Shown here: piece after piece, positions 1-64,000 of the stretch
Layout of the letters: every line of letters begins with the position of its first letter
How positions within the stretch are numbered: the first letter of the stretch is position 1
Assembly (NCBI GenBank): GCA_963969395.1
Contig: OZ017797.1
Span: 38,378,001-38,442,000 of the forward strand
Reading direction: 5' to 3'
Source: Pseudoscleropodium purum
Taxonomy: Eukaryota; Streptophyta; Bryopsida; Hypnales; Brachytheciaceae
DNA: 64,000 nucleotides
The notes under the pieces: generated by a model
Seen by the model: only the letters and a program-made list of their open reading frames with translations
What the model was told of the DNA's origin: nothing
The model's database searches: none
Made by a program: the position numbers and the translations under genes

Positions 1-583
1 TTATTATTTAATTTTTATATTATGATTGTGGTTAATTCACAACTATAGAACGCCCCTAAAATAATCTCTTAGTGCCCTCAAATCTCCCTTGATGACTCAT
101 TATTTTCTATATGGTATCTATGGTTTGCTATAAAGTTGAAAGAATGAAATTGAATTTTGCAATAATTAGTGGAAATGTTCTAGGATCAATTTGTACAAGT
201 ATCTCAAACCATTCTACTTCAAGAAAAACAGGAAAAAAAAAAAAAAACTTGCAAAAATGAAGATTTGAGTCTAGATTCTACTCTTACTATAAGTTAGACT
301 CTTAGAATTTGATCCATTGACCTCTAAAGTCTCAGTGTCCCCTCAAGGGACAAAATGAATTTCAAGTAGGCTCATAGGATCTCTCAATTTTCATTGTAAA
401 ATTTCGATTTTTTTTAATAAATTAAAAAAATATTAAATTTTTGGAAATATAATTTTTATTTCAATTGGTGCTAAAAACAAATTTTTGCCACCCTCATTGC
501 AAACAAGGTTTGCTAACCAACACCCAAAAAATCATAAAAAATCAAAATATTTTTTTTATACTTTGTTTCTTATAGAAAATACT
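1..583. other. AT-rich intergenic DNA
   Basis: No convincing coding signal is visible. Around 45-110 there is text resembling an end of MITE family 1 (TGCCCTCAAATCTCCCTTGATG), so a decayed copy may run off the left edge of the window. The rest is A/T-rich with homopolymer runs. Confidence 0.4.
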
Positions 584-591
584 CTTGTCTA

Positions 592-894
592 CAGGGTTGA
601 CAAATCAGTACGTCCGCCCCAAAATAGCGTCCGTAACCCGGACGTCTGTCCTCATGGACGCCAGCGGACGCAGCGTCCCTCCCACCGTCGGAAGGCGGAT
701 GGGCAAGGCGGACGCCCAGATCATGCGGACTACATCAGTCCGCGTGTCGATCGAACGGCCGTAATCGGGCGAACAGGCGGACAGGGCGATCCCGGCGGAC
801 GCTGCGTCTGCCGGGACCACGAATGTCAGCGGATGTTGCGGACACAGCGTCCGTGTTCAGACGTCTTGGACGTCCGACCGTCCTGTCAACCCTG
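592..894. mobile_element. Complete 303-bp non-autonomous hAT-type element, CGGACG-rich
   Basis: The element begins CAGGGTTGAC (592-601) and ends with the exact reverse complement GTCAACCCTG (885-894). It is flanked by a perfect 8-bp direct repeat CTTGTCTA at 584-591 and 895-902. An 8-bp target duplication with CAGGG-type ends is characteristic of the hAT superfamily. The interior is strikingly GC-rich in an AT-rich context and consists largely of CGGACG/CGTCCG words on both strands. It also holds a 19-bp hairpin (725-743) of the form GCGGACT-N5-AGTCCGC. It has no transposase and no credible protein; long frames through it are by-products of the repeat. The same sequence forms the left end of the large element at 41598-53389. 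Confidence 0.88.
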
Positions 895-902
895 CTTGTC
901 TA

Positions 903-3412
903 TTGACATGAAAAGATTTGATTCATTCTATTTAGACTAGCAATGAAAAAATTATGGACAATTGTGTTTCAAAAAAAATCTTGGTATCTTTTTAAAAAAC
1001 AATTTATAGATTTCATTTTTGAATGCAATTTTCATAATTTTAAAAGTAAATTGTTTAATAGGGTTAAATTTGTTTGCTAGAACAATCTCATTGCTAAGAT
1101 TTTTGTGTTTCAATTCCATCTTAGAGCCATAAATAGTTTGTTTATTTTTTTCAATCTTGAACCTAATTTTACTTAACAATTTTTTAAAGAATAAAAATCA
1201 ATTATGTGTTTTTAAAAAAAATCATAGACTTTCAATTAAATTTTTAAACATAAATTTTTTTAATTCAACATGCATGTGTATTTCAAAAAAAATTTAAAAC
1301 TTCAAAATCTAGGTTAGTTAGGTGCAAAATAGGGGGGTCATTTGCATTCAAAAATGGACACATGGAAAAAAAATTTGAAATTTCTTCCTAATGGACAAAG
1401 GCCACTTGAAATTTTTTCCACACATTCTTATACCAATCTTGTAGAAGATCCTAATATTAGGCATGCCAAAAAAAAATTCTAAATTCTTTTGCACTTTGCA
1501 ACAAAATTAGTAGTTACAAGTGGAATTTGATGAAGAAAAGGTCTTAGGACTTTAGGCTTGAATCTTTTTTAGATCTTTTATAGATTTGTTAAATATATTC
1601 TTTATCCCATTTCTATCAAATTGATCATGCAAGAAGATTGTCATGTTAAGATTTCAATGTTATTTTGGATGAAATGGTAAGGTATTTGGACAAAACATTC
1701 GTTAATAATACTCCGTTCATCATCCAAAATATAGTTGTTATAGTACTTAGCAATTAAAGATATTCATCAATTGAAGGCATTGTTATTCCTAAGGATTTAA
1801 AAATTCTCTTGAGTAGTAATAACAAATTCTATATAAAGTAATTGCACCTACTTCTAATCCCTATCAAAAATCAACTTCAATGAATTCTTGCCTAAAATGT
1901 AAAACCTTTATTTATGAGGATCTAAGGTTGCTTTTAGATTCACCTATCTCTCATCACTTTGATAATTCATACTTTATTTGTGTATTGTTCTAAAAAAATG
2001 CATAAGAAAAGAGTATTGAACATTCTTTCGACATCTACAAGATCTAACTAAAGATAAGGTGATTAAATAATAGAAGCAATGATCAATTGCTTATTTGGAT
2101 ACAATTATGTGCAATTATCTTATTCCTCCTTGGTAAGTTTTCTACATTCATTGTTCAAATGAAGAGAGGACCTGCATATAATCTTCAACATTTTTCGATC
2201 TTTAAAATTGTTAAAGGATTGATGCTATCTTGTAAACACATGTGTGATCATCCTAAAGTTCATGCCTAATGTACATTACCAACACTCTTTATCATTTCAA
2301 GTACAAATTTCCAATTACGACATTTTCATGAAATGTACTCCACCCAAAACCACTTCATTTGAGTCATAAAGACCATGATATATTCCTTCCTTAGAAGATT
2401 GACATTTTCTCATCCAAATTGGTAAGAAAGTAAAGAAATTTGGTCAATATGCAAGATTTTCAGGAATTTGGTGAGCCATGCATGTCAATATAATATATTG
2501 TCGAGTACTCACATTTGAAGGGGATTATAGGTTGTTTTTTTGTTGGTGGTTTATTACGGATGAGGCTATTGGAGGTGTATAGATATACTAAAAGGTGATA
2601 GTAAAAATGGATAGTGTTATTTGAAGATAGAAATACCAATCTTGTCACCCACCCAACTAATTATGTTATATATGAATCTCTTAATACATACATACAATAA
2701 CATGAATTATTGCAATAATAAATTCAATGTATTAAATAAAAAATAAACAACATGGAATGTTTTCATTTGAAAAAAAAATGAACATTTTTTTTTAAGTTTA
2801 AAAAATAATATTACAAAATGTTGTATTTGAAGGTTTGATTTACATAAATTAATTCAAGAAATATGTCTTGCAATAATAACACTAACTTGTGCATATTTGA
2901 GAATTAAGTGAGTTTGCAAGGAGCACAAATTAACATGAAATTTCATAATATTGTAGATGAAGATGATATCATGAGATCTACATTAATTACATATTATTTC
3001 AAATAGTGTGATTGTCATTTAATTTACATCTAATTATCACCCTCATTCATCCACTTTCATCCACTTTTCTTCTATGATGATATAAATGTTTACACAACTC
3101 ATTATGCCTACTCTATCAAACTTGATCTTGCACCAATCCATTTTTTAGATCCAAAATTGTACAATTTGAAAATAAATCACAATGTTTATTCAAATAATAG
3201 TAGGTTTTTTCACTGATTTTTTTTCATTTATGTTTTTTTAAGTGGATTAAATCACCAATTTGAATTTTAAAATGCATGATTACACTTTATAAGGGTTTGG
3301 GGTCAAAAGATGGATGAATGTAGAAATACATTGCTTTATCAAATTATAATCAATCTCCGTTTTCAAATTCTCTCTCTCATTTATTTCTTAAAGCACCTTA
3401 ATCAACATTAAT
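903..3412. other. AT-rich intergenic DNA, no gene seen
   Basis: Only short frames without recognisable domains occur on either strand. The composition is A/T-rich with poly-A and poly-T runs. I see no clear repeat structure here. Confidence 0.5.
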
Positions 3413-4355
3413 CCCTAAAAGACCAAGAGCTTTGTGTTTTTTGGCAATATAGCACTAACTTTGGACAACTCACAATAAATGAAAGTTTTTCTTTCTTTGA
3501 AATTTTCACACAGTATGAGGATAAGGTTTTTTTGAAGGCTCGATAATTTTCATAACTTTTGACTACAAAGTTAAAAAGTTATTGGATGATATATAGTTTT
3601 TTTCCACAATTGGGTAATTTAAGCAGATCGACAAAAATCATTTGTTTCAAGAAAAAAATTGAAATTGGTTTTCTAGATTTATATATATGTGTGTGTGGAA
3701 AACTTTGAATCATTCTATTTTGATCAATGAGATGAAAGTTATGAAGAGTTTTAGTTTGCAAGCTATCATGGATTCTCTATTCTAAAATAAACTTTGAAGT
3801 CATTTATTTAACTCAATTTCCAATATTTTGGAAAAAACAATTAAAAAAAACAATGGGTATAAATTGTTTATTACAACCTTACAATCATTGGAATTGATAG
3901 TTTTCAATTCCATAACAAAATTCTAAACAATTTAGTGTTTTGAATCATTTTCTACTTCTTTCTACTTACTATTTTTTTTCCAATATGTTTTTTAATTCCA
4001 AATGATCTGAAATTTTTCAAGCATGTAGCCAACTTAAATTGAAGAATGAATCCAAAGAAGAAACACCATTTGGGATATTTTTTCATAAAAATGTGACCTT
4101 GTGAAGTGTAGTTGCTTGTTTTTTTGCAAGACCCAAAAAAAGATTTTTGTCAATTCAAACGCTAATATCTTGCAATCCACACGGTGGAAGTTTCTAATAT
4201 TTTTTCAACATCTTTTCAAACTAGTATAATATAAGATCCTATGGTTAAATTTGACCAAATTTTTTTTTTTTCTAAAATTTGGTAATTGTAGTAGAAATGG
4301 CAATTTTAGAACATTTTTGGTGAAAATATAGTCAAAAAACTTTAGGGCTTACACA
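3413..4355 (+). repeat. Dispersed repeat R1, copy 1
   Basis: About 0.9 kb that aligns by eye, in the same orientation, with 25143-26075. Shared landmarks in order include the CTAAAAGACCAAG start, a TTTTCTAGA-TTATAT stretch, GAATCATTC-ATTTTGATCAA, an AAGCATGTGGCCAA-like stretch and AACTTTAGGG near the end. The copies are clearly diverged with many indels. No coding potential and no terminal repeats were recognised, so the class of element is unknown. Confidence 0.6.
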
Positions 4356-6693
4356 TTGCAATATAATACTACTTTACAAAAAAAAACTTCAAAATAATCA
4401 ACTTCAAACCACTAACTACCCACAACCTTAACTCTACAATATAAACTTCAAAATCTCTACAACATACATCCTACAAAAAAACACTCTAATCTACGTACAA
4501 TTAATAATTTGTTTATTGACATCCAAATACATTGACCAAAACCACAAATATTACCAAAATGCCAATCATTGCCTTAAAAGAAACTAATTAGTTCAAATGG
4601 AATAATGTCCCAATGCAATTAACAAATATTGTTTAAAAGTAGTGTTGGAGTCATTCACTTCACCCCTAAAAGCACATTGTAGAACACAATATGAACAAAA
4701 AAACTCTAAATTTACACCAATCTCAAAAAGAAATTGCAATCTCTTTTCTCTTATATTCTTTGGTCTTCTCAATTATGGAAGCTTTCATTAGTTATAAGTT
4801 AAATCTCCACAGCTTTCCATCTCTGGTATAAAAAATCCCTAACTAAATATAGTAGTGTAAAATAATAATTGCTCAAAGTTTGTTTAGTCATTAGGAGGAG
4901 TCATACTTAGTTGCTTAGTTCTAGACTCTCCCTTCCTCCAACTCCATGAACATTCTTGAATGTCAAAGTCACAGGGGGCCATATTATAAAGTTATCCAAA
5001 CTCATTAAATTTTCTTTCCTTACACAAATTGACTATTACAACCTCTCTAATAAAGTAAAACAATCTATGATGGCTAGAATTAGGAGTTTGGTCTCATGGT
5101 GTTATTGAAAATTTGCAATTTTTTTCCACATAAAAACAACTGTGAGAAACAATAAAACAATTGAAATGATATTTTTTTGACAAAGTATGAATTTATCATC
5201 AATTTTTGAAGTGTTCAAAGTATCATGGCCCAAAAGAGTCTGTAGACTACCTCATAACCAACAAAATCTAAATTCATAATGTTCATCTTACTCATCAAAA
5301 GTAGTCATAATATTTACTAATATGAAAGACCTAAGAAATCAAATCTTACAAAAAATTCACACAAAAAAGTTAAAAGCTTCTAAAGAAGTTATGAATCACT
5401 CCATCACTATCACGTAAGACATTGATGGTGGCTGATATCTCACAAACTAGAAAAAAAACCATAATGGGTTATTCCCTAGGTGTCCATTATGAGTCATTTG
5501 ACCATCATGGGCTTTACCTTACAAGCTACAATTCAAAAAACCTTCAAACTTTTTGGAAAAATTGGATATTATTGAGAATTTTTTAAGAAAAAAATGAAAA
5601 AAAATGAATATCAAATATGAAGTATATAATAAAAATCTGAAATTTTCACAATAGATGTAAATTATAGTGTGTAATATTATGATATAAACCAAAATTATAG
5701 TGTCATTCTAAAATTAGAAAATCAACAAACCATGGTTGTAGGCCCAAATTTCATATTGCTTTAAAATCTTGAAATTTATGAATTTTCCAAAATTTCTAAT
5801 TATAATAGAAATTGCACTTGATAAACTTCATTTTATTAGTTGTCAATCTTAAATTCAAAAAATGTCATGTTTATGGCTAAAATTCACATCTAGAGTAAAT
5901 ACCAAAAAATGGCCAAAATATACTACAAAGTTGATATACTGATTATGCATCTTCTTCTTTAAAAAATCAATGATACTGTAATGAGGGAATTTGCAATACT
6001 ATTCACTAAAATATACTCAAGTATCTTTCAAAAATGTGTTGGTTGAAATTTTTTTGTATCCTAAAGTCTCAAAGGAAGTCATCTATAGAACCTCTTTAGT
6101 TTGTGGCATCGTTACAAGATTAACCTTAGAAGGATGGACTAGCGACCATAGGTCTAAAAATTAGAGAAATTATATAACTTTGTAGTTGCAATATTGTGAA
6201 ATTTGTATAAATCAGGTATCCCACATAACATTCAGTTGCATATATTGTCATTGCTTTGGCTTTGTAATTGATGGTGTGGAATATTCTGCACCCAAATATA
6301 CTTCATCAATGTTTAAGTGGACATGTGGAGGTTCAATATGATGGAGAGGATGTGTGAAGGAAAGGCAATGGGTATAAAGGCTACTAAATGTTATAAATTC
6401 TACCATGCCACTAGTAAGGGAGAAAAATGAAACTTGCTAATTTTTTTGTCAATAGTGTACAAAAGTCTTACTGTTGCACTTTTGAGGCTTCTACATTTTT
6501 TGGAATCTTTCACATGCAAAAATAAAGTTGCATTCAATGGATCAAAAAAATCTTTCTACCAATCCAGAAGGCCCCCATTTTAAGGTGTAAAAAATGTTGG
6601 ATGAAAAAATAGAGTTCAATGAATAGTGAGCTACATAAACATCTAAAATCATCAATTGGATACTTTCAATCTCAATGTTGTTTGTAGATTAAC
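4356..6693. other. AT-rich intergenic DNA, no gene seen
   Basis: No frame with recognisable protein content, no inverted terminal repeats and no obvious tandem array were found. It separates repeat R1 from the MITE at 6694. Confidence 0.45.
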
Positions 6694-6974
6694 CATTAAA
6701 AGATTTTTGAGGGCATTGGAAGCTTGGAGGTTCCAATGCCCTCGAAACATTGCGAATGTAGCTAGCTATGTTGACTGATGTAGCTAAGACCGGGCCACGT
6801 CATTTCGCAAAAAAGAAATTAAATTTTTTTCAACTTCTTTTTTGCTTTTTCAGAGTTTCATTTAAATTAATTAAATTTTTTTTTTGATAGTTGGCTATTC
6901 CCTTCGTTGTGAGGAATAGCTACGAGGGAACATGCTCAAAATGGGTTCTTAGAGTCCTCAAAAATCTTCTAATG
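6694..6974. mobile_element. MITE family 1, copy 1
   Basis: A 281-bp element with inverted ends: CATTAAAAGATTTTTGAGG at the left and CCTCAAAAATCTTCTAATG at the right. The interior has a T-rich tract and a short GC-richer segment around GGCTATTCCC...GGGAACATGC. Related copies lie at 22719-22971 and 26105-26418. No coding sequence is present. The target duplication is unclear, so I do not assign a superfamily. Confidence 0.75.
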
Positions 6975-7681
6975 TCTAGCGCACATCATGAGTAAATATA
7001 ATCAAGTTGCAAATAATTCAACTAAGATAATAGGGCCTTAAAAATGACCAAACTCTTTAGATTGCCTCTACACATAAGAAGAGCTAGTAAATAGTTAATG
7101 CATAATTGAAGGAATAAAGAATGTATAGAAGTTCAATACTTCTTTCTACATGGTATTTAAATAAAATGGGAAGCTCCAAAAGACAAAATTTAGCCTTGAA
7201 ATGGATGAATGAAAATAAAAATAAAAATGTAGCATACAAGAAAATTATAAACAAATGGGAAGCCATAAAATGTTTTGTTTTCAAGTAGCAGAAGTATGGT
7301 ATTGAATGTTCCATTTTCAATTTTTAAAGGGCAATCCCTAAATCCATATTGTAGCCATATAGATCACTTTTGGAATCACTTTTGGGATACATCATGACCC
7401 ATTTATAGAACTATGCCATGTAATTGCTACACCTATGAACTAAAATTATAGTAGCCTACTAGTTTTCACTTCAAAAAAATTATAACTAAATGTCTAGTAT
7501 TCCAATAATTATGCAAATTCTTGCATTCACTATGAATTTCATTCTCCTTTCATTGAATATTCATCCATCCTTGCACCACCCTACTCCAATTTAGATTCAC
7601 TTGGTAAAGGGTTACTTTTTAGATATGTTCTTTTAAAGCATCCTTTGTCTTGAATGATATATTGCTACTCCAATTGTATTT
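6975..7681. other. AT-rich intergenic DNA, no gene seen
   Basis: A short reverse-strand frame (7084-7320) encodes only low-complexity hydrophobic residues typical of T-rich DNA. Nothing else is recognisable. Confidence 0.45.
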
Positions 7682-8094
7682 CTAACTTTTGAATGTTGTA
7701 TAATTAGAATTTGAAATTTGTATCATTGGAAGCACAATCTAAAGCACTTTGAGTAGGTACATGAAAATTCAAATTTAGACATTAAACAACCACTTCAAAA
7801 GCAAGGTAAAAGTCATAAATTATAGAGGTCTTGGTAAATCAAGGTTACCAAAGCAAAATTTGGCCATAGACACTCCACATTGGGCTACATCTTTAGTGTC
7901 AATGATAAAATTTTGCTTTGGTAACCATGATTTGCTAAGACTTTTGTAATTTGTGACTTTTACCTTGCTTTTGAAGTGGTTGTTCAATGTTTAACTTTTG
8001 AATATTGTATAATTAGAACTTGGAATTTGTATCATTGGAAGCACATCTAAAAGCACTTTAAATAGGTACAAGAAAATCCAAATTTAAACATACA
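7682..8094. repeat. Foldback structure between ~100-bp direct repeats
   Basis: Two arms of about 76 nt, 7787-7862 and 7908-7983, are near-perfect inverted copies (for example AAGCAAGGTAAAAGTCA against TGACTTTTACCTTGCTT) around a loop of about 45 nt. Outside them, 7682-7783 and 7990-8094 are direct repeats of each other (both contain TGTATCATTGGAAGCAC). The whole could be a foldback/MITE insertion flanked by a duplicated segment. It lies about 600 bp upstream of the first DnaJ start codon. Confidence 0.75.
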
Positions 8095-8697
8095 TTTAGA
8101 GGGCCAATGTAGCGTTAGGACTAAGGATGCTCTCACAACCGTCACTCTCCCTCATGACAGTTTCTGTAGCTTGTGCAGGACCCGTGCCCATTGGCCTTGC
8201 CCTCGTGTGAAAACGAACTTCATCCCCCATCTTATCTCATCGACAGAAACCGTTCATCGACGGATGAAATCCTCTTCGTTCCAATTTCGCGGCCCTGAAG
8301 GCTCTTCCAGGACCTTCTTCGGCTGCTGCTGCCGCTGTTGCGGCGACCGCTGCTCTTCGCAGCGCATGCTCACTCGGGGTTTAAGTTTTCTGCCATTGCC
8401 ACATTCTCACTCTAGCTTCCAAGGCTTCCTTCTTTCTTCAATGTTTTCTTCATCTCAACCCTAGTCTCTGCGTTTTCTCCTTCTTTCATTCTCCCGGCTT
8501 CAGTATTCTCGTCTCTTTTTGTTTTTCTGAGGTGCATTTTCCATGCCCTTATCCTCTCTCAAGCGCAGCTGAATTCGCGCAATTCTTCAGGCAGACGCCG
8601 CGCGACATTTGTTTTCAGTCGAGATTGTGGAAGAACTTGGAGATATCTGTGGAAGAGAATCGTTTGAGAATTCGGGAATTTTATTCCGGAAATTTTG
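8095..8697 (+). promoter_or_regulatory. Promoter and 5' leader region of DnaJ gene 1
   Basis: Base composition changes here from AT-rich repeat DNA to mixed, CT-rich sequence typical of a plant 5' untranslated leader (from about 8260). No clear TATA box was found, and the transcription start cannot be fixed from sequence alone. The ATG at 8698 follows an in-frame purine-rich leader. Confidence 0.35.
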
Positions 8698-11600
8698 ATG
8701 GCGATTTCCGTCGGGGCTGCGACGACGCTGAGTGTGCAACAGTTGCAGCAGCAGCAGCAGCAGCAAGTGTCTCCGTCATGTAATTCGCTTGCTGTGTCTC
8801 GGGTTGTGTGCTCCCCGCCTTGCAGGTATGCATTGACAAGGGTTCTCGGCATGTGGTCTTGTCACCTCATAATTCGCACTTCGTAACGATCAACTCTCTT
8901 GTGTCTGGTGTAGTACAAATTTGGGCATTCGGTAGGGTTGGTGGTAGCGCCTGCCATTTGCTGTATCTTATGGGAATTATGTTTGAATTTTAAGGTGACT
9001 TAATGAGGGTTTTCACTTCAAGCAGTTACTGCGTCGCGAATGTGTAAATGTGTCCCCCGATGGTCAACGAGGACTTTTTTTGTTTCAAGAGTTCGATTTC
9101 TGTCAATATTCCGCCGAAATAACAGCTGAGCATTATGAGAGTGTTTCTACGAAACAAGCGCGGGAAATCGTTATTAGTATGCGATGCTCATTCTGAAGAA
9201 TTCTGAAGTAACCTTTTTTCTCAATCGAATGATTAGTTTGAGACTATGAAATGAACGCAACATGATTTTTTACCCGGATTTCGAAGCGGGGGTTCGAGAC
9301 GGGACTCGTTAGTTGATATACACGTTTGCTGATTAGTTTGCCGCATTGCCTAAAGTAATTACAGATGAAAGATGACCAATTGTTGATAATCGCTTGCTTG
9401 TTCGATGTCCGTAAATTGTGTCATTGCATTTTCCGTTAGTTTCATGAAACCGCCGTTCACCATAAGTATCATATTCAGTTTCCAGTGAAAGTAACAACAC
9501 CAGAGCTGCCATCTTACGGATCTCAATGATCCCAGTATAATTTACTTTTTGTAGTGCATGTAGTTATACATGCGGGGATGCCAGTGCATTCTATTTTTTC
9601 TCGTATCAGTATCTGATTCTAGGTTTTGGTGATTAATCATTGATAGTTAAAGGAGAGGGATCCTTTTCATCGTAAGCAGTATCTCAACCTGGTAGGAATT
9701 CATGCCGGGGTTTGGCTTTTATTGAGTCTTTAGACATTATTTGTTCGATATTTAATCACCTTGTTCAATGTGGGACTTCTCGCAGGATTCGTCATGGCCT
9801 GGTTTGTGGCTATTCTTCTAGCACATTCTTTGCTTCAGAAACACCTTTCTCCTTTGTACCTCGCCCAATGCCAAGGCATCAGCAGCGACGAAATGGAAGT
9901 CTTGTAGTTCGTGCAGATGCAGTAAGCTCTTCACTCTCTGTCCATCGTTCTTTCAATGGTTATTTCTGAGAGAGTTGCTTGGTTTTGTAAGTAGATGCGT
10001 TTTAGTTTTTAAATTGACATCGATTCGCTGTGCTTCCTCAGGACTACTACGGAATACTAGGAGTTTCTAAAAGTGCTGATAAGGCAGAGATTAAAAGCGG
10101 TATGATCTCTCAGACTTGCTTCTTTTCTGAGGATAATTTTGTCAATGATGACTAGAGAGCAAGCCTCATTTCGAGGTTGGTCGATGTGATCTTGCTGTTG
10201 TCTTTTTGCGCCTCTCTCTTAAAGCATGACATAGGTTATCTTTGGGTCATTGGGACTAATGCTATGTTTTTTGCATTGATTTAGGGCTCTTTTAACTTAG
10301 TTCAAATTCATTGATTATTTCATTGGTTTTCAGCTGATTTGCTCTATGTTTTGGGGTGTTTTGCAGCGTACAGGAAACTTGCAAGGCAGTTCCATCCAGA
10401 TGTAAACAAGTAAGTTGTTCTGGGGTCATCATTGGCTTGTTTTGAAGTGTTTTTTGCTAAAGCTTTCTAGGGTTTAGAAAATGACGGGCATCTGTTTCAT
10501 GATGGGTATCGCAACTTAGACTGATGTACATCTTTTTCTACAGAGATCCTGGAGCAGAACAGAAGTTTAAGGATATCAGTAATGCGTACGAGGTAACAAG
10601 AATGTGAATTTCTTGTATTTGGTTGCGATTGTTAGTTATTGGATCACTTTTAGAAGATCCTCGATCTTTTTAAGTGTCGACCTTTGTTGTTATGATGGAG
10701 TTTGAAGGTAACAGTCAGAGCTTGAAAAATGCATGTTTTATTGAAAATGAATTACATCTTTTACTGTTTGTGCACTTATCATACGTCTCCCGATTTTGCA
10801 GGTCCTCTCAGATGATGAAAAGCGATCTATTTATGACCGATTTGGTGAAGCTGGTCTGAAAGGTCAGGGTGCTGGAGGACCAGGGGTAAGTTGCAATCTA
10901 TTCACTCCAGCAGGGTTTGTGTTTTTATTATTTATATTTAACCATTGTGCAGTCAGCTGAATTGTATAATCATTTTAATGTATATATTCGTTGATGCAGG
11001 ATTTTAATAATCCCTTTGACCTCTTCGAGACTTTCTTTGGAGGTATGGGCGGGAGAGGTTCCCGCCAGACTCGAAACAGGCCTATGCAGGGTGACGATGA
11101 GCGGTACGACCTCCTTCTAGATTTCAAGGACGCTGTCTTCGGCATGGAGAAAGATATAGAAGTAACAAGGTTGGAAGGTTGCAACACATGTAGCGGTTCT
11201 GGAGCGAAACCCGGTACAACACCCACTTCGTGCAAGACGTGTGGAGGTCAAGGACAAGTGATGACTACTGCCCAAACTCCTTTAGGGGATTTCCGGCAGG
11301 TGAGTATCAAGGGACCTTGTTTAAGGCACTACATTAGTGGGAAATCCTCCCTAAGAGGTGCTCTAAGAAACCTAGTTGCGCTTAACTCTTCCAATTGCAA
11401 CACCATTTTTTCATCAATGTCAACACTGCCAATTTTAACTTTGTTAGGTTTTTTAGAATATCTCTGGGGGTGGTTATCTTACTAGCGAGGTTGAGAGATT
11501 CCTATGTTTTCTGTTTCGATAGACTTCGACTCGTAATTTTATTGTGGTCAATAAAGTTCGATGCTGCTGGCGTTTCTTACGATCTTCTGCCAGTTTTTGA

Positions 11601-12215
11601 GGCCTAGTTTTTATAACATAAACTTCCCTGTGCTCCGTCATCTCCAGTGTCGGTGCCTCTGACTCAATTATAAATGCGCAGGTATCAACCTGCCCTGCAT
11701 GTGGGGGCTCTGGAGAGATCTCGACACCATGTTCAACGTGTTCAGGAGATGGCCGAGTAAGAAAAAGCAAGCGCATTAGCTTGAAGGTACCAGCTGGTGT
11801 GGACTCGGGCAGTAGGCTTCGAGTGCGGTCTGAGGGCAATGCAGGGCGCAAGGGTGGCCCCCCCGGTGACCTGTACGTTTTCATCAATGTAAAGTCCGAC
11901 TCCGAGTTGAAGAGAGATGGGAACAACATTTACGTCTCAGTCAAAGTCTCGTATATAGATGCAATATTAGGCACCACTGTGAAAGTGCCGACTGTAGATG
12001 GGACAGTGGACTTGAAGATTCCTGCTGGCACGCAACCTGGAACCACTCTAGTAATGGGCAAGCGGGGCGTTCCCTTGCTAGGCAAGCCTAATTTGCGAGG
12101 TGATGAGCTAGTGAAAGTTCAAGTCGAGATTCCTAAGAAACTCAGTTCAGACGAGAGAAGGCTTATTGAGCAGCTTGCAGATATGTCAAAACCCAAAGCT
12201 GGCAGTTCCAGGTGA
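8698..12215 (+). CDS. Plastid type-A DnaJ co-chaperone, paralogue 1 (DJA5/DJA6 type)
   Basis: Eight exons: 8698-8825, 9786-9921, 10042-10099, 10367-10409, 10544-10592, 10802-10885, 11000-11299 and 11682-12215, all GT-AG. They join in frame to 443 residues. Residues 1-88 are Ser/Arg-rich and look like a chloroplast transit peptide, including a run of seven Gln near residue 20. The J domain starts with DYYGILGV at 89 and has its HPD at 117-119, followed by a Gly/Phe stretch ([15 protein letters not shown]). All four CxxCxGxG zinc repeats are intact (from C227, C244, C270 and C283), followed by the C-terminal substrate-binding domain. Family knowledge: such proteins stimulate Hsp70 ATPase, and the Arabidopsis plastid members DJA5/DJA6 are linked to Fe-S cluster assembly. 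The start was chosen because it opens the transit peptide and has no competing upstream ATG in frame. The tandem paralogue follows at 15449. Confidence 0.93.
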
Positions 12216-15142
12216 GCCATTTCCCAGATTAGATGAATTAGGCTATAATACAAAGGTAATTTTGTAGAGATTGAGGTAGGTTAGAAAGTTAATTTTAGGG
12301 TACAGGAAGACCTGTCCATCTCAGGTCCATCTTTGTTTGCTTCGTTGCAGATAGTAACATGAAGTGATTCGGTTCTCCATTGAGGCATACTTGCTTGTTC
12401 GCTCCCGGCTGAGATCGTTCCTGCTTCATTTCAACCGTGCTCATGTTTGTATCTCGGTAATGGTATATTCTAGGAGCGTTAGTGAATCATGAAGAGGGCT
12501 TTGTATCTATTTCGTAGTGCTTCTTCACTGTAGATGTAGCTTACTTCATACTCGAGGGTAGGGCTCAAAATTTCCAAATTGACATGTTACGCATATGTAG
12601 ATAAGTGACACAATTGTGAACAGGGGATTTGAGGTATTCATACCTGAGTGGCAACAATCTATGTTCAGAAGATCGCAAGGTTTATGTACACCCAAAATCG
12701 GCACCTGAATTATTTAGAGTATATTCATTTCAATTCAAGTGGCGATTCTGGGTGCGCATATCTTATTTGAACCCTCTCACTACATTGTAGATGTAGATTG
12801 TGTTGATGCTCCTCTTGCCTACGACACCATCGATTACGGTCTTGTACGGTAAATCAATTCTTGCCCTTATTTTTGTGGTTTTGATTAGGACTTTCTTTCC
12901 TCTCCTCAATATGGATTGATCGAAGCCATAGGCCCTTCGCTTCTGTCTAGAGCCAACAAACATGGTACCCTGTGTGTATATGGTACCCTACATGGTACCC
13001 TATGTGTAGATCAGTCTTGTAAATAATTATGGAAAAATCGGAACATGTCTAAAATATAAATAACTATTTCTATAAATTTGAGAAAATAATTTCATTGTTG
13101 TCAATTCTAAATGTTCAAAAAATTATTCTTGAGGAAATTTAGAAAAAGGATTACATTTGTGCATGAATGGGAACATTTTTTTGACTTTTGGCAACATCAT
13201 GGAGTGTAGCAAGAAACTTGAAATGTGGAATTGTTAGCAATGACAATGAAACATTATTGTTATTGTGAAGAGGATTGTCAAAAAATTTGGAAGAGCAACA
13301 TGTTGAATGCCAAGAAAATCTTATCAATCTTTGAATTGTCCAAATGCCAAAATTAAATTATTTCAACATCTAGGTGCCTAACTTGAACTAAATATATGCT
13401 AATAGTTTTGGAAAGATTGATTTGAAAGATTGAAAATTCTTTCTAATTTGATTAGGAATTGAATATTAATGATTTTCAAACAATAGTTGTTGAGGATTTG
13501 AAATATGACATCCTCTACATGGTTTTGTATTGCATAATTGTTGAAGTTATATTGATAAACTAAAAAGAATTATTTTCAATAGGAAATATAATCTCAATCT
13601 TTGAATATTATAATGTTTTTACAAAGATAGATTGGAAATCTATACAACACATATTATGTGCAACTAAGTCAAGAATTTTGGATTTAGACTTTGGATGGAT
13701 GGATGGAAAGAGTTACATAATTGAATTTTTTGGCTTTACAAGATGCAAAGGAATCAAGTGAATTATAATTGGTAATATTGATTTGAAGGTGAATGTCAAA
13801 TACCTACATTTAAAGTTTTTGAGAATGTATGAAACAATACATGCAAAATAGAAGAAGGAATCTTGTGTTCGTGATTTTTTTTTAATGCAAGTTTTGAAGG
13901 TAGTACAATTTTAAATCTTCATTGGGGACATGACATGAAGCTATATATATTCATGAATATATATGAAACATCATATTTTCATTGAAGTATAAATGTATCT
14001 TCCTTTCATCTTCCTTTGTCGTTTTGATGGTTTTGACAATTTAACAATTTCATTCAATAATGATGAGAACAGGGGGAAGATAATCCCAAAACTTGGTTGC
14101 AACTACCAATTCAAATGAATTTAATATATCAATTTTACTATTTTGGTAACCTCAATATGATTTTTGGCAATATACAACACTTTTTCAAGTGTGTTATAAA
14201 GTCTAGCAAAATTACTACATTTGCTACAATTGATCTCTCAAAAGGTTGTAGGAAACCACACATATGGTACTATATTTGACTACTACAATATAAATTATGT
14301 ATGGAAATATCAATAGCTAGATATACACCATTGGGTTGGTAATTCAACAATTAGCATTTTCACTCGTCTAGAATGCCATATTAGTGTTTCAAATATGACA
14401 CCGTATAGGTAGAATACATGTCCGTTTGTAACTTCTTATAAATGTAGAAGGTGCAATAATGATCTAAATTAGAAGTGTCTAAAGTCATTTTAATATAATT
14501 TTAGGAAAATATATCAATATACTTCAATCCATACATATTCTAAGCATGTCAAATATATTAAAAGAAATTCATTCTACGGCACAATTGGGCTTTCAAAACC
14601 CTTAAGAGTTCATTCTCAAATTTCCTATAGATATGTAAGGTAAGTACACCCAAAACCAACAAATTAAAAAAATTAACACTATATCTCTAAATTGTACATT
14701 TAGGCAAATCAAATGTAAGACAAGATTACACAATGCTGGTTTGAGGTGCATTGTTGGTTTTGGGCGCATTGATGATTTTGGGTATACTACACATACCTTA
14801 GCAAAAGTAGTTTACTTTTAAAGCAACCTTCTAAGATCTTATTGCATTTTAGAAGAAGCTAAACTCCGTGAAACAATTTTCATTCAAATTTTCGTAGGAA
14901 GAAATATAGAATTAGCATTTAACCCAAGTTGTTACATATTTTTTGGACCTTTGTGAAATTAGTTATGAATTTTTTAAGTTGAAACGCAGTGGTCAATAAA
15001 AGCAACCACCTCCTGAAATGTAGACTGCTGGTACATTGAAGAAAGAAAAATGTACCTCTCTGTTAGTTTGTAATCGCTTTTAGAGCACCAAATTTTCGCA
15101 CCCAGAAAAGAATGGATGCCTGAAATACTGGCGGAGGATTCT
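12216..15142. other. Spacer between the two DnaJ genes
   Basis: The first few hundred bases are probably the 3' untranslated region of DnaJ gene 1. After about 13000 the sequence becomes AT-rich with no recognisable gene. A short duplicated CATGGTACCCT word occurs three times near 12960-13000. No transposon ends were seen. Confidence 0.45.
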
Positions 15143-15155
15143 CCACGTGGCCAAT
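15143..15155 (+). promoter_or_regulatory. G-box plus CCAAT box upstream of DnaJ gene 2
   Basis: The perfect palindrome CCACGTGG (15143-15150) is directly followed by CCAAT (15151-15155), about 300 bp upstream of the start codon at 15449. G-boxes bind bZIP and bHLH factors and are common in light- and stress-regulated plant promoters. Function here is inferred from position and motif only. Confidence 0.5.
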
Positions 15156-15448
15156 GAACCGAAAACGTGAAGAAACGGATGAACAGAACCTCGACAACTT
15201 CGCCAGTAGAGCATCTCTGGATGAAACCCACGATCTTCCCCAATGCCCCCTGTGGCTGAAGCAATCAATCCTTTCCTGCAGGGTTTTAGCTAAACCCTCG
15301 TCTCCGCACCATTCTGCCCTCACGAATTCGCCAAGGCTGCAGCCGAGTCCCCTCAATTGCGTTCTACCTCACCTCTTGTTTGCTCAGAAAGCCTCCGCAG
15401 TTGTGAATTTTGAGTAATTAGGGTTCTCTCGGGGGTGCTGTGAGCTTC

Positions 15449-18400
15449 ATGGCGACGGTTGTGCGTGCCGCGACTGGGACAGTAGCTGCTGCTGGTGTGA
15501 GTTCACAGCCTCAGCAAATACTCTCTCTGACCTCATGCAACTCCTCCTTTCGGTCCGTCTCTTCCAGGTATATGTGCGCTCTTTTTGGTGGGACTGTCTT
15601 ATGTTAGGTCTTCACACACTTGAAGCTCTGAGTTTATTTGCTGTCATTTAATGGTTTGAATGTTCGAATCCGCTCTTGTTATCCAGTCAAAGAGGATTCC
15701 AATGCACCCGAGAATGCATCATTTGGATACTATTTACGAAAGTAATGAGGGTTTAAAGGTTCAATAAATGGAATACCAACACGAGTTCTGATGTTGAGGT
15801 GGTTCACATTCTCAAAATCAATCTGTGTGTTAGGTTTGCAAGAGTTTGGGGTGTCACATTTAGTTGGTTGTCACAAATTGGGTATCTCTACCTTAGTCTC
15901 GTGTGGGAAAGTTAGGTTGTAAGAGTTTTAGGATTTGAATGTAGTTTTATTGGAGCAGGCAAGACTAGTAAGAATATATCTATTTTGAGTGGTCCTGAAT
16001 ATTGATGATACGTGCGAAATTTAGAATCTTGTACCTGTGTCATTCTTCGGATTCCAGGTTTGAGTATGACTGCGCTTACTGCATTTCCCAATGCTTCCTG
16101 GGTTCTCAAACTCAGGTGGAAGCAACGAACTTGAGTTAACAAGCTTTAATTTGACATGCTTGAGTATACCTTGACTGGTGCAATTTTTTCCTTGTTATTC
16201 ATTAGCGTTATCCTTAAATCCATGGACCTGTGCTGACCTTATTTCTGTGAGAGGCAGTGGTGAATCTAATGACTAATGTTGTGCATAGGCACTGGTAAGA
16301 CTTTTTGGTGGTTCAATCACGAAATTTAGACCAGATGCTTTTTTCGCAGTTTTGAGGAGTTCATTTGAGGACATTTTGCACCAATTAAATTCACCAACAC
16401 ATGCAATGTTGGTCACCATTTTGGTGTTATAAAATCTGTCCCTTTCATATTGTAATCTTCACAGTATGATCAATTGAACTGGTCATATTATAGTTTCGTC
16501 CTTTAGGGGTCAAGCTTGTTATCTGAAACTTGTTGCTTCGACCTGGTGAACTGATTGTAGTTGTGAACTGAATTGCAGGAGTGGCAATCATGGTCTGGTT
16601 TGCGGGTTCTCGTCTAGTTCATTTGTCGCCTCAGGGTCACTTCAATCTTTTGTTGCTCGCCCAGCCAACGGCCATCCGCAGCTAAGAAGGGGTTCAACTT
16701 TCCTCGTTTATGCTGATGCGGTGAGATTCCTCATCGTGTGTTTGTCTTGGAAATTTGTAGAAATTTGTCAATGTGGAACTTTTGTGAAGAAATGAGTGCG
16801 TCACCCCCAGAAGTGGGAGTTTGTTTGGGTTGTGAGTTCGTGTTTTCGGTGATCTTCAGGACTACTATGCGACACTGGGAGTGAAAAAAGATTCTAATAA
16901 GGCGGACATCAAAAGTGGTACGCCTCTTTAATTGCGGGAAGGCGTTCTTTAAATTTTTTCAAGTTGGGTGCAATTAGGTTTTCCACGCTTTCATGACTAC
17001 TGTCCACTGCATCCAAGTATGTTGGTTCGTCGCTTCTTAACAATTTGTCTGTGACTGGATGTTTGCAGCTTATCGGAAACTTGCACGGCAATTTCATCCT
17101 GACGTCAACAAGTGAGCCCTTGATTCTTGTAACTGTATGACTAGAATTGATATGTTCAGTAAATGTGAGGTCTTACAAAACTGCGAAGATCTGCTTTTAA
17201 GCACAGTTTGTGAGGTTTTATAGCGGGTTCTCATTATTCGGACTAATATTTTTTCTATCTATATCAGAGATCCAGGTGCAGAGCAAAAATTCAAGGACAT
17301 CAGTAATGCATACGAGGTACTTTGATCGACATGACCGTTTCATCTGCTGGAAGAGATGTAGAGAGTACCACAAATTTTATGCTAGAGCTGCTTACCAAGC
17401 AAAGTCATAAATCTTGTCAGGATAATGGTACCTTCAGATCGTTTTGTACTGCCAGGGATGCATGAATTTAGGAATGACTTTAATTCCACAGCTTCATCCG
17501 CAAGTGCCCAAGCCAAAAATAGAAAGGCCCACTTTGGAAGCTAGTATATTCAATTATAGTATCTCTCAACATATTTCTATTGCTATAAATTGTAGTATAT
17601 GATTTTTTCTTTCAATGGGTTCATTTTCTTACCTTCCTTGAAGCTTCCTAAATGATTTATTCAACTTCTATTGATATGGAAGCGGCCAGTTTTGTCCATT
17701 TGAGCACTTACGGGTGAATTCCAAGTTGGTTTAGGTACCGTTTCTTCAACCTATGATCTGAACAAGACTTCTATCCCTTTTTTTTTGCAGGTTTTGTCTG
17801 ACGAAGAAAAAAGATCAATCTACGATCGTTTTGGTGAAGCTGGTCTTAAAGGTCAAGGTGCAGGGGCAGGGGTGAGTTTCGTTCTGTTGTACTTTGCCAG
17901 CCTTCACATCTACCATTTAAATGCAGTAAAATTAGATTGTTTCAGTAGTTTTTAGACAACATAAAAGATAATTATTTCCGTTATTGATGGGGAGATCTTT
18001 GTATGTTCACAGTGATCGTACAGAGACCTCCCTACATGTCATTGTGACCATAGGAAGACCTCCCCCTTGAATTATAGGAAAGATCATCTTTACGATGTTG
18101 TCTGAACTTCTTGAAACATCTTGGAACAGTCCAATTTTACTGAAAACACCCTTGTCGACATCTTGGATCAGTATTTCTTTCTTTCTTGCCATAGCTCATC
18201 AGCTTTTCGTGTCTATTCTATCGTACAGGATTACAATAATCCCTTTGATCTTTTCGAGTCCCTCTTTGGAGGCATGGGCGGGGGCATGGGTGGAGGCATG
18301 GGCGCGAGTTCTCGCAGCAGACCTCAGCAAGGGGACGATGAACGCTATGACTTGACACTCGACTTCAAGGCGGCTATTTTTGGAGTTGAGCAGGATATCA

Positions 18401-19611
18401 AAGTGACTCGCTTGGAGGAGTGTAACACGTGCAGTGGCTCGGGAGCAAAAGCAGGAACCAAGCCGACCTCATGCTCAACCTGTGGGGGTCAAGGCCAAGT
18501 GGTAACAACCGCACAAACTCCTCTGGGAATGTTTCAGCAGGTGAGCTTCCAAAGCCTTCAAATCTTGTGGATGTTAGTTGGGGAGTACAGCTTAAACCTT
18601 GAAATGAACAATGCTTTGATATGCTGTCAGTCGCTACTTGCTCGAGGTCGGAGGTTGTTTGATGGGCATGCATTTATTCTCTAAGATGGTTCCCATGATC
18701 GCGTCTGTCCATTCAAGAACCCCTATTGATTTTACAACCTTCTACCTAGAGCAAGTAGCAAGTGATGAGAGAGTTAAGGATTTGATATTAGAGAAGAGAA
18801 TATGAGAGGTTAGGATTATTCGATTTCACCTTCAAACATATGTACCCTACTGCAGGGGTCAGATTGGGAACGCCAACTAAAAAGGAGCACCTCGTTAATT
18901 AATGACAAATTACTGTAAATGTATTTATGAGGACATATACAAACAATGACAAAAAGTGCAAAAAATGTGACCTTTTTGCACTCTGTCCTTGTCCACATAC
19001 AAATTATTTCTGTATGTGTTCTATTGCTTTTCCTATTTTGTAAGTTTTTAATGGTGTATTTTTGTCCAATGCATCAGGTGTCCACTTGTCCTTCCTGCAA
19101 CGGCGCAGGAGAAACGTCCACACCCTGTTCAGCATGTCGTGGAGACGGCAGAATAAGGATTCAGAAGCGAATTAGTTTGAAGATTCCAGCTGGTGTGGAC
19201 TCAGGCAGCAGGCTTCGAGTGCGTTCAGAGGGCAACGCAGGGCGCAAGGGTGGCCCTCCTGGAGACTTATACGTTTTCATCAGCGTCAAGTCCGACCCAG
19301 AGTTAAAGAGAGATGGAACCAACATTTACTTCTCAGCCAAAGTGTCTTACATTGACGCTATCTTGGGCACCACTGTGAAAGTGCCCACTGTTGATGGTTC
19401 CGTGGACTTGAAAATCCCTGCTGGAATTCAACCTGGAAGCTCTCTGGTGATGGCCAAACGCGGTGTACCTGTCATGGGGAAGCCGAACATGCGTGGTGAT
19501 CAGTTGGTCCGAGTCGTGGTCCAGATTCCGAACAAACTCAGTAAAGAGGAGAGGAAGCTGGTTGAGGAGCTGCAAGACATGTCGAAACCCAGAGTCGCAG
19601 CTACTAGGTAA
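15449..19611 (+). CDS. Plastid type-A DnaJ co-chaperone, paralogue 2 (DJA5/DJA6 type)
   Basis: Eight exons: 15449-15567, 16579-16720, 16860-16917, 17069-17111, 17268-17316, 17791-17871, 18229-18540 and 19078-19611. They give 445 residues. Exon phases are the same as in paralogue 1, and exons 3, 4, 5 and 8 have identical lengths (58, 43, 49 and 534 nt). The N-terminal 87 residues resemble a plastid transit peptide. The J domain starts DYYATLGV at 88 with HPD at 116-118. The Gly/Met linker is expanded ([12 protein letters not shown]). The four zinc repeats begin CNTC, CSTC, CPSC and CSAC and are complete, and the C-terminal domain has no break. The role should match paralogue 1: an Hsp70 partner in the chloroplast stroma. 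Conserved structure and clean splice sites argue that both copies are functional. Confidence 0.93.
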
Positions 19612-20452
19612 TAATTTTGACACAGCCTAGAGTCTTTTAGGTCATTCAGGGAGTTCGAATTTAGGTCAATTTCTAGTCCAACAAAATTTTATTAAAATAC
19701 ATGGTTGATAAGATTCTTTGGCTATGGTTCATAGATCCTGCGAACGCAATTCTTTGCAGAAGAGTATATTATTCAGGTTGTAGATCAGAAATTCCAGTAG
19801 ATGTGATTTATTTTTGTCACGGTTATCATCAAGATTCAGCTGTTGGTTCTGCAATTTTGACAATACAGAGGGTGAAGTTAGACCGATTTGTTTACACGTA
19901 GAGCTCTTGATGTCACAGCCTAGCCTAGCACCCAAAGTGCTTGTGATCATGTAAAGCAGTTCTGTAACGTAGTGACAATCAATATTTTTGCATTTAGAAG
20001 TGAGTGTGGCAATTAAAAGTGAGTAAAGAATTTGGAATTGCATATGTTCGGAAGGTGGTTGAATCTTTTACACACATGTTGAACTTATTATCACATTTGT
20101 ATTTAATGTCTTGTGTCGGAACAGAATGGTGAGTGCAGAGTGAGTTTTGAACTGGTTGAAGTGAGACAACAGTAGATTTAATGCCAGAGAAGGTGCTATT
20201 AAAGAGCTCTGGGTGAGTACTTGTAGGCAGGGATGATTTTGGGGGTAACTTAGTTCTTGTTTGATTGTATTCTTGGAGATGCAGTGATATCTCGTGTCCC
20301 ATTTGTAGTCCTTAGTCTGGACAAGACGTCCTCACCTCTTTAATTTGATCTTATTGTTGGGGTCCCAAAAAATGAGTATGGTATAATTTGCATGTGTGAC
20401 AAATGTGTTACAGTCGATGATACAAAAGTGTGACAAGTTTGTAAGATATTAC

Positions 20453-20516
20453 AAAATGATGTTTCAATAATAGTTATGATGTAGAAAATGATGTTTCAAT
20501 AATAGTTATGATGTAG
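20453..20516. repeat. 32-bp perfect tandem duplication
   Basis: A 32-bp unit starting AAAATGATGTTTCAATAATA occurs twice head to tail at 20453-20484 and 20485-20516 with no difference seen. Perfect identity suggests a recent slippage event. Confidence 0.85.
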
Positions 20517-21017
20517 AGGGGTAAGCATGATTTGTTTCTCTAGGGAGATTGATTTTGGTCCTACTCATGTCAAGTAGCCATAACATTGCATGACTCTTTT
20601 TCTTCCACACCTAAATGAAGGGGACAATTCATCCAAAAGAAAATAATCTTCTTTGACATTCTTTGGGAGGCAATTTAATTAAATTGAAATATCTTAAGAA
20701 TCAATCTTGCAAGAGATGCTTTTAATGCATTGGTTGACATCTAGTATAAGAATTTGAGTACATCTTTGCTAGTTACTTTTTAGAGGCCTTGCTTTTGGGT
20801 GTAAGGTAAGTGGGCCATCTACAATTCTTATATTATGTTATGGTGCAAACCACTTGAACATATTGTTCTACTATAATTCTACACATGTACGTGTTTAGAG
20901 CAACCCCATAGCAACTCACCAAAGGAAGTTGACATGACTAGTGTATGGGTCCAAGCTGAAGTTTTATCCCATAATAAGTACACCAAATAGAAAATTATGG
21001 CTAATCATGTCAAGATT

Positions 21018-21223
21018 TTGAAAGGCATTTCCAAATGATGTAGTATGAGCATGGCGTGCTATGAGTCTATTCCTATGAAACATTGTGTCAACATTAAAAT
21101 GGCTCTTTGGCAACATTATCTTGAAAAGGCATTCCCAAATGATGTAGCATGAGCATGGCGTGCTATGAGTCTATTCCTATGAAACATTGTGTCAACATTA
21201 AAATGGCTCTTTGGCAACATTAT
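21018..21223. repeat. ~103-bp tandem duplication
   Basis: Two head-to-tail copies start at 21018 and 21121 and share long identical stretches such as GAGCATGGCGTGCTATGAGT and the following ~70 bp. Only a few differences are visible, so the duplication is fairly recent. No gene overlaps it. Confidence 0.85.
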
Positions 21224-22718
21224 CTGACATTATCAAAAATGGTTGGAAGGCAAGGAGGTGTATATGGAGGGAGATTGGGCTATGAAACCTACTATAGTTG
21301 AATCTAATAAAGTGTATGAATGTATGAAGTAGCGAGCTATATTTTAGGATCATGTGCAATTGACAACTTGTACATCTAAATGGCACATCCACTATGGGGC
21401 AACGCTTGTGCTTTCAAATATGGGCTCCTCAAAAGCCACACAAATCCTTCACCTTGCACCCCTCCATCGTGCTCCACCCATGGCATTGCCTTTAGTGAAC
21501 AACTACAATTGGAATGCTAAACTCTACCTATATTACTATGAATCCAAACATTCCCCACCAACACATCTATCACCTATGTATAAAATACAATTCTTACAAA
21601 TCACATATTGTAATGATCATTCTTCACTTGAATCCATAAACTCCAAAATCAACACTACATATAGATGGAACAAACAATTCTTTTTAGTCATTACAATTGA
21701 AGCAAGAGGAACCACATATACCAACCACTACTTACCATCAAACACACTAAATATGCCTATCAACAACATTGCAATTAAAATATTCTACATATGTACTCCT
21801 TCAAAAAAAAATTAATAAAATAATTAAGTACTACCCTATATCCTTAGCCTAACATAACAATGAACAAAATTAATCAATGAAAGTACTCTCATAGCCCACT
21901 AGAAAATTGTATTTATAAAATTAATACACCTTCATATATAGACCTAATTATGTATATATACTTACCAAACCATACTTGTCTATTCAATTCTACAAATATA
22001 CACCACACCACATACAAACATTGCTACTTGCAACCTTGAACATTTACATTCCAACTAAATGCTCAAACTAATGTAGAACCAAAATTACAAATTCCTTTAA
22101 TATACAAACACTTAAATTAATTTTATTATTAGGAATAAGTAGAATAGAATCTCCCCCCTAACCAAGGTATGTAATCTTAGTCACATATTCAAGTCTCTGG
22201 GGACCTAATGTGTGACTCAAGATGAAAAAAGTTAATTTACACTACTATATTAAAAATATGGTTGGAGTTACTCCTTTTATTATGGTTCAAAAAAATTTGC
22301 AATTCTAGTTCTTAGGTCCTTCTCTATGGAATGGGTGGACAAAGGATTAGGAGACAACTTTGGGGTATCCAACTCTCATATTATATGTAGGAGTCATTGG
22401 CATTGAAATGGCTTAGAGGATGGCTTTTGTAAAAATTATACCGAATTAAAAGGACCAAAAAGGTAACTGAAGACCAAATTAAATAGAATGAGATGTAGAA
22501 AATATTGGAATACATATTTATTAAAAAAAAACTTGACAATATATATGAAGAATTAAAACGCCCATTCATAATTTCTTAAAATCCATACAAGAAGTTCTCT
22601 CCAATGAAAATTAAAATTCATTTGCAATGTTTTATTTGTAATAAAAAAATCTTATTATGTTCTATTAAATTTTATTAAAAAGTCCCAAAATTTAGATAGC
22701 TTTGCCTATGATACTTGT

Positions 22719-22971
22719 TATTAGGGGAGATTTGAGGGCAATAATAGCCCATTTCGGGCTTGTTCCCTTGTAGTGAAGTGAACGGCTGGCTGTCAAAAAA
22801 GAAATTTTTAATTTTAAAATGCCAAAAAAAAGTTTAAAATTAATTTTTTTTTCCTTGAGAAATGATGTGGCACAATCTTGGCCATGTCAAACTTCATTGT
22901 TGGTTGTATTCCCAACGTTTTCAAGGCTAGAGAACCTACAGGCTTCTAATGCCCTCAAAAATCTTCTAATG
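22719..22971. mobile_element. MITE family 1, copy 2
   Basis: A 253-bp element with ends TATTAGGGGAGATTTGAGGGC and GCCCTCAAAAATCTTCTAATG, related to 6694-6974 but in the opposite orientation. Its interior has a GGGCTTGTTCCC stretch and an AT tract with a GATGTGGCACAATC segment. It is non-coding. Confidence 0.7.
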
Positions 22972-25142
22972 ATTAAATAATTCATATAATTCAATTTTTA
23001 ATGCTATTATTGTCCTCAAAGAATATTCATTTCATATATATAATTATATTTTTGAATTCCTTGTTAAAAGGGCTACAAGAGTTTTCTACATTGAAACAAA
23101 TTATACTACTTGAGTTTGGACTTTAATGCATTACAAATGATTATAATTAGGACAGTATAATATGAGAGTTGTGTACCTAGTAAAGTACTTACATTGATCT
23201 ACAATGAGCACAAAAGGAGTCTTTTTTTTTTCTTTTTTTTTTCAATGTCTTTTGGTGGAAGCATTTATTGACTTCTTATATATTTCTATAATAATTCTTG
23301 TAAGTAGGAACAAGAATGAAATTCCTATGACCCAAAGTCAATGCTTAGATAGTTAGATATGTAATGTAACTTCTTTCTTTATTTTGGATAATCTTCATTG
23401 GCATCAAAAAGCCCTTTAGGCCATTTGCTTGCCATAGTATTACCAAATTATTCAAATAACTTTAAAAAAATTGGAATCAAGCCTCAACACTTTAAAAGAA
23501 GAAAATCAAAATGAAGTCAGATAGCCTTCATTTTCTGTATGAAATTTTTAGAAAACCATTGCTTCTAATATGTCTTTTAATAAGATTAAAAGCTTATAAA
23601 AGAGTTTTAATAATACTAATTCTTAATAATTTTATTGTGAATCTTGAAAAAATGTTTAGATCTGTCCTTTCATTATTATATTAAGAAATTAATTATATTT
23701 TTATTTTAAAATCCATTTGTGGAACACACTTTTTTCTACTTTCTTCCTAGTTTTATTAATGTACTTATATCCTACAATGTTCTAAGTGTCTCGTATATTC
23801 GATCTACTTGATTTTCTCTTCTATTATTCTTGGTCTTGGAGTTTTATTTGTGGAACGTTGATTTTGTAGTTATTGTTGTGTTTGGCTTGAATGGCTTGAA
23901 AGTTGGATTTGCTTGAATTGCTTGAGTCTTAAAATGTCGATCTTGTGCATTTGATAGTTGTAATAATCGTCCTAATACAATAAAAAATTTGCTTTATATA
24001 GTTTCCCGCGGTCATAGGGGAACTAATCCTATGGCTATAGGTCTAGGTACATTCTAATTAAAATCCCCTAACCGCTGTAACAACTTCCTCCTTACCTAAT
24101 TCCTTTTTAAAACTCGCCTAGTCACTCTATGTACTAAGTTGTGTTGCCTTTGGTCTTCTTTGTCTGTACTAAAGTGGTCTTTTTCATAATTAATAACTTG
24201 TGTAATAAGATAACTTTATTCATTATTAATTCTTTAATCTTGTAGTCTGAAGTATATTCTTTAGTTTTGTGTATGATTGCATTCAAGTCTTTATGTCCCA
24301 CAAGGTTAAATTAATTCCTGAAATGATTAAAAAATACTGTGGACCATATTATTTCTCATATCCAAAAATTAATAGTCTTTGTATAATAATCTTTTGGCTT
24401 ATACAAGTGTTTTTGTTTCCTAAAGACTACTATATTCTACCTATAAATAGGTGTATATTGTAATTTCTAAAAGTCTAATAATTCTTTATAGGAGTTTGAA
24501 ATAGGCTGATTAGTAAATTCTATTTTCTATATTTTGTCACTTTCCCAAGGCATCATTTGAGGTTAACAATTTGAAACTTTGAGATGTGTTTAATTTTCTT
24601 GATTACTATACTATTGGATTCCTAACCCTAAAGCTATTGGCAAGAGTTTCATTAAAATAAAATATTCTATAATATTTCTAATATTGTAACCCAAAAATAG
24701 GTTTGAAAAAAAATAATTCAAAAATGTAAAGTCTATTTTTTTTTTGGAATTAGCGGTTTCATCGATAAAAATCAACTAAAATTAAAGTCACATGATGTTG
24801 AAAATTTAATAATTTTGAGTGAAGTAACACATGCACTATAAAATATCAAGATCAGTTTGAATTGTATAATGATTGGCTAACTTCACCTAAAACTTGTGAG
24901 GAATTAGGAGGTCTTTCTTAGAGATAAGTTCATTGTACTTCATCAATTTCCAAAGGATATGGAATAATTGGAAATAAGGTCTTTTGTAAAGCAATTGCCT
25001 TCTCTTCACAAATTAATCATTAAATGGCTTTGTAAAGTTATGTGAGAAATACCAACTTGACAAATTCTATATAAATTGACTTAAAAAATGTTGAATTTTA
25101 ATAAATTGAAAATTAGTTGTTGAATCTACTTTTTCAATTTAA
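22972..25142. other. AT-rich intergenic DNA, no gene seen
   Basis: No recognisable coding region, RNA gene or clear repeat was found between MITE copy 2 and repeat R1 copy 2. Confidence 0.45.
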
Positions 25143-26075
25143 CCCCTAAAGGACCAAGTTGCGTTTTTTAGCTACTTATAAATTTTGGACAAGGATATCA
25201 AACTAGAGGTTTCCATATTTTTAGCCCAAATTTTAGTAGAAGGTAGGGACAAGGAATATCTTTCATATGCACTAAACTTCATGACATATAGAAATATGAA
25301 TCAAAAGTTATAGCCTAATATATTACTTTTTTTTTTTTCATATCTCGACAGTTTGGGCAAATAAAAAAAATCACTTTTTTTCAAAAAATAAAATTTGAAA
25401 TTGATTTTCTAGAGTTATATAAATATAAAGAGCTTTGAATCATTCCATTTTGATCAACGAGTCAAAAGTTATGAGGATTTTTTATTTGCAAGCAATTAGG
25501 GATTTCCTACTCAAAAATAAAATTTTAAATCCTTTACCTTATTCAAGTTTCAATACTGTTGGAAAAAAATAAAATCATAGGATATAGATTGTTTATTACA
25601 ACATTTCAACCATTGGAATTGGCATTTTTCAATTTCATATTAAAAATTCTTAATAATTTAGTATTTTGAATCATCCTCTACTACCTACTTATTAATTTTT
25701 TTCCTATATGTTTTACAATTTGAAATGATTTGAAATCTTTCAAGCATGTGGCCAAATTATCTAGGAAAAAAATCCAAAGAAACACCACCATTTGGGTCAT
25801 TTTTTTTTGTAGAAAAGTGTGCTCATGAAGTACAAGTGCCTTGCTTTTCTCAAAGCAAAAAAAATTATTTTAGTGAATTTGAATGCTTATATCTTGCAAT
25901 CCTCTTGGTGGAAATGTCTGAAAGTTTTACCACATATTTTTGATACTACATAATAGAAGATCTTATGGTTATATGTGTGAAATAAGGTTTTTTTTCAAAA
26001 ATTTGGTACTTGTACTAAAAGTGGCACTTTTCGAGCGTTTTCAGTGAAAATATAATCATGGAACTTTAAGAGTTA
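25143..26075 (+). repeat. Dispersed repeat R1, copy 2
   Basis: Diverged direct copy of 3413-4355 with the same order of landmarks. A terminal fragment of the same family occurs at 48306-48460, and a reverse-strand fragment appears near 34133-34240. The MITE at 26105 sits just beyond its right edge. Confidence 0.6.
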
Positions 26076-26104
26076 ATCCACTTTCGGACAAAGAGGTATC
26101 AAAA

Positions 26105-26418
26105 CATTAGAAGATTTTTGGAGCCTCTCGATGCCTACGAGTTATCACAGCCTGCGAACGCAAGAAATAGGTTTGATACAACAGTCTAACGTGGTCGAGC
26201 CCCTACCATGTCATTGACCAAATTTTTTTTTAAATTTTTTTTTAAATTTTTAAATTTTTTTTTTTATTAAATTTTTTTTTTTGCATTTAGAGACTAATTT
26301 TTGTTTTTTTTTATGAAAAAAAAAATTCTGACAACGGGCCGTTCCCCTCATTGTAGGGAACAGCTACAGGGGAACAGGCCCGAAATAGGCTTTTGGACCC
26401 CCCAAAACTCTTCTAATG
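26105..26418. mobile_element. MITE family 1, copy 3
   Basis: A 314-bp element starting CATTAGAAGATTTTTGGAGC and ending CCCAAAACTCTTCTAATG. It contains a long T tract near 26220-26285 and a GGGCCGTTCCCCTC...GGGGAACAGGCCC palindromic segment also seen, diverged, in the other copies. It is non-coding. Confidence 0.75.
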
Positions 26419-27645
26419 CTTTCTCTTTAACTATAGTAATATAAAAATATATTATATGGAAGTAAAATTTGGTCTTATAAAAATAGAAATTGTGTAACCA
26501 AGAATGTACAGAATTGGATTTTGGCTTTCATTGAAGTAATTAAAGCTTGTATCAATCTAAATAATTATAAAAGCTTGCCTTTACTTCTCTACCACTACAG
26601 TTTTAAATTAATTTCATATCTTAAATACTATGTGCATCATTTGAACATTTGTAGAGTGCTATTTAGAAGAAGTATAAAGTTATGGGTGTCATTTTAGGGG
26701 GTTTAGGCTCAAGACCATGACATGTTGAAATCAAATTTTGAGCTTTATTTATAAGAGTTTTTATACAATTTCAAGTTAAAGTTTCTAAACCATATATTAT
26801 ATCAAAGTAGACCATTCCAATTTCCATTCCAATATCAGTAGCTATAGGTAAATCCAACTCATACTTATATTACTTGCTAATGTGGCCAATTAAATGTATA
26901 AATAGGTGAGTTACTTTTAGTAGCAAGGTCATACATGTTTAACTCTACACTACTTTCTTATTGGTTAGTATTGAATTTGTATTATTCTTTAAGTATAGTG
27001 ACAATAAATTACATATTTTTTTTGGGCACCACTTTGACATTCACCCCTATTCCCAAGCATATGGCACTAACTCTCTACTTAGTAATTGGAAAAGTTTAGT
27101 GTTCTTTAGGGATCTTGTATAGTTTTTCACCATGATTTTTGATCAATCCATATTGTTTCAAAAAAAATTTCATCGTAGAACTTGAACTTTATAATCTTCT
27201 AGCCTCTATTACTAAAGAACTATGTAAACAACAATCCTAAACTAATTGTTAAAAATTGACTTCTATAATAAATAACTCTACAGTGATCATAGAGTCAATC
27301 TAGTAGTTAAAAAATATTTTATATTCTTAATCAATATTAGAGATTGAAATCCAAGGTTTTTAAATTCTTCTAAATTTCTAATTTCTAATACAATGATATA
27401 TAGGTTTTGAAAATCTACATAAATTTGATTTAGAATCTTGATAAGTAAAATCATTTAAGGATTTTTCATTCATTAAATACAATTTGTAGCTAATTGAGCA
27501 TCAAAAGTAATGTCAACCAATGCAACCATTGTCTTTGCATCTACCATTGTATTATTACTTAGGTCATAAGTCCAATATGCTTCATTAGATTTTTGATTTT
27601 AACACAAACTAACATCTCATTTTTTTGTGAACATATCATGATATT
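26419..27645. other. AT-rich intergenic DNA, no gene seen
   Basis: No recognisable domain-bearing frame and no clear repeat was found between the last copy of MITE family 1 and the first copy of MITE family 2. Confidence 0.45.
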
Positions 27646-27904
27646 CATTACAAAAAATTTCAGCCCTTTGAAAGGTTGCAAGTTTAGAACCACCTAGAAC
27701 TACCCTGGTGTAATTAGAGAGGAATTCCACTGTTTTTTTATTTTTTAATGAAAACTGTTGATATGGCACTACTTGTGCTACGTCAGCACCACGCCAAGTT
27801 TTCATACTTTTTTTTAATATTTTTTTATTCTTTTGTGCTTGCACTAAAGGGTGCCAAAAACAAAATCCTTAACGGCCCTCCAGAGGGTTCTAATTTTTCT
27901 AATG
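27646..27904. mobile_element. MITE family 2, copy 1
   Basis: A 259-bp element with left end CATTACAAAAAATTTCAGCC and right end GGGTTCTAATTTTTCTAATG. Its interior includes a GGCACTACTTGTGCTACGTCAGCACCA segment. Related elements in the opposite orientation lie at 29361-29643 and 39422-39719; they share a GACRTGGCACAAGWAGTGCYA segment. It is non-coding. Confidence 0.7.
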
Positions 27905-29084
27905 GTAAAAGAGCTTTGATCTAAAAAATTCATCTTCAAATCTACAATTTACGAATTTAGTTAATATACAATTCAAACATTCAATACCATTCAAAATCTA
28001 AATATGCTTTAGAAATATCTTTTCTTCAATAATTGGAAGGACTAAACTACATCATACATATAAGATTATTTAGGAAGTTAAAATTTTTTCTACATCAAAT
28101 GCTTAGAGGTAGAATATTTTGCAATCGTCATATTTTCAACTTTAGACAATAGGCATCAATGTGTAGCCACTTGTCTCTACTACATTTTTCACCAAAGTCA
28201 CACTACTGGTATCTAAATTAAGCCATTGCATTATAGCTACTAGACTATAATGGCTACTTTAAGAATGGCCCTATCGTGACCATGTAACTGATGTAAGAAA
28301 CAAAAAGTGTGTCATTTTGGTGTGTATGAAGTCATGTGCATTTTTAGGATGTGGTAGTGGTACTTTTGAAGTGTGTCAATGATGGCTTAGGAATGATTTA
28401 GTGACCACAATAAGGACTTAAGCTCTTTGGATCTAAAATCACCAAAGAATGAGGCCATTTTAGGATCTTAAAACTATAACCATTTTAGAAAACTATTGTG
28501 GTCACTTTAAATTATTAACAATGTAAGTTGACCATTACAAATACACTTGTTCTTTTTTTTGGTTTTAGAAATTACTACCTAGCTCTTATGGACTTTATGA
28601 AAATGCATATTAAAATTCATAAGAACTTCACAATTTGTTAGCAAGTACGATTCTGCTTTCTATTCATTTTTATATGATTTCTCCACATGTGAAAAAATTG
28701 ATATGTCCATAATCCTCCAAATGATTGGAAATTGAAGTACAATGTTAAATAACTACCCTTCCATGGATCATTTGGAACAAACTTCCTTGTATTATACACA
28801 TAATCAACTAAATCTCATTGATAAGAAATTCCAAAATTCTACATGGAAGTTGGCAATAGTTGCAAGGAGACTAAGGGAATTAGAATTGTTAGCCAACAAA
28901 TTTTTTAAGGAAAAGCTCTCAAAAAGTAGGGGAAGTAACTTTCCAACTTCTAAAAAACTATTCTTTACATCAAACTTGAACTTTTGGTTGTTTTTTAGTT
29001 TAAGGAAGAGGCAAGCTAGTCCTAAAATGTAATTTCTCCCTACTCACATATATATAAGAGAAAGCATCAATATTTTTTTTGAGA
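27905..29084. other. AT-rich intergenic DNA, no gene supported
   Basis: A 96-residue frame at 28742-29032 has mixed composition but no motif I recognise and no splice context, so I do not call it a gene. Nothing else stands out. Confidence 0.4.
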
Positions 29085-29360
29085 ATTATTGTGGGACCTT
29101 GGATAAACAAACTCTTAATTCACACCAATCCAACAATAGCTGGAGTTACTTCTCTCAAAAATTATTGTTGGACCTTGGATAAACAAACTCTTAATTCACA
29201 CCAACCCAACAATAGTTGGAATTACTTCTTTCAAAAATTATTGTGGGACCTTGGATAAACAAACTCTTAATTCACACCAACCCAACAATAGCTGGAGTTA
29301 CTTCTCTCAAAAATTATTGTGGGACCTTAGATAAACAAATTCTCCATTCACGCCAATCTA
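29085..29360. repeat. 76-bp tandem array, about 3.6 copies, interrupted by a MITE
   Basis: Units start at 29085, 29161, 29237 and 29313, exactly 76 bp apart, each beginning ATTATTGTKGGACCTTGGAT. The fourth unit is cut by the MITE at 29361-29643, and its remainder (TGGTTGGAGTTACTTCT) resumes just after the element. The array therefore existed before the insertion. Confidence 0.88.
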
Positions 29361-29643
29361 CATTAGAAAAAATATGAACCTTGGGAGGGCCGTCAAGCTT
29401 TCATTTTTGGGCCCCCCATAGTGAAAGTATAGAAAAAAATTTAAAAATTTATTGTTATGATTTTTAAAATTTTGAAAAAAAATTGAAAAAATTATTAAAA
29501 CTTAACATGGTATTGACATGGCACAAGTAGTGCTATATCAAATGCTAAATTAAATAATTAAAAAAATAATTTTTTTTCTCTTTAATTGCATTGGGAAGGT
29601 TCAAAACTCACAAACCTCCTGAGGCCTAAAATTTTTCCCAATG
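29361..29643. mobile_element. MITE family 2, copy 2, nested in the 76-bp array
   Basis: A 283-bp element starting CATTAGAAAAAATATGAACC and ending CTAAAATTTTTCCCAATG. The insertion point inside the fourth 76-bp unit fixes both boundaries to within a few bases by comparison with the uninterrupted units. Its interior has GACATGGCACAAGTAGTGCT, as in the other copies. Confidence 0.78.
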
Positions 29644-30129
29644 ATAGTGGTTGGAGTTACTTCTTTCTCACAAAGCATTATGAAACTTGGCAAAAACAAT
29701 TCCATTTGTAAAAAACTCAATTCTTCATTTCTTTTTCCAACCCAACATAGAAATTTACTTCGGTAACAAAAAGTTTGTACTAGAGTTCATACTAGAGAAG
29801 CTTATACCGTAGTTCATACTAGAGAAGTTGTAGAGTAGTGCTGATTCAGCAATATGGTCAATTTGTTGGCAAGCTAGGTAGTTGAATCATAGTGCCAAGA
29901 CAACACTACCTTGCAACTTCTCTAGCATTAAAGTATTATATGTTCGATTTAAAATAAAATACAAGACTATAAGAAACACGGGATATTGGATACAGTCACC
30001 AAATCAAAAAGCTTAAGGCACCGATTATGCCCCCCAAAAATGGCTAAAAAATGAGCAGAATCAAATATACAGTACTATGCACTGCAACACGGTGCAACTC
30101 CTTTGGAAATATCTAAGAATCACATCTAC
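29644..30129. other. Intergenic DNA upstream of the ERD15-like gene
   Basis: The end of the interrupted 76-bp array is followed by AT-rich sequence with a short repeated TTCATACTAGAGAAG word near 29790-29830. No gene and no clear core promoter element was identified. Confidence 0.4.
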
Positions 30130-30237
30130 GATTCCATGCATCTCCCCGTTCGTAGATTACCACCCACATCTTCGTTTTACCAAGATTCCACGCATCTCCC
30201 CATTCGTAGATCAACATCCACATCTTCGTTTTCCCAA
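30130..30237. repeat. 54-bp tandem duplication in the 5' region of the ERD15-like gene
   Basis: Two adjacent 54-bp units, 30130-30183 and 30184-30237, share GATTCCAYGCATCTCCCC and CCACATCTTCGTTTT with only a few differences. They lie about 400 bp upstream of the start codon at 30633, so the duplication may alter the promoter or leader. Confidence 0.85.
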
Positions 30238-30632
30238 GATTGATTCCACACGGCAGCAAGGGTGTCCAGTGTGGTCGGCTACGTTCACGGTTCTTTCCTC
30301 CTAGAATCCGAAACCCTCTCCCCCCGCTTTGCTTTTCCGGGATCGCGCGTGTTTTTCGTGTCAAATTTCACCGCGTTGCTGACTTGCTGGAGCAACAATT
30401 CAGTATTTCAGCTCCTCAGCTTCTCACTCAACATATCCTACATTGGGTGTGAAGCGAAATTTGTGGGTTCTTAGTTGCTTGTGAAGGAGACATTGCTTGT
30501 GAAGAAGCTCCTGTAGTTGGGTTCTCTTGCGTGCGAAGCAGATTATCGCGTACACTTACTTGCGACTCGTGCTTCCGTAGTTTGTTTTCTTCTATGTTGC
30601 AGAGGAGAGCAATTTGATATAGAGGAAGAGTA

Positions 30633-31842
30633 ATGGCGGTCCAAGTTCAACGGCCTTTGGTTTCGACTCTAAACCCCAATGCGCCCCTGTTTGTGCCAGC
30701 GTCTGCGGCGTCGATGACGTACAGCAGTCCTTGTGTTGAAATTGTGGTAGAGGATTTCTCTGTAGAGTGGTGGAGCCTGGTGCAGACGTGCCCGGAGTTT
30801 CGGGAGCAGTGGGTGCGCGACCGCTTGTCCGTGGTGGAGGAGCAGGAGAGCTTTGAAGCCGAGATTGAGGAAATCGCGGATCTCGAGGCGTTTCTGGAGG
30901 AACAAGAGGTGATGCAAGAATTAGAGGAGGCTTTGTATCTTGATGGTGTCGATGAGGAAGGTCAGTCCTTGGGGGTGCTGATTGTTACTGATTTTGTTCT
31001 AATTGCATTGGGGTCTCTGTTGTTTGTGTTTAGATTGAGCTTTGAGGTTTGCCGTTTGGTCTTGACGATGTGTGCGTATTGGTTGCTTATTGTGCTGTCG
31101 GTGATAGGATATTTCTTTCCTTGTCTTGTAGCTATCTTTAGTGGTTTTCAGCGTTAGAATAGGATTTTTTGTATTCATGTATTTTGGTTCTGTCTTTTTA
31201 ACAATTTTGTGAGGATTTCAATGTCCTAGAATACGTATTACTTGGATGCCATATGACGAAGTTTTGAACTGTTGAAGTATTACGAACCATGAGTATTGCA
31301 TCCACGATGTATCTCCTGGAAGCCTCTTTGACTGTGAAGGAACCTAGAATTATCTCATTCTTTTAAAAGACATTTGTCTGTATAATGTGTTAACAGACGT
31401 CTCTATGATGTGTCATACATTTGTCTGGACGATTTATCATTCGTGTGTCTGTATGACTTGTTGTACATTTGTTTTTATGACGTGTTGTGCGTTTGTCTGT
31501 ACGACTTATTTTACATTTGTCTGTATGATGTGTTATACATTTGTGTGTATGACACATTGTACATGGGCAACTTATTATGCATTACGAATGCACGAGTCTC
31601 CTTTCTGTGTTTGGGTTACTTACGCCAATGCCTTGCTTGTTTCTGAAGATCTTGCAGGCTTTCTAGAGGATGACTTGAGCTTGTCCAACATCAATCAGGT
31701 CAGAGATGTAAAGTTGAACCCGAAGCAGCAAGCGCCGTGGTGCAAGCCTGTGAAGAATCTCGAGAAGGTGCCTTGTAAGGCGCCGAATTCCACCAAGAAG
31801 GGAGTTCAATATCGCATTCAACAGCCCCGCGCTGTAATGTAG
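30633..31842 (+). CDS. ERD15/CID-like protein with PAM2 motif
   Basis: Two exons, 30633-30960 and 31658-31842 (donor GGTCAGT, acceptor TTGCAG), give 170 residues. Near the N-terminus is a canonical PAM2 motif, STLNPNAPLFVPAS, which in known proteins binds the MLLE domain of poly(A)-binding protein. It is followed by an acidic segment with EDFSVEWWSLVQTCPEFR, matching the conserved WW-containing block of ERD15/CID1-2 proteins. A Glu-rich coil follows, and the C-terminus carries the family QQPR signature three residues before the end (QQPRAVM). ERD15-type proteins are small, early stress-induced regulators of abscisic-acid and dehydration responses. Retention of the intron would replace the C-terminus with a hydrophobic tail. 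The start is the first ATG of the frame. Confidence 0.88.
31420..31563. repeat. 24-bp minisatellite in the ERD15-like intron
   Basis: Six consecutive 24-bp units, each like TTTGTCTGTATGATGTGTTA plus TACA, fill 31420-31563 inside the single intron. The unit length is a multiple of three and stop-free in one frame, which creates a spurious long frame, but the array is removed by splicing. Confidence 0.82.
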
Positions 31843-34800
31843 ATGCCATTTCTTGTATGCAGGGACAAGAATTGTAGATCTGTAAGTTGTATAGTTGCAA
31901 ATGTAGAATCGGTGGAGGGCCTTGATTTGATTGTAATGCTGGTGCTGGTGTTCATCTTGGTACTCATAGTTGTGTACAAATTGTACTCTCGCCCTTACAT
32001 TGAGGTCGGCAGAAAGTTTTCCACAAACAATGTTTTTATCAGTTTCACACTTCGATATTGTTTTGTGTTGCTTTGTATATTGCATGCAGTCTTCTTCACT
32101 TCAGTTCATTCATCTATAAAGTGTTAATAGAATGTGAATGTGATGTCGTTCTACTGCTCTTCTTTTATATTGGGCTTTTGAATGCCGATTACTGTTCGGC
32201 ATATTCTTTGAGCAAGAGTGTTCAATTCTTACGACTCGAATCATTCAGGTAGCTGCACCTGAACTCATTCAAATAAGCATTCTTATTATTCATTTATCTA
32301 AATTTTTCGTTGTGTCTTTTAATCAAAACATTCTCGAAGAATGCATTTTATGCATTTTATGGTCACCATATGTCCGTAAGAATAAACTACGAATTTTGAA
32401 GGTACTTGAAGTAGGTAAACTCAAAACCAATCCTACGCTTGCATGAACAGAACCTGTGCATGTTGGACTTCGGTTGCTTTTAGAAACAGGTAGCCAGTAG
32501 TTTGTTGTTACACAATCAATTTGCAGGAGAATATTTTTTCCAAGGCTTTACGGTAGTCGACCAATTGTGGAGCAGTTGATGGAGTTAGAAAGGCTTAAAG
32601 GGCTCTCATCGGCGGTTCGGCCTCTGCAGATATTTTTGGGAGTCGATAAGGATGAGTCAGAAAGGATGAGTCAGATTGTCAGAATCTGGGAAGACCGGAA
32701 GGTACGATTTCATTGCCATTACCGCCAATGCCCACTGGTACCAAAATTTGATTTCCATTTAAGAACTCAAGTTGCTAAAGACACTGCTACAGTAAGTTAA
32801 ATGTGGTCAGAATTCAAATTCACCTAATTAACACTTACTAATTTCCTTGTAACTACTGTATGGAAAATTTGGGGTATTATATTGGTAGAGGTTTGGCTAA
32901 ATGCAGACACAATTTGAGATCTCTGCTTACCGCTTGTACAGCTACACAATTGATAACCTTCTCATTATGAATATGATTTTATCCCTGAGAGCAAAGTTCG
33001 ATGCTCATAACAATGTGGCTTCACCTTATCAAATAAGCAATTTTGGACATGATGTGGAGAAGTGCAAGGCCAAAGAAATATTTTTAGAGGTGCATTGATA
33101 GAAATGACAAGGATTGCAAAAAGAAATTGTAATTTTATCGTTTAACCTTATAAAGGTGGGTTGATCTTCATTGAAATCATCATTTTCTACTACCATGGGA
33201 ATCAATTGCTTAAAAAAATGGAAAAGTATTCATTGGAAGTCAAACTATTGTAGAAGATGTTCCCTTTTCACAACAAAACTCGGAAGATGAATAGTTGCAC
33301 TTCTATCCTATATAAAAGAATTTTTTGTCATCTATAGGACACTTAGTATTTCCAGTAGCCTTATATGGTTCAATTGAAATTATTATGAACTTTGAAAGAC
33401 AAAGTTGGTCTAGACTTGTGTTCAATGTTTAAACTATTCCAAAACTTGAAATTTCAGACCTCTAGTTGATTGCTAATCAAGCAGTAGTTCGTAATAGATG
33501 GTTTCACCTTAAATGTGTAACAATGTTGATAACATTGTTAACTAGCTAAGGTACTTCCCCCTAAATATATAATCCCCCTCTAGATATTGGGGGTGGGGGT
33601 GGGAGTGGGGGATTTAGTTATAATGCTCAAAGCCTCATTAGCTAGGCACATGTATTATATTGTTGTTGATTTCAATATTAGGGACATCATTGGCTAGTAG
33701 AGGTACTTGTTGTTGGGTGCTCTTGATTTGGAGGAAGCAAAAGGGACCCTCTAACAAAGGTTAACAATGTTTGTTATTCCTTCAAGGTACTTGTGGGTCC
33801 AATTAATCCCTTAGTGCTTCAATTTAATGTTCCAATTCTAGACAATAAGCAAAAAGGTTTTAGGGGCTTTTTACACAAGAAAACTTCTCATTCATCCAAA
33901 TCAATGCTTGATTTTATAAAACCACATTTTCTACATGTTGAATTTGATGAAATTGAAATAAATAATAAATATTTATAAAGATATAGACAGAATTATGCAA
34001 AAATTGAAGAAAGAAATCAAGCACTAAATTGAGTAGTAGTTCATTGTTGTCCATTGTAATAAGTGGTTCAATGGAGTTGAGAAATATTGCTTGTCCTTTG
34101 TTTGAGGCCTCATTTTGCATTTTGAGAACTCCTTATAACTTTCATCTCATTAATCAAAATGGAATAATTCAAAGTTTTCTACTTATATATAAATCTAGAG
34201 AACCAATTTCAAAATTTTAGTTATGAAAAAAGTGATTTAAATTTTTTTCTCAAACTACTTGGTTAAGAAAAAAATTACACATTATAGAATAATTTTTTAA
34301 CCATGTAGTCAAAAGTTATGAAAATTGTTGGGCTTTAGTGAAAAACCTTATTCCCATCATGTGTGAAAATTTCAAAGAAAAAAAAGAAAATTTCATTTGT
34401 AGTAAGTTGCTTAAAATCACTATATTGCCAAAAGTGCAACTTGGGCCTTCAGGGGGTAATTTTGAGTTGAGTATTGGTTCATTATTTCCCTCTATGCTAG
34501 GTGGCCCAAAGGAATTGAGAATTGCTTGTCTTTTGCTTGGGGGTCCATCTTGCATGCGGAAGATGCAAAATCATCATCTTAGCATTGGTTAACAATATTA
34601 AGCTATGTTGAAATTAAAAAATGGAGTTATAATTTTTTTTAGAGTTGGAATTGCTTTCTCGAAAGCCATGATGCTTTCACTTCTATATGAGTAGAGATAA
34701 ATTACAATTTAGGAGTGGATTTGCTTAAAAGTCAAACTCAGAGCAATCAAAAATTCAAGTCCAATGTTCTAAAATTTTCTTTGGAAATAAAAAAAACTTG

Positions 34801-35263
34801 CTTCTCTTGCTTCTTTATGAACCTCCACTCCAAAATTTTGTTAGTCAATAACTCTAATTTTTCATCTTGCAACTATTGTGTACTTCCATGCAAAATTTTG
34901 TAAATTATTTTTGTCTTTTTTACAAGGATGGGTTCATTCTATGAGAATAGAAATTTGCTATAAAAACTCTAACATCCATATTGTAGACAATAAACAAAGT
35001 GCTTCAAGCCAATGTGTTTTCGAAATATCTTCTCATTCATCTAAAGCAAATCTTCCAAAGAATCTTTTAAAAATGACCTTTCTTTATGACCAATTTGATG
35101 AAATTTATGAAAATAATATATTTGTACTTAGATATTAACAAAAATATGCCAAAATTCAAAAAAAGATTTTAGCATTAAAGAATCATGTTCAAAATTGCAA
35201 TATAATAGTTTCAATCCTAACAATCAACTCAATTTTAATTGGCCATGAATTGAGAAGGAGGAG
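31843..35263. other. Intergenic DNA downstream of the ERD15-like gene
   Basis: The first few hundred bases are probably the 3' untranslated region. A reverse-strand fragment of repeat R1 is visible near 34133-34240, and a GGGGGTGGGGGTGGGAG purine tract lies near 33588-33610. Frames at 32567-32800 and 32901-33098 show no recognised domain, so no gene is called. Confidence 0.4.
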
Positions 35264-35455
35264 CCAAGGTCCAAGGGAGCTTTATATTGACAAAACCTAC
35301 ATTTGAACAAGTTTGAATAGGATCTTACTCAAAAATTGAACCTATGCTACACGGACATAGCCTTTTGGAGGCAAAGTCCAAAGGAGCTTCAAATTGACAA
35401 AACCTACATATGAAGAAGTTTGAATAGGATCTTACTCAAACATTAAACCTATACT
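35264..35455. repeat. ~105-bp direct duplication
   Basis: Two diverged copies starting near 35264 and 35371 share TTGACAAAACCTACATWTGA and GTTTGAATAGGATCTTACTC. They lie in non-coding DNA downstream of the PP2C-like gene. Confidence 0.75.
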
Positions 35456-35910
35456 ATAATAAATACACCTTAAATGGACTACTCTTCAAAATAGCCCCCT
35501 ATTTTTGAAGGAAAATTGAATAAGGAAGATATCCAAAATGGTACATATGACAAGGATAAATGTGAGGTGAATTTTGAGTAGTGTAAAGCTCTATTTATGA
35601 TATTGTAGAGGTGACAACCTTACAAATGGTCAATTTTGGGTGCACTTTCTACTGTTTTAACTTCTCTCTAGTGTCATTTCTTCATGTGCATCAAATGCAA
35701 TTTGGCATCACCTACATGACACTTTTAGCACCCTACACCTTGCATCTTTGAAAATTTGTAACTAATTCACAATGCATCCAAATCTTATGGAACCACTTAC
35801 ATTTTGATTTCATATTACTTCAGCAATGTGCAAAAAGTGTTGTGAATTTTCTAGAGCATACTAGTTATGCCACAGAGCTTATTTGTGTGATTTTAGGTGT
35901 AGTTACCTTA

Positions 35911-36620
35911 ATGGACCATGATAACAATGCAGGAAACATCATCTTCCCCAGAATGCCAGCAGCTAATTACTAATAAGTTACTAACGAAATTGCTTTGCTA
36001 ATGGAAATTTCGTGACTACTACACTAGAGTTCTGAGATCTGCGCAGATCAACATTGGTTTGCAAGATCACATTTCCCAATTGCTAATCTGCAAATGCCAA
36101 CAGCTAATTCCCAGTACATTCATAATGAAACTGCTTTGCTGACAAGTACTCCATGATTCCTACCGACTCCTGGAAGATGATGACTACGCAGGAAACAAAC
36201 TAATTTCAGAGTTCAAGCAATTTTCAGTGCTCACGGATCAAAGGTAAACTTTGTACATTTCCCCTCAATGGTCTTGACAGCCAAACATCCAGACTTAAGG
36301 GTTTTGCCTTGCCTTCCAATCTGGCACACTAAAACTACAGTTCTGAGATCAACATTGTTTTGCAAGACCAAAATTGCCAATTGCCAATCTGCAAATGGCA
36401 ACAACTAATTGCTAATTGAAATTCTTCACGAAATTGCTTTGCTAATGGAAACTCCATGATTACTACACTAGAGTTCTGAGTGAGTGATACGTAGATCGAC
36501 ACTGATTTGCAAGTTCAAAATCGGTTTGCAAGATCAAAATTTGACAATTCCTAATCTGTAAATACCAACAGTCAACTCCTGATATAATCTTAATGAAGCT
36601 GCTTGCTAACTGTTTCCTAA
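35911..36620 (-). repeat. Degenerate tandem copies of the PP2C-like gene's 3' end
   Basis: The last coding segment of the neighbouring PP2C-like gene (36658-36698 on +, containing CATGATAACAATGCAGGAAA) reappears almost exactly at 35919-35952 and in weaker form at 36171-36195. Between them, modules containing AATTGCTTTGCTAATGGAAA and CTACACTAGAGTTCTGAG are repeated two or three times. This looks like repeated unequal duplication of the gene's terminal region, leaving non-coding relics. Confidence 0.72.
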
Positions 36621-36649
36621 ACTAGTTAAACCTGTCTCCTCCACGCCTA

Positions 36650-37981
36650 CTACGACTCCTGGAACATGATAACAATGCAGGAAACATCATCTTCCCCATG
36701 CCGTCTCCTCGCTTCCACCACCAACTCATGCGCAGCCTTCACAGCATCTCCTCCTCCTCCTCCTCTCACCCGATCCACCACCTCCTGATTATCAAACATC
36801 GAAAATAAGCCATTACTACCCAACACCAGAAACTCACATTCCTTCTCCACCTCCACCTCCACCACATCCGGCTCCCCACTCATATGCTCCTTCAACCCCG
36901 CATCCCCGAACGCCCTCGCAATCGCCAACTGCCCGTCCACACGCCACTGATCTCCAGGCAAGTGCGTCACATACCCCCCGCGAGCTTCCACGCTCGCCTT
37001 CTCTGCTGGTCTTCCAGGATCATGATCCACCGACAACTGGATTGCTTTGCCAGATTTGGAGAGAATAGCGCGTGAGTCGCCGAGGTTGGCGACGATCATG
37101 TGATTGTTGTAGAGCATTGCTGTTACTGATGTACTGCCGCCGGTGTGGGAAGAGGAGAGAATAGTGCGGTCGGTGAGGAGGTAGGCGTTGCGAGTGGCAG
37201 CTGAGGGGTTGGATTTGAAGGAATCCTCCTTGAGGATGTTGGAGAAGAGGTGAGATTGGAGGTGTTGCGCGATTGTGGAGCTGTTGTGGGCGTCGAAGAC
37301 AGCGAAGCAGGCTACCTGCATTGAACAGACGGATAATTCAAGTTGCATCGATTAGTAACTGAAAGTCTGAAAGATCAACTCAATTTATCGTTGATTGTGC
37401 TGGAGAAGGTTTTGATCACCAAAATCAGCGCTGAGCAATCAAGTGTTGGTCGAAAATCTGACAACGAATTAAACGCAAGTAAGTCTCCCTCCTCGATCAA
37501 AACATCGTGAGGCCGCAAATTAGCAGATTGGAGTAGTGGAATCACAGATCAGAACAGTAGAGAGAAAGTCTCCCTCAAAACCCTAAAACAAAGGTGAAAC
37601 GTAACGCAATGAAACGGAAGTGAGAGAGACCGCGATCCGCACCTCCTCGTCGTCCACAGTCCGCACTTCGGCGACGATCAGATCCTCCATGTCGCGTTCG
37701 GCGAGCCCTTGCAGCAAACAATAGCCCCACACCACTTGCGGCTGCAGTCGTTGGCTGCGTCCTCCGCTACAGCTCGCCTCCCGCGCCGACGTCGTTCTCG
37801 CTGCACCGTCGCCTCGCGTCACCGCCTGGTGCGAGGCCACGTTCACTCTCACGGAACCATTCCCTTGCTCCAAATCCTCCTCCTCCTGCTTCTGCTCCTC
37901 CTCCCTCGTCAGTTTCTTCCGTCCCAAGATCGGCGTCTGCAAAAACTCATCGAATGCGTCGTCCTCCATCGTCAAGTGCAA
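36650..37981 (-). CDS. Protein phosphatase 2C-like protein with altered active site
   Basis: Two exons on the minus strand, 37981-37643 and 37315-36650, joined in phase 0 across a GT-AG intron, give 334 residues. Recognisable PP2C blocks are MEDLIVAE, VFDAH, GGSTSVTA, NLGDSRAIL, a DHDPGRP...GGYVTHLPG block, LAIARAFGD and a final EDDVSCIVI. Two metal-site motifs depart from the family norm. The DGHGG motif reads DAHNS, and the SDGLWD motif reads SNGLFS, so a normally invariant metal-binding Asp is Asn. From family knowledge this should weaken or abolish Mn/Mg-dependent Ser/Thr phosphatase activity, so a pseudophosphatase is plausible. The N-terminal ~70 residues are Glu-rich and poorly conserved. 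There are no frameshifts, and splice sites are clean. An alternative start is the Met four codons downstream. Confidence 0.82.
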
Positions 37982-38223
37982 TCACAAGAGCGAATTCAAA
38001 CCCAATTCCCACCACACTCTCACCGCACTCTCTCCCAATTCTAACCGGATTCTCGACAAGAAGAAACTCAAGTTTGCTAATTTCAGAAACTGTGAAAAAA
38101 AAAAATACAAATGGAGGGGGGAAAACAGAAAATTCTGTACAAAAAGCATACAATCGCTTCACAAATTTTCTAGAGTGTGTTACAGCAGTGATATTGAATG
38201 TCTACAGTCCGTATTCTCCATGG

Positions 38224-38557
38224 CCTTTTATAAGCTTCACACTCCTGATCTCTTGTTGGAGACGACGACGACAACGACGACGAGGAGCTGCGTCTTCCTG
38301 CGAGACAGGGTTGGTTAGTGATGGGCTGTGTGAGTAGTGAGGGATTGGTGTGGTTTAGTGATATATTGGTGATGGATTAGGTGTGATTAGAGAGTAGTTA
38401 GTTAGTAGTGGTAAGTCTAACTCCGTATTATGGAACTAGGAAGAGATTACGGAGTGATTAAACCTACTTCAGTGGCAGGGGTTCAGCGTCGTTACACGTG
38501 TCGATGCCATCTGTCGCCATGTCAATCTGGATTATCCACTCACGCAATCGCCACGTG
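38224..38557 (-). promoter_or_regulatory. Predicted promoter of the PP2C-like gene
   Basis: On the minus strand a TATA box, CTTATAAAAGG, lies at 38234-38224, about 245 bp upstream of the start codon. Further upstream are two CACGTG-type elements: the palindrome ACACGTGT at 38494-38501 and CCACGTGA at 38551-38558. Such G-box/ABRE elements are typical of abscisic-acid and stress-responsive plant promoters, in keeping with many PP2C genes. A CGACGA-rich tract (38262-38285) lies between them. Function is inferred. Confidence 0.5.
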
Positions 38558-38558
38558 A

Positions 38559-39421
38559 GGTTGAAATTGCCAAGTGGACCAACGGGGACGGACGAGATTA
38601 GTCCAGATTCCAGGACGAAATAGTAACTTCGTCGAACTTGCTATTGTTGTAGATTCTGTCCGGATGTGTGGGTCCAATATATTCTGTCGGATGGTTATCT
38701 AGAATTGAGAAAAGGTAGTCTGTTCTAAAAGCAACCATTTAAAGGATGGTCTACTTTTTTCATGGGTCTTTGTAGAAGGAAATATTTTTAGCTCATTTTT
38801 TGGAGAAAAAAAAATAGATGCATAATGTAACATAACTAGTTTCATATTTTTTGAAGCATTATTGAATTATGTATGAGTTTTCGGAGATTTGTGTCGTAGG
38901 CATCCATTTGTGAACATAGGTCTCACAAAATTTTCATCTACTTGCAACTTGTAAAAAGATGTGAAGAAACCAAAGAGAATGATTGCCATAATAATCATTT
39001 TTCCTTGATTCACTCAGTGGCTAAAGAGATTGATTGAAATACCACATCATATCCATTTTGAAACTAATTATAGGGGCAATTTGAAGAAGATGGTCATTTA
39101 TAGAGCAAACAACTTTATTTACATGGAAGGTAAACCAACCTATAATAGGTAGAATGATTGGTTTGCCCAATTGGCATTATTGAATTTAAAAAAAAATTCC
39201 TCATAAAGTCAAATGTGAAAAATGAAGAGAGCTCTTGAATTTTTTTCTGATGAAGTATAAATTCAATATTATGAATTTTGAAGTGTATGAAGGGCTACTA
39301 TTAAGTATAGACTATCCTATGTTTCAACTTTGAAAATATGTAAAATATTACCAGAACCTTGAAAATCTACAAAACCACTTAAATTGCATTTCTTTAGAAT
39401 TCTCTAATATTAACCTCATAA
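38559..39421. other. Intergenic DNA upstream of the PP2C-like gene
   Basis: Mixed sequence near the promoter gives way to AT-rich DNA without a recognisable gene up to MITE family 2 copy 3. Confidence 0.4.
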
Positions 39422-39719
39422 CATTAGAAAAAATTTGAACCTTGTAGAAGTCTGGTAAGGATGCATTTTTCGGCAGTCCAAATTACAAGTATAGAAAAAT
39501 TTTAAAAGTAAATTTTTTTTAAAAAAATATTTAAAAAATAAAAAATATTAAACTCTGATTTGGTGCTGACGTGGCACAAGAAGTGCCACATCATCTACTT
39601 TTGTTAAAAGATAATAAAAAATAAAAAATAGTTTGAATTCCTCTCTAATTGCACCAATGTGTGTGTTTAGGAAGATTCCAAATTTGTAGTCTTCTAGAGG
39701 GCTGAAATTTTTTGTAATG
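39422..39719. mobile_element. MITE family 2, copy 3
   Basis: A 298-bp element starting CATTAGAAAAAATTTGAACC and ending GGGCTGAAATTTTTTGTAATG. The interior has GACGTGGCACAAGAAGTGCC, shared with the other copies. It lies about 200 bp left of the CACTA element. Confidence 0.75.
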
Positions 39720-41324
39720 AATGTTTTTTTTCATTTGACCTTAGAGGCACTAGGACTAGAAAAAGTCTTGCTTTGAAGTGCTTTTATCTTAAGCACATCT
39801 AATTTCAACCCTAAAACTAATACCCATGCTATTTTGGCTAAAAATGTAAATCTTCTAGATATCATGAAATTTTAGATTGATTTTGAATACAACTTAATTA
39901 TCACTTTGAAAATCCATATTTTATTCACTATAAGAAAACAATGTTTTTTAGGATTGTAAAATTTAGACATGTAATGTTATAAATGATGTCTTCCGATGTC
40001 TTCACTAACGTCCAAAATTTTATATTGCACAAGACATGACAAAAACATCCAAAATGACAACAAACATCAACTTGTTTTTATGCAAACATCCCAAAAGACA
40101 TTAGTCAATTTTGACACTAGATGCTCTTTGAGACATTATCTTCAACATTCACATGTTTTGCAACATCACAATAGATGCACTATGCACAATTTTTAGAACA
40201 TTCAATATCATATATGTGAACAAAATAATGTCACTCTTGATGTCTATGTGTTAAGCAACTCAAAACACTATCCAACATAATGTCTATAAAAACAATCTCA
40301 TGTCTTACATAATGTGCAAGTCATGATGCCAATGCAAACATAATGTCCCATACAACATGTCATATATAATATACAATACATCATACAAAAAACACCGTAG
40401 ATAATACACTATAGAAAGTATATAATATACCATACAAAATACACCATACATTATTATTGACAATTACATCACATTGCATCAAAGCCATTCAAAGAGATAC
40501 TAGAGAGTTGAGAAGATGAGATATTTATACAAGCAGGGTGGTAGGAGGTATGACAAAGAATATGGGAATCGTAAAACACAGGAAATTATATAATGTTCAA
40601 TTTCAAATTGCATTCAGGTATAGAACATTGAATTTTTTTAGAAAACTTTAAACTAAAAAAAGTTGGGATAACAAACAAACTTCAAAGTCCAAAAACTCGT
40701 TTGAGATTTCAAGCCTTACATCAAAAGTTATGGACAAATTTTCAAAGAGTGGTTGGAAAGAACTTTTTTTTGACATTTTTTTAACATCCTCATTAATTTT
40801 GTTCATCCTCATTGTATATGGCATACATGAAAATATTTATATAAAAATGGTAATCTTGAAGTAGATTAAGTATTGATTCAATTTGTTTGTTTCTATTTTA
40901 TCAGCATCTTTAGAAATATCATAGTTGCTTGGCAACATTCTAGAAGACACATATTTCCTTATCATATCACTATATAAAATGTTTCAATAGACATGTTGGT
41001 GTCGTTCATGACATTCACACTAAGACTTTTGTACTAATGAAGTCATATGCTATATAATATCAATAATAAAAGAAGTTGAGCATTTTAGACTATGCCACAC
41101 ATAACCTTCTACAATGATGTGTGATGTTGAGGATTATAAAATGTGCATGTCCTCCAAGCATTTTCTGTTTGCAGTAGTATAAGATCAAACATCGTAAATA
41201 GACTATCTTTGATAAATGTTAGAACATCGAGAACAAGTCAATGTCAAAATGAACATATTCACTTTGTAAGAATTGTGGCTACTTTGTTTGCAATGGTTTA
41301 CAATTAAGCACTAAAAAAACTCTC

Positions 41325-41597
41325 ATGGTGCATCATATAGAGAATACATCTTGTCTTGGACTCAACTTTGGAAAAAAGGTGAAGCTTTATAACAATGATT
41401 ATGGTGCATGCATCCATAAAGCAACGTGCAATATCCATTGGAATTATATGATTTCCCTCCTTTTTTTGGAGTGGTTGACATCAACGTTGAAAGAAGCAAA
41501 GTGTTCCAGATGTTCAATAGAAAACAATATCATGCACTATGCACAACCTCTACACTAGAATGCAAGTACATCACATTATTAAATGTACAATCATGGT
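41325..41597 (+). pseudogene. CACTA transposase-like remnant, left part
   Basis: The frame from 41325 continues in phase to 41597, where the inner element begins, with two in-frame stops (TAG after LH, TAA after SHY) that CAG and CAA would explain. It reads in phase into 53398 after removal of the insertion and one target duplication, giving NHG then MHLCIYSYEG across the junction. The domain itself is not diagnostic here; assignment relies on continuity with the right part. Confidence 0.5.
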
Positions 41598-42040
41598 CAG
41601 GGTTGATGAATCTCAACGTCCGCCCCAAAATAGCGTCCGTTTTTCGGACGTCCGGACGCACGGACGCTAGCGGACGTAGCGTCCCGACTGCCGTTGGAAA
41701 GCGGACGGGCGGGGCGGGGCGGACGGACGGGGCGGATGCCCAGATCGTGCGGACTAGATTAGTCCGCGCGTCGATCGGACGGTCGTAATCGGGCGGACGG
41801 GGCGGACGGGTGGACAGGCGGATGGGGGACAAGCGGACGCTGCATCCGCCGGACCGCGAATGTTAGCGGACGTTGCGGTCACAGCGTCCGCATCCGGACG
41901 TCGTGTCAACCCTAGGACGCACGAACGCTAGCAGACGCAGCGTCCCTCCCGCCGTCGGAAGGCAGACGGACGGGGCGGTCGGGCGGATAGACCAGACGGG
42001 GCGGACGGACAGGGCGGACGGGGCGGACTTCGCATTGCCA
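41598..42040. repeat. CGGACG block 1: left terminus, tandemly extended
   Basis: 41598-41913 corresponds end to end to the 303-bp element at 592-894, including its right-end sequence GTCAACCCT (41905-41913) and the 19-bp hairpin at 41749-41767. Immediately after comes a second partial copy (ACGCTAGCAGACGCAGCGTC onward) that starts at an internal position. The terminus is therefore partly duplicated. It is strongly GC-rich between AT-rich neighbours. Confidence 0.8.
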
Positions 42041-42470
42041 TTAGTCATTAGAAAATTTTATATTGTTATGTAATTTGAATGTTACACAATCAAAAATGAA
42101 TGCATCCACGTAAAATAAGATGTACATATAAAAATATTTTTATATGCAAATGAAAATATAGCATCTTTATATATAAATATATATGTATAAACAAAATACA
42201 TGAAAACATAGTTCCAATATCACTATTGAATCCTATACGATCTTTTTAAGATCTAAATCTTTCACATTCTTTTTCGTTTTTAAACAATGAAAGGACCATT
42301 GTTTTTAAAAAACAAAATTATCCTCAAATCCTACTTTCCACCGGATGGACCACTACCTTCTCCCAAAACAAAAGGAAAATCTGTTGTACCGAGGAGTTTA
42401 GCAGATGATTGACGAGTTGACCGTTGTTAACTTGGACGGACTATTCGCCCTCTAGATTGAACTTCGATGT

Positions 42471-45400
42471 CTACCTTATGAAATTGTTTCTTGGTTTCCA
42501 GAAAGAAGTCATCGTTCTCTTCATGCTTCTTTTTTGTTTTCTTTTCAGTAATAAATCGACTTCGTCTGCCTTCAAGGTTCTCAAGTTGCTCTCTACACGA
42601 TCTACCATCGCTTGAACAACTTTATCATCTCCTTTTCCTTGCCATATTGTAAGGCAGTCTCCATCCAATAGGAAAGCCTTCCAATGCCCTATAATATTGC
42701 CAATGCGCCTATCAAATGTTGCTGCCACATCTATAGATGAATGTCCTGTGCTTGTTTGTCCATTTGTATCGTAGACAACACGAACTTTTGCAGCCTCTTC
42801 TAACTTCGACAATAGAAAGGCTCTACCTACGAGGGTGTGGTCGTATGCCTTATACTGCTCATCAAACTCTTTTCCATGGTTCACCTCCACCCAACTGTCT
42901 TTTGGTCCTCTCTCCACTTTTTTATCTGGAAAACGAAAGAATTTTTCGTGTTGCAAGCTCCAATGTCCCCCCATGTTGCGACAAAACATTTCACGGGCCG
43001 CATCATCTACGATTCCTCGAGCCCGCAATTCCACCTCTCTATTGTGAGTCATCTACACATCCAAATCCAATGGTTGCTGAGATTCCTCGTACAAATCATG
43101 CCTTTGTTCATTTGCATTTCACTAGATTGGCTTCCCCCAATGTTGATAATTTTGAAATTTGTACGACACTTGATCAAGAGGAAGATTTCAACGATTGTAC
43201 TCGTGGCCTGGAGGCATAGCTTCCAAGATACCAAACATTTCGTAGAACCTACCACTCAATGGACTACGACACTCAGCACACACCGAACGAATGAGTGATG
43301 CTTTCACAATGCAATTGACATGGAAAGTGTGGCGACATTGGCCCATGGTTACCGCACCTTCCGGTCCGAAGAGGCCTTGGCAAAGACTACAACAACCATC
43401 CAAGATTGGAGAGGCTGAATCACAAACATGCATCACTTGCTTGTCTTTCACATTGATGTGTGCTGAAAGTGTTGTAAGGGACCCATCCTTCCTCTACTTT
43501 CAAGGCCCAATTAATGGATGGAGCTTGGTCCTTCTTTGTATGGTTTAATCGCTCAAACATGGCATCCATGTCTCCCCAACATGTGATCTCCATATATCCC
43601 TTAGAAGGATGTTGGTCAAACATAGTCTTGAACCAACTCAAAGAGCTTTGAATGGCATCGCAATTTTCATTCGACTCCATTGCCAATGTTTGAAGACTTG
43701 CCATTGCTTGAGATACTACAGAGGATCTATCTTGGAGTCTTTGTATCCATACTAACCATCGAGACTCCAAGCCGCTAGATGGCATAAACTTCTTCAAATC
43801 CAAGCACAATTGCAATCGATTCAACTTGGATTCAACCATTCCTTTTGCTTCAATTGTCTCCTCCCATTTATGCTTCAACTCTTCAAAGTCACAACTCTCC
43901 GTTTGCATCTCCGCATTCACATAAACGGATGAAAACTTTTCCATTGATGGTTGTTGTGTCGCTTTTAACATGCTCATGTCGTGACTTTCTTGTACATTCA
44001 CAATGGCAGGGTTGTCGCTTGCTTCGGCCTTATCAAAAGGAAGAGAGAACTTATCTTCACTCTCTTGAGTCTCTTGATTGTCTCCGAGTACAATCACTGG
44101 TGAGATTGCAACCTCACTTGGATTCTTCGAGGTCCCTTATAATTCTGCAATCCGTTTACGCATCTTCATCAACTCCTCCATTTGCCTCGATGATTGTTGA
44201 TTTAAATGTTCAACCTCACTCTCCGAAGTCTTTAATTTCAACTCCAACACTTTGCACCTTGCTTCCACTCCTCCAAGGTCAGCAATTTTCTTCTCATATT
44301 CCACCAATTGTAGTATGTGAACATCTGTTTCTTCGAAAAGTGGTCCAAAAGTCTTCGTGAGATTCTGAAATGCTATAGCACCTTTCAACATCTCCGGTGC
44401 CATGAAAGAAAACTCCTTGGCCAAATTCATAAAAGTTGGAGCAACTTTCGCTAAAAATTCAGTTGACATCGTCATCTTGAAAGCTGTATCAAGTATATGT
44501 GCAACATTCTTTGGATCTGTAAGTGGATTCATTGGAACAGCAGTAGCACCATCATCGAGTTAGACGATCCGCCTATTTTTTTATGAAGGTTAGCAAACTG
44601 AACCGAGAACTTCAAAAGATTTTCCAATTGTTTTGGATTGGACATGTCTTGCAAGGTTTGATGTAGAGGACTCGGCAATGACGTTGTAAACGGAAACTCC
44701 TCCGCCCGCCTTTTACGCTGGGAACTCCATAATGAGGATATATTATCAAACGTCACACCTTATCCACGAAGCGTATGTACTTTGTCTTCTAAACTTAACG
44801 CTGGGCTAGATTCAACGCCTTGATGCATAGGCGGAGATTTGTAGACCAAACTATCAAAACAATTGTTGTCTATCAGACTATCAATTGTAGCATTAGCCTT
44901 TGCCACTTTCTCCGCCAAGACTTCGTCTACTTTACTTTTTGAAGTTTCCTTGCGTTCCGTGCAAACATTGCCTTCGTTTATAAACTCCGTTTGCGTTTGT
45001 GCCGCAACATTTGGTGTAAAAGTCAAACGCATTGGAGCTGTGGAAAAGACTTCATCCTCCTGCGCCTCTACATCTTTCTCTACATCTTTCCCCACATTTT
45101 TCGAAGAGCTTTCATTGATTGCTTTTGTTGGAGATTGTACAAACCGTAATTCTTCAACATTTGAAGCTTTCTCCACACCATCTGTTTTCACCTCAATAGT
45201 ATTTTTTAATACTTTTTCTGTTTTTCCCTCTGAATTGTACAAGTCGGAAATGTCCTTTTGATTGGCTTCAAGTAGAAGTGGGCAAGCTGTTGTTGTCGGA
45301 AATGTGCTCCAATCGATCTTGCGCTCTAATATAAGTTTAGCGTAAACCATACACGCCACGCTGTAATTAATATAGCCTTTGCTTGTGCGCTTGTTTCCGA

Positions 45401-45734
45401 ATAGAACACGCCACACCTCTGCAGATCGATGGACAAAATGTTTGTTGTTGCAAGTCCATGGTTTACAACAAAAATCCCGTGTATGACTCTTGTGCGACTC
45501 CTGAGGCCACAACTTGTCAATGTGGTACATTTTAACATAGGTCCTGCACATTTTTGATGTCCAATACTCCGCATCTTCATCTTCCCACCCGCTCTCTACT
45601 TTAATTGTAGGGTCATTTAAAATGTCAAGCTGAAGGTCATGCGTAGCCCCCTTCACTTTGCTCTTTTTCTTGGCTTCGCTTCCCGGAGTCACCCCATCAA
45701 TATTTCGATCACCTTCACCGTTCATGATTATCAA
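42471..45734 (-). pseudogene. Cargo gene A: coiled-coil and RING-H2 protein, broken
   Basis: Reads on the minus strand from ATG 45734 (or 45725) to 42471, about 1,080 codons. The N-terminal part has GWEDEDAEYW...MCRTYVKMYHIDKLW followed by a Cys/His-rich stretch shared with cargo gene B. The middle is Glu/Lys/Ser-rich and predicted helical/coiled. A complete RING-H2 finger lies at 43391-43269 (C-x2-C-x14-C-x-H-x2-H-x2-C-x10-C-x2-C), suggesting ubiquitin-ligase activity in the intact ancestor. Breaks: in-frame stops at 44760, 44137, 43188, two near 43120 and one near 43054, plus probable frameshifts near 44560 and 43490. Most stops could come from CAA, CAG or CGA by C-to-T. Upstream on its own strand lie CGGACG block 2 and a TATA-like CTATAAGGG. 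The domain combination is not one I recognise. Confidence 0.7.
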
Positions 45735-45944
45735 TTGGATTCAATAACCAATTGAAGTGAATAAAAAAATCTCACGTGATAGTCAAAAGTGATGGCATCA
45801 ACCGTAACACAGTAACAAAATATAGAGGACCCCAACTCTCCACCCCGTAGGAGCAACTAGCGCATAAAGCAATAGTAGCACATCCAACTTGGCACTGAAG
45901 GAGAATTGAAGTGAGAAGAAATGAAAGTCACTCCACCCTTATAG

Positions 45945-46170
45945 CCGTCCGCCGCCGGACCTGCCCCGGACCGCGCGAAGAGGCCCCGAACCTCGCGTCC
46001 GCCACGCGGACTGACGACGTCCGCTTCGACAGCGGACGCGTTGTCCGCCCGTCGCCCCGTCCGATCGCCGCGTCCGCTCGGACTGTCTGTACTGTCCACC
46101 TTCCGACGCCGTCCGCGCTTTGGACACGCCGATTGCCCCACTTAAACACTGACCGCCGACGATGTCCGCC
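45945..46170 (-). repeat. CGGACG block 2, upstream of cargo gene A
   Basis: GC-rich block of CGTCCG/CGGACG words with a variant of the conserved hairpin at 46006-46024 (GCGGACTGACGACGTCCGC). On the minus strand it is followed by CTATAAGGGTGG (near 45945), a plausible TATA box about 200 bp before the start of cargo gene A. It may act as that gene's promoter or CpG island; this is inferred from position. Confidence 0.65.
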
Positions 46171-48305
46171 TAGCTATCCATTGGTGCATCATATGAGGCT
46201 ATTATTACTCAAAAAGAGCGGTAACATTTCAAAAATAAAACAACCTAATAATCACTGCTAAATGAGGATCAATGTAATTGATTTATCATTTTTAAAAAAA
46301 AAAAAATGTGAATCCTAAACCTTATACTCTAATTACCCTAAACCTTTTCTTTTCTCCCCTAAATTGTTTTACGAATGAGGGGAATGTGGTTAAGTTCAAT
46401 ATGTTTGGATTATTTACTTATATTATCCTTCTAAATAGGTTTTGAGCAGATCTGAAGATGGTGGGAATTTTTTTTAAATTCATTAGGAAATCAAATGTTT
46501 TGTAGAAATAATCAATTCCATTTTCATCGTAAGCAAATGAAATTTTTTTAAAAGGCCCCAATACATAATTAGAATAACAGTTTAATGGATTTCAACCTCA
46601 TGATATTTAATGAAAGGCTGTGATTTCTAATTAGAAGTGCATCACGATCTTCAAATGAACATCGAGTCTTTCATATTTTTTAATGAAATTTTGATTAGAT
46701 TTGAAAACAAAGAAAAAGAATCAATGTTTTAACTTTCAAATCATATATGGCTATATTTTTCCTTAAAAACATAGAAAAATTCGTTACTTGAGTTGGTTGA
46801 GTAGAATACATTATACACTTATACATATGCTATATTTATTTTGAAGGATAATTCCAATATTCTTATTTCAGATGTTTTTAAATATGAATTTTAAAAAAGA
46901 GGGTTCATTGTTTAAAGATCTAAAAAATTGACAAACATAATTTCTATTATAAATAGGAGTTGAATTCGGAATTCGAATTTTGAAATGATTCAAATGAACA
47001 AGATATTGATTAAACAATATTTCTTCGTTTGAGTTTTCAAAATGAATTCACGAAACAATTGCAAACTTTTGAATTTAGGTATATGGTATTGTATTTGGTT
47101 TGTACTTTGTAGAGTATAATATTTCAATTTTAATCCTAAATAAATGAAAAAACTCCACATGAATGAAATGTTTCTATGTATTGCACAAAGATTTCTACCA
47201 ATTACTATGATAATTAAATACATTGTTACATTTCATAAAATATTCTACATAGAAAGAAAAAATCATTTCAATTTTCAATCATGATAAACGATGTCTTCTA
47301 CTCTTTCTATTATATGTTCATTTTGTATAACATGTACATTGTACAATCTTTGAGAGCAGGGTAGTTCATTTTTGACTCTCATTGAAATAGAAAATATATT
47401 TGTGTTTGGATTTTGAAATCATTATGTATTCTACGGTCTTGCAAGAATGCATCTTGCTCCTTCCTTTGAATCCTTTTGATATTTTCTTTTTTTTCCTTTT
47501 TTTTCTGTCTTGTAGGGCTCTTGTTCTCTTGTTCTCTTCATTTGACCAGCCTATTTGGCTTGGCTTTTAGTTTTTTAGTTTTTTTTAATGCAATGGTTTA
47601 TGCATATATTATAAAAAATATATATTATTTATTTAAAATTAATATATTGATGAACAAACGCATAAAGGCATTGAATGCTTTCACATTTAAAGTTATAAAT
47701 CTATCATAAATCACTCTTGCAAATTTGAATGATTGAATCGAAAATTTGAAAATGTAATTACAAGAGCTTTCAGTTCAATCAATTGCATAAATCATAAATG
47801 TTGAAATGCAACTCGTATGAGTTTAGCATCTATGAAGATTAATTCATGCCATCCACATGCAATTTTCCAATTTAATAAAATGCAATTGAGTACTTCAATT
47901 TCTTTCTTTCCAATTCTCCAAGTAACAATCACTTCATATCTTTCTCTATTTGTTTATCTATTTTTTGGAAACAAATGGAGAAACCATCTTTGTCTATATT
48001 TGCACATGCACTCTTATTTGATTGATGAAGAATAGATTTATGAAATATATAATCATTAAAGGAGTATGGAAGACAAGATTGACAGATTGTGTTCAAATGT
48101 TGTTGATTTTGAAATGATTTAGTACTATATCATTTATAAGAATATTATAATAGTGTTATATTATAATATTCTTAAAAAAATTGCAACAAATATTAAAATA
48201 CATGCTAAGTTAGGTTTGTTAGCCTACCAATTGTTCATTAATAGACATAATTGAGTAGCCCCCTTAAATGAAACATTCAATATCTAATATCTTACAATTC
48301 AAATG
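46171..48305. other. AT-rich spacer between cargo genes A and B
   Basis: No gene or clear repeat was recognised. Frames at 46990-47223 and 47476-47709 are low-complexity products of T-rich DNA. Confidence 0.4.
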
Positions 48306-48460
48306 GTGGATTTGTCTAAAAATTTTTCCACATCTTTTCCAACTAATTTACTATAAGATCCTACGATCACATATGCCAAAAGTATTTTTCTTTTAAGACT
48401 TGGTATTTGCACTACTAATGGCAGTTTTGAAGTGCTTTTAGTGAAAAGAACTTTAGGGGT
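48306..48460 (+). repeat. Fragment of dispersed repeat R1 inside the composite element
   Basis: Matches the terminal part of R1 (compare 4180-4340): CTTTTCCAACTAATTTACTATAAGATCCTA-like text and AACTTTAGGGGTTAA. Its presence means host repeat DNA was acquired by, or inserted into, the composite element. Confidence 0.5.
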
Positions 48461-48508
48461 TAAACATCTATATCGTGAGATTTTGAAAAAAGAACAATTT
48501 GCTTCATT

Positions 48509-48529
48509 GGGTTTAGGGTTTAGGGTTTA
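48509..48529 (+). repeat. Three telomere-type GGGTTTA units
   Basis: GGGTTTAGGGTTTAGGGTTTA lies immediately before CGGACG block 3. Plant telomeres are TTTAGGG, but three units also occur as the promoter 'telo box' of plant genes. Its position at the AT/GC boundary is notable. Confidence 0.7.
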
Positions 48530-48532
48530 AGG

Positions 48533-48845
48533 TGAGCCGTCCGCCCTGTCCGCTCGATCCGGCGTCCGCCTTGTCCGCCCCGTCCACCCTGTTCGCCTCG
48601 TCCGCTGCGATATCCCTCCGCCTGTTCTCCGTCCGTCATGTCCGCCCAATCCGGAGTCTGCCTTGTCCGCCCCGTCCTCTATCCGCCCGGTTCACCCGAT
48701 CCGACATTCGCCCCGTCCGCCCCAATACCCGTCCGCCCGGTTACGGCCGTCTGATTGACATGCGGACTGATATAGTCCGCATGATTTGGACATCCGCCTC
48801 GAGGCGTCCGCATATATATATGGGGAGGTGGACGGCTCATTCCGA
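48533..48845. repeat. CGGACG block 3, inverted, upstream of cargo gene B
   Basis: A reverse-orientation relative of the 592-894 element: the segment around the hairpin (48762-48780, GCGGACTGATATAGTCCGC) and the adjoining TTACGGCCGT match the reverse complement of the small element. Neither CAGGGTTGAC end is present. It ends in CATATATATATGGGGA (about 48810), a TATA-like sequence some 230 bp before the ATG of cargo gene B. Confidence 0.7.
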
Positions 48846-49044
48846 ACAATCGTTCTCTTTTGAAGTGGGCGGACCAGTGCTTTGGAAGCTCTGCGCGCCC
48901 CTTCTGCTTTGAGTGAACGATTGTTGTGAGATTGTTACAAATTTTCACAAAATTCACGCTTGTAAAATTTTAATTAATTAATTAAATCAAAATTTTGGTT
49001 CTTAAGCTTTCTAATTGTTTCATTCTCTTTGCTTCGGCTTCATC

Positions 49045-50307
49045 ATGCCGAAAGATAGAACACCCAAAAAAAGTTGTCGAAAGGGAAGACCCCAATTGTT
49101 CGATTGGAATGCTTGGGCCAATCTATTGTGTGTAGGTGAACCGGGATGGGAGGAGGAACCAACAAAAGTGTGGGATTGCTCAATGTGCAAGAAGTATATG
49201 AAAATGACTCACATTCAAAAACTTTGGTGACGTAAACGTGTAGAGCACCAAGCGCCACGTTGCGAAGGACAAATGTTTACATGCCAAAGTGAGCACTTCA
49301 AACAACGATACACACAAGTGCATCGAGTTCTTGGCATTAAAAGCGCCAAACCAAATATAATGAATTATAATGTTATGGCAATGGTTTGGGCAGAGATTGT
49401 ACTCCACAAGGATGTGGACTGGCGTACCGCTACAAGTCGCAATGTGGAGAACTATACGCGCACGGATGCCGTTATAGATACACAGTGGAGGGGCGCAAGC
49501 GATTGCATGCCAGAGTGGTCCAATCGAGGTTATCTACAACAATCTTCAGTTGTTCTACAAGATGCTCAAGATGCGTGGACAAATGACGATAATGACGATG
49601 ATATGCAAGCGCTTGTCACATTTGGAGTTAGGTACGAGCGGGTAGAAGAACGAGAACGAATTGAATTCGAACAACAAATGCAAGAGGCAACACGTAGAAG
49701 CCTTCAAGATCGTGGACGGCAAGATAGGCATGGTGGGTCCTACGGACGTGAACATAGAACGCGAGAATCTAAACAAGGAAGAGGTGGTTCATACTCTGGT
49801 TACGATCCTCAAAATAGATATGAAGGTGGAAGAGGGAACTATGGATCCACGCATTATGGTGGTTCAAGTGCAGTTGGTTCTCATTATGGCACTCCCTCTG
49901 AAATTAGCTCTCAAGGTGGAGCAGGTAGCTATAGCAACACACATTATAGTAGGTCTAGTGGATCTGGTTTATATTATACTACGCCCACTTAAGTAGGCTT
50001 CGAAGGTAGTAGAGGAAGTCATGTAACCTCGCAGTATAGTTGTTCTCTTCACGGAAATGTCCAATACTATCCGGGATCAACTAGAAATGATTCATACGGG
50101 TATCATGGGGCCTCTTATTACGGGGCTTCAAATGAAAGAGGATCAGAGCCTACTACTCCAGTTCCTCCTCCTACTTTTGGAGGTTCAAATTATGGACAAG
50201 GAGGTGCACCGAGTGGATATCACGGAAACTACAGAGGTGGTTCGTTCATTGGAGTACAAAGAAGAGGCAGCGGTCAACAATTTGAGTCCGATTCAGATTC
50301 TGAATAA
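49045..50307 (+). pseudogene. Cargo gene B: W/C/H-domain protein with Gly/Tyr/Ser-rich tail, broken
   Basis: One frame of 420 codons from ATG 49045 to TAA 50307, interrupted by TGA at 49228 and TAA at 49990; CGA and CAA would explain both. The N-terminal part (GWEEEP...MCKKYMKMTHIQKLW and a C-x6-C-x3-H stretch, RCEGQMFTCQSEH) parallels cargo gene A, followed by NYNVMAMVWAEIVLHKDVDW, which also has an A counterpart. An acidic segment and a Glu/Arg-rich helix follow. The last ~200 codons are low-complexity Gly/Tyr/Ser/His (HYGGSS-type), ending in an acidic SDSDSE. Such tails occur in RNA-binding or condensate-forming proteins, but no RNA-binding fold is visible. Function unknown. CGGACG block 3 with a TATA-like sequence lies just upstream. 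Confidence 0.65.
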
Positions 50308-50904
50308 AAAAACATGCAAGTATATAATGAGCATGTATTTGCTCAATTTTCTCATTTTTACTCTCACGACAAGTATAGAGCACTAGATTGGTAGAAGTAG
50401 TACAAAATTTTAAATGAATAGAACAATTTTGAACAACAATTTTATTCACTTTTTCAAAAAATATTGTGTAATAGTGTACACCAAGTATGTATGTAGGCAA
50501 GCATATTCTTGAAGATATCATTGTATTATTTTATAATAGGGTTGATGTATAAGGCTATAAGCGACTTTGATAAATAAAAAAATATGAAGAAGAAATGTAA
50601 CTTTGTAAGAGCCATATTATGTCTATTTTTGAATTTAGCATTCGAGGTTAAATATGGACTAGCATGGTGTGTATTTTGAAATTATTGTTGTGTGTTTATT
50701 ACATTTAGAAACTCGTAAATGGTATAAATGTATTTCTAATTAATTTATGAAAGATTGAATTATTTGAATATTTGAAATTTTTTTATTTTTCATTCAACGA
50801 TTGTTAAAAACTAAAATGATTTCTTATTGATATGAAGAAATGACCAAATTAGACAAGTAGTGGTTCTTCTTTAGATTCTATTTTCAAATATGGAAAATAA
50901 ATCA

Positions 50905-51135
50905 GATCGAGCGGACGGGGCTCGAGGATTTCGGGGAGGCGGACGGCCGATGCATCCGCCACCCGCGGCCCGTCTGATCGGGCAAACAGTGTAAGGCCGT
51001 TCGCCGCTGCCCGTCAGATCAGGCGGACGCCAAATTTGTCCACCCGTGGCTGTCCGATCGGGCGGACGGGGCTTGAGAGTTTCGGGGAGGCGGACGGCCG
51101 ATGCGTCCGCCACCCCCGGCCCGTCCGATGGGGCA
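50905..51135. repeat. CGGACG block 4: two ~79-bp tandem units, upstream of cargo gene C
   Basis: Units at about 50905-50983 and 51056-51132 share GGACGGGGCTYGAG, TTTCGGGGAGGCGGACGGCC and a GCGTCCGCCACCC-type end. They are separated by a related but less regular GC-rich stretch. The block lacks the 19-bp hairpin. It ends about 210 bp before the start of cargo gene C. Confidence 0.75.
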
Positions 51136-51344
51136 GACAGGCCAACCGCATTGTCACTTTTGCTTTGTCCCTTGTGAATGCAAGGTGGAGCGGAGAGCTT
51201 GGTGGTTCATCCTCCATTGGCTCATTTTTTAGGCAAGGCAAAAGTGGTTTATTGGGGCCCCCTTGTTGCCAATTTTTTGGACACTTGCGCGTGAATTCAA
51301 TTTTAAATTAAAAAATTTGATCGATATCAGTTTCATTTGTCACG

Positions 51345-52838
51345 ATGCCGAACGGGCAGAAGAAGGTTGCGAAGCTAAAACATGGAGAGGGACCATCAAA
51401 CTTGGAAGTAGCTCGCCAAAGTCCTTCAAAAGAATGCAAGAAATTCATGATCGAGCGCATCGTTCAATTTTATGAATCGGAAACAACATTGTCTTTAGAC
51501 AATAAGTACATCAAATATCAAGAGGAGTGCGTGTCTAAATTCAAGGTAGACATGACACAGATGTTGTTGGATGCATTGAATGTGGCGAAGTGGCATGATG
51601 AAATGCATAAAGCGCACTTCACCAAATGTTTGGAGAACAAGGTTCATGACGCTTTGTGGAATTCCAAAGTCATTTTGGTTAAATATGGCAAGGAATATCG
51701 ACCCAATGACGCCTAGTTTGAAAAAGTGATTCTGAAGGCGGACTTATATAGGGGGCGATGTGCTCTATTCGCCGAAAAGCACAATCGAGTTGGTTCAATT
51801 GCTTGGTGGAAAAGCAATGATGGAGTTGCTGAAGCGGAAAGGACCAAACGGCACCTCATAGCACTTCCAAATACAGCACGCTTGATTGCTGTTGATGATA
51901 GAACAATGAGAGGTGGATATGCAATGATTCGAAAGGTCTATATTGAAGGATGTCCAGAAATACTTCCTTATTGGGAGTTTGCGGCAAAGAAATCCATTCA
52001 CCACCAAACTCCACCTGATCCTGCAAAGTTAGAACATCAAAACAAATCAGTGGCTGTTCAAATTCCACACGCGGGTGTGATACGGTTTACTGCGGTGCAC
52101 GGAATGACGTGTGAAGGTTTTGCGTATTGGTGGAATGGTGGAACTCTTCGACAAATGTTGAATATGGATAAGAACTATCCAGACAACATTCAAATCCGTT
52201 TGATGTATACAAATCCAACCGAAGAGGAGGTTGTAAAAGCTCACCGTTTAGGGCGATATCGGAAGAAGCGCACGGAGTTGACATGGGCGTTTATGCATAT
52301 AATGTATGCAGTGCATCTTGCTGGACATTTGTACAATGATCTTTCTCCGGACAACATCTTGTTGCATTTTCCAGAGGATGAGTCACGTGTGTACATTGGA
52401 GTTTGCGATTGAGGCATGACCACCTTAGCTTCTCAACCAATGAAGTCTTTGTACACATTCACATCAGCAGATGAGATGAAACAGACTTTGCAGAGGAGAT
52501 GGTGGGTGGATCCACGTATTGCTTATTTGCATAAAGCAGGTGCAGATGTGGAAGTCATTCCGATGTATTCACGTAAGTTGGAAGAGTATGCCATTCGAAA
52601 AATTGCTCAACGGGTGAATGGAAACAACATGTCAGAGGCGTATTTCAACTTGCTACTTAAAACACCTAGTGCGACACAATTTGCCTTTCATGACTTTGCA
52701 AAAGTGTTTTATGCTTACTTGAAGCGCATTTCTTTGAAGAGTAACGATGAAAATACTAGTTTGGCCCATGTGATTATGCGATTTTCTAATACATATCGTT
52801 GGCCGATGCCAAATGAACATTTCCGCCATTTATATTAG
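51345..52838 (+). pseudogene. Cargo gene C: protein-kinase-like protein, broken by two stops
   Basis: A single frame of 497 codons from ATG 51345 to TAG 52838, with stops TAG at 51714 and TGA at 52410. Kinase-like landmarks lie in the expected order: a Lys in AMIRKVYIEG (codon 197), a hinge-like YWWNGGTLRQML, a catalytic-loop-like YNDLSPDNILL (Asp 332, Asn 337) and VCD-stop-G at codon 355, where the family has DFG. The stop TGA sits where TGG would give DWG, and TAG 51714 would be CAG, so both are single transitions. HRD is replaced by YND. The first ~125 codons are Lys-rich with no known domain, and about 140 codons follow the kinase-like core. The sequence is remote from ordinary plant receptor kinases, so the family is uncertain. 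Confidence 0.65.
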
Positions 52839-53264
52839 ATTGGTAGTGTAGAAGTAGTAGTTGAATAGGTTATATAGGCATTAAAAATTAGTTTAGAAAT
52901 ATAGAGTTGGAATGAAAAAAATTATATGTGCAATTAGCCAAATGTACACAATGTATGGTATTCTATATTAAATTCAATACATTTTGTCCATATTGATTAT
53001 GTTTGTATTTGTGTTGATCTCGATTTTTTAAATAGTATATATATATATTTGAAGTCATAAATTTTTTTAGTTTGCCTTCTGAAAATGAATTGGAATTTTT
53101 TCATAGTTTCAAGACTATCATGGACTTTTAGTCAAACTTTATAATCTTTCAACTTATAAGAGACATTGTTTTAATAACAAATCGCGAACCATTGCACTTC
53201 ATTTAACTTTTAATTGTTTAAAGATTAAGGGAGTGACCGCAGGGCAGTTTGGGTAGGGCGGTCG

Positions 53265-53389
53265 GGGGAAACAAGATCGTCAAAGCGGATGGGGCAGACG
53301 GGCGGGGCGGACGGGGTGACAGACGGACGGGGCAGTCCTGGCGGACGCTGCGGACACAGCGTCCGTGTCCGGACATCGTGTCAACCCTG
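53265..53389. repeat. CGGACG block 5: right terminus of the composite element
   Basis: The last ~70 bp (GGCGGACGCTGCGGACACAG onward to GTCAACCCTG) align with the right end of the small element at 592-894. The left end of that small element is missing here, in keeping with this being one terminus of a larger element. The left flank of the block, from about 53230, is less similar. Confidence 0.75.
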
Positions 53390-53397
53390 ATCACGGT

Positions 53398-53690
53398 ATG
53401 CACTTGTGTATCTACAGCTATGAAGGTAGTCTTGTCACGTGTGATTCAAGTGTAGTTGCCAACTTCACTTGCCAACTTCAATGCAATATAGCAAATGAGA
53501 GACCAATGAAAGCCACTCAAGAGTACATGGAATATATTAAAGAAATCTTGGTTTTAGATTACTAAAACTACTGCGTGACCATATTGTTGTATAATTGGAT
53601 AAGAAAGACACATGATGTTTGATATTCCAACATTTAACGAGATAAATATGACTTTAGCTTGGCAAACTTGTTCAATTAGAGGATAAAGAT
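53398..53690 (+). pseudogene. CACTA transposase-like remnant, right part
   Basis: Continues the frame of 41325-41597. It reads MHLCIYSYEGSLVTCDSSVV, then NIANERPM, YIKEILVLDY, and after a stop NYCVTILLYNWIRK and RDKYDFSLANL. The 'I-x-L-D-Y ... V-x-L-x-x-W ... D-x-Y-x-F-x-L-x-N' pattern resembles the C-terminal region (DUF4216-like) of plant CACTA transposases. At least three in-frame stops (at YQ, VR and IQ positions) match C-to-T decay. Assignment is from pattern memory, not a search. Confidence 0.55.
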
Positions 53691-54433
53691 TAGCTCCTCT
53701 AAGATCACTTGCTTTAGCACGTAGAAGTCTACAAGTACATCAACAACATGTAGAGTGTTGTGAAAGTCCATGTTACTTCGACGATATACATTGTCTTTTA
53801 GAAATTCTATAGGGGACAGAGGTTGCAACATTTGATGCTATCCATGACATGTAATATACAACATTGGTGTTTGTTCAATGTTCCTAGCATGGTACGTAAG
53901 TAGAAATTACTTAAGTAACTAAAACTTTATACCATCTACAACTATTAGATTTGTGTAGAAAAAACTTTGTATTTCATTTTTTTTCTATACCAAATGCACA
54001 CACTACCTTCCAAAAATGGATTGTCCTTTGTTCATTGAAAGTATTATGTAGCACTAATGGTTTGTTTTTTCAATTAGAGAATACACAACGGCATCTATTC
54101 TATTTGAAGAAAGACAATGATAATATTTGTATAAGATTTCTTCTATAGGTTGCCAAGTATAGCGCACACTCCAACTGTTACAATGGACCCATGAGTGAAT
54201 AAAAAGAGGGCAAGAATTCGTGTCATACATTGTTGGTCATGAAAACATTTGTACAATATATCCGTGTTGAAGTCTTCCCTATCTATAACTGTTACATCAT
54301 GCACAAAAAGCAACATGATGGTGAAGTTTACAGTCTTTTATGAACACTAAGATGATTCAAGTATTGTCTCCAAAAGTGTCTAACATTATGCACAAATGTC
54401 TTGTATAATATGGCTATGTCTAATTGCATATTT
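53691..54433. other. Right arm of the CACTA element, non-coding
   Basis: AT-rich with scattered GATGT and ACATC words. No further transposase coding is recognised. Confidence 0.4.
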
Positions 54434-54650
54434 GACAGAACATCTACACGTCTATATTAATGTCTAGGAGGACATTCTGAAGTCCATGATGACGTTTATG
54501 ACAACATCTACACATTTATGTTAATGTCTAGAAGGACATTCTAAAGTTTGTAATGACGTCTACGACAACATCTACATGTCTATGTTAATGTCTAGGAGGA
54601 TATCCAAAGTCCTTAATGACGTCTACAACAACATCTCAATGTCTGAACTG
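54434..54650. repeat. ~64-bp tandem array in the CACTA right subterminal region
   Basis: Three and a half units, starting at about 54434, 54500, 54564 and 54627, each like GACAACATCTACAYGTCTAT followed by GTTAATGTCTAGGAGGACAT. Arrays of this sort in the subterminal region are typical transposase-binding sites of CACTA elements. Confidence 0.78.
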
Positions 54651-55173
54651 ATGTCATGGATTTCTTCATGTAACACTTCAAGCTTGATCTACCATGGTGA
54701 TGTGTCTTGCCACTTCAACATTATTCCAAACCACGTCAACCAATTAGGATTCAAAATGCCAGTTTTCAAGCCACGTCATTGTTTTTTCATTGAAGCCTAC
54801 CCATTCAACTACCCGCCATCTTTTTTTTTAACCTTAGGTAGGTATTTACCATAGCCTACAGTAATTTCCACCAAATTACCAACAGTGAAAATGGGTCAAC
54901 AAAGCTGATGTGTTAGTTGGTGCTTTCCCAGATATTGAAGTGGACACGGGCATGTCCACTTTGGTATCACTAGAAATTGTCTTAGTAGTGGCCACACCAC
55001 TTTTATTTTACTGCCATTTCACAATGCCAAAGTAGACATCGACAAAAATTTATGCTTTTTCCTAAATGTCATCTTTGACACAAGGACATCCACATAGATA
55101 AGTCACGCTACACTTTGGACATTTAGTATTTTGCTCTGGACACCACAACAAACACGAGTTTCTTATAGTGATT

Positions 55174-56280
55174 GGTATAATGTTCAAAATGCAACCTTGG
55201 CATTTATCTCAAATATTCACTTGCACATGCCATCTTAGTATCAAACACAAGTATTTCACATTACATTTGGTCCTAAATGCATCACCAAGGTTCCAAGGGT
55301 TCTTCTTATGACTGTGAGTTACAAGTACACTTAAGGTGGTGACATTTTCTTCCACTTTAAAAGTATGAATGTCATTAATACTATGGTATGTGCTCTTTCC
55401 TTTGAGATTTCATAAGTGGTGCTTGCTACTATGGAGCCTTCACTCTCCACCCTTCACTCTCCACCATCCACTTGCTTTTTTAGTGGAATCACCATTTTCT
55501 AATTGTGATTTTCTAACTTCTAAATGCTCTACTTGTGGGTGTTATCAACTCACCTTCTTCTTTGAATTTTGTTCCAAGTAACTCCTTTAGATCCCATTAA
55601 CTATGTAGGTGTGCAATGGATGCTTGCCAATCATTAGACTCTTGCCAAATTCTAACAACCCTTGACTTGGCTTCCATATGCTTCCATATTACAGGAATAA
55701 CAAAAAATAAACTTAAGGCCCACTAAAGTGAACTCCATCCCCATCTCAAATGGACTTTTGGACACTCCAAAGCTATCTTAGTGGCATCCATCTTTAGAAG
55801 TACTTTTCCTTTCATTCCTTCCATAGACTTCTACCTTGAGACTTTTTTGGTTTCACATTATCCACATATTTGCTTACTTGTCACACCTTCCCCTACTTAG
55901 GACATTGCCTTGGTGCCTTTCTCTTGATGGTCTATTTGCCTTTCTTTTTAATCTTTCTTGCTTTGAAAACTTCAATATGTGGGCACATGTTTCAAGTAGT
56001 TTAATCTTTATTGCTATAAAAGCTTCAATAAGGTGTCATACATGTTTCAAGTAGTTTGCCATTGTCCATTGATAATCAATGATACTCATTATGCATTGAT
56101 ATTTGGGTCAATTTTGAATACAACTTTAATTATAATTTTGAAAATCCATAGTTAATTTAAATGATGCTCAAATACATCTTTTTCTATTAATGACAAGATT
56201 TAGCACAAATTAAAATAGTTTTATAATATAAACCATACTTGGATGCTTATTAAGATAAAACTAGATAAAACCTTTGTGTA
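55174..56280. other. Intergenic DNA right of the CACTA element
   Basis: No gene, RNA or element end was recognised. The sequence is AT-rich with CT-rich patches. Confidence 0.4.
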
Positions 56281-56850
56281 TGAAACTCAAACAATGCATT
56301 AGATTTCCCTTTCATTTGCCAAAAAAGAACATAAAAACTATGAAAAAAATGACAATTTTGGTTGTCCATACCTTCCTTAGATTAGATTTTGATCTAAACA
56401 AAACTTATGCATTCAAGGAACACATTCTTTAGTGCAATGGAATCCTTTTTCATTCACCAAAAGGAGTATACAAAACATTTGGTCAACTATGCTCAACTAT
56501 GCTAAAAAAAAAAGTGCCGATTCTACATGTCCTTATCTTCATTCTAATAAAACTTTGACGTGGCAACTTTGACATGGCAACTTTTGGATATGATATCCAA
56601 ACAACACATTCTTTGAAGTGATGGAACCTCTTTCATTTGCCAAAAGAACATATAAACATTTCGCATAAAAACTATGCTAAACAAGGAGAGTAGAGGCGAT
56701 TTTAGGAGTCAATAACTTTTGCATTCCATATCCAAATTCTGCATTCTTTGACGCGTTGGAATCCTCTTTCATTTGCCGAAAAGAACATGTAAACAATTGG
56801 CACAGAAACTATATGCTCAACAGGAAAAAAGCAGCAATTTTGGGAGTCCC
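56281..56850. repeat. Diverged ~150-bp tandem repeats abutting the methyltransferase stop codon
   Basis: Four imperfect units are recognisable by TTTCATTTGCC-AAAAGAACAT-type text near 56310, 56450, 56630 and 56768, each followed by an AAAACTATGC-like and a GATTTTRGGAGTC-like segment. The last unit appears to run into the terminal exon at 56855. They probably form the 3' untranslated and downstream region. Confidence 0.6.
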
Positions 56851-56854
56851 TGCC

Positions 56855-59800
56855 TTAGCTATGCCAGAGAGACTTTTGACAAGACAGAAGCTTATCTTGT
56901 CCGAAAGGACCGCTTTCCGTTTCCAGCAGTTTTGTCTTCCATCGCAAAGACTTAGCCAGGGCTTGCACTTCGTAGGCCATGCCGTTGGACTCCCGCACCA
57001 GCACCCAGCCTCCAGGGCGGAGAATGCGATCCATCTCCAGCAGAATGTGAGCGATGTTGCACCTGAAAAAGACACAAAATAAATTTTACAACATGAGCAT
57101 GTAATAATCTTGAAAAACACAAAATAAATTTCACAACATGAGCATGTAAGAATCTTGAAAACACAAAATAAATTTCACAACATGAGCATGTAAGAATCTT
57201 GTTACACCAAAGTCCTTGTTAAATCTGGGAGTTGCGTCAAAAGTTTCTCTGTTATTTTATACATGTGTAGATATATTCTTTTTGAAAAAGTCAAATCAAA
57301 TGTCCCTCCAGATAGAAGCTCACACAAACAGTGAAAAATAGAACGAATCTGATCTATTAAGGATTTCTGATGTATTGATTTTATAGGAGTCATAGTAGAA
57401 TTCAATGAATTTGTTGAATTCTAAAATTCATCTCTATTCCCTTGCATTTCATTCATATTCTTTAGGAAGAAAAAAATGGAGGGTTAAATAAGAAGCAAGC
57501 TCTATTGCATGCATTCTCCATGCTAACTTCTATGATGCATCTTATTCTATGATGCTCAAAGGATTTTGTTTCAATTGGTTCGATGAAACTGCTAGTTGGA
57601 AGAATCTGAGGAAGTCATGTACCCATTTATCAACAAGAAGGAAGGAGTGTGCACACAAGCATGATTCTCCTTTTGTATCAATAAGCATTATAAGAGTTGG
57701 CAGATAGCCCATTTGATGAACATACTTAGAAAAAGAATTGGAATGGGGAGAACCTTTTTTGCTCATGGGTGAAGACTCCAACAGCATGCAACATATCGTA
57801 AGTCCTTGGATATGTGTCAAAAGGCTCACACCTGAACACAAGGCAAAGAAAGCAACTTTGATAAAAAAAACTCAGATCGAAACCCCAATTTGGGCAAGAA
57901 GTTTACTCAATGCTAATAGATTGAATGCAAACACTATAAGAAAACCTTGTTATAGGTGACAGATTGACATCAAAAGGGACGGATTTTAGGTGACATCCGA
58001 GGTGACATCCCCAAAGCGCAAAACTACACAAAACTTTGACTACAATCCAATGTGAAAACAAGATGGAATGTGTTCGAAGTGGGAATAAAAACAGGAACAA
58101 CACACCATTACATTTAGGAGAATTCTACTACCTCAGAATTAAGAGAGACTCACCAATCATGTGAAACGCCAATTAGTCCCCGATCGTAAATGATAGGTAG
58201 AGTATTTGGTCCACTAATGGGAACAACATTCATTACCCACCAATCCACTTTCAGGTTCACCAATGCCGTTGCAAATCTGTCAAAAATCATAGAGACCAGA
58301 AATCTTTAGTCAGATGAACATCACAGAAGACCTTTGTTAGCTTGACAAAGTTCTCAATGTTAAGTTAAGATCCATTAGATTTTCATGGTCCTCATATTGA
58401 ATTAATGTTAAGTTTATGAAAATGTAATGCAAATAGTGTTAACTTAACCCCTTCATGCATAAATTCAGTTTGAACTATTGCAAATTTTTGCTTCTACCTT
58501 TGTACAAATATATCATTTACCTCAATTTCATCAAATCGATAAGTAAAGAAGGGCCATCTTTCAAAGATTCATAGTATTACTTTGGATAAATGAGAAGGTT
58601 ATTTGGACAAAACATTCACCTGAAGCCCTTTTTTTCTTATCCAAAATATGAACGTCTCTTAAAGGTTAATATTACAGTGACGTTAGTGTCATTACATCAA
58701 CTTGATATTTCACTTGCAACAGTAAGTCAACACTAAATCAACGTTAATTTAATGCTATCTTAATATACAACTAAGAAATTCTAACTAAGTTAGGCTAAGA
58801 TTCATACCCTCCAAACATAGCTCGCATATCCATGATGTTCCGGAACTGTTCTTTCTGAAGTCCCAGACCTCGAAGGTAGCTGTCCACTACATCGAGCCAA
58901 TAATTCTGGTCTGATTTCAAGACTTCAGGCCTTGCTAAAACTCCAGCATCCATGTCCACACTCCCCAGTCTGAAAGGGGGAGTTGAAAGTCTCGCGGGCC
59001 ATTCTGGGATTTCTCCATCAAATCCATTTTCAGGGAGCAGAGTTATGCAAGGTTGCAATGGAACATACCTACAACAGCCACAACATTTGTGAGAACTCAT
59101 CCTTCTCCATTGTAGCATAACTACACCTAATCGTGACCTGTTTTGCAAAATCGAACACTATAGATTCTTGCACTAAAAAATGTGCCTAAAATGTGCCTAA
59201 AATGTAGAATCTCTATTCAACTCATGGGACACCTAGGGTCGAATTTGGGCACACCTATTTTCAGCACTTTGAAAATTTGTAGTTTATTCTTACTGTGTCC
59301 AAAGCATGCATTCTAAGAGATTATGGAATCCCCTAATGACTCCCAACAAGAGATTATGGAATCCTCTAAGACAACTTGATAAAAGGAACCATGCTCGTGC
59401 TCAAATGCATATTCAAAAGATTTTCAGTGTAGTTACTTTAGATGGAGAGTAAAAAGAAAGACAAAGTCTGACATTCAATATAGAGAGAATGCACGGCACT
59501 TAGTGAATGGCCTATACCTGTCCATTTCCAGTAACCCTTGGTACCTCCAACCTGAGATTGTGCTTGCACTTATGCATAAATTGACAAATTTATTTTGGTG
59601 GATGCTTGAAAGGGTAAACGTCTAGTAGGGATCTTGACATGCGTTATTTTCCACATTTATTGTCCCCACGTGAATCAGAAGGGATCCAGTTGTATTGGAA
59701 GGGTTTCAGTTATCTATTACTAATTTTCAAAAACAATCTTACTATGCTTATATCCAGCACTTAGGAATTCATTACCACTTTAGTTCAAGCACTTAAGGTT

Positions 59801-62800
59801 TAAGGTTTAGGGTCACGGGTTAAGGGCTAAAACCAAAAGAGAAAACTTACCAGGTTTCATCAGGATCAGCAGCTGCATCACACAGCGCAGGGCCCGAGTC
59901 TGATGACCGACTCCTTAAGCAATTATTATTTCGAGGCTTGCGCCAGATGGCAACAAGCCCATCTTTTCCGACTTGTTCCCAGCAAAGTCGTTTTGCCAGC
60001 TCCTCCATTTCTGCAGGAGTATGAAGAGACACTCAGCATCATGCATCACCTCTCAGAGGATCAAGATTTCATAGTTTAAAAATGACCAAAACAATTGATC
60101 ATATTGTGAAAATAACATTACCGATGGGAATAATTTTATATCCCCAGAATCATAGAAAAAATATTGATCGATAAATAAACAAAATAAAAAACAGCAAGTC
60201 CCCACATGACCTACTCAAAACTGCTTAAATAGTATGAGGCCCAATCTGGGCGTCTTGGTCCTTTAAAGTTGAGGATGCTAGGTACCTCTCCAGACATGAT
60301 CTTGATTGTCTTGGGGCGACCACACAAAGAATGCACCAGCTCTGAGTACACGATCTGCCTCAACCAGCAAAATCCCATCTGATTGCACCAGCACAACCCC
60401 ACCACTTCAGCACAAAAAAAATGTAGCCTGCAACCTTGTATTTTAACCTCCAGAGTTTTATAATTCCTCCCCTAAGGTACCCTAAAGACTGAAGTTTCAA
60501 TGTTTAAAAATGACCACTTTAATCAATCAAATTGGTGAAAAATATAAGATCAATCATATATCACAAGCATAACATTCTTGAATGGGAAGTCTGGGGGACT
60601 TTTAAAATACCACTGTAACAAGAATAATTCGTATTACAGTGACATACAATTCAATTGAAAGCTTGCTTTCAAGATTTCCAACAGTGAAAGGAGCCTTGAT
60701 TCATGGGAAGCAAAGGGTCGTTACGTTTCACGTTCAAGAATGTTATGAGGGTCAGTGTAAAAGAATGCATGCGTTGGTCAGATTATAAAATACAAGAGAA
60801 GAACAGAAGGTCTCCACATGGCCCACTCAAAAGTGAGAAAATCGTACCATCACGAGTCCAAGCGATCTGACAGCGAGAACAATGGATCAGATCAAAAGCT
60901 TGGCTGGGAAGTTGTAGTCGGCGTGTTGCCAGAACAGCAACAAGAGCGGGTACACCACGTTCCAGTGCAACTTGGCTTTCATGAGCATCCTTTGGAGCTA
61001 TGCAAAGGGTGAGGACGTCTCGGTCAAACAAGAAGGCTCCGAAGCTTGCAACACCGCAACCGATATCAAGCGCTACGCGGGTTCGGCTGCCATAACCAAT
61101 GCCCGGTAACATCTGCACCAGCATGGCCATTCTTAATTACATAAAGTATGGGAAACCATAATCGCCACTCATTACTGAAATTTGGATGAAGGAATAACTT
61201 GAATTTCTTAACAAATAAAAGTGCATGCATGCTGAATTTTGGCCTGAAAAATGAAGAGAAAATCACTTCCAAAGGTCATATGAGGAGAACACCCATAAAG
61301 ACGAGCGCTAGTTACTTACTTCACCAATGTGATCAAGGTATTGATGAGCACCACGTGCAGATTGAATGTCACCACCCGGAAATAGGAGCTTGTCTTTGTC
61401 AAGTTTAACCCAATTCTCTCCACTCTTCTCAGCCAGTGATTGTGCACGCGGAACATTGTTGAAACGAATCTACATGAAGATACCATCAATATACAAGAAC
61501 CAGATGTTATAAACAATATAAATTTAAAAAGTTTAGAAGAGACCAAACCAACAGATTGTTGAAGTATCTTCACGAAAAATTCAATAACATAAGAGAAACC
61601 CTTTTACGTCCATTTCCAATTTTCATCTAGTGTTTATCATATTATCTTTCAGATCTAAGCGTATTTGATAATTCAATGGAGTACATCCTACCGTCCAACT
61701 CCTACAAACCCAATCATTTTAATTAATTAAAACTTTGAAGTATACAATAAGAGAAACACAAAAATTGAGCATGAGTTCATCCAAAATTTAAAGTTAACGA
61801 AGAAACAAGTGAAATATATTTGAAATATAACCAACCAGACTAATTGCAACCTTGCAAATTATAAGGGTACGGAATGCAAACCTCATTGCGGCTTTTCGGC
61901 CACCGGATGGGCAGTCTGTAGTGCAGAGGCGCAGCAATCAAACAGCACATGGAACGCCTGCGAGGGCAATGACGTTCCCAGATTTCCCCTCTTATGCTTT
62001 CTTTCAGCTCTCCAATCGCACCCGCATTGTCCAGACAAGGAATGTAATCCTTCCAGCGAGGAGCACAGACTTCGAACTGGTATGTTTTTAAGGTTCGGTT
62101 CGCTCCTGAGCTCGTGGAAGAATAATGGTCGGAAACGTCTCCAACGTCCTGCAAGGAACATACAAAAACCTTTAAAAATTTATGGAAGACTAAGCAATCT
62201 TATCCAACATAGCAATAGAGCTGATACAAAAGGAATAACAAACGTGAAACCTAACATATGTCAAGCTATCTTCCAAGACCTTCTACAAATTCCTTGCCTT
62301 TCAAGCATCCACCAAGGAAAAGGTAAAACTGAGTAAACTTGCAAATCTAAGCATGTTTGTCATTCCATTATTTTAAGCAGGGGGCATTTCTGGTCTGCAA
62401 CAGGACGCTATAAAGTAGTTCTGGTCATCCCTGGTCGCTGCAAACACAAATATTGAACCCTAAAGCTTACGAATGACAAATCAATCCTCACAAGAATTTC
62501 ACTTTGCAATGAGTTTCCACTAACCCTTCTTGTGTCCAATTCTCCGGGTATTTTGGATCAATACATGCAACACTCTTCACAATGTAAAATTCGAACCCCA
62601 TCTAACCTACAGATTTTCCACATTACGATAACTCGAATTGCCAAAATTAACTGCGCAAACCACCAAAACCCTACAGCAGGAAGAAGGTGAACAGCTATAC
62701 CAGATCCAACTCAACACCACCTTCATCTCCAATTCCCGCAATATCACCAAAAAAACCTCCATTGGCGTCTAAAACCCCCAAAAACCTCACGTTCACACCT

Positions 62801-62856
62801 GCATCCAAATACAACACATTCAATTCTCCCAAATCAGGGTTTACCAAAACTTCCCT
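56855..62856 (-). CDS. DUF248 (PMT11/12-like) SAM-dependent methyltransferase, 5' end unresolved
   Basis: Ten exons on the minus strand: 62856-62701 (5' limit uncertain), 62148-61882, 61469-61320, 61112-60848, 60378-60286, 60010-59851, 59068-58808, 58276-58154, 57831-57754 and 57062-56855. Every junction is GT-AG. The last nine alone give 534 codons in one frame. Family landmarks appear in order: [23 protein letters not shown], a SAM-binding [99 protein letters not shown] and [12 protein letters not shown]. Such proteins are Golgi type-II membrane enzymes thought to methylate pectin. The first listed exon has [10 protein letters not shown], which matches the luminal stem. No in-frame ATG or transmembrane segment was found upstream, and TGA lies at 62859-62857, so the anchor exon is missing, elsewhere or damaged. 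Confidence 0.87.
57066..57200. repeat. 44-45-bp tandem triplication in the last methyltransferase intron
   Basis: Three units with ACACAAAATAAATTT start at 57072, 57117 and 57161 and include CACAACATGAGCATGTAA. They sit directly upstream (minus strand) of the last acceptor site at 57063, replacing the usual polypyrimidine/branch region. Confidence 0.82.
57932..58060 (+). mobile_element. Solo CACTA-type end in a methyltransferase intron
   Basis: CACTATAAGAAAACC at 57932 repeats the terminus of the element at 39926. It is followed by GGTGACA words (TTATAGGTGACAG, AGGTGACATCC, AGGTGACATCC), which look like subterminal repeats. No opposite end was found in the window, so this is a truncated insertion within the intron 58153-57832. 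Confidence 0.55.
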
Positions 62857-63130
62857 TCAAGTCCAAAATCACAGTGCAAGAATCCGAACATCAACCCTCG
62901 CAACAATCAACAGAACCAATCCATCAACTCATCCTCCAACTCATACAATTTCCGAAAAATAACAAAAAATAACAAACTCCCCAGCACCTGCAAATCCAAT
63001 CACACTCATACAATTTCAAATCAACCCCTACTTTGTCCAAAACAAAGATTCATGAACCCATCACTCACCAGCCTCCGAGAGCCTCCGTGTATCCAAGATT
63101 GTACTCCAACCTGTTGAGGGTTTAATGTGA
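62857..63130 (-). other. Possible 5' exon region of the methyltransferase gene
   Basis: On the minus strand, sequence up to about 63076 ends in GGCTG followed by GTGAGTG, a good donor site, so a leader exon may lie at about 63130-63076. Between it and 62856 the frame of the first recognised exon holds several TGA codons; a hydrophobic stretch, LVLLIVARVDVRILAL, occurs in that frame between them. I cannot decide between untranslated leader, sequencing error and a damaged anchor exon. Confidence 0.3.
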
Positions 63131-63419
63131 ACCCAAAACAGAACTAAAACCCTAAACATAAATCTCCATAGTTGTATCCTGACCTCCATCTCCAGTGCAG
63201 CTAGCAGCCCAGCTGCAAGTTATTGGAAACTGCGCAACATGTCTGCAACAAAAGGATGGATTGAAAAATCTTAACAGCTGCGAGTGGTGTGGTTACTGAT
63301 GAGCCTATGGATGGTGCAGTAGACGGGCATGATGGAATTGGGGAAGAAGATGGTTGTGAATATTTGCAGTGATTGGCTACTTCAAGTGAAACTAATGAAG
63401 GAATTCATTTCGGGTTTTG

Positions 63420-63535
63420 CTGAATGCTTTGAGGAATTGCAAAGCGTTGCAAGGAATTGTAAGGAATTGCAAATTGTGAAGGATTGCAAGGAATTGTAAG
63501 GAACTGTAATGAATTGCAAGGACAGGAATTGGAAG
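63420..63535. repeat. Degenerate AAGGAATTGY tandem repeat
   Basis: About ten imperfect ~10-bp units such as AAGGAATTGC, AAGGAATTGT and AAGGAACTGT are packed between 63420 and 63535. It is a microsatellite-like expansion in the promoter region of the methyltransferase gene. Confidence 0.7.
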
Positions 63536-63656
63536 AGTTCAAGAGCAGAGTGTTCATGAGGTGTGGCCGAAACGGAAACATGGGAACAGTGATGAGTATC
63601 GAAGTTCAGTTCTTCCCGGTCCTCGGCTTCTGCTGGCGTACAGCTGGCAGGGTCGT

Positions 63657-63699
63657 ACACGTGGCACAAGGTTAATCGCTTACGGTGACGTGTCATTGG
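63657..63699 (-). promoter_or_regulatory. G-box, TGACGTGTCA and CCAAT elements
   Basis: ACACGTGG (63657-63664) contains the CACGTG core. TGACGTGTCA (63686-63695) is a near-palindromic ACGT element. ATTGG (63695-63699) is a CCAAT box on the minus strand. The group lies upstream of the minus-strand methyltransferase gene and is a plausible bZIP-regulated promoter. Confidence 0.42.
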
Positions 63700-64000
63700 T
63701 CTAACCATGACATGTTCATACCCTTGAGGTATGTGCACCTATAATTGTCTCTAATTACAACTTAGCATACTTATTGCTATGGAATGTAAATTATCTCATC
63801 ATATCTTCCTAGCAATTGGAAGAGGATTCCAATGCACTTTAGCATACATTATGTGAACATTGTATGAATAAGTTATGAGTTCTTAAAAAATTATTTTGAG
63901 GTATACTAGAAACCTTAACCAACAATAGGTTCTCATAAATTCTCATGTTTTGATTATGTACATCTTGTGTATTCACTAAATTGATTTTTGTGATATTTTT

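Follow-up and report, generated by a model that had tools for sequence, protein, structure and literature searches.

The window, that is, the whole 64,000-nucleotide stretch of Pseudoscleropodium purum contig OZ017797.1 analysed here, contains an 11.8-kb unit at positions 41598-53389, which begins with CAGGGTTGAT at 41598 and ends with GTCAACCCTG at 53389. CAGGG-type ends are typical of hAT transposons. The unit lies between the octamers ATCATGGT (41590-41597) and ATCACGGT (53390-53397), a target-site duplication (TSD) matching at 7 of 8 positions. Among the 159 CAGGG..CCCTG pairs of the window scored at a spacing of 100-20,000 bp, two have flanks that match at 7 positions or more: this unit and a small element that lies apart from it and belongs to the same family, 303 bp long (592-894, forward strand), with CTTGTCTA on each side (8/8). 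Random pairs of 8-mers from the window match at 7 or more positions with a frequency of 0.0007. The first-pass annotation, made from the letters of the window, had proposed hAT-type ends with near-perfect 8-bp flanks as well as homology of both termini to the 303-bp element; the flanks of the two elements bear out the former, and alignment confirmed the latter.

Both arms of the unit are rich in GC and in CGGACG-type repeats, as had been noticed, and the left arm moreover contains an extra small element. It is doubled: a whole copy of the 303-bp type (41598-41914, forward strand), which starts with CAGGGTTGAT and has GTCAACCCTA as its inner end, is followed by a second, partial arm of CGGACG-type repeats (41915-42036, forward strand). 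In the alignment with another copy of the unit, at G000:C1:1583944-1595592, position 318 onward of the window unit corresponds to position 49 onward; this offset implies that about 270 bp of the left arm are extra in the window copy, and most of the small-element copy at 41598-41914 is extra relative to that other copy. The right arm, with the terminal GTCAACCCTG, occupies 53250-53389 (forward strand). Three internal islands of a like kind lie upstream of the three genes A, B and C: a GC-rich and CpG-rich island upstream of A (45878-46178, reverse strand), a GC-rich island upstream of B (48537-48830, forward strand), 72 bp of which match the small element at 85%, and, upstream of C, a GC-rich island that includes an 88-bp direct repeat (50902-51150, forward strand). 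In BLASTN, the arms and the small element were linked with the B island and not with the A and C islands. Between the A and B islands extends an AT-rich spacer (46180-48530). TTTAGGG-type repeats occupy the junction of the spacer with the B island (48513-48531); they are absent at the matching place in a transposase-bearing relative of the unit, L015. Outside the unit, a frame of 174 aa at 30633-31157 of the window matches the PAM2 motif (E 1.3e-4) and is probably a host gene.

Genes A, B and C are long single frames that show no introns, and all three are broken in the window copy. Gene A (42334-45725, reverse strand) comprises an N-terminal domain shared with B, a long middle part predicted with low confidence to be helical, a RING-H2 domain and a conserved C-terminal region; it is disabled by 6 stops at aligned positions and by frame shifts. 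Gene B (49045-50307, forward strand, 2 in-frame stops) joins the shared N-terminal domain to a tail rich in Gly, Tyr and Ser, and gene C (51345-52838, forward strand, 2 in-frame stops) encodes a protein-kinase-like protein of about 497 aa. The RING-H2, Gly/Tyr-rich and kinase-like proteins announced by the first-pass annotation correspond to A, B and C. Its description of three unrelated-looking cargo genes holds for their number and fails for their relations: A and B have the N-terminal domain in common (BLASTP E 6e-20), so the three are not all unrelated, and C is also carried by the transposase-bearing form described below.

Protein searches returned 56 relatives of C, 38 of B and 13 of A. 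Two C relatives are named as coming from the moss Ceratodon purpureus, one of them a cluster of 126 member sequences, and another, labelled as a bacterial metagenome assembly, is probably contamination. In an alignment of 31 sequences (30 of the 56 relatives plus the window C), Pkinase was matched by 29 members at E 0.01 (best 3.1e-7; 0.019 for the window C alone), and G190, K215, D332, N337 and D355 are invariant, so that the C family has both the domain and the catalytic residues of a protein kinase. All 13 relatives of A match zf-RING_2, with RING cysteines and histidines that are invariant across 13 sequences and identify a RING-H2 domain; the window A itself matches zf-RING_11 (E 4.1e-6) at 26.8 bits, against a cut-off of 27. 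Profile searches of PDB sequences agree with these assignments, with kinases for C (best E 0.0022), RING proteins for A (best 3e-7) and no match at 0.1 for B. Among the 38 B relatives, a single one hits a Mutator-like transposase model (E 0.081). The domain shared by A and B, aligned from 32 of the 38 B relatives and 12 of the 13 A relatives, was predicted with confidence over approximately residues 20-130; against solved structures, Foldseek gave one match at E 8 and VIA-align none, although a match could have escaped both tools because the model spans 420 residues. A structure model of the A family (pTM 0.23) was set aside. Viral contigs searched with C and B yielded no relative, and the lone weak hit to C in genome contigs (Erythrobacter; some 70 residues at 31% identity, E 1e-4) was discarded as chance. 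One A-family protein, P0095, covers 76% of the query at 93% identity and lies on a contig of 49,417 bases.

As the first-pass annotation had stated, no recognisable transposase is present in the unit. Six-frame translation of 46180-48540 gave no Pfam match at E 0.5, and A, B and C matched RING-type families, a weak kinase and scattered sub-threshold models, none of them a transposase family. The window copy has the short CAGGG-starting terminal inverted repeats and the 8-bp TSD (7/8 here) of the hAT superfamily, and encodes no recognisable transposase with the hAT dimerisation domain; it is a hAT element by its ends and its kinship, and it is non-autonomous.

Further copies were sought in the genome that holds the window (313,191,705 bases in 52 contigs). 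The end motif CAGGGTTGAY occurs 3,783 times in forward and 3,805 times in reverse orientation, against 351 and 305 for the same pattern read backwards. Twenty stretches were picked by end spacing from the first 100 places listed. Two adjoining ones gave the copy at G000:C1:1583944-1595592, found from its ends alone, which measures 11,649 bp, is flanked by GTTTAGTA/GTTTAGTA (8/8), has the three genes in mirror order (C, B, A) and is 89-93% identical to the window unit over most of its length. Another, L015, is 9,568 bp long, with GTTGAAGA on both sides (8/8), and carries C and the same spacer; at the place of A it encodes a protein with DUF659 (E 1.3e-21), a domain that we take to accompany hAT transposases, and Dimer_Tnp_hAT (E 4.5e-9). 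The search thus delivered what the first-pass annotation had called for, namely other copies with both ends and matching flanks. Twelve short units with the family ends (190-384 bp) were also found, with flanks matching 8/8 in 11 and 7/8 in one. Several further stretches held one end only, and three end pairs with mismatched flanks were left uncounted (L010, 3,663 bp; L012, 8,781 bp; L016, 1,028 bp). Between the ends of L012 (G000:C1:1498700-1507750), 8,781 bp apart and with unmatched flanks, lies a frame with an AP2 domain (E 5e-12).

Copies were also read from the top of score-ordered lists of gene matches, five for A and six for C; because these lists are ordered by score, the sample is non-random and gives no share of the two forms. 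The five copies picked by A have the same layout as the window unit, with C in all five (truncated in one where the fetched stretch stops) and B in four, and no transposase was matched in the parts fetched (0/5). Their flanks match 8/8 in two and 1/8 in two, and in one the right end was not found; with the copy found from its ends, this makes 8/8 in three, 1/8 in two and no right end in one of the six A-form copies besides the window's, and unmatched flanks (1/8 each) in two of the six A-form copies, window included, in which both ends were located. A, B and C thus recur together in fixed order and spacing, with full duplications in three of six other copies, as expected of the single large mobile unit that the first-pass annotation had proposed; the arrangement it had named as contrary, in which each gene would consistently sit in an element of its own, was not encountered.

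The six copies picked by C tell of a second, transposase-bearing form (the T form). A transposase is present in all six (in L040 it is cut by the end of the stretch), and neither A nor B was found in any within 9 kb upstream of C. With L015, seven T-form copies were read; all of them share the spacer and have the transposase where A would be, and none yielded A or B. A TSD of 8/8 borders the three C-picked copies with both ends located and hence four of the seven T-form copies; L040 has its left end beyond the fetched stretch and thus no scored duplication, and L044 and L045, without the outermost left end and with altered right ends, show no duplication. Besides L015, three T-form copies measure, by arithmetic, 9.6-9.7 kb, and the A form about 11.6-11.9 kb, or 9.9 kb in one copy without B. 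In the T form, the transposase gene is divergent from the kinase gene C; in the A form, the RING-H2 gene A occupies the same place and orientation, and B usually lies between the spacer and C. The two layouts can be followed in the alignment of the 11,649-bp copy with L015: they diverge at position 151 of each, rejoin near the A island (4300 and 4276, respectively) and separate once more where the spacer stops and the B block of the A form begins. The spacer of the window unit, which gave no Pfam match in six frames, is mostly common to the T form. Three transposase frames were translated whole, and contain 2, 6 and 3 stops.

Genome-wide, at least 41 full or near-full matches of A, 100 of B, 86 of C and 63 of the transposase (last 702 aa) were scored out of 1,658, 1,384, 1,541 and 1,107 first-look candidates, respectively; the genes of L015 itself and the B of the window are counted in these lists, and the candidates left unscored do not rank as confirmed copies. 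Counted from the rows, matches without stops amount to 1 of 41 for A, 17 of 100 for B, 36 of 86 for C and 19 of 63 for the transposase. Within 15 kb, the scored matches form 22 transposase-C pairs, 21 of them divergent (0.52 by chance), and six A-C pairs, all divergent (0.34 by chance). No transposase-A pair occurs (0.25 by chance); with scoring limited to a fraction of the candidates, this absence is suggestive, and stronger evidence that A and the transposase are separate comes from the copies read. Within 12 kb, there are 14 A-B pairs, all divergent and with near-constant spacing, eight B-C pairs, all on the same strand and 2.3-2.7 kb apart, and a single transposase-B pair, on the same strand (0.48 by chance). 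The A, B, C and transposase lists also contain pairs of copies of equal score and with the same stops in inverted orientation 7-27 kb apart (for example C46:298689/C46:325330, C41:19755455/C41:19772716 and C49:5135114/C49:5141824), which are due either to recent inverted duplication or to an artefact of the assembly.

A tree built from 14 spacers, seven from each form, unites the A-form copies in one group with a support of 0.995; on average, spacers of the A form are 0.965 identical to each other, those of the T form 0.980, and spacers of different forms 0.952. The tree would be compatible with a single origin of the A form, and, being unrooted, gives no direction. Median dN/dS between copies, in which selection before insertion is mixed with decay after it, is 0.52 for C (21 pairs; L034, with 84 codons, was dropped), 0.44 for A (one pair) and 0.76 for B (15 pairs), with B values near or above 1 in some pairs and up to 1.21.

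Taken together, the window unit very likely belongs, as one copy among others, to a large hAT-type family with two sister forms, of which the A form would be moved in trans by the T form. Ends, spacer and gene order are shared, the copies recur and bear 8-bp TSDs, and no transposase was matched in the A-form copies read. A and B belong to the form without transposase; C is not cargo, because both forms carry it. Since the A form lacks a transposase and a transposase-bearing sister with like ends exists, movement in trans, which the first-pass annotation had suggested, is the natural reading. The T-form transposase would recognise the common ends and the CGGACG-rich arms, and would thereby mobilise the A form as well as the short elements with the same ends. 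With less certainty, A, B and C may have been kept for a benefit to the copies in which they reside; their proteins might, for example, act on the CpG-rich islands that make up the arms and also precede each gene. These roles can be carried one step further, to a pair of interdependent transposons in which the T form is accompanied by a helper form that encodes, in place of the transposase, two related proteins, one of the RING-H2 type and the other possibly DNA-binding. Both forms would keep the kinase, and the helper proteins would act sequence-specifically on the CGGACG islands of ends and promoters, perhaps to counter silencing; we regard this extension as doubtful.

The alternative that retains some plausibility, though we hold it to be unlikely, is that the A form is an ordinary defective derivative, in which A, B and C are passengers and which spreads only through ends recognised by the transposase. 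The short elements show that such ends alone can suffice, stops interrupt 40 of the 41 scored A copies, and B has a dN/dS near 1 in several pairs; against this, three long frames are retained in a recurrent form, dN/dS has a median of 0.52 for C and is 0.44 for the single A pair, the kinase positions of C (31 sequences) and the RING cysteines and histidines of A (13) are invariant, and all three genes have relatives in other genomes. Capture of host genes by a hAT element of the Pack-TYPE kind has a precedent in the Pack-hAT elements reported from maize and rice (PMC8903248), and is here very unlikely given genes without introns at fixed positions in many copies, a gene C common to the transposase form and the Ceratodon purpureus cluster of 126 C sequences. 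It is also highly improbable that A or B is an unrecognised transposase and the A form autonomous. In favour of this, their shared domain found no match among solved structures with the tools used, A could not be modelled, and one B relative matches a Mutator-like transposase model; against it, this match is single and far above significance, the recognisable domain of A is RING-H2 in 13 of 13 relatives, and the same family has a hAT transposase. Finally, a pile-up of several separate insertions, which the inner small-element end at 41914 and the three internal GC-rich islands might have evoked and which the first-pass annotation had kept as its alternative, is contradicted by the same layout in the copy found from its ends and in the five picked by A, three of these six having 8/8 TSDs at their outer ends, and is next to impossible.

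The reading that we favour, two sister forms with movement in trans, sets this family apart within its superfamily. In the parts of the literature that our searches covered, we met no hAT family in which a transposase form and a multi-gene form lacking the transposase both carry a kinase gene. hAT elements duplicate 8 nt of target (PMC8903248, PMC12506042), and the family shares with them this TSD length, the CAGGG-type ends and, in the sister form, a DUF659 and Dimer_Tnp_hAT transposase; it differs by its size of 9.6-11.9 kb, its several genes, the kinase present in both forms and the lack of a recognisable transposase in the form of the window. The hAT-type MITEs have their counterpart in the 303-bp element and the 12 short units, with the same ends and arms, whereas the window unit, with its three genes, has about 40 times their length. 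Pack-hAT elements are non-autonomous, with hAT ends and coding DNA inside (PMC8903248). The window unit resembles them in all three respects, and differs, on the present evidence, in that what it carries is no collection of captured host fragments but a recurrent gene set, one gene of which also occurs in the sister form. ToxTA (formerly ToxhAT) is likewise large (~14 kb), non-autonomous and gene-carrying, but is fungal, with a TA duplication and 74-bp inverted repeats, and the 2025 paper no longer places it in hAT (PMC12506042); we therefore dropped it as a hAT precedent. With at least 41 copies of A, 100 of B and 86 of C, the moss family is a natural case in which to ask why a non-autonomous element keeps genes. 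A lead, by analogy only, may come from the VANDAL elements, which are Mutator-like. Their VANC anti-silencing proteins bind repeats within the noncoding parts of their own elements and remove silencing marks (PMC10398659), and proteins of the A form might similarly bind the noncoding repeats of the element that encodes them.
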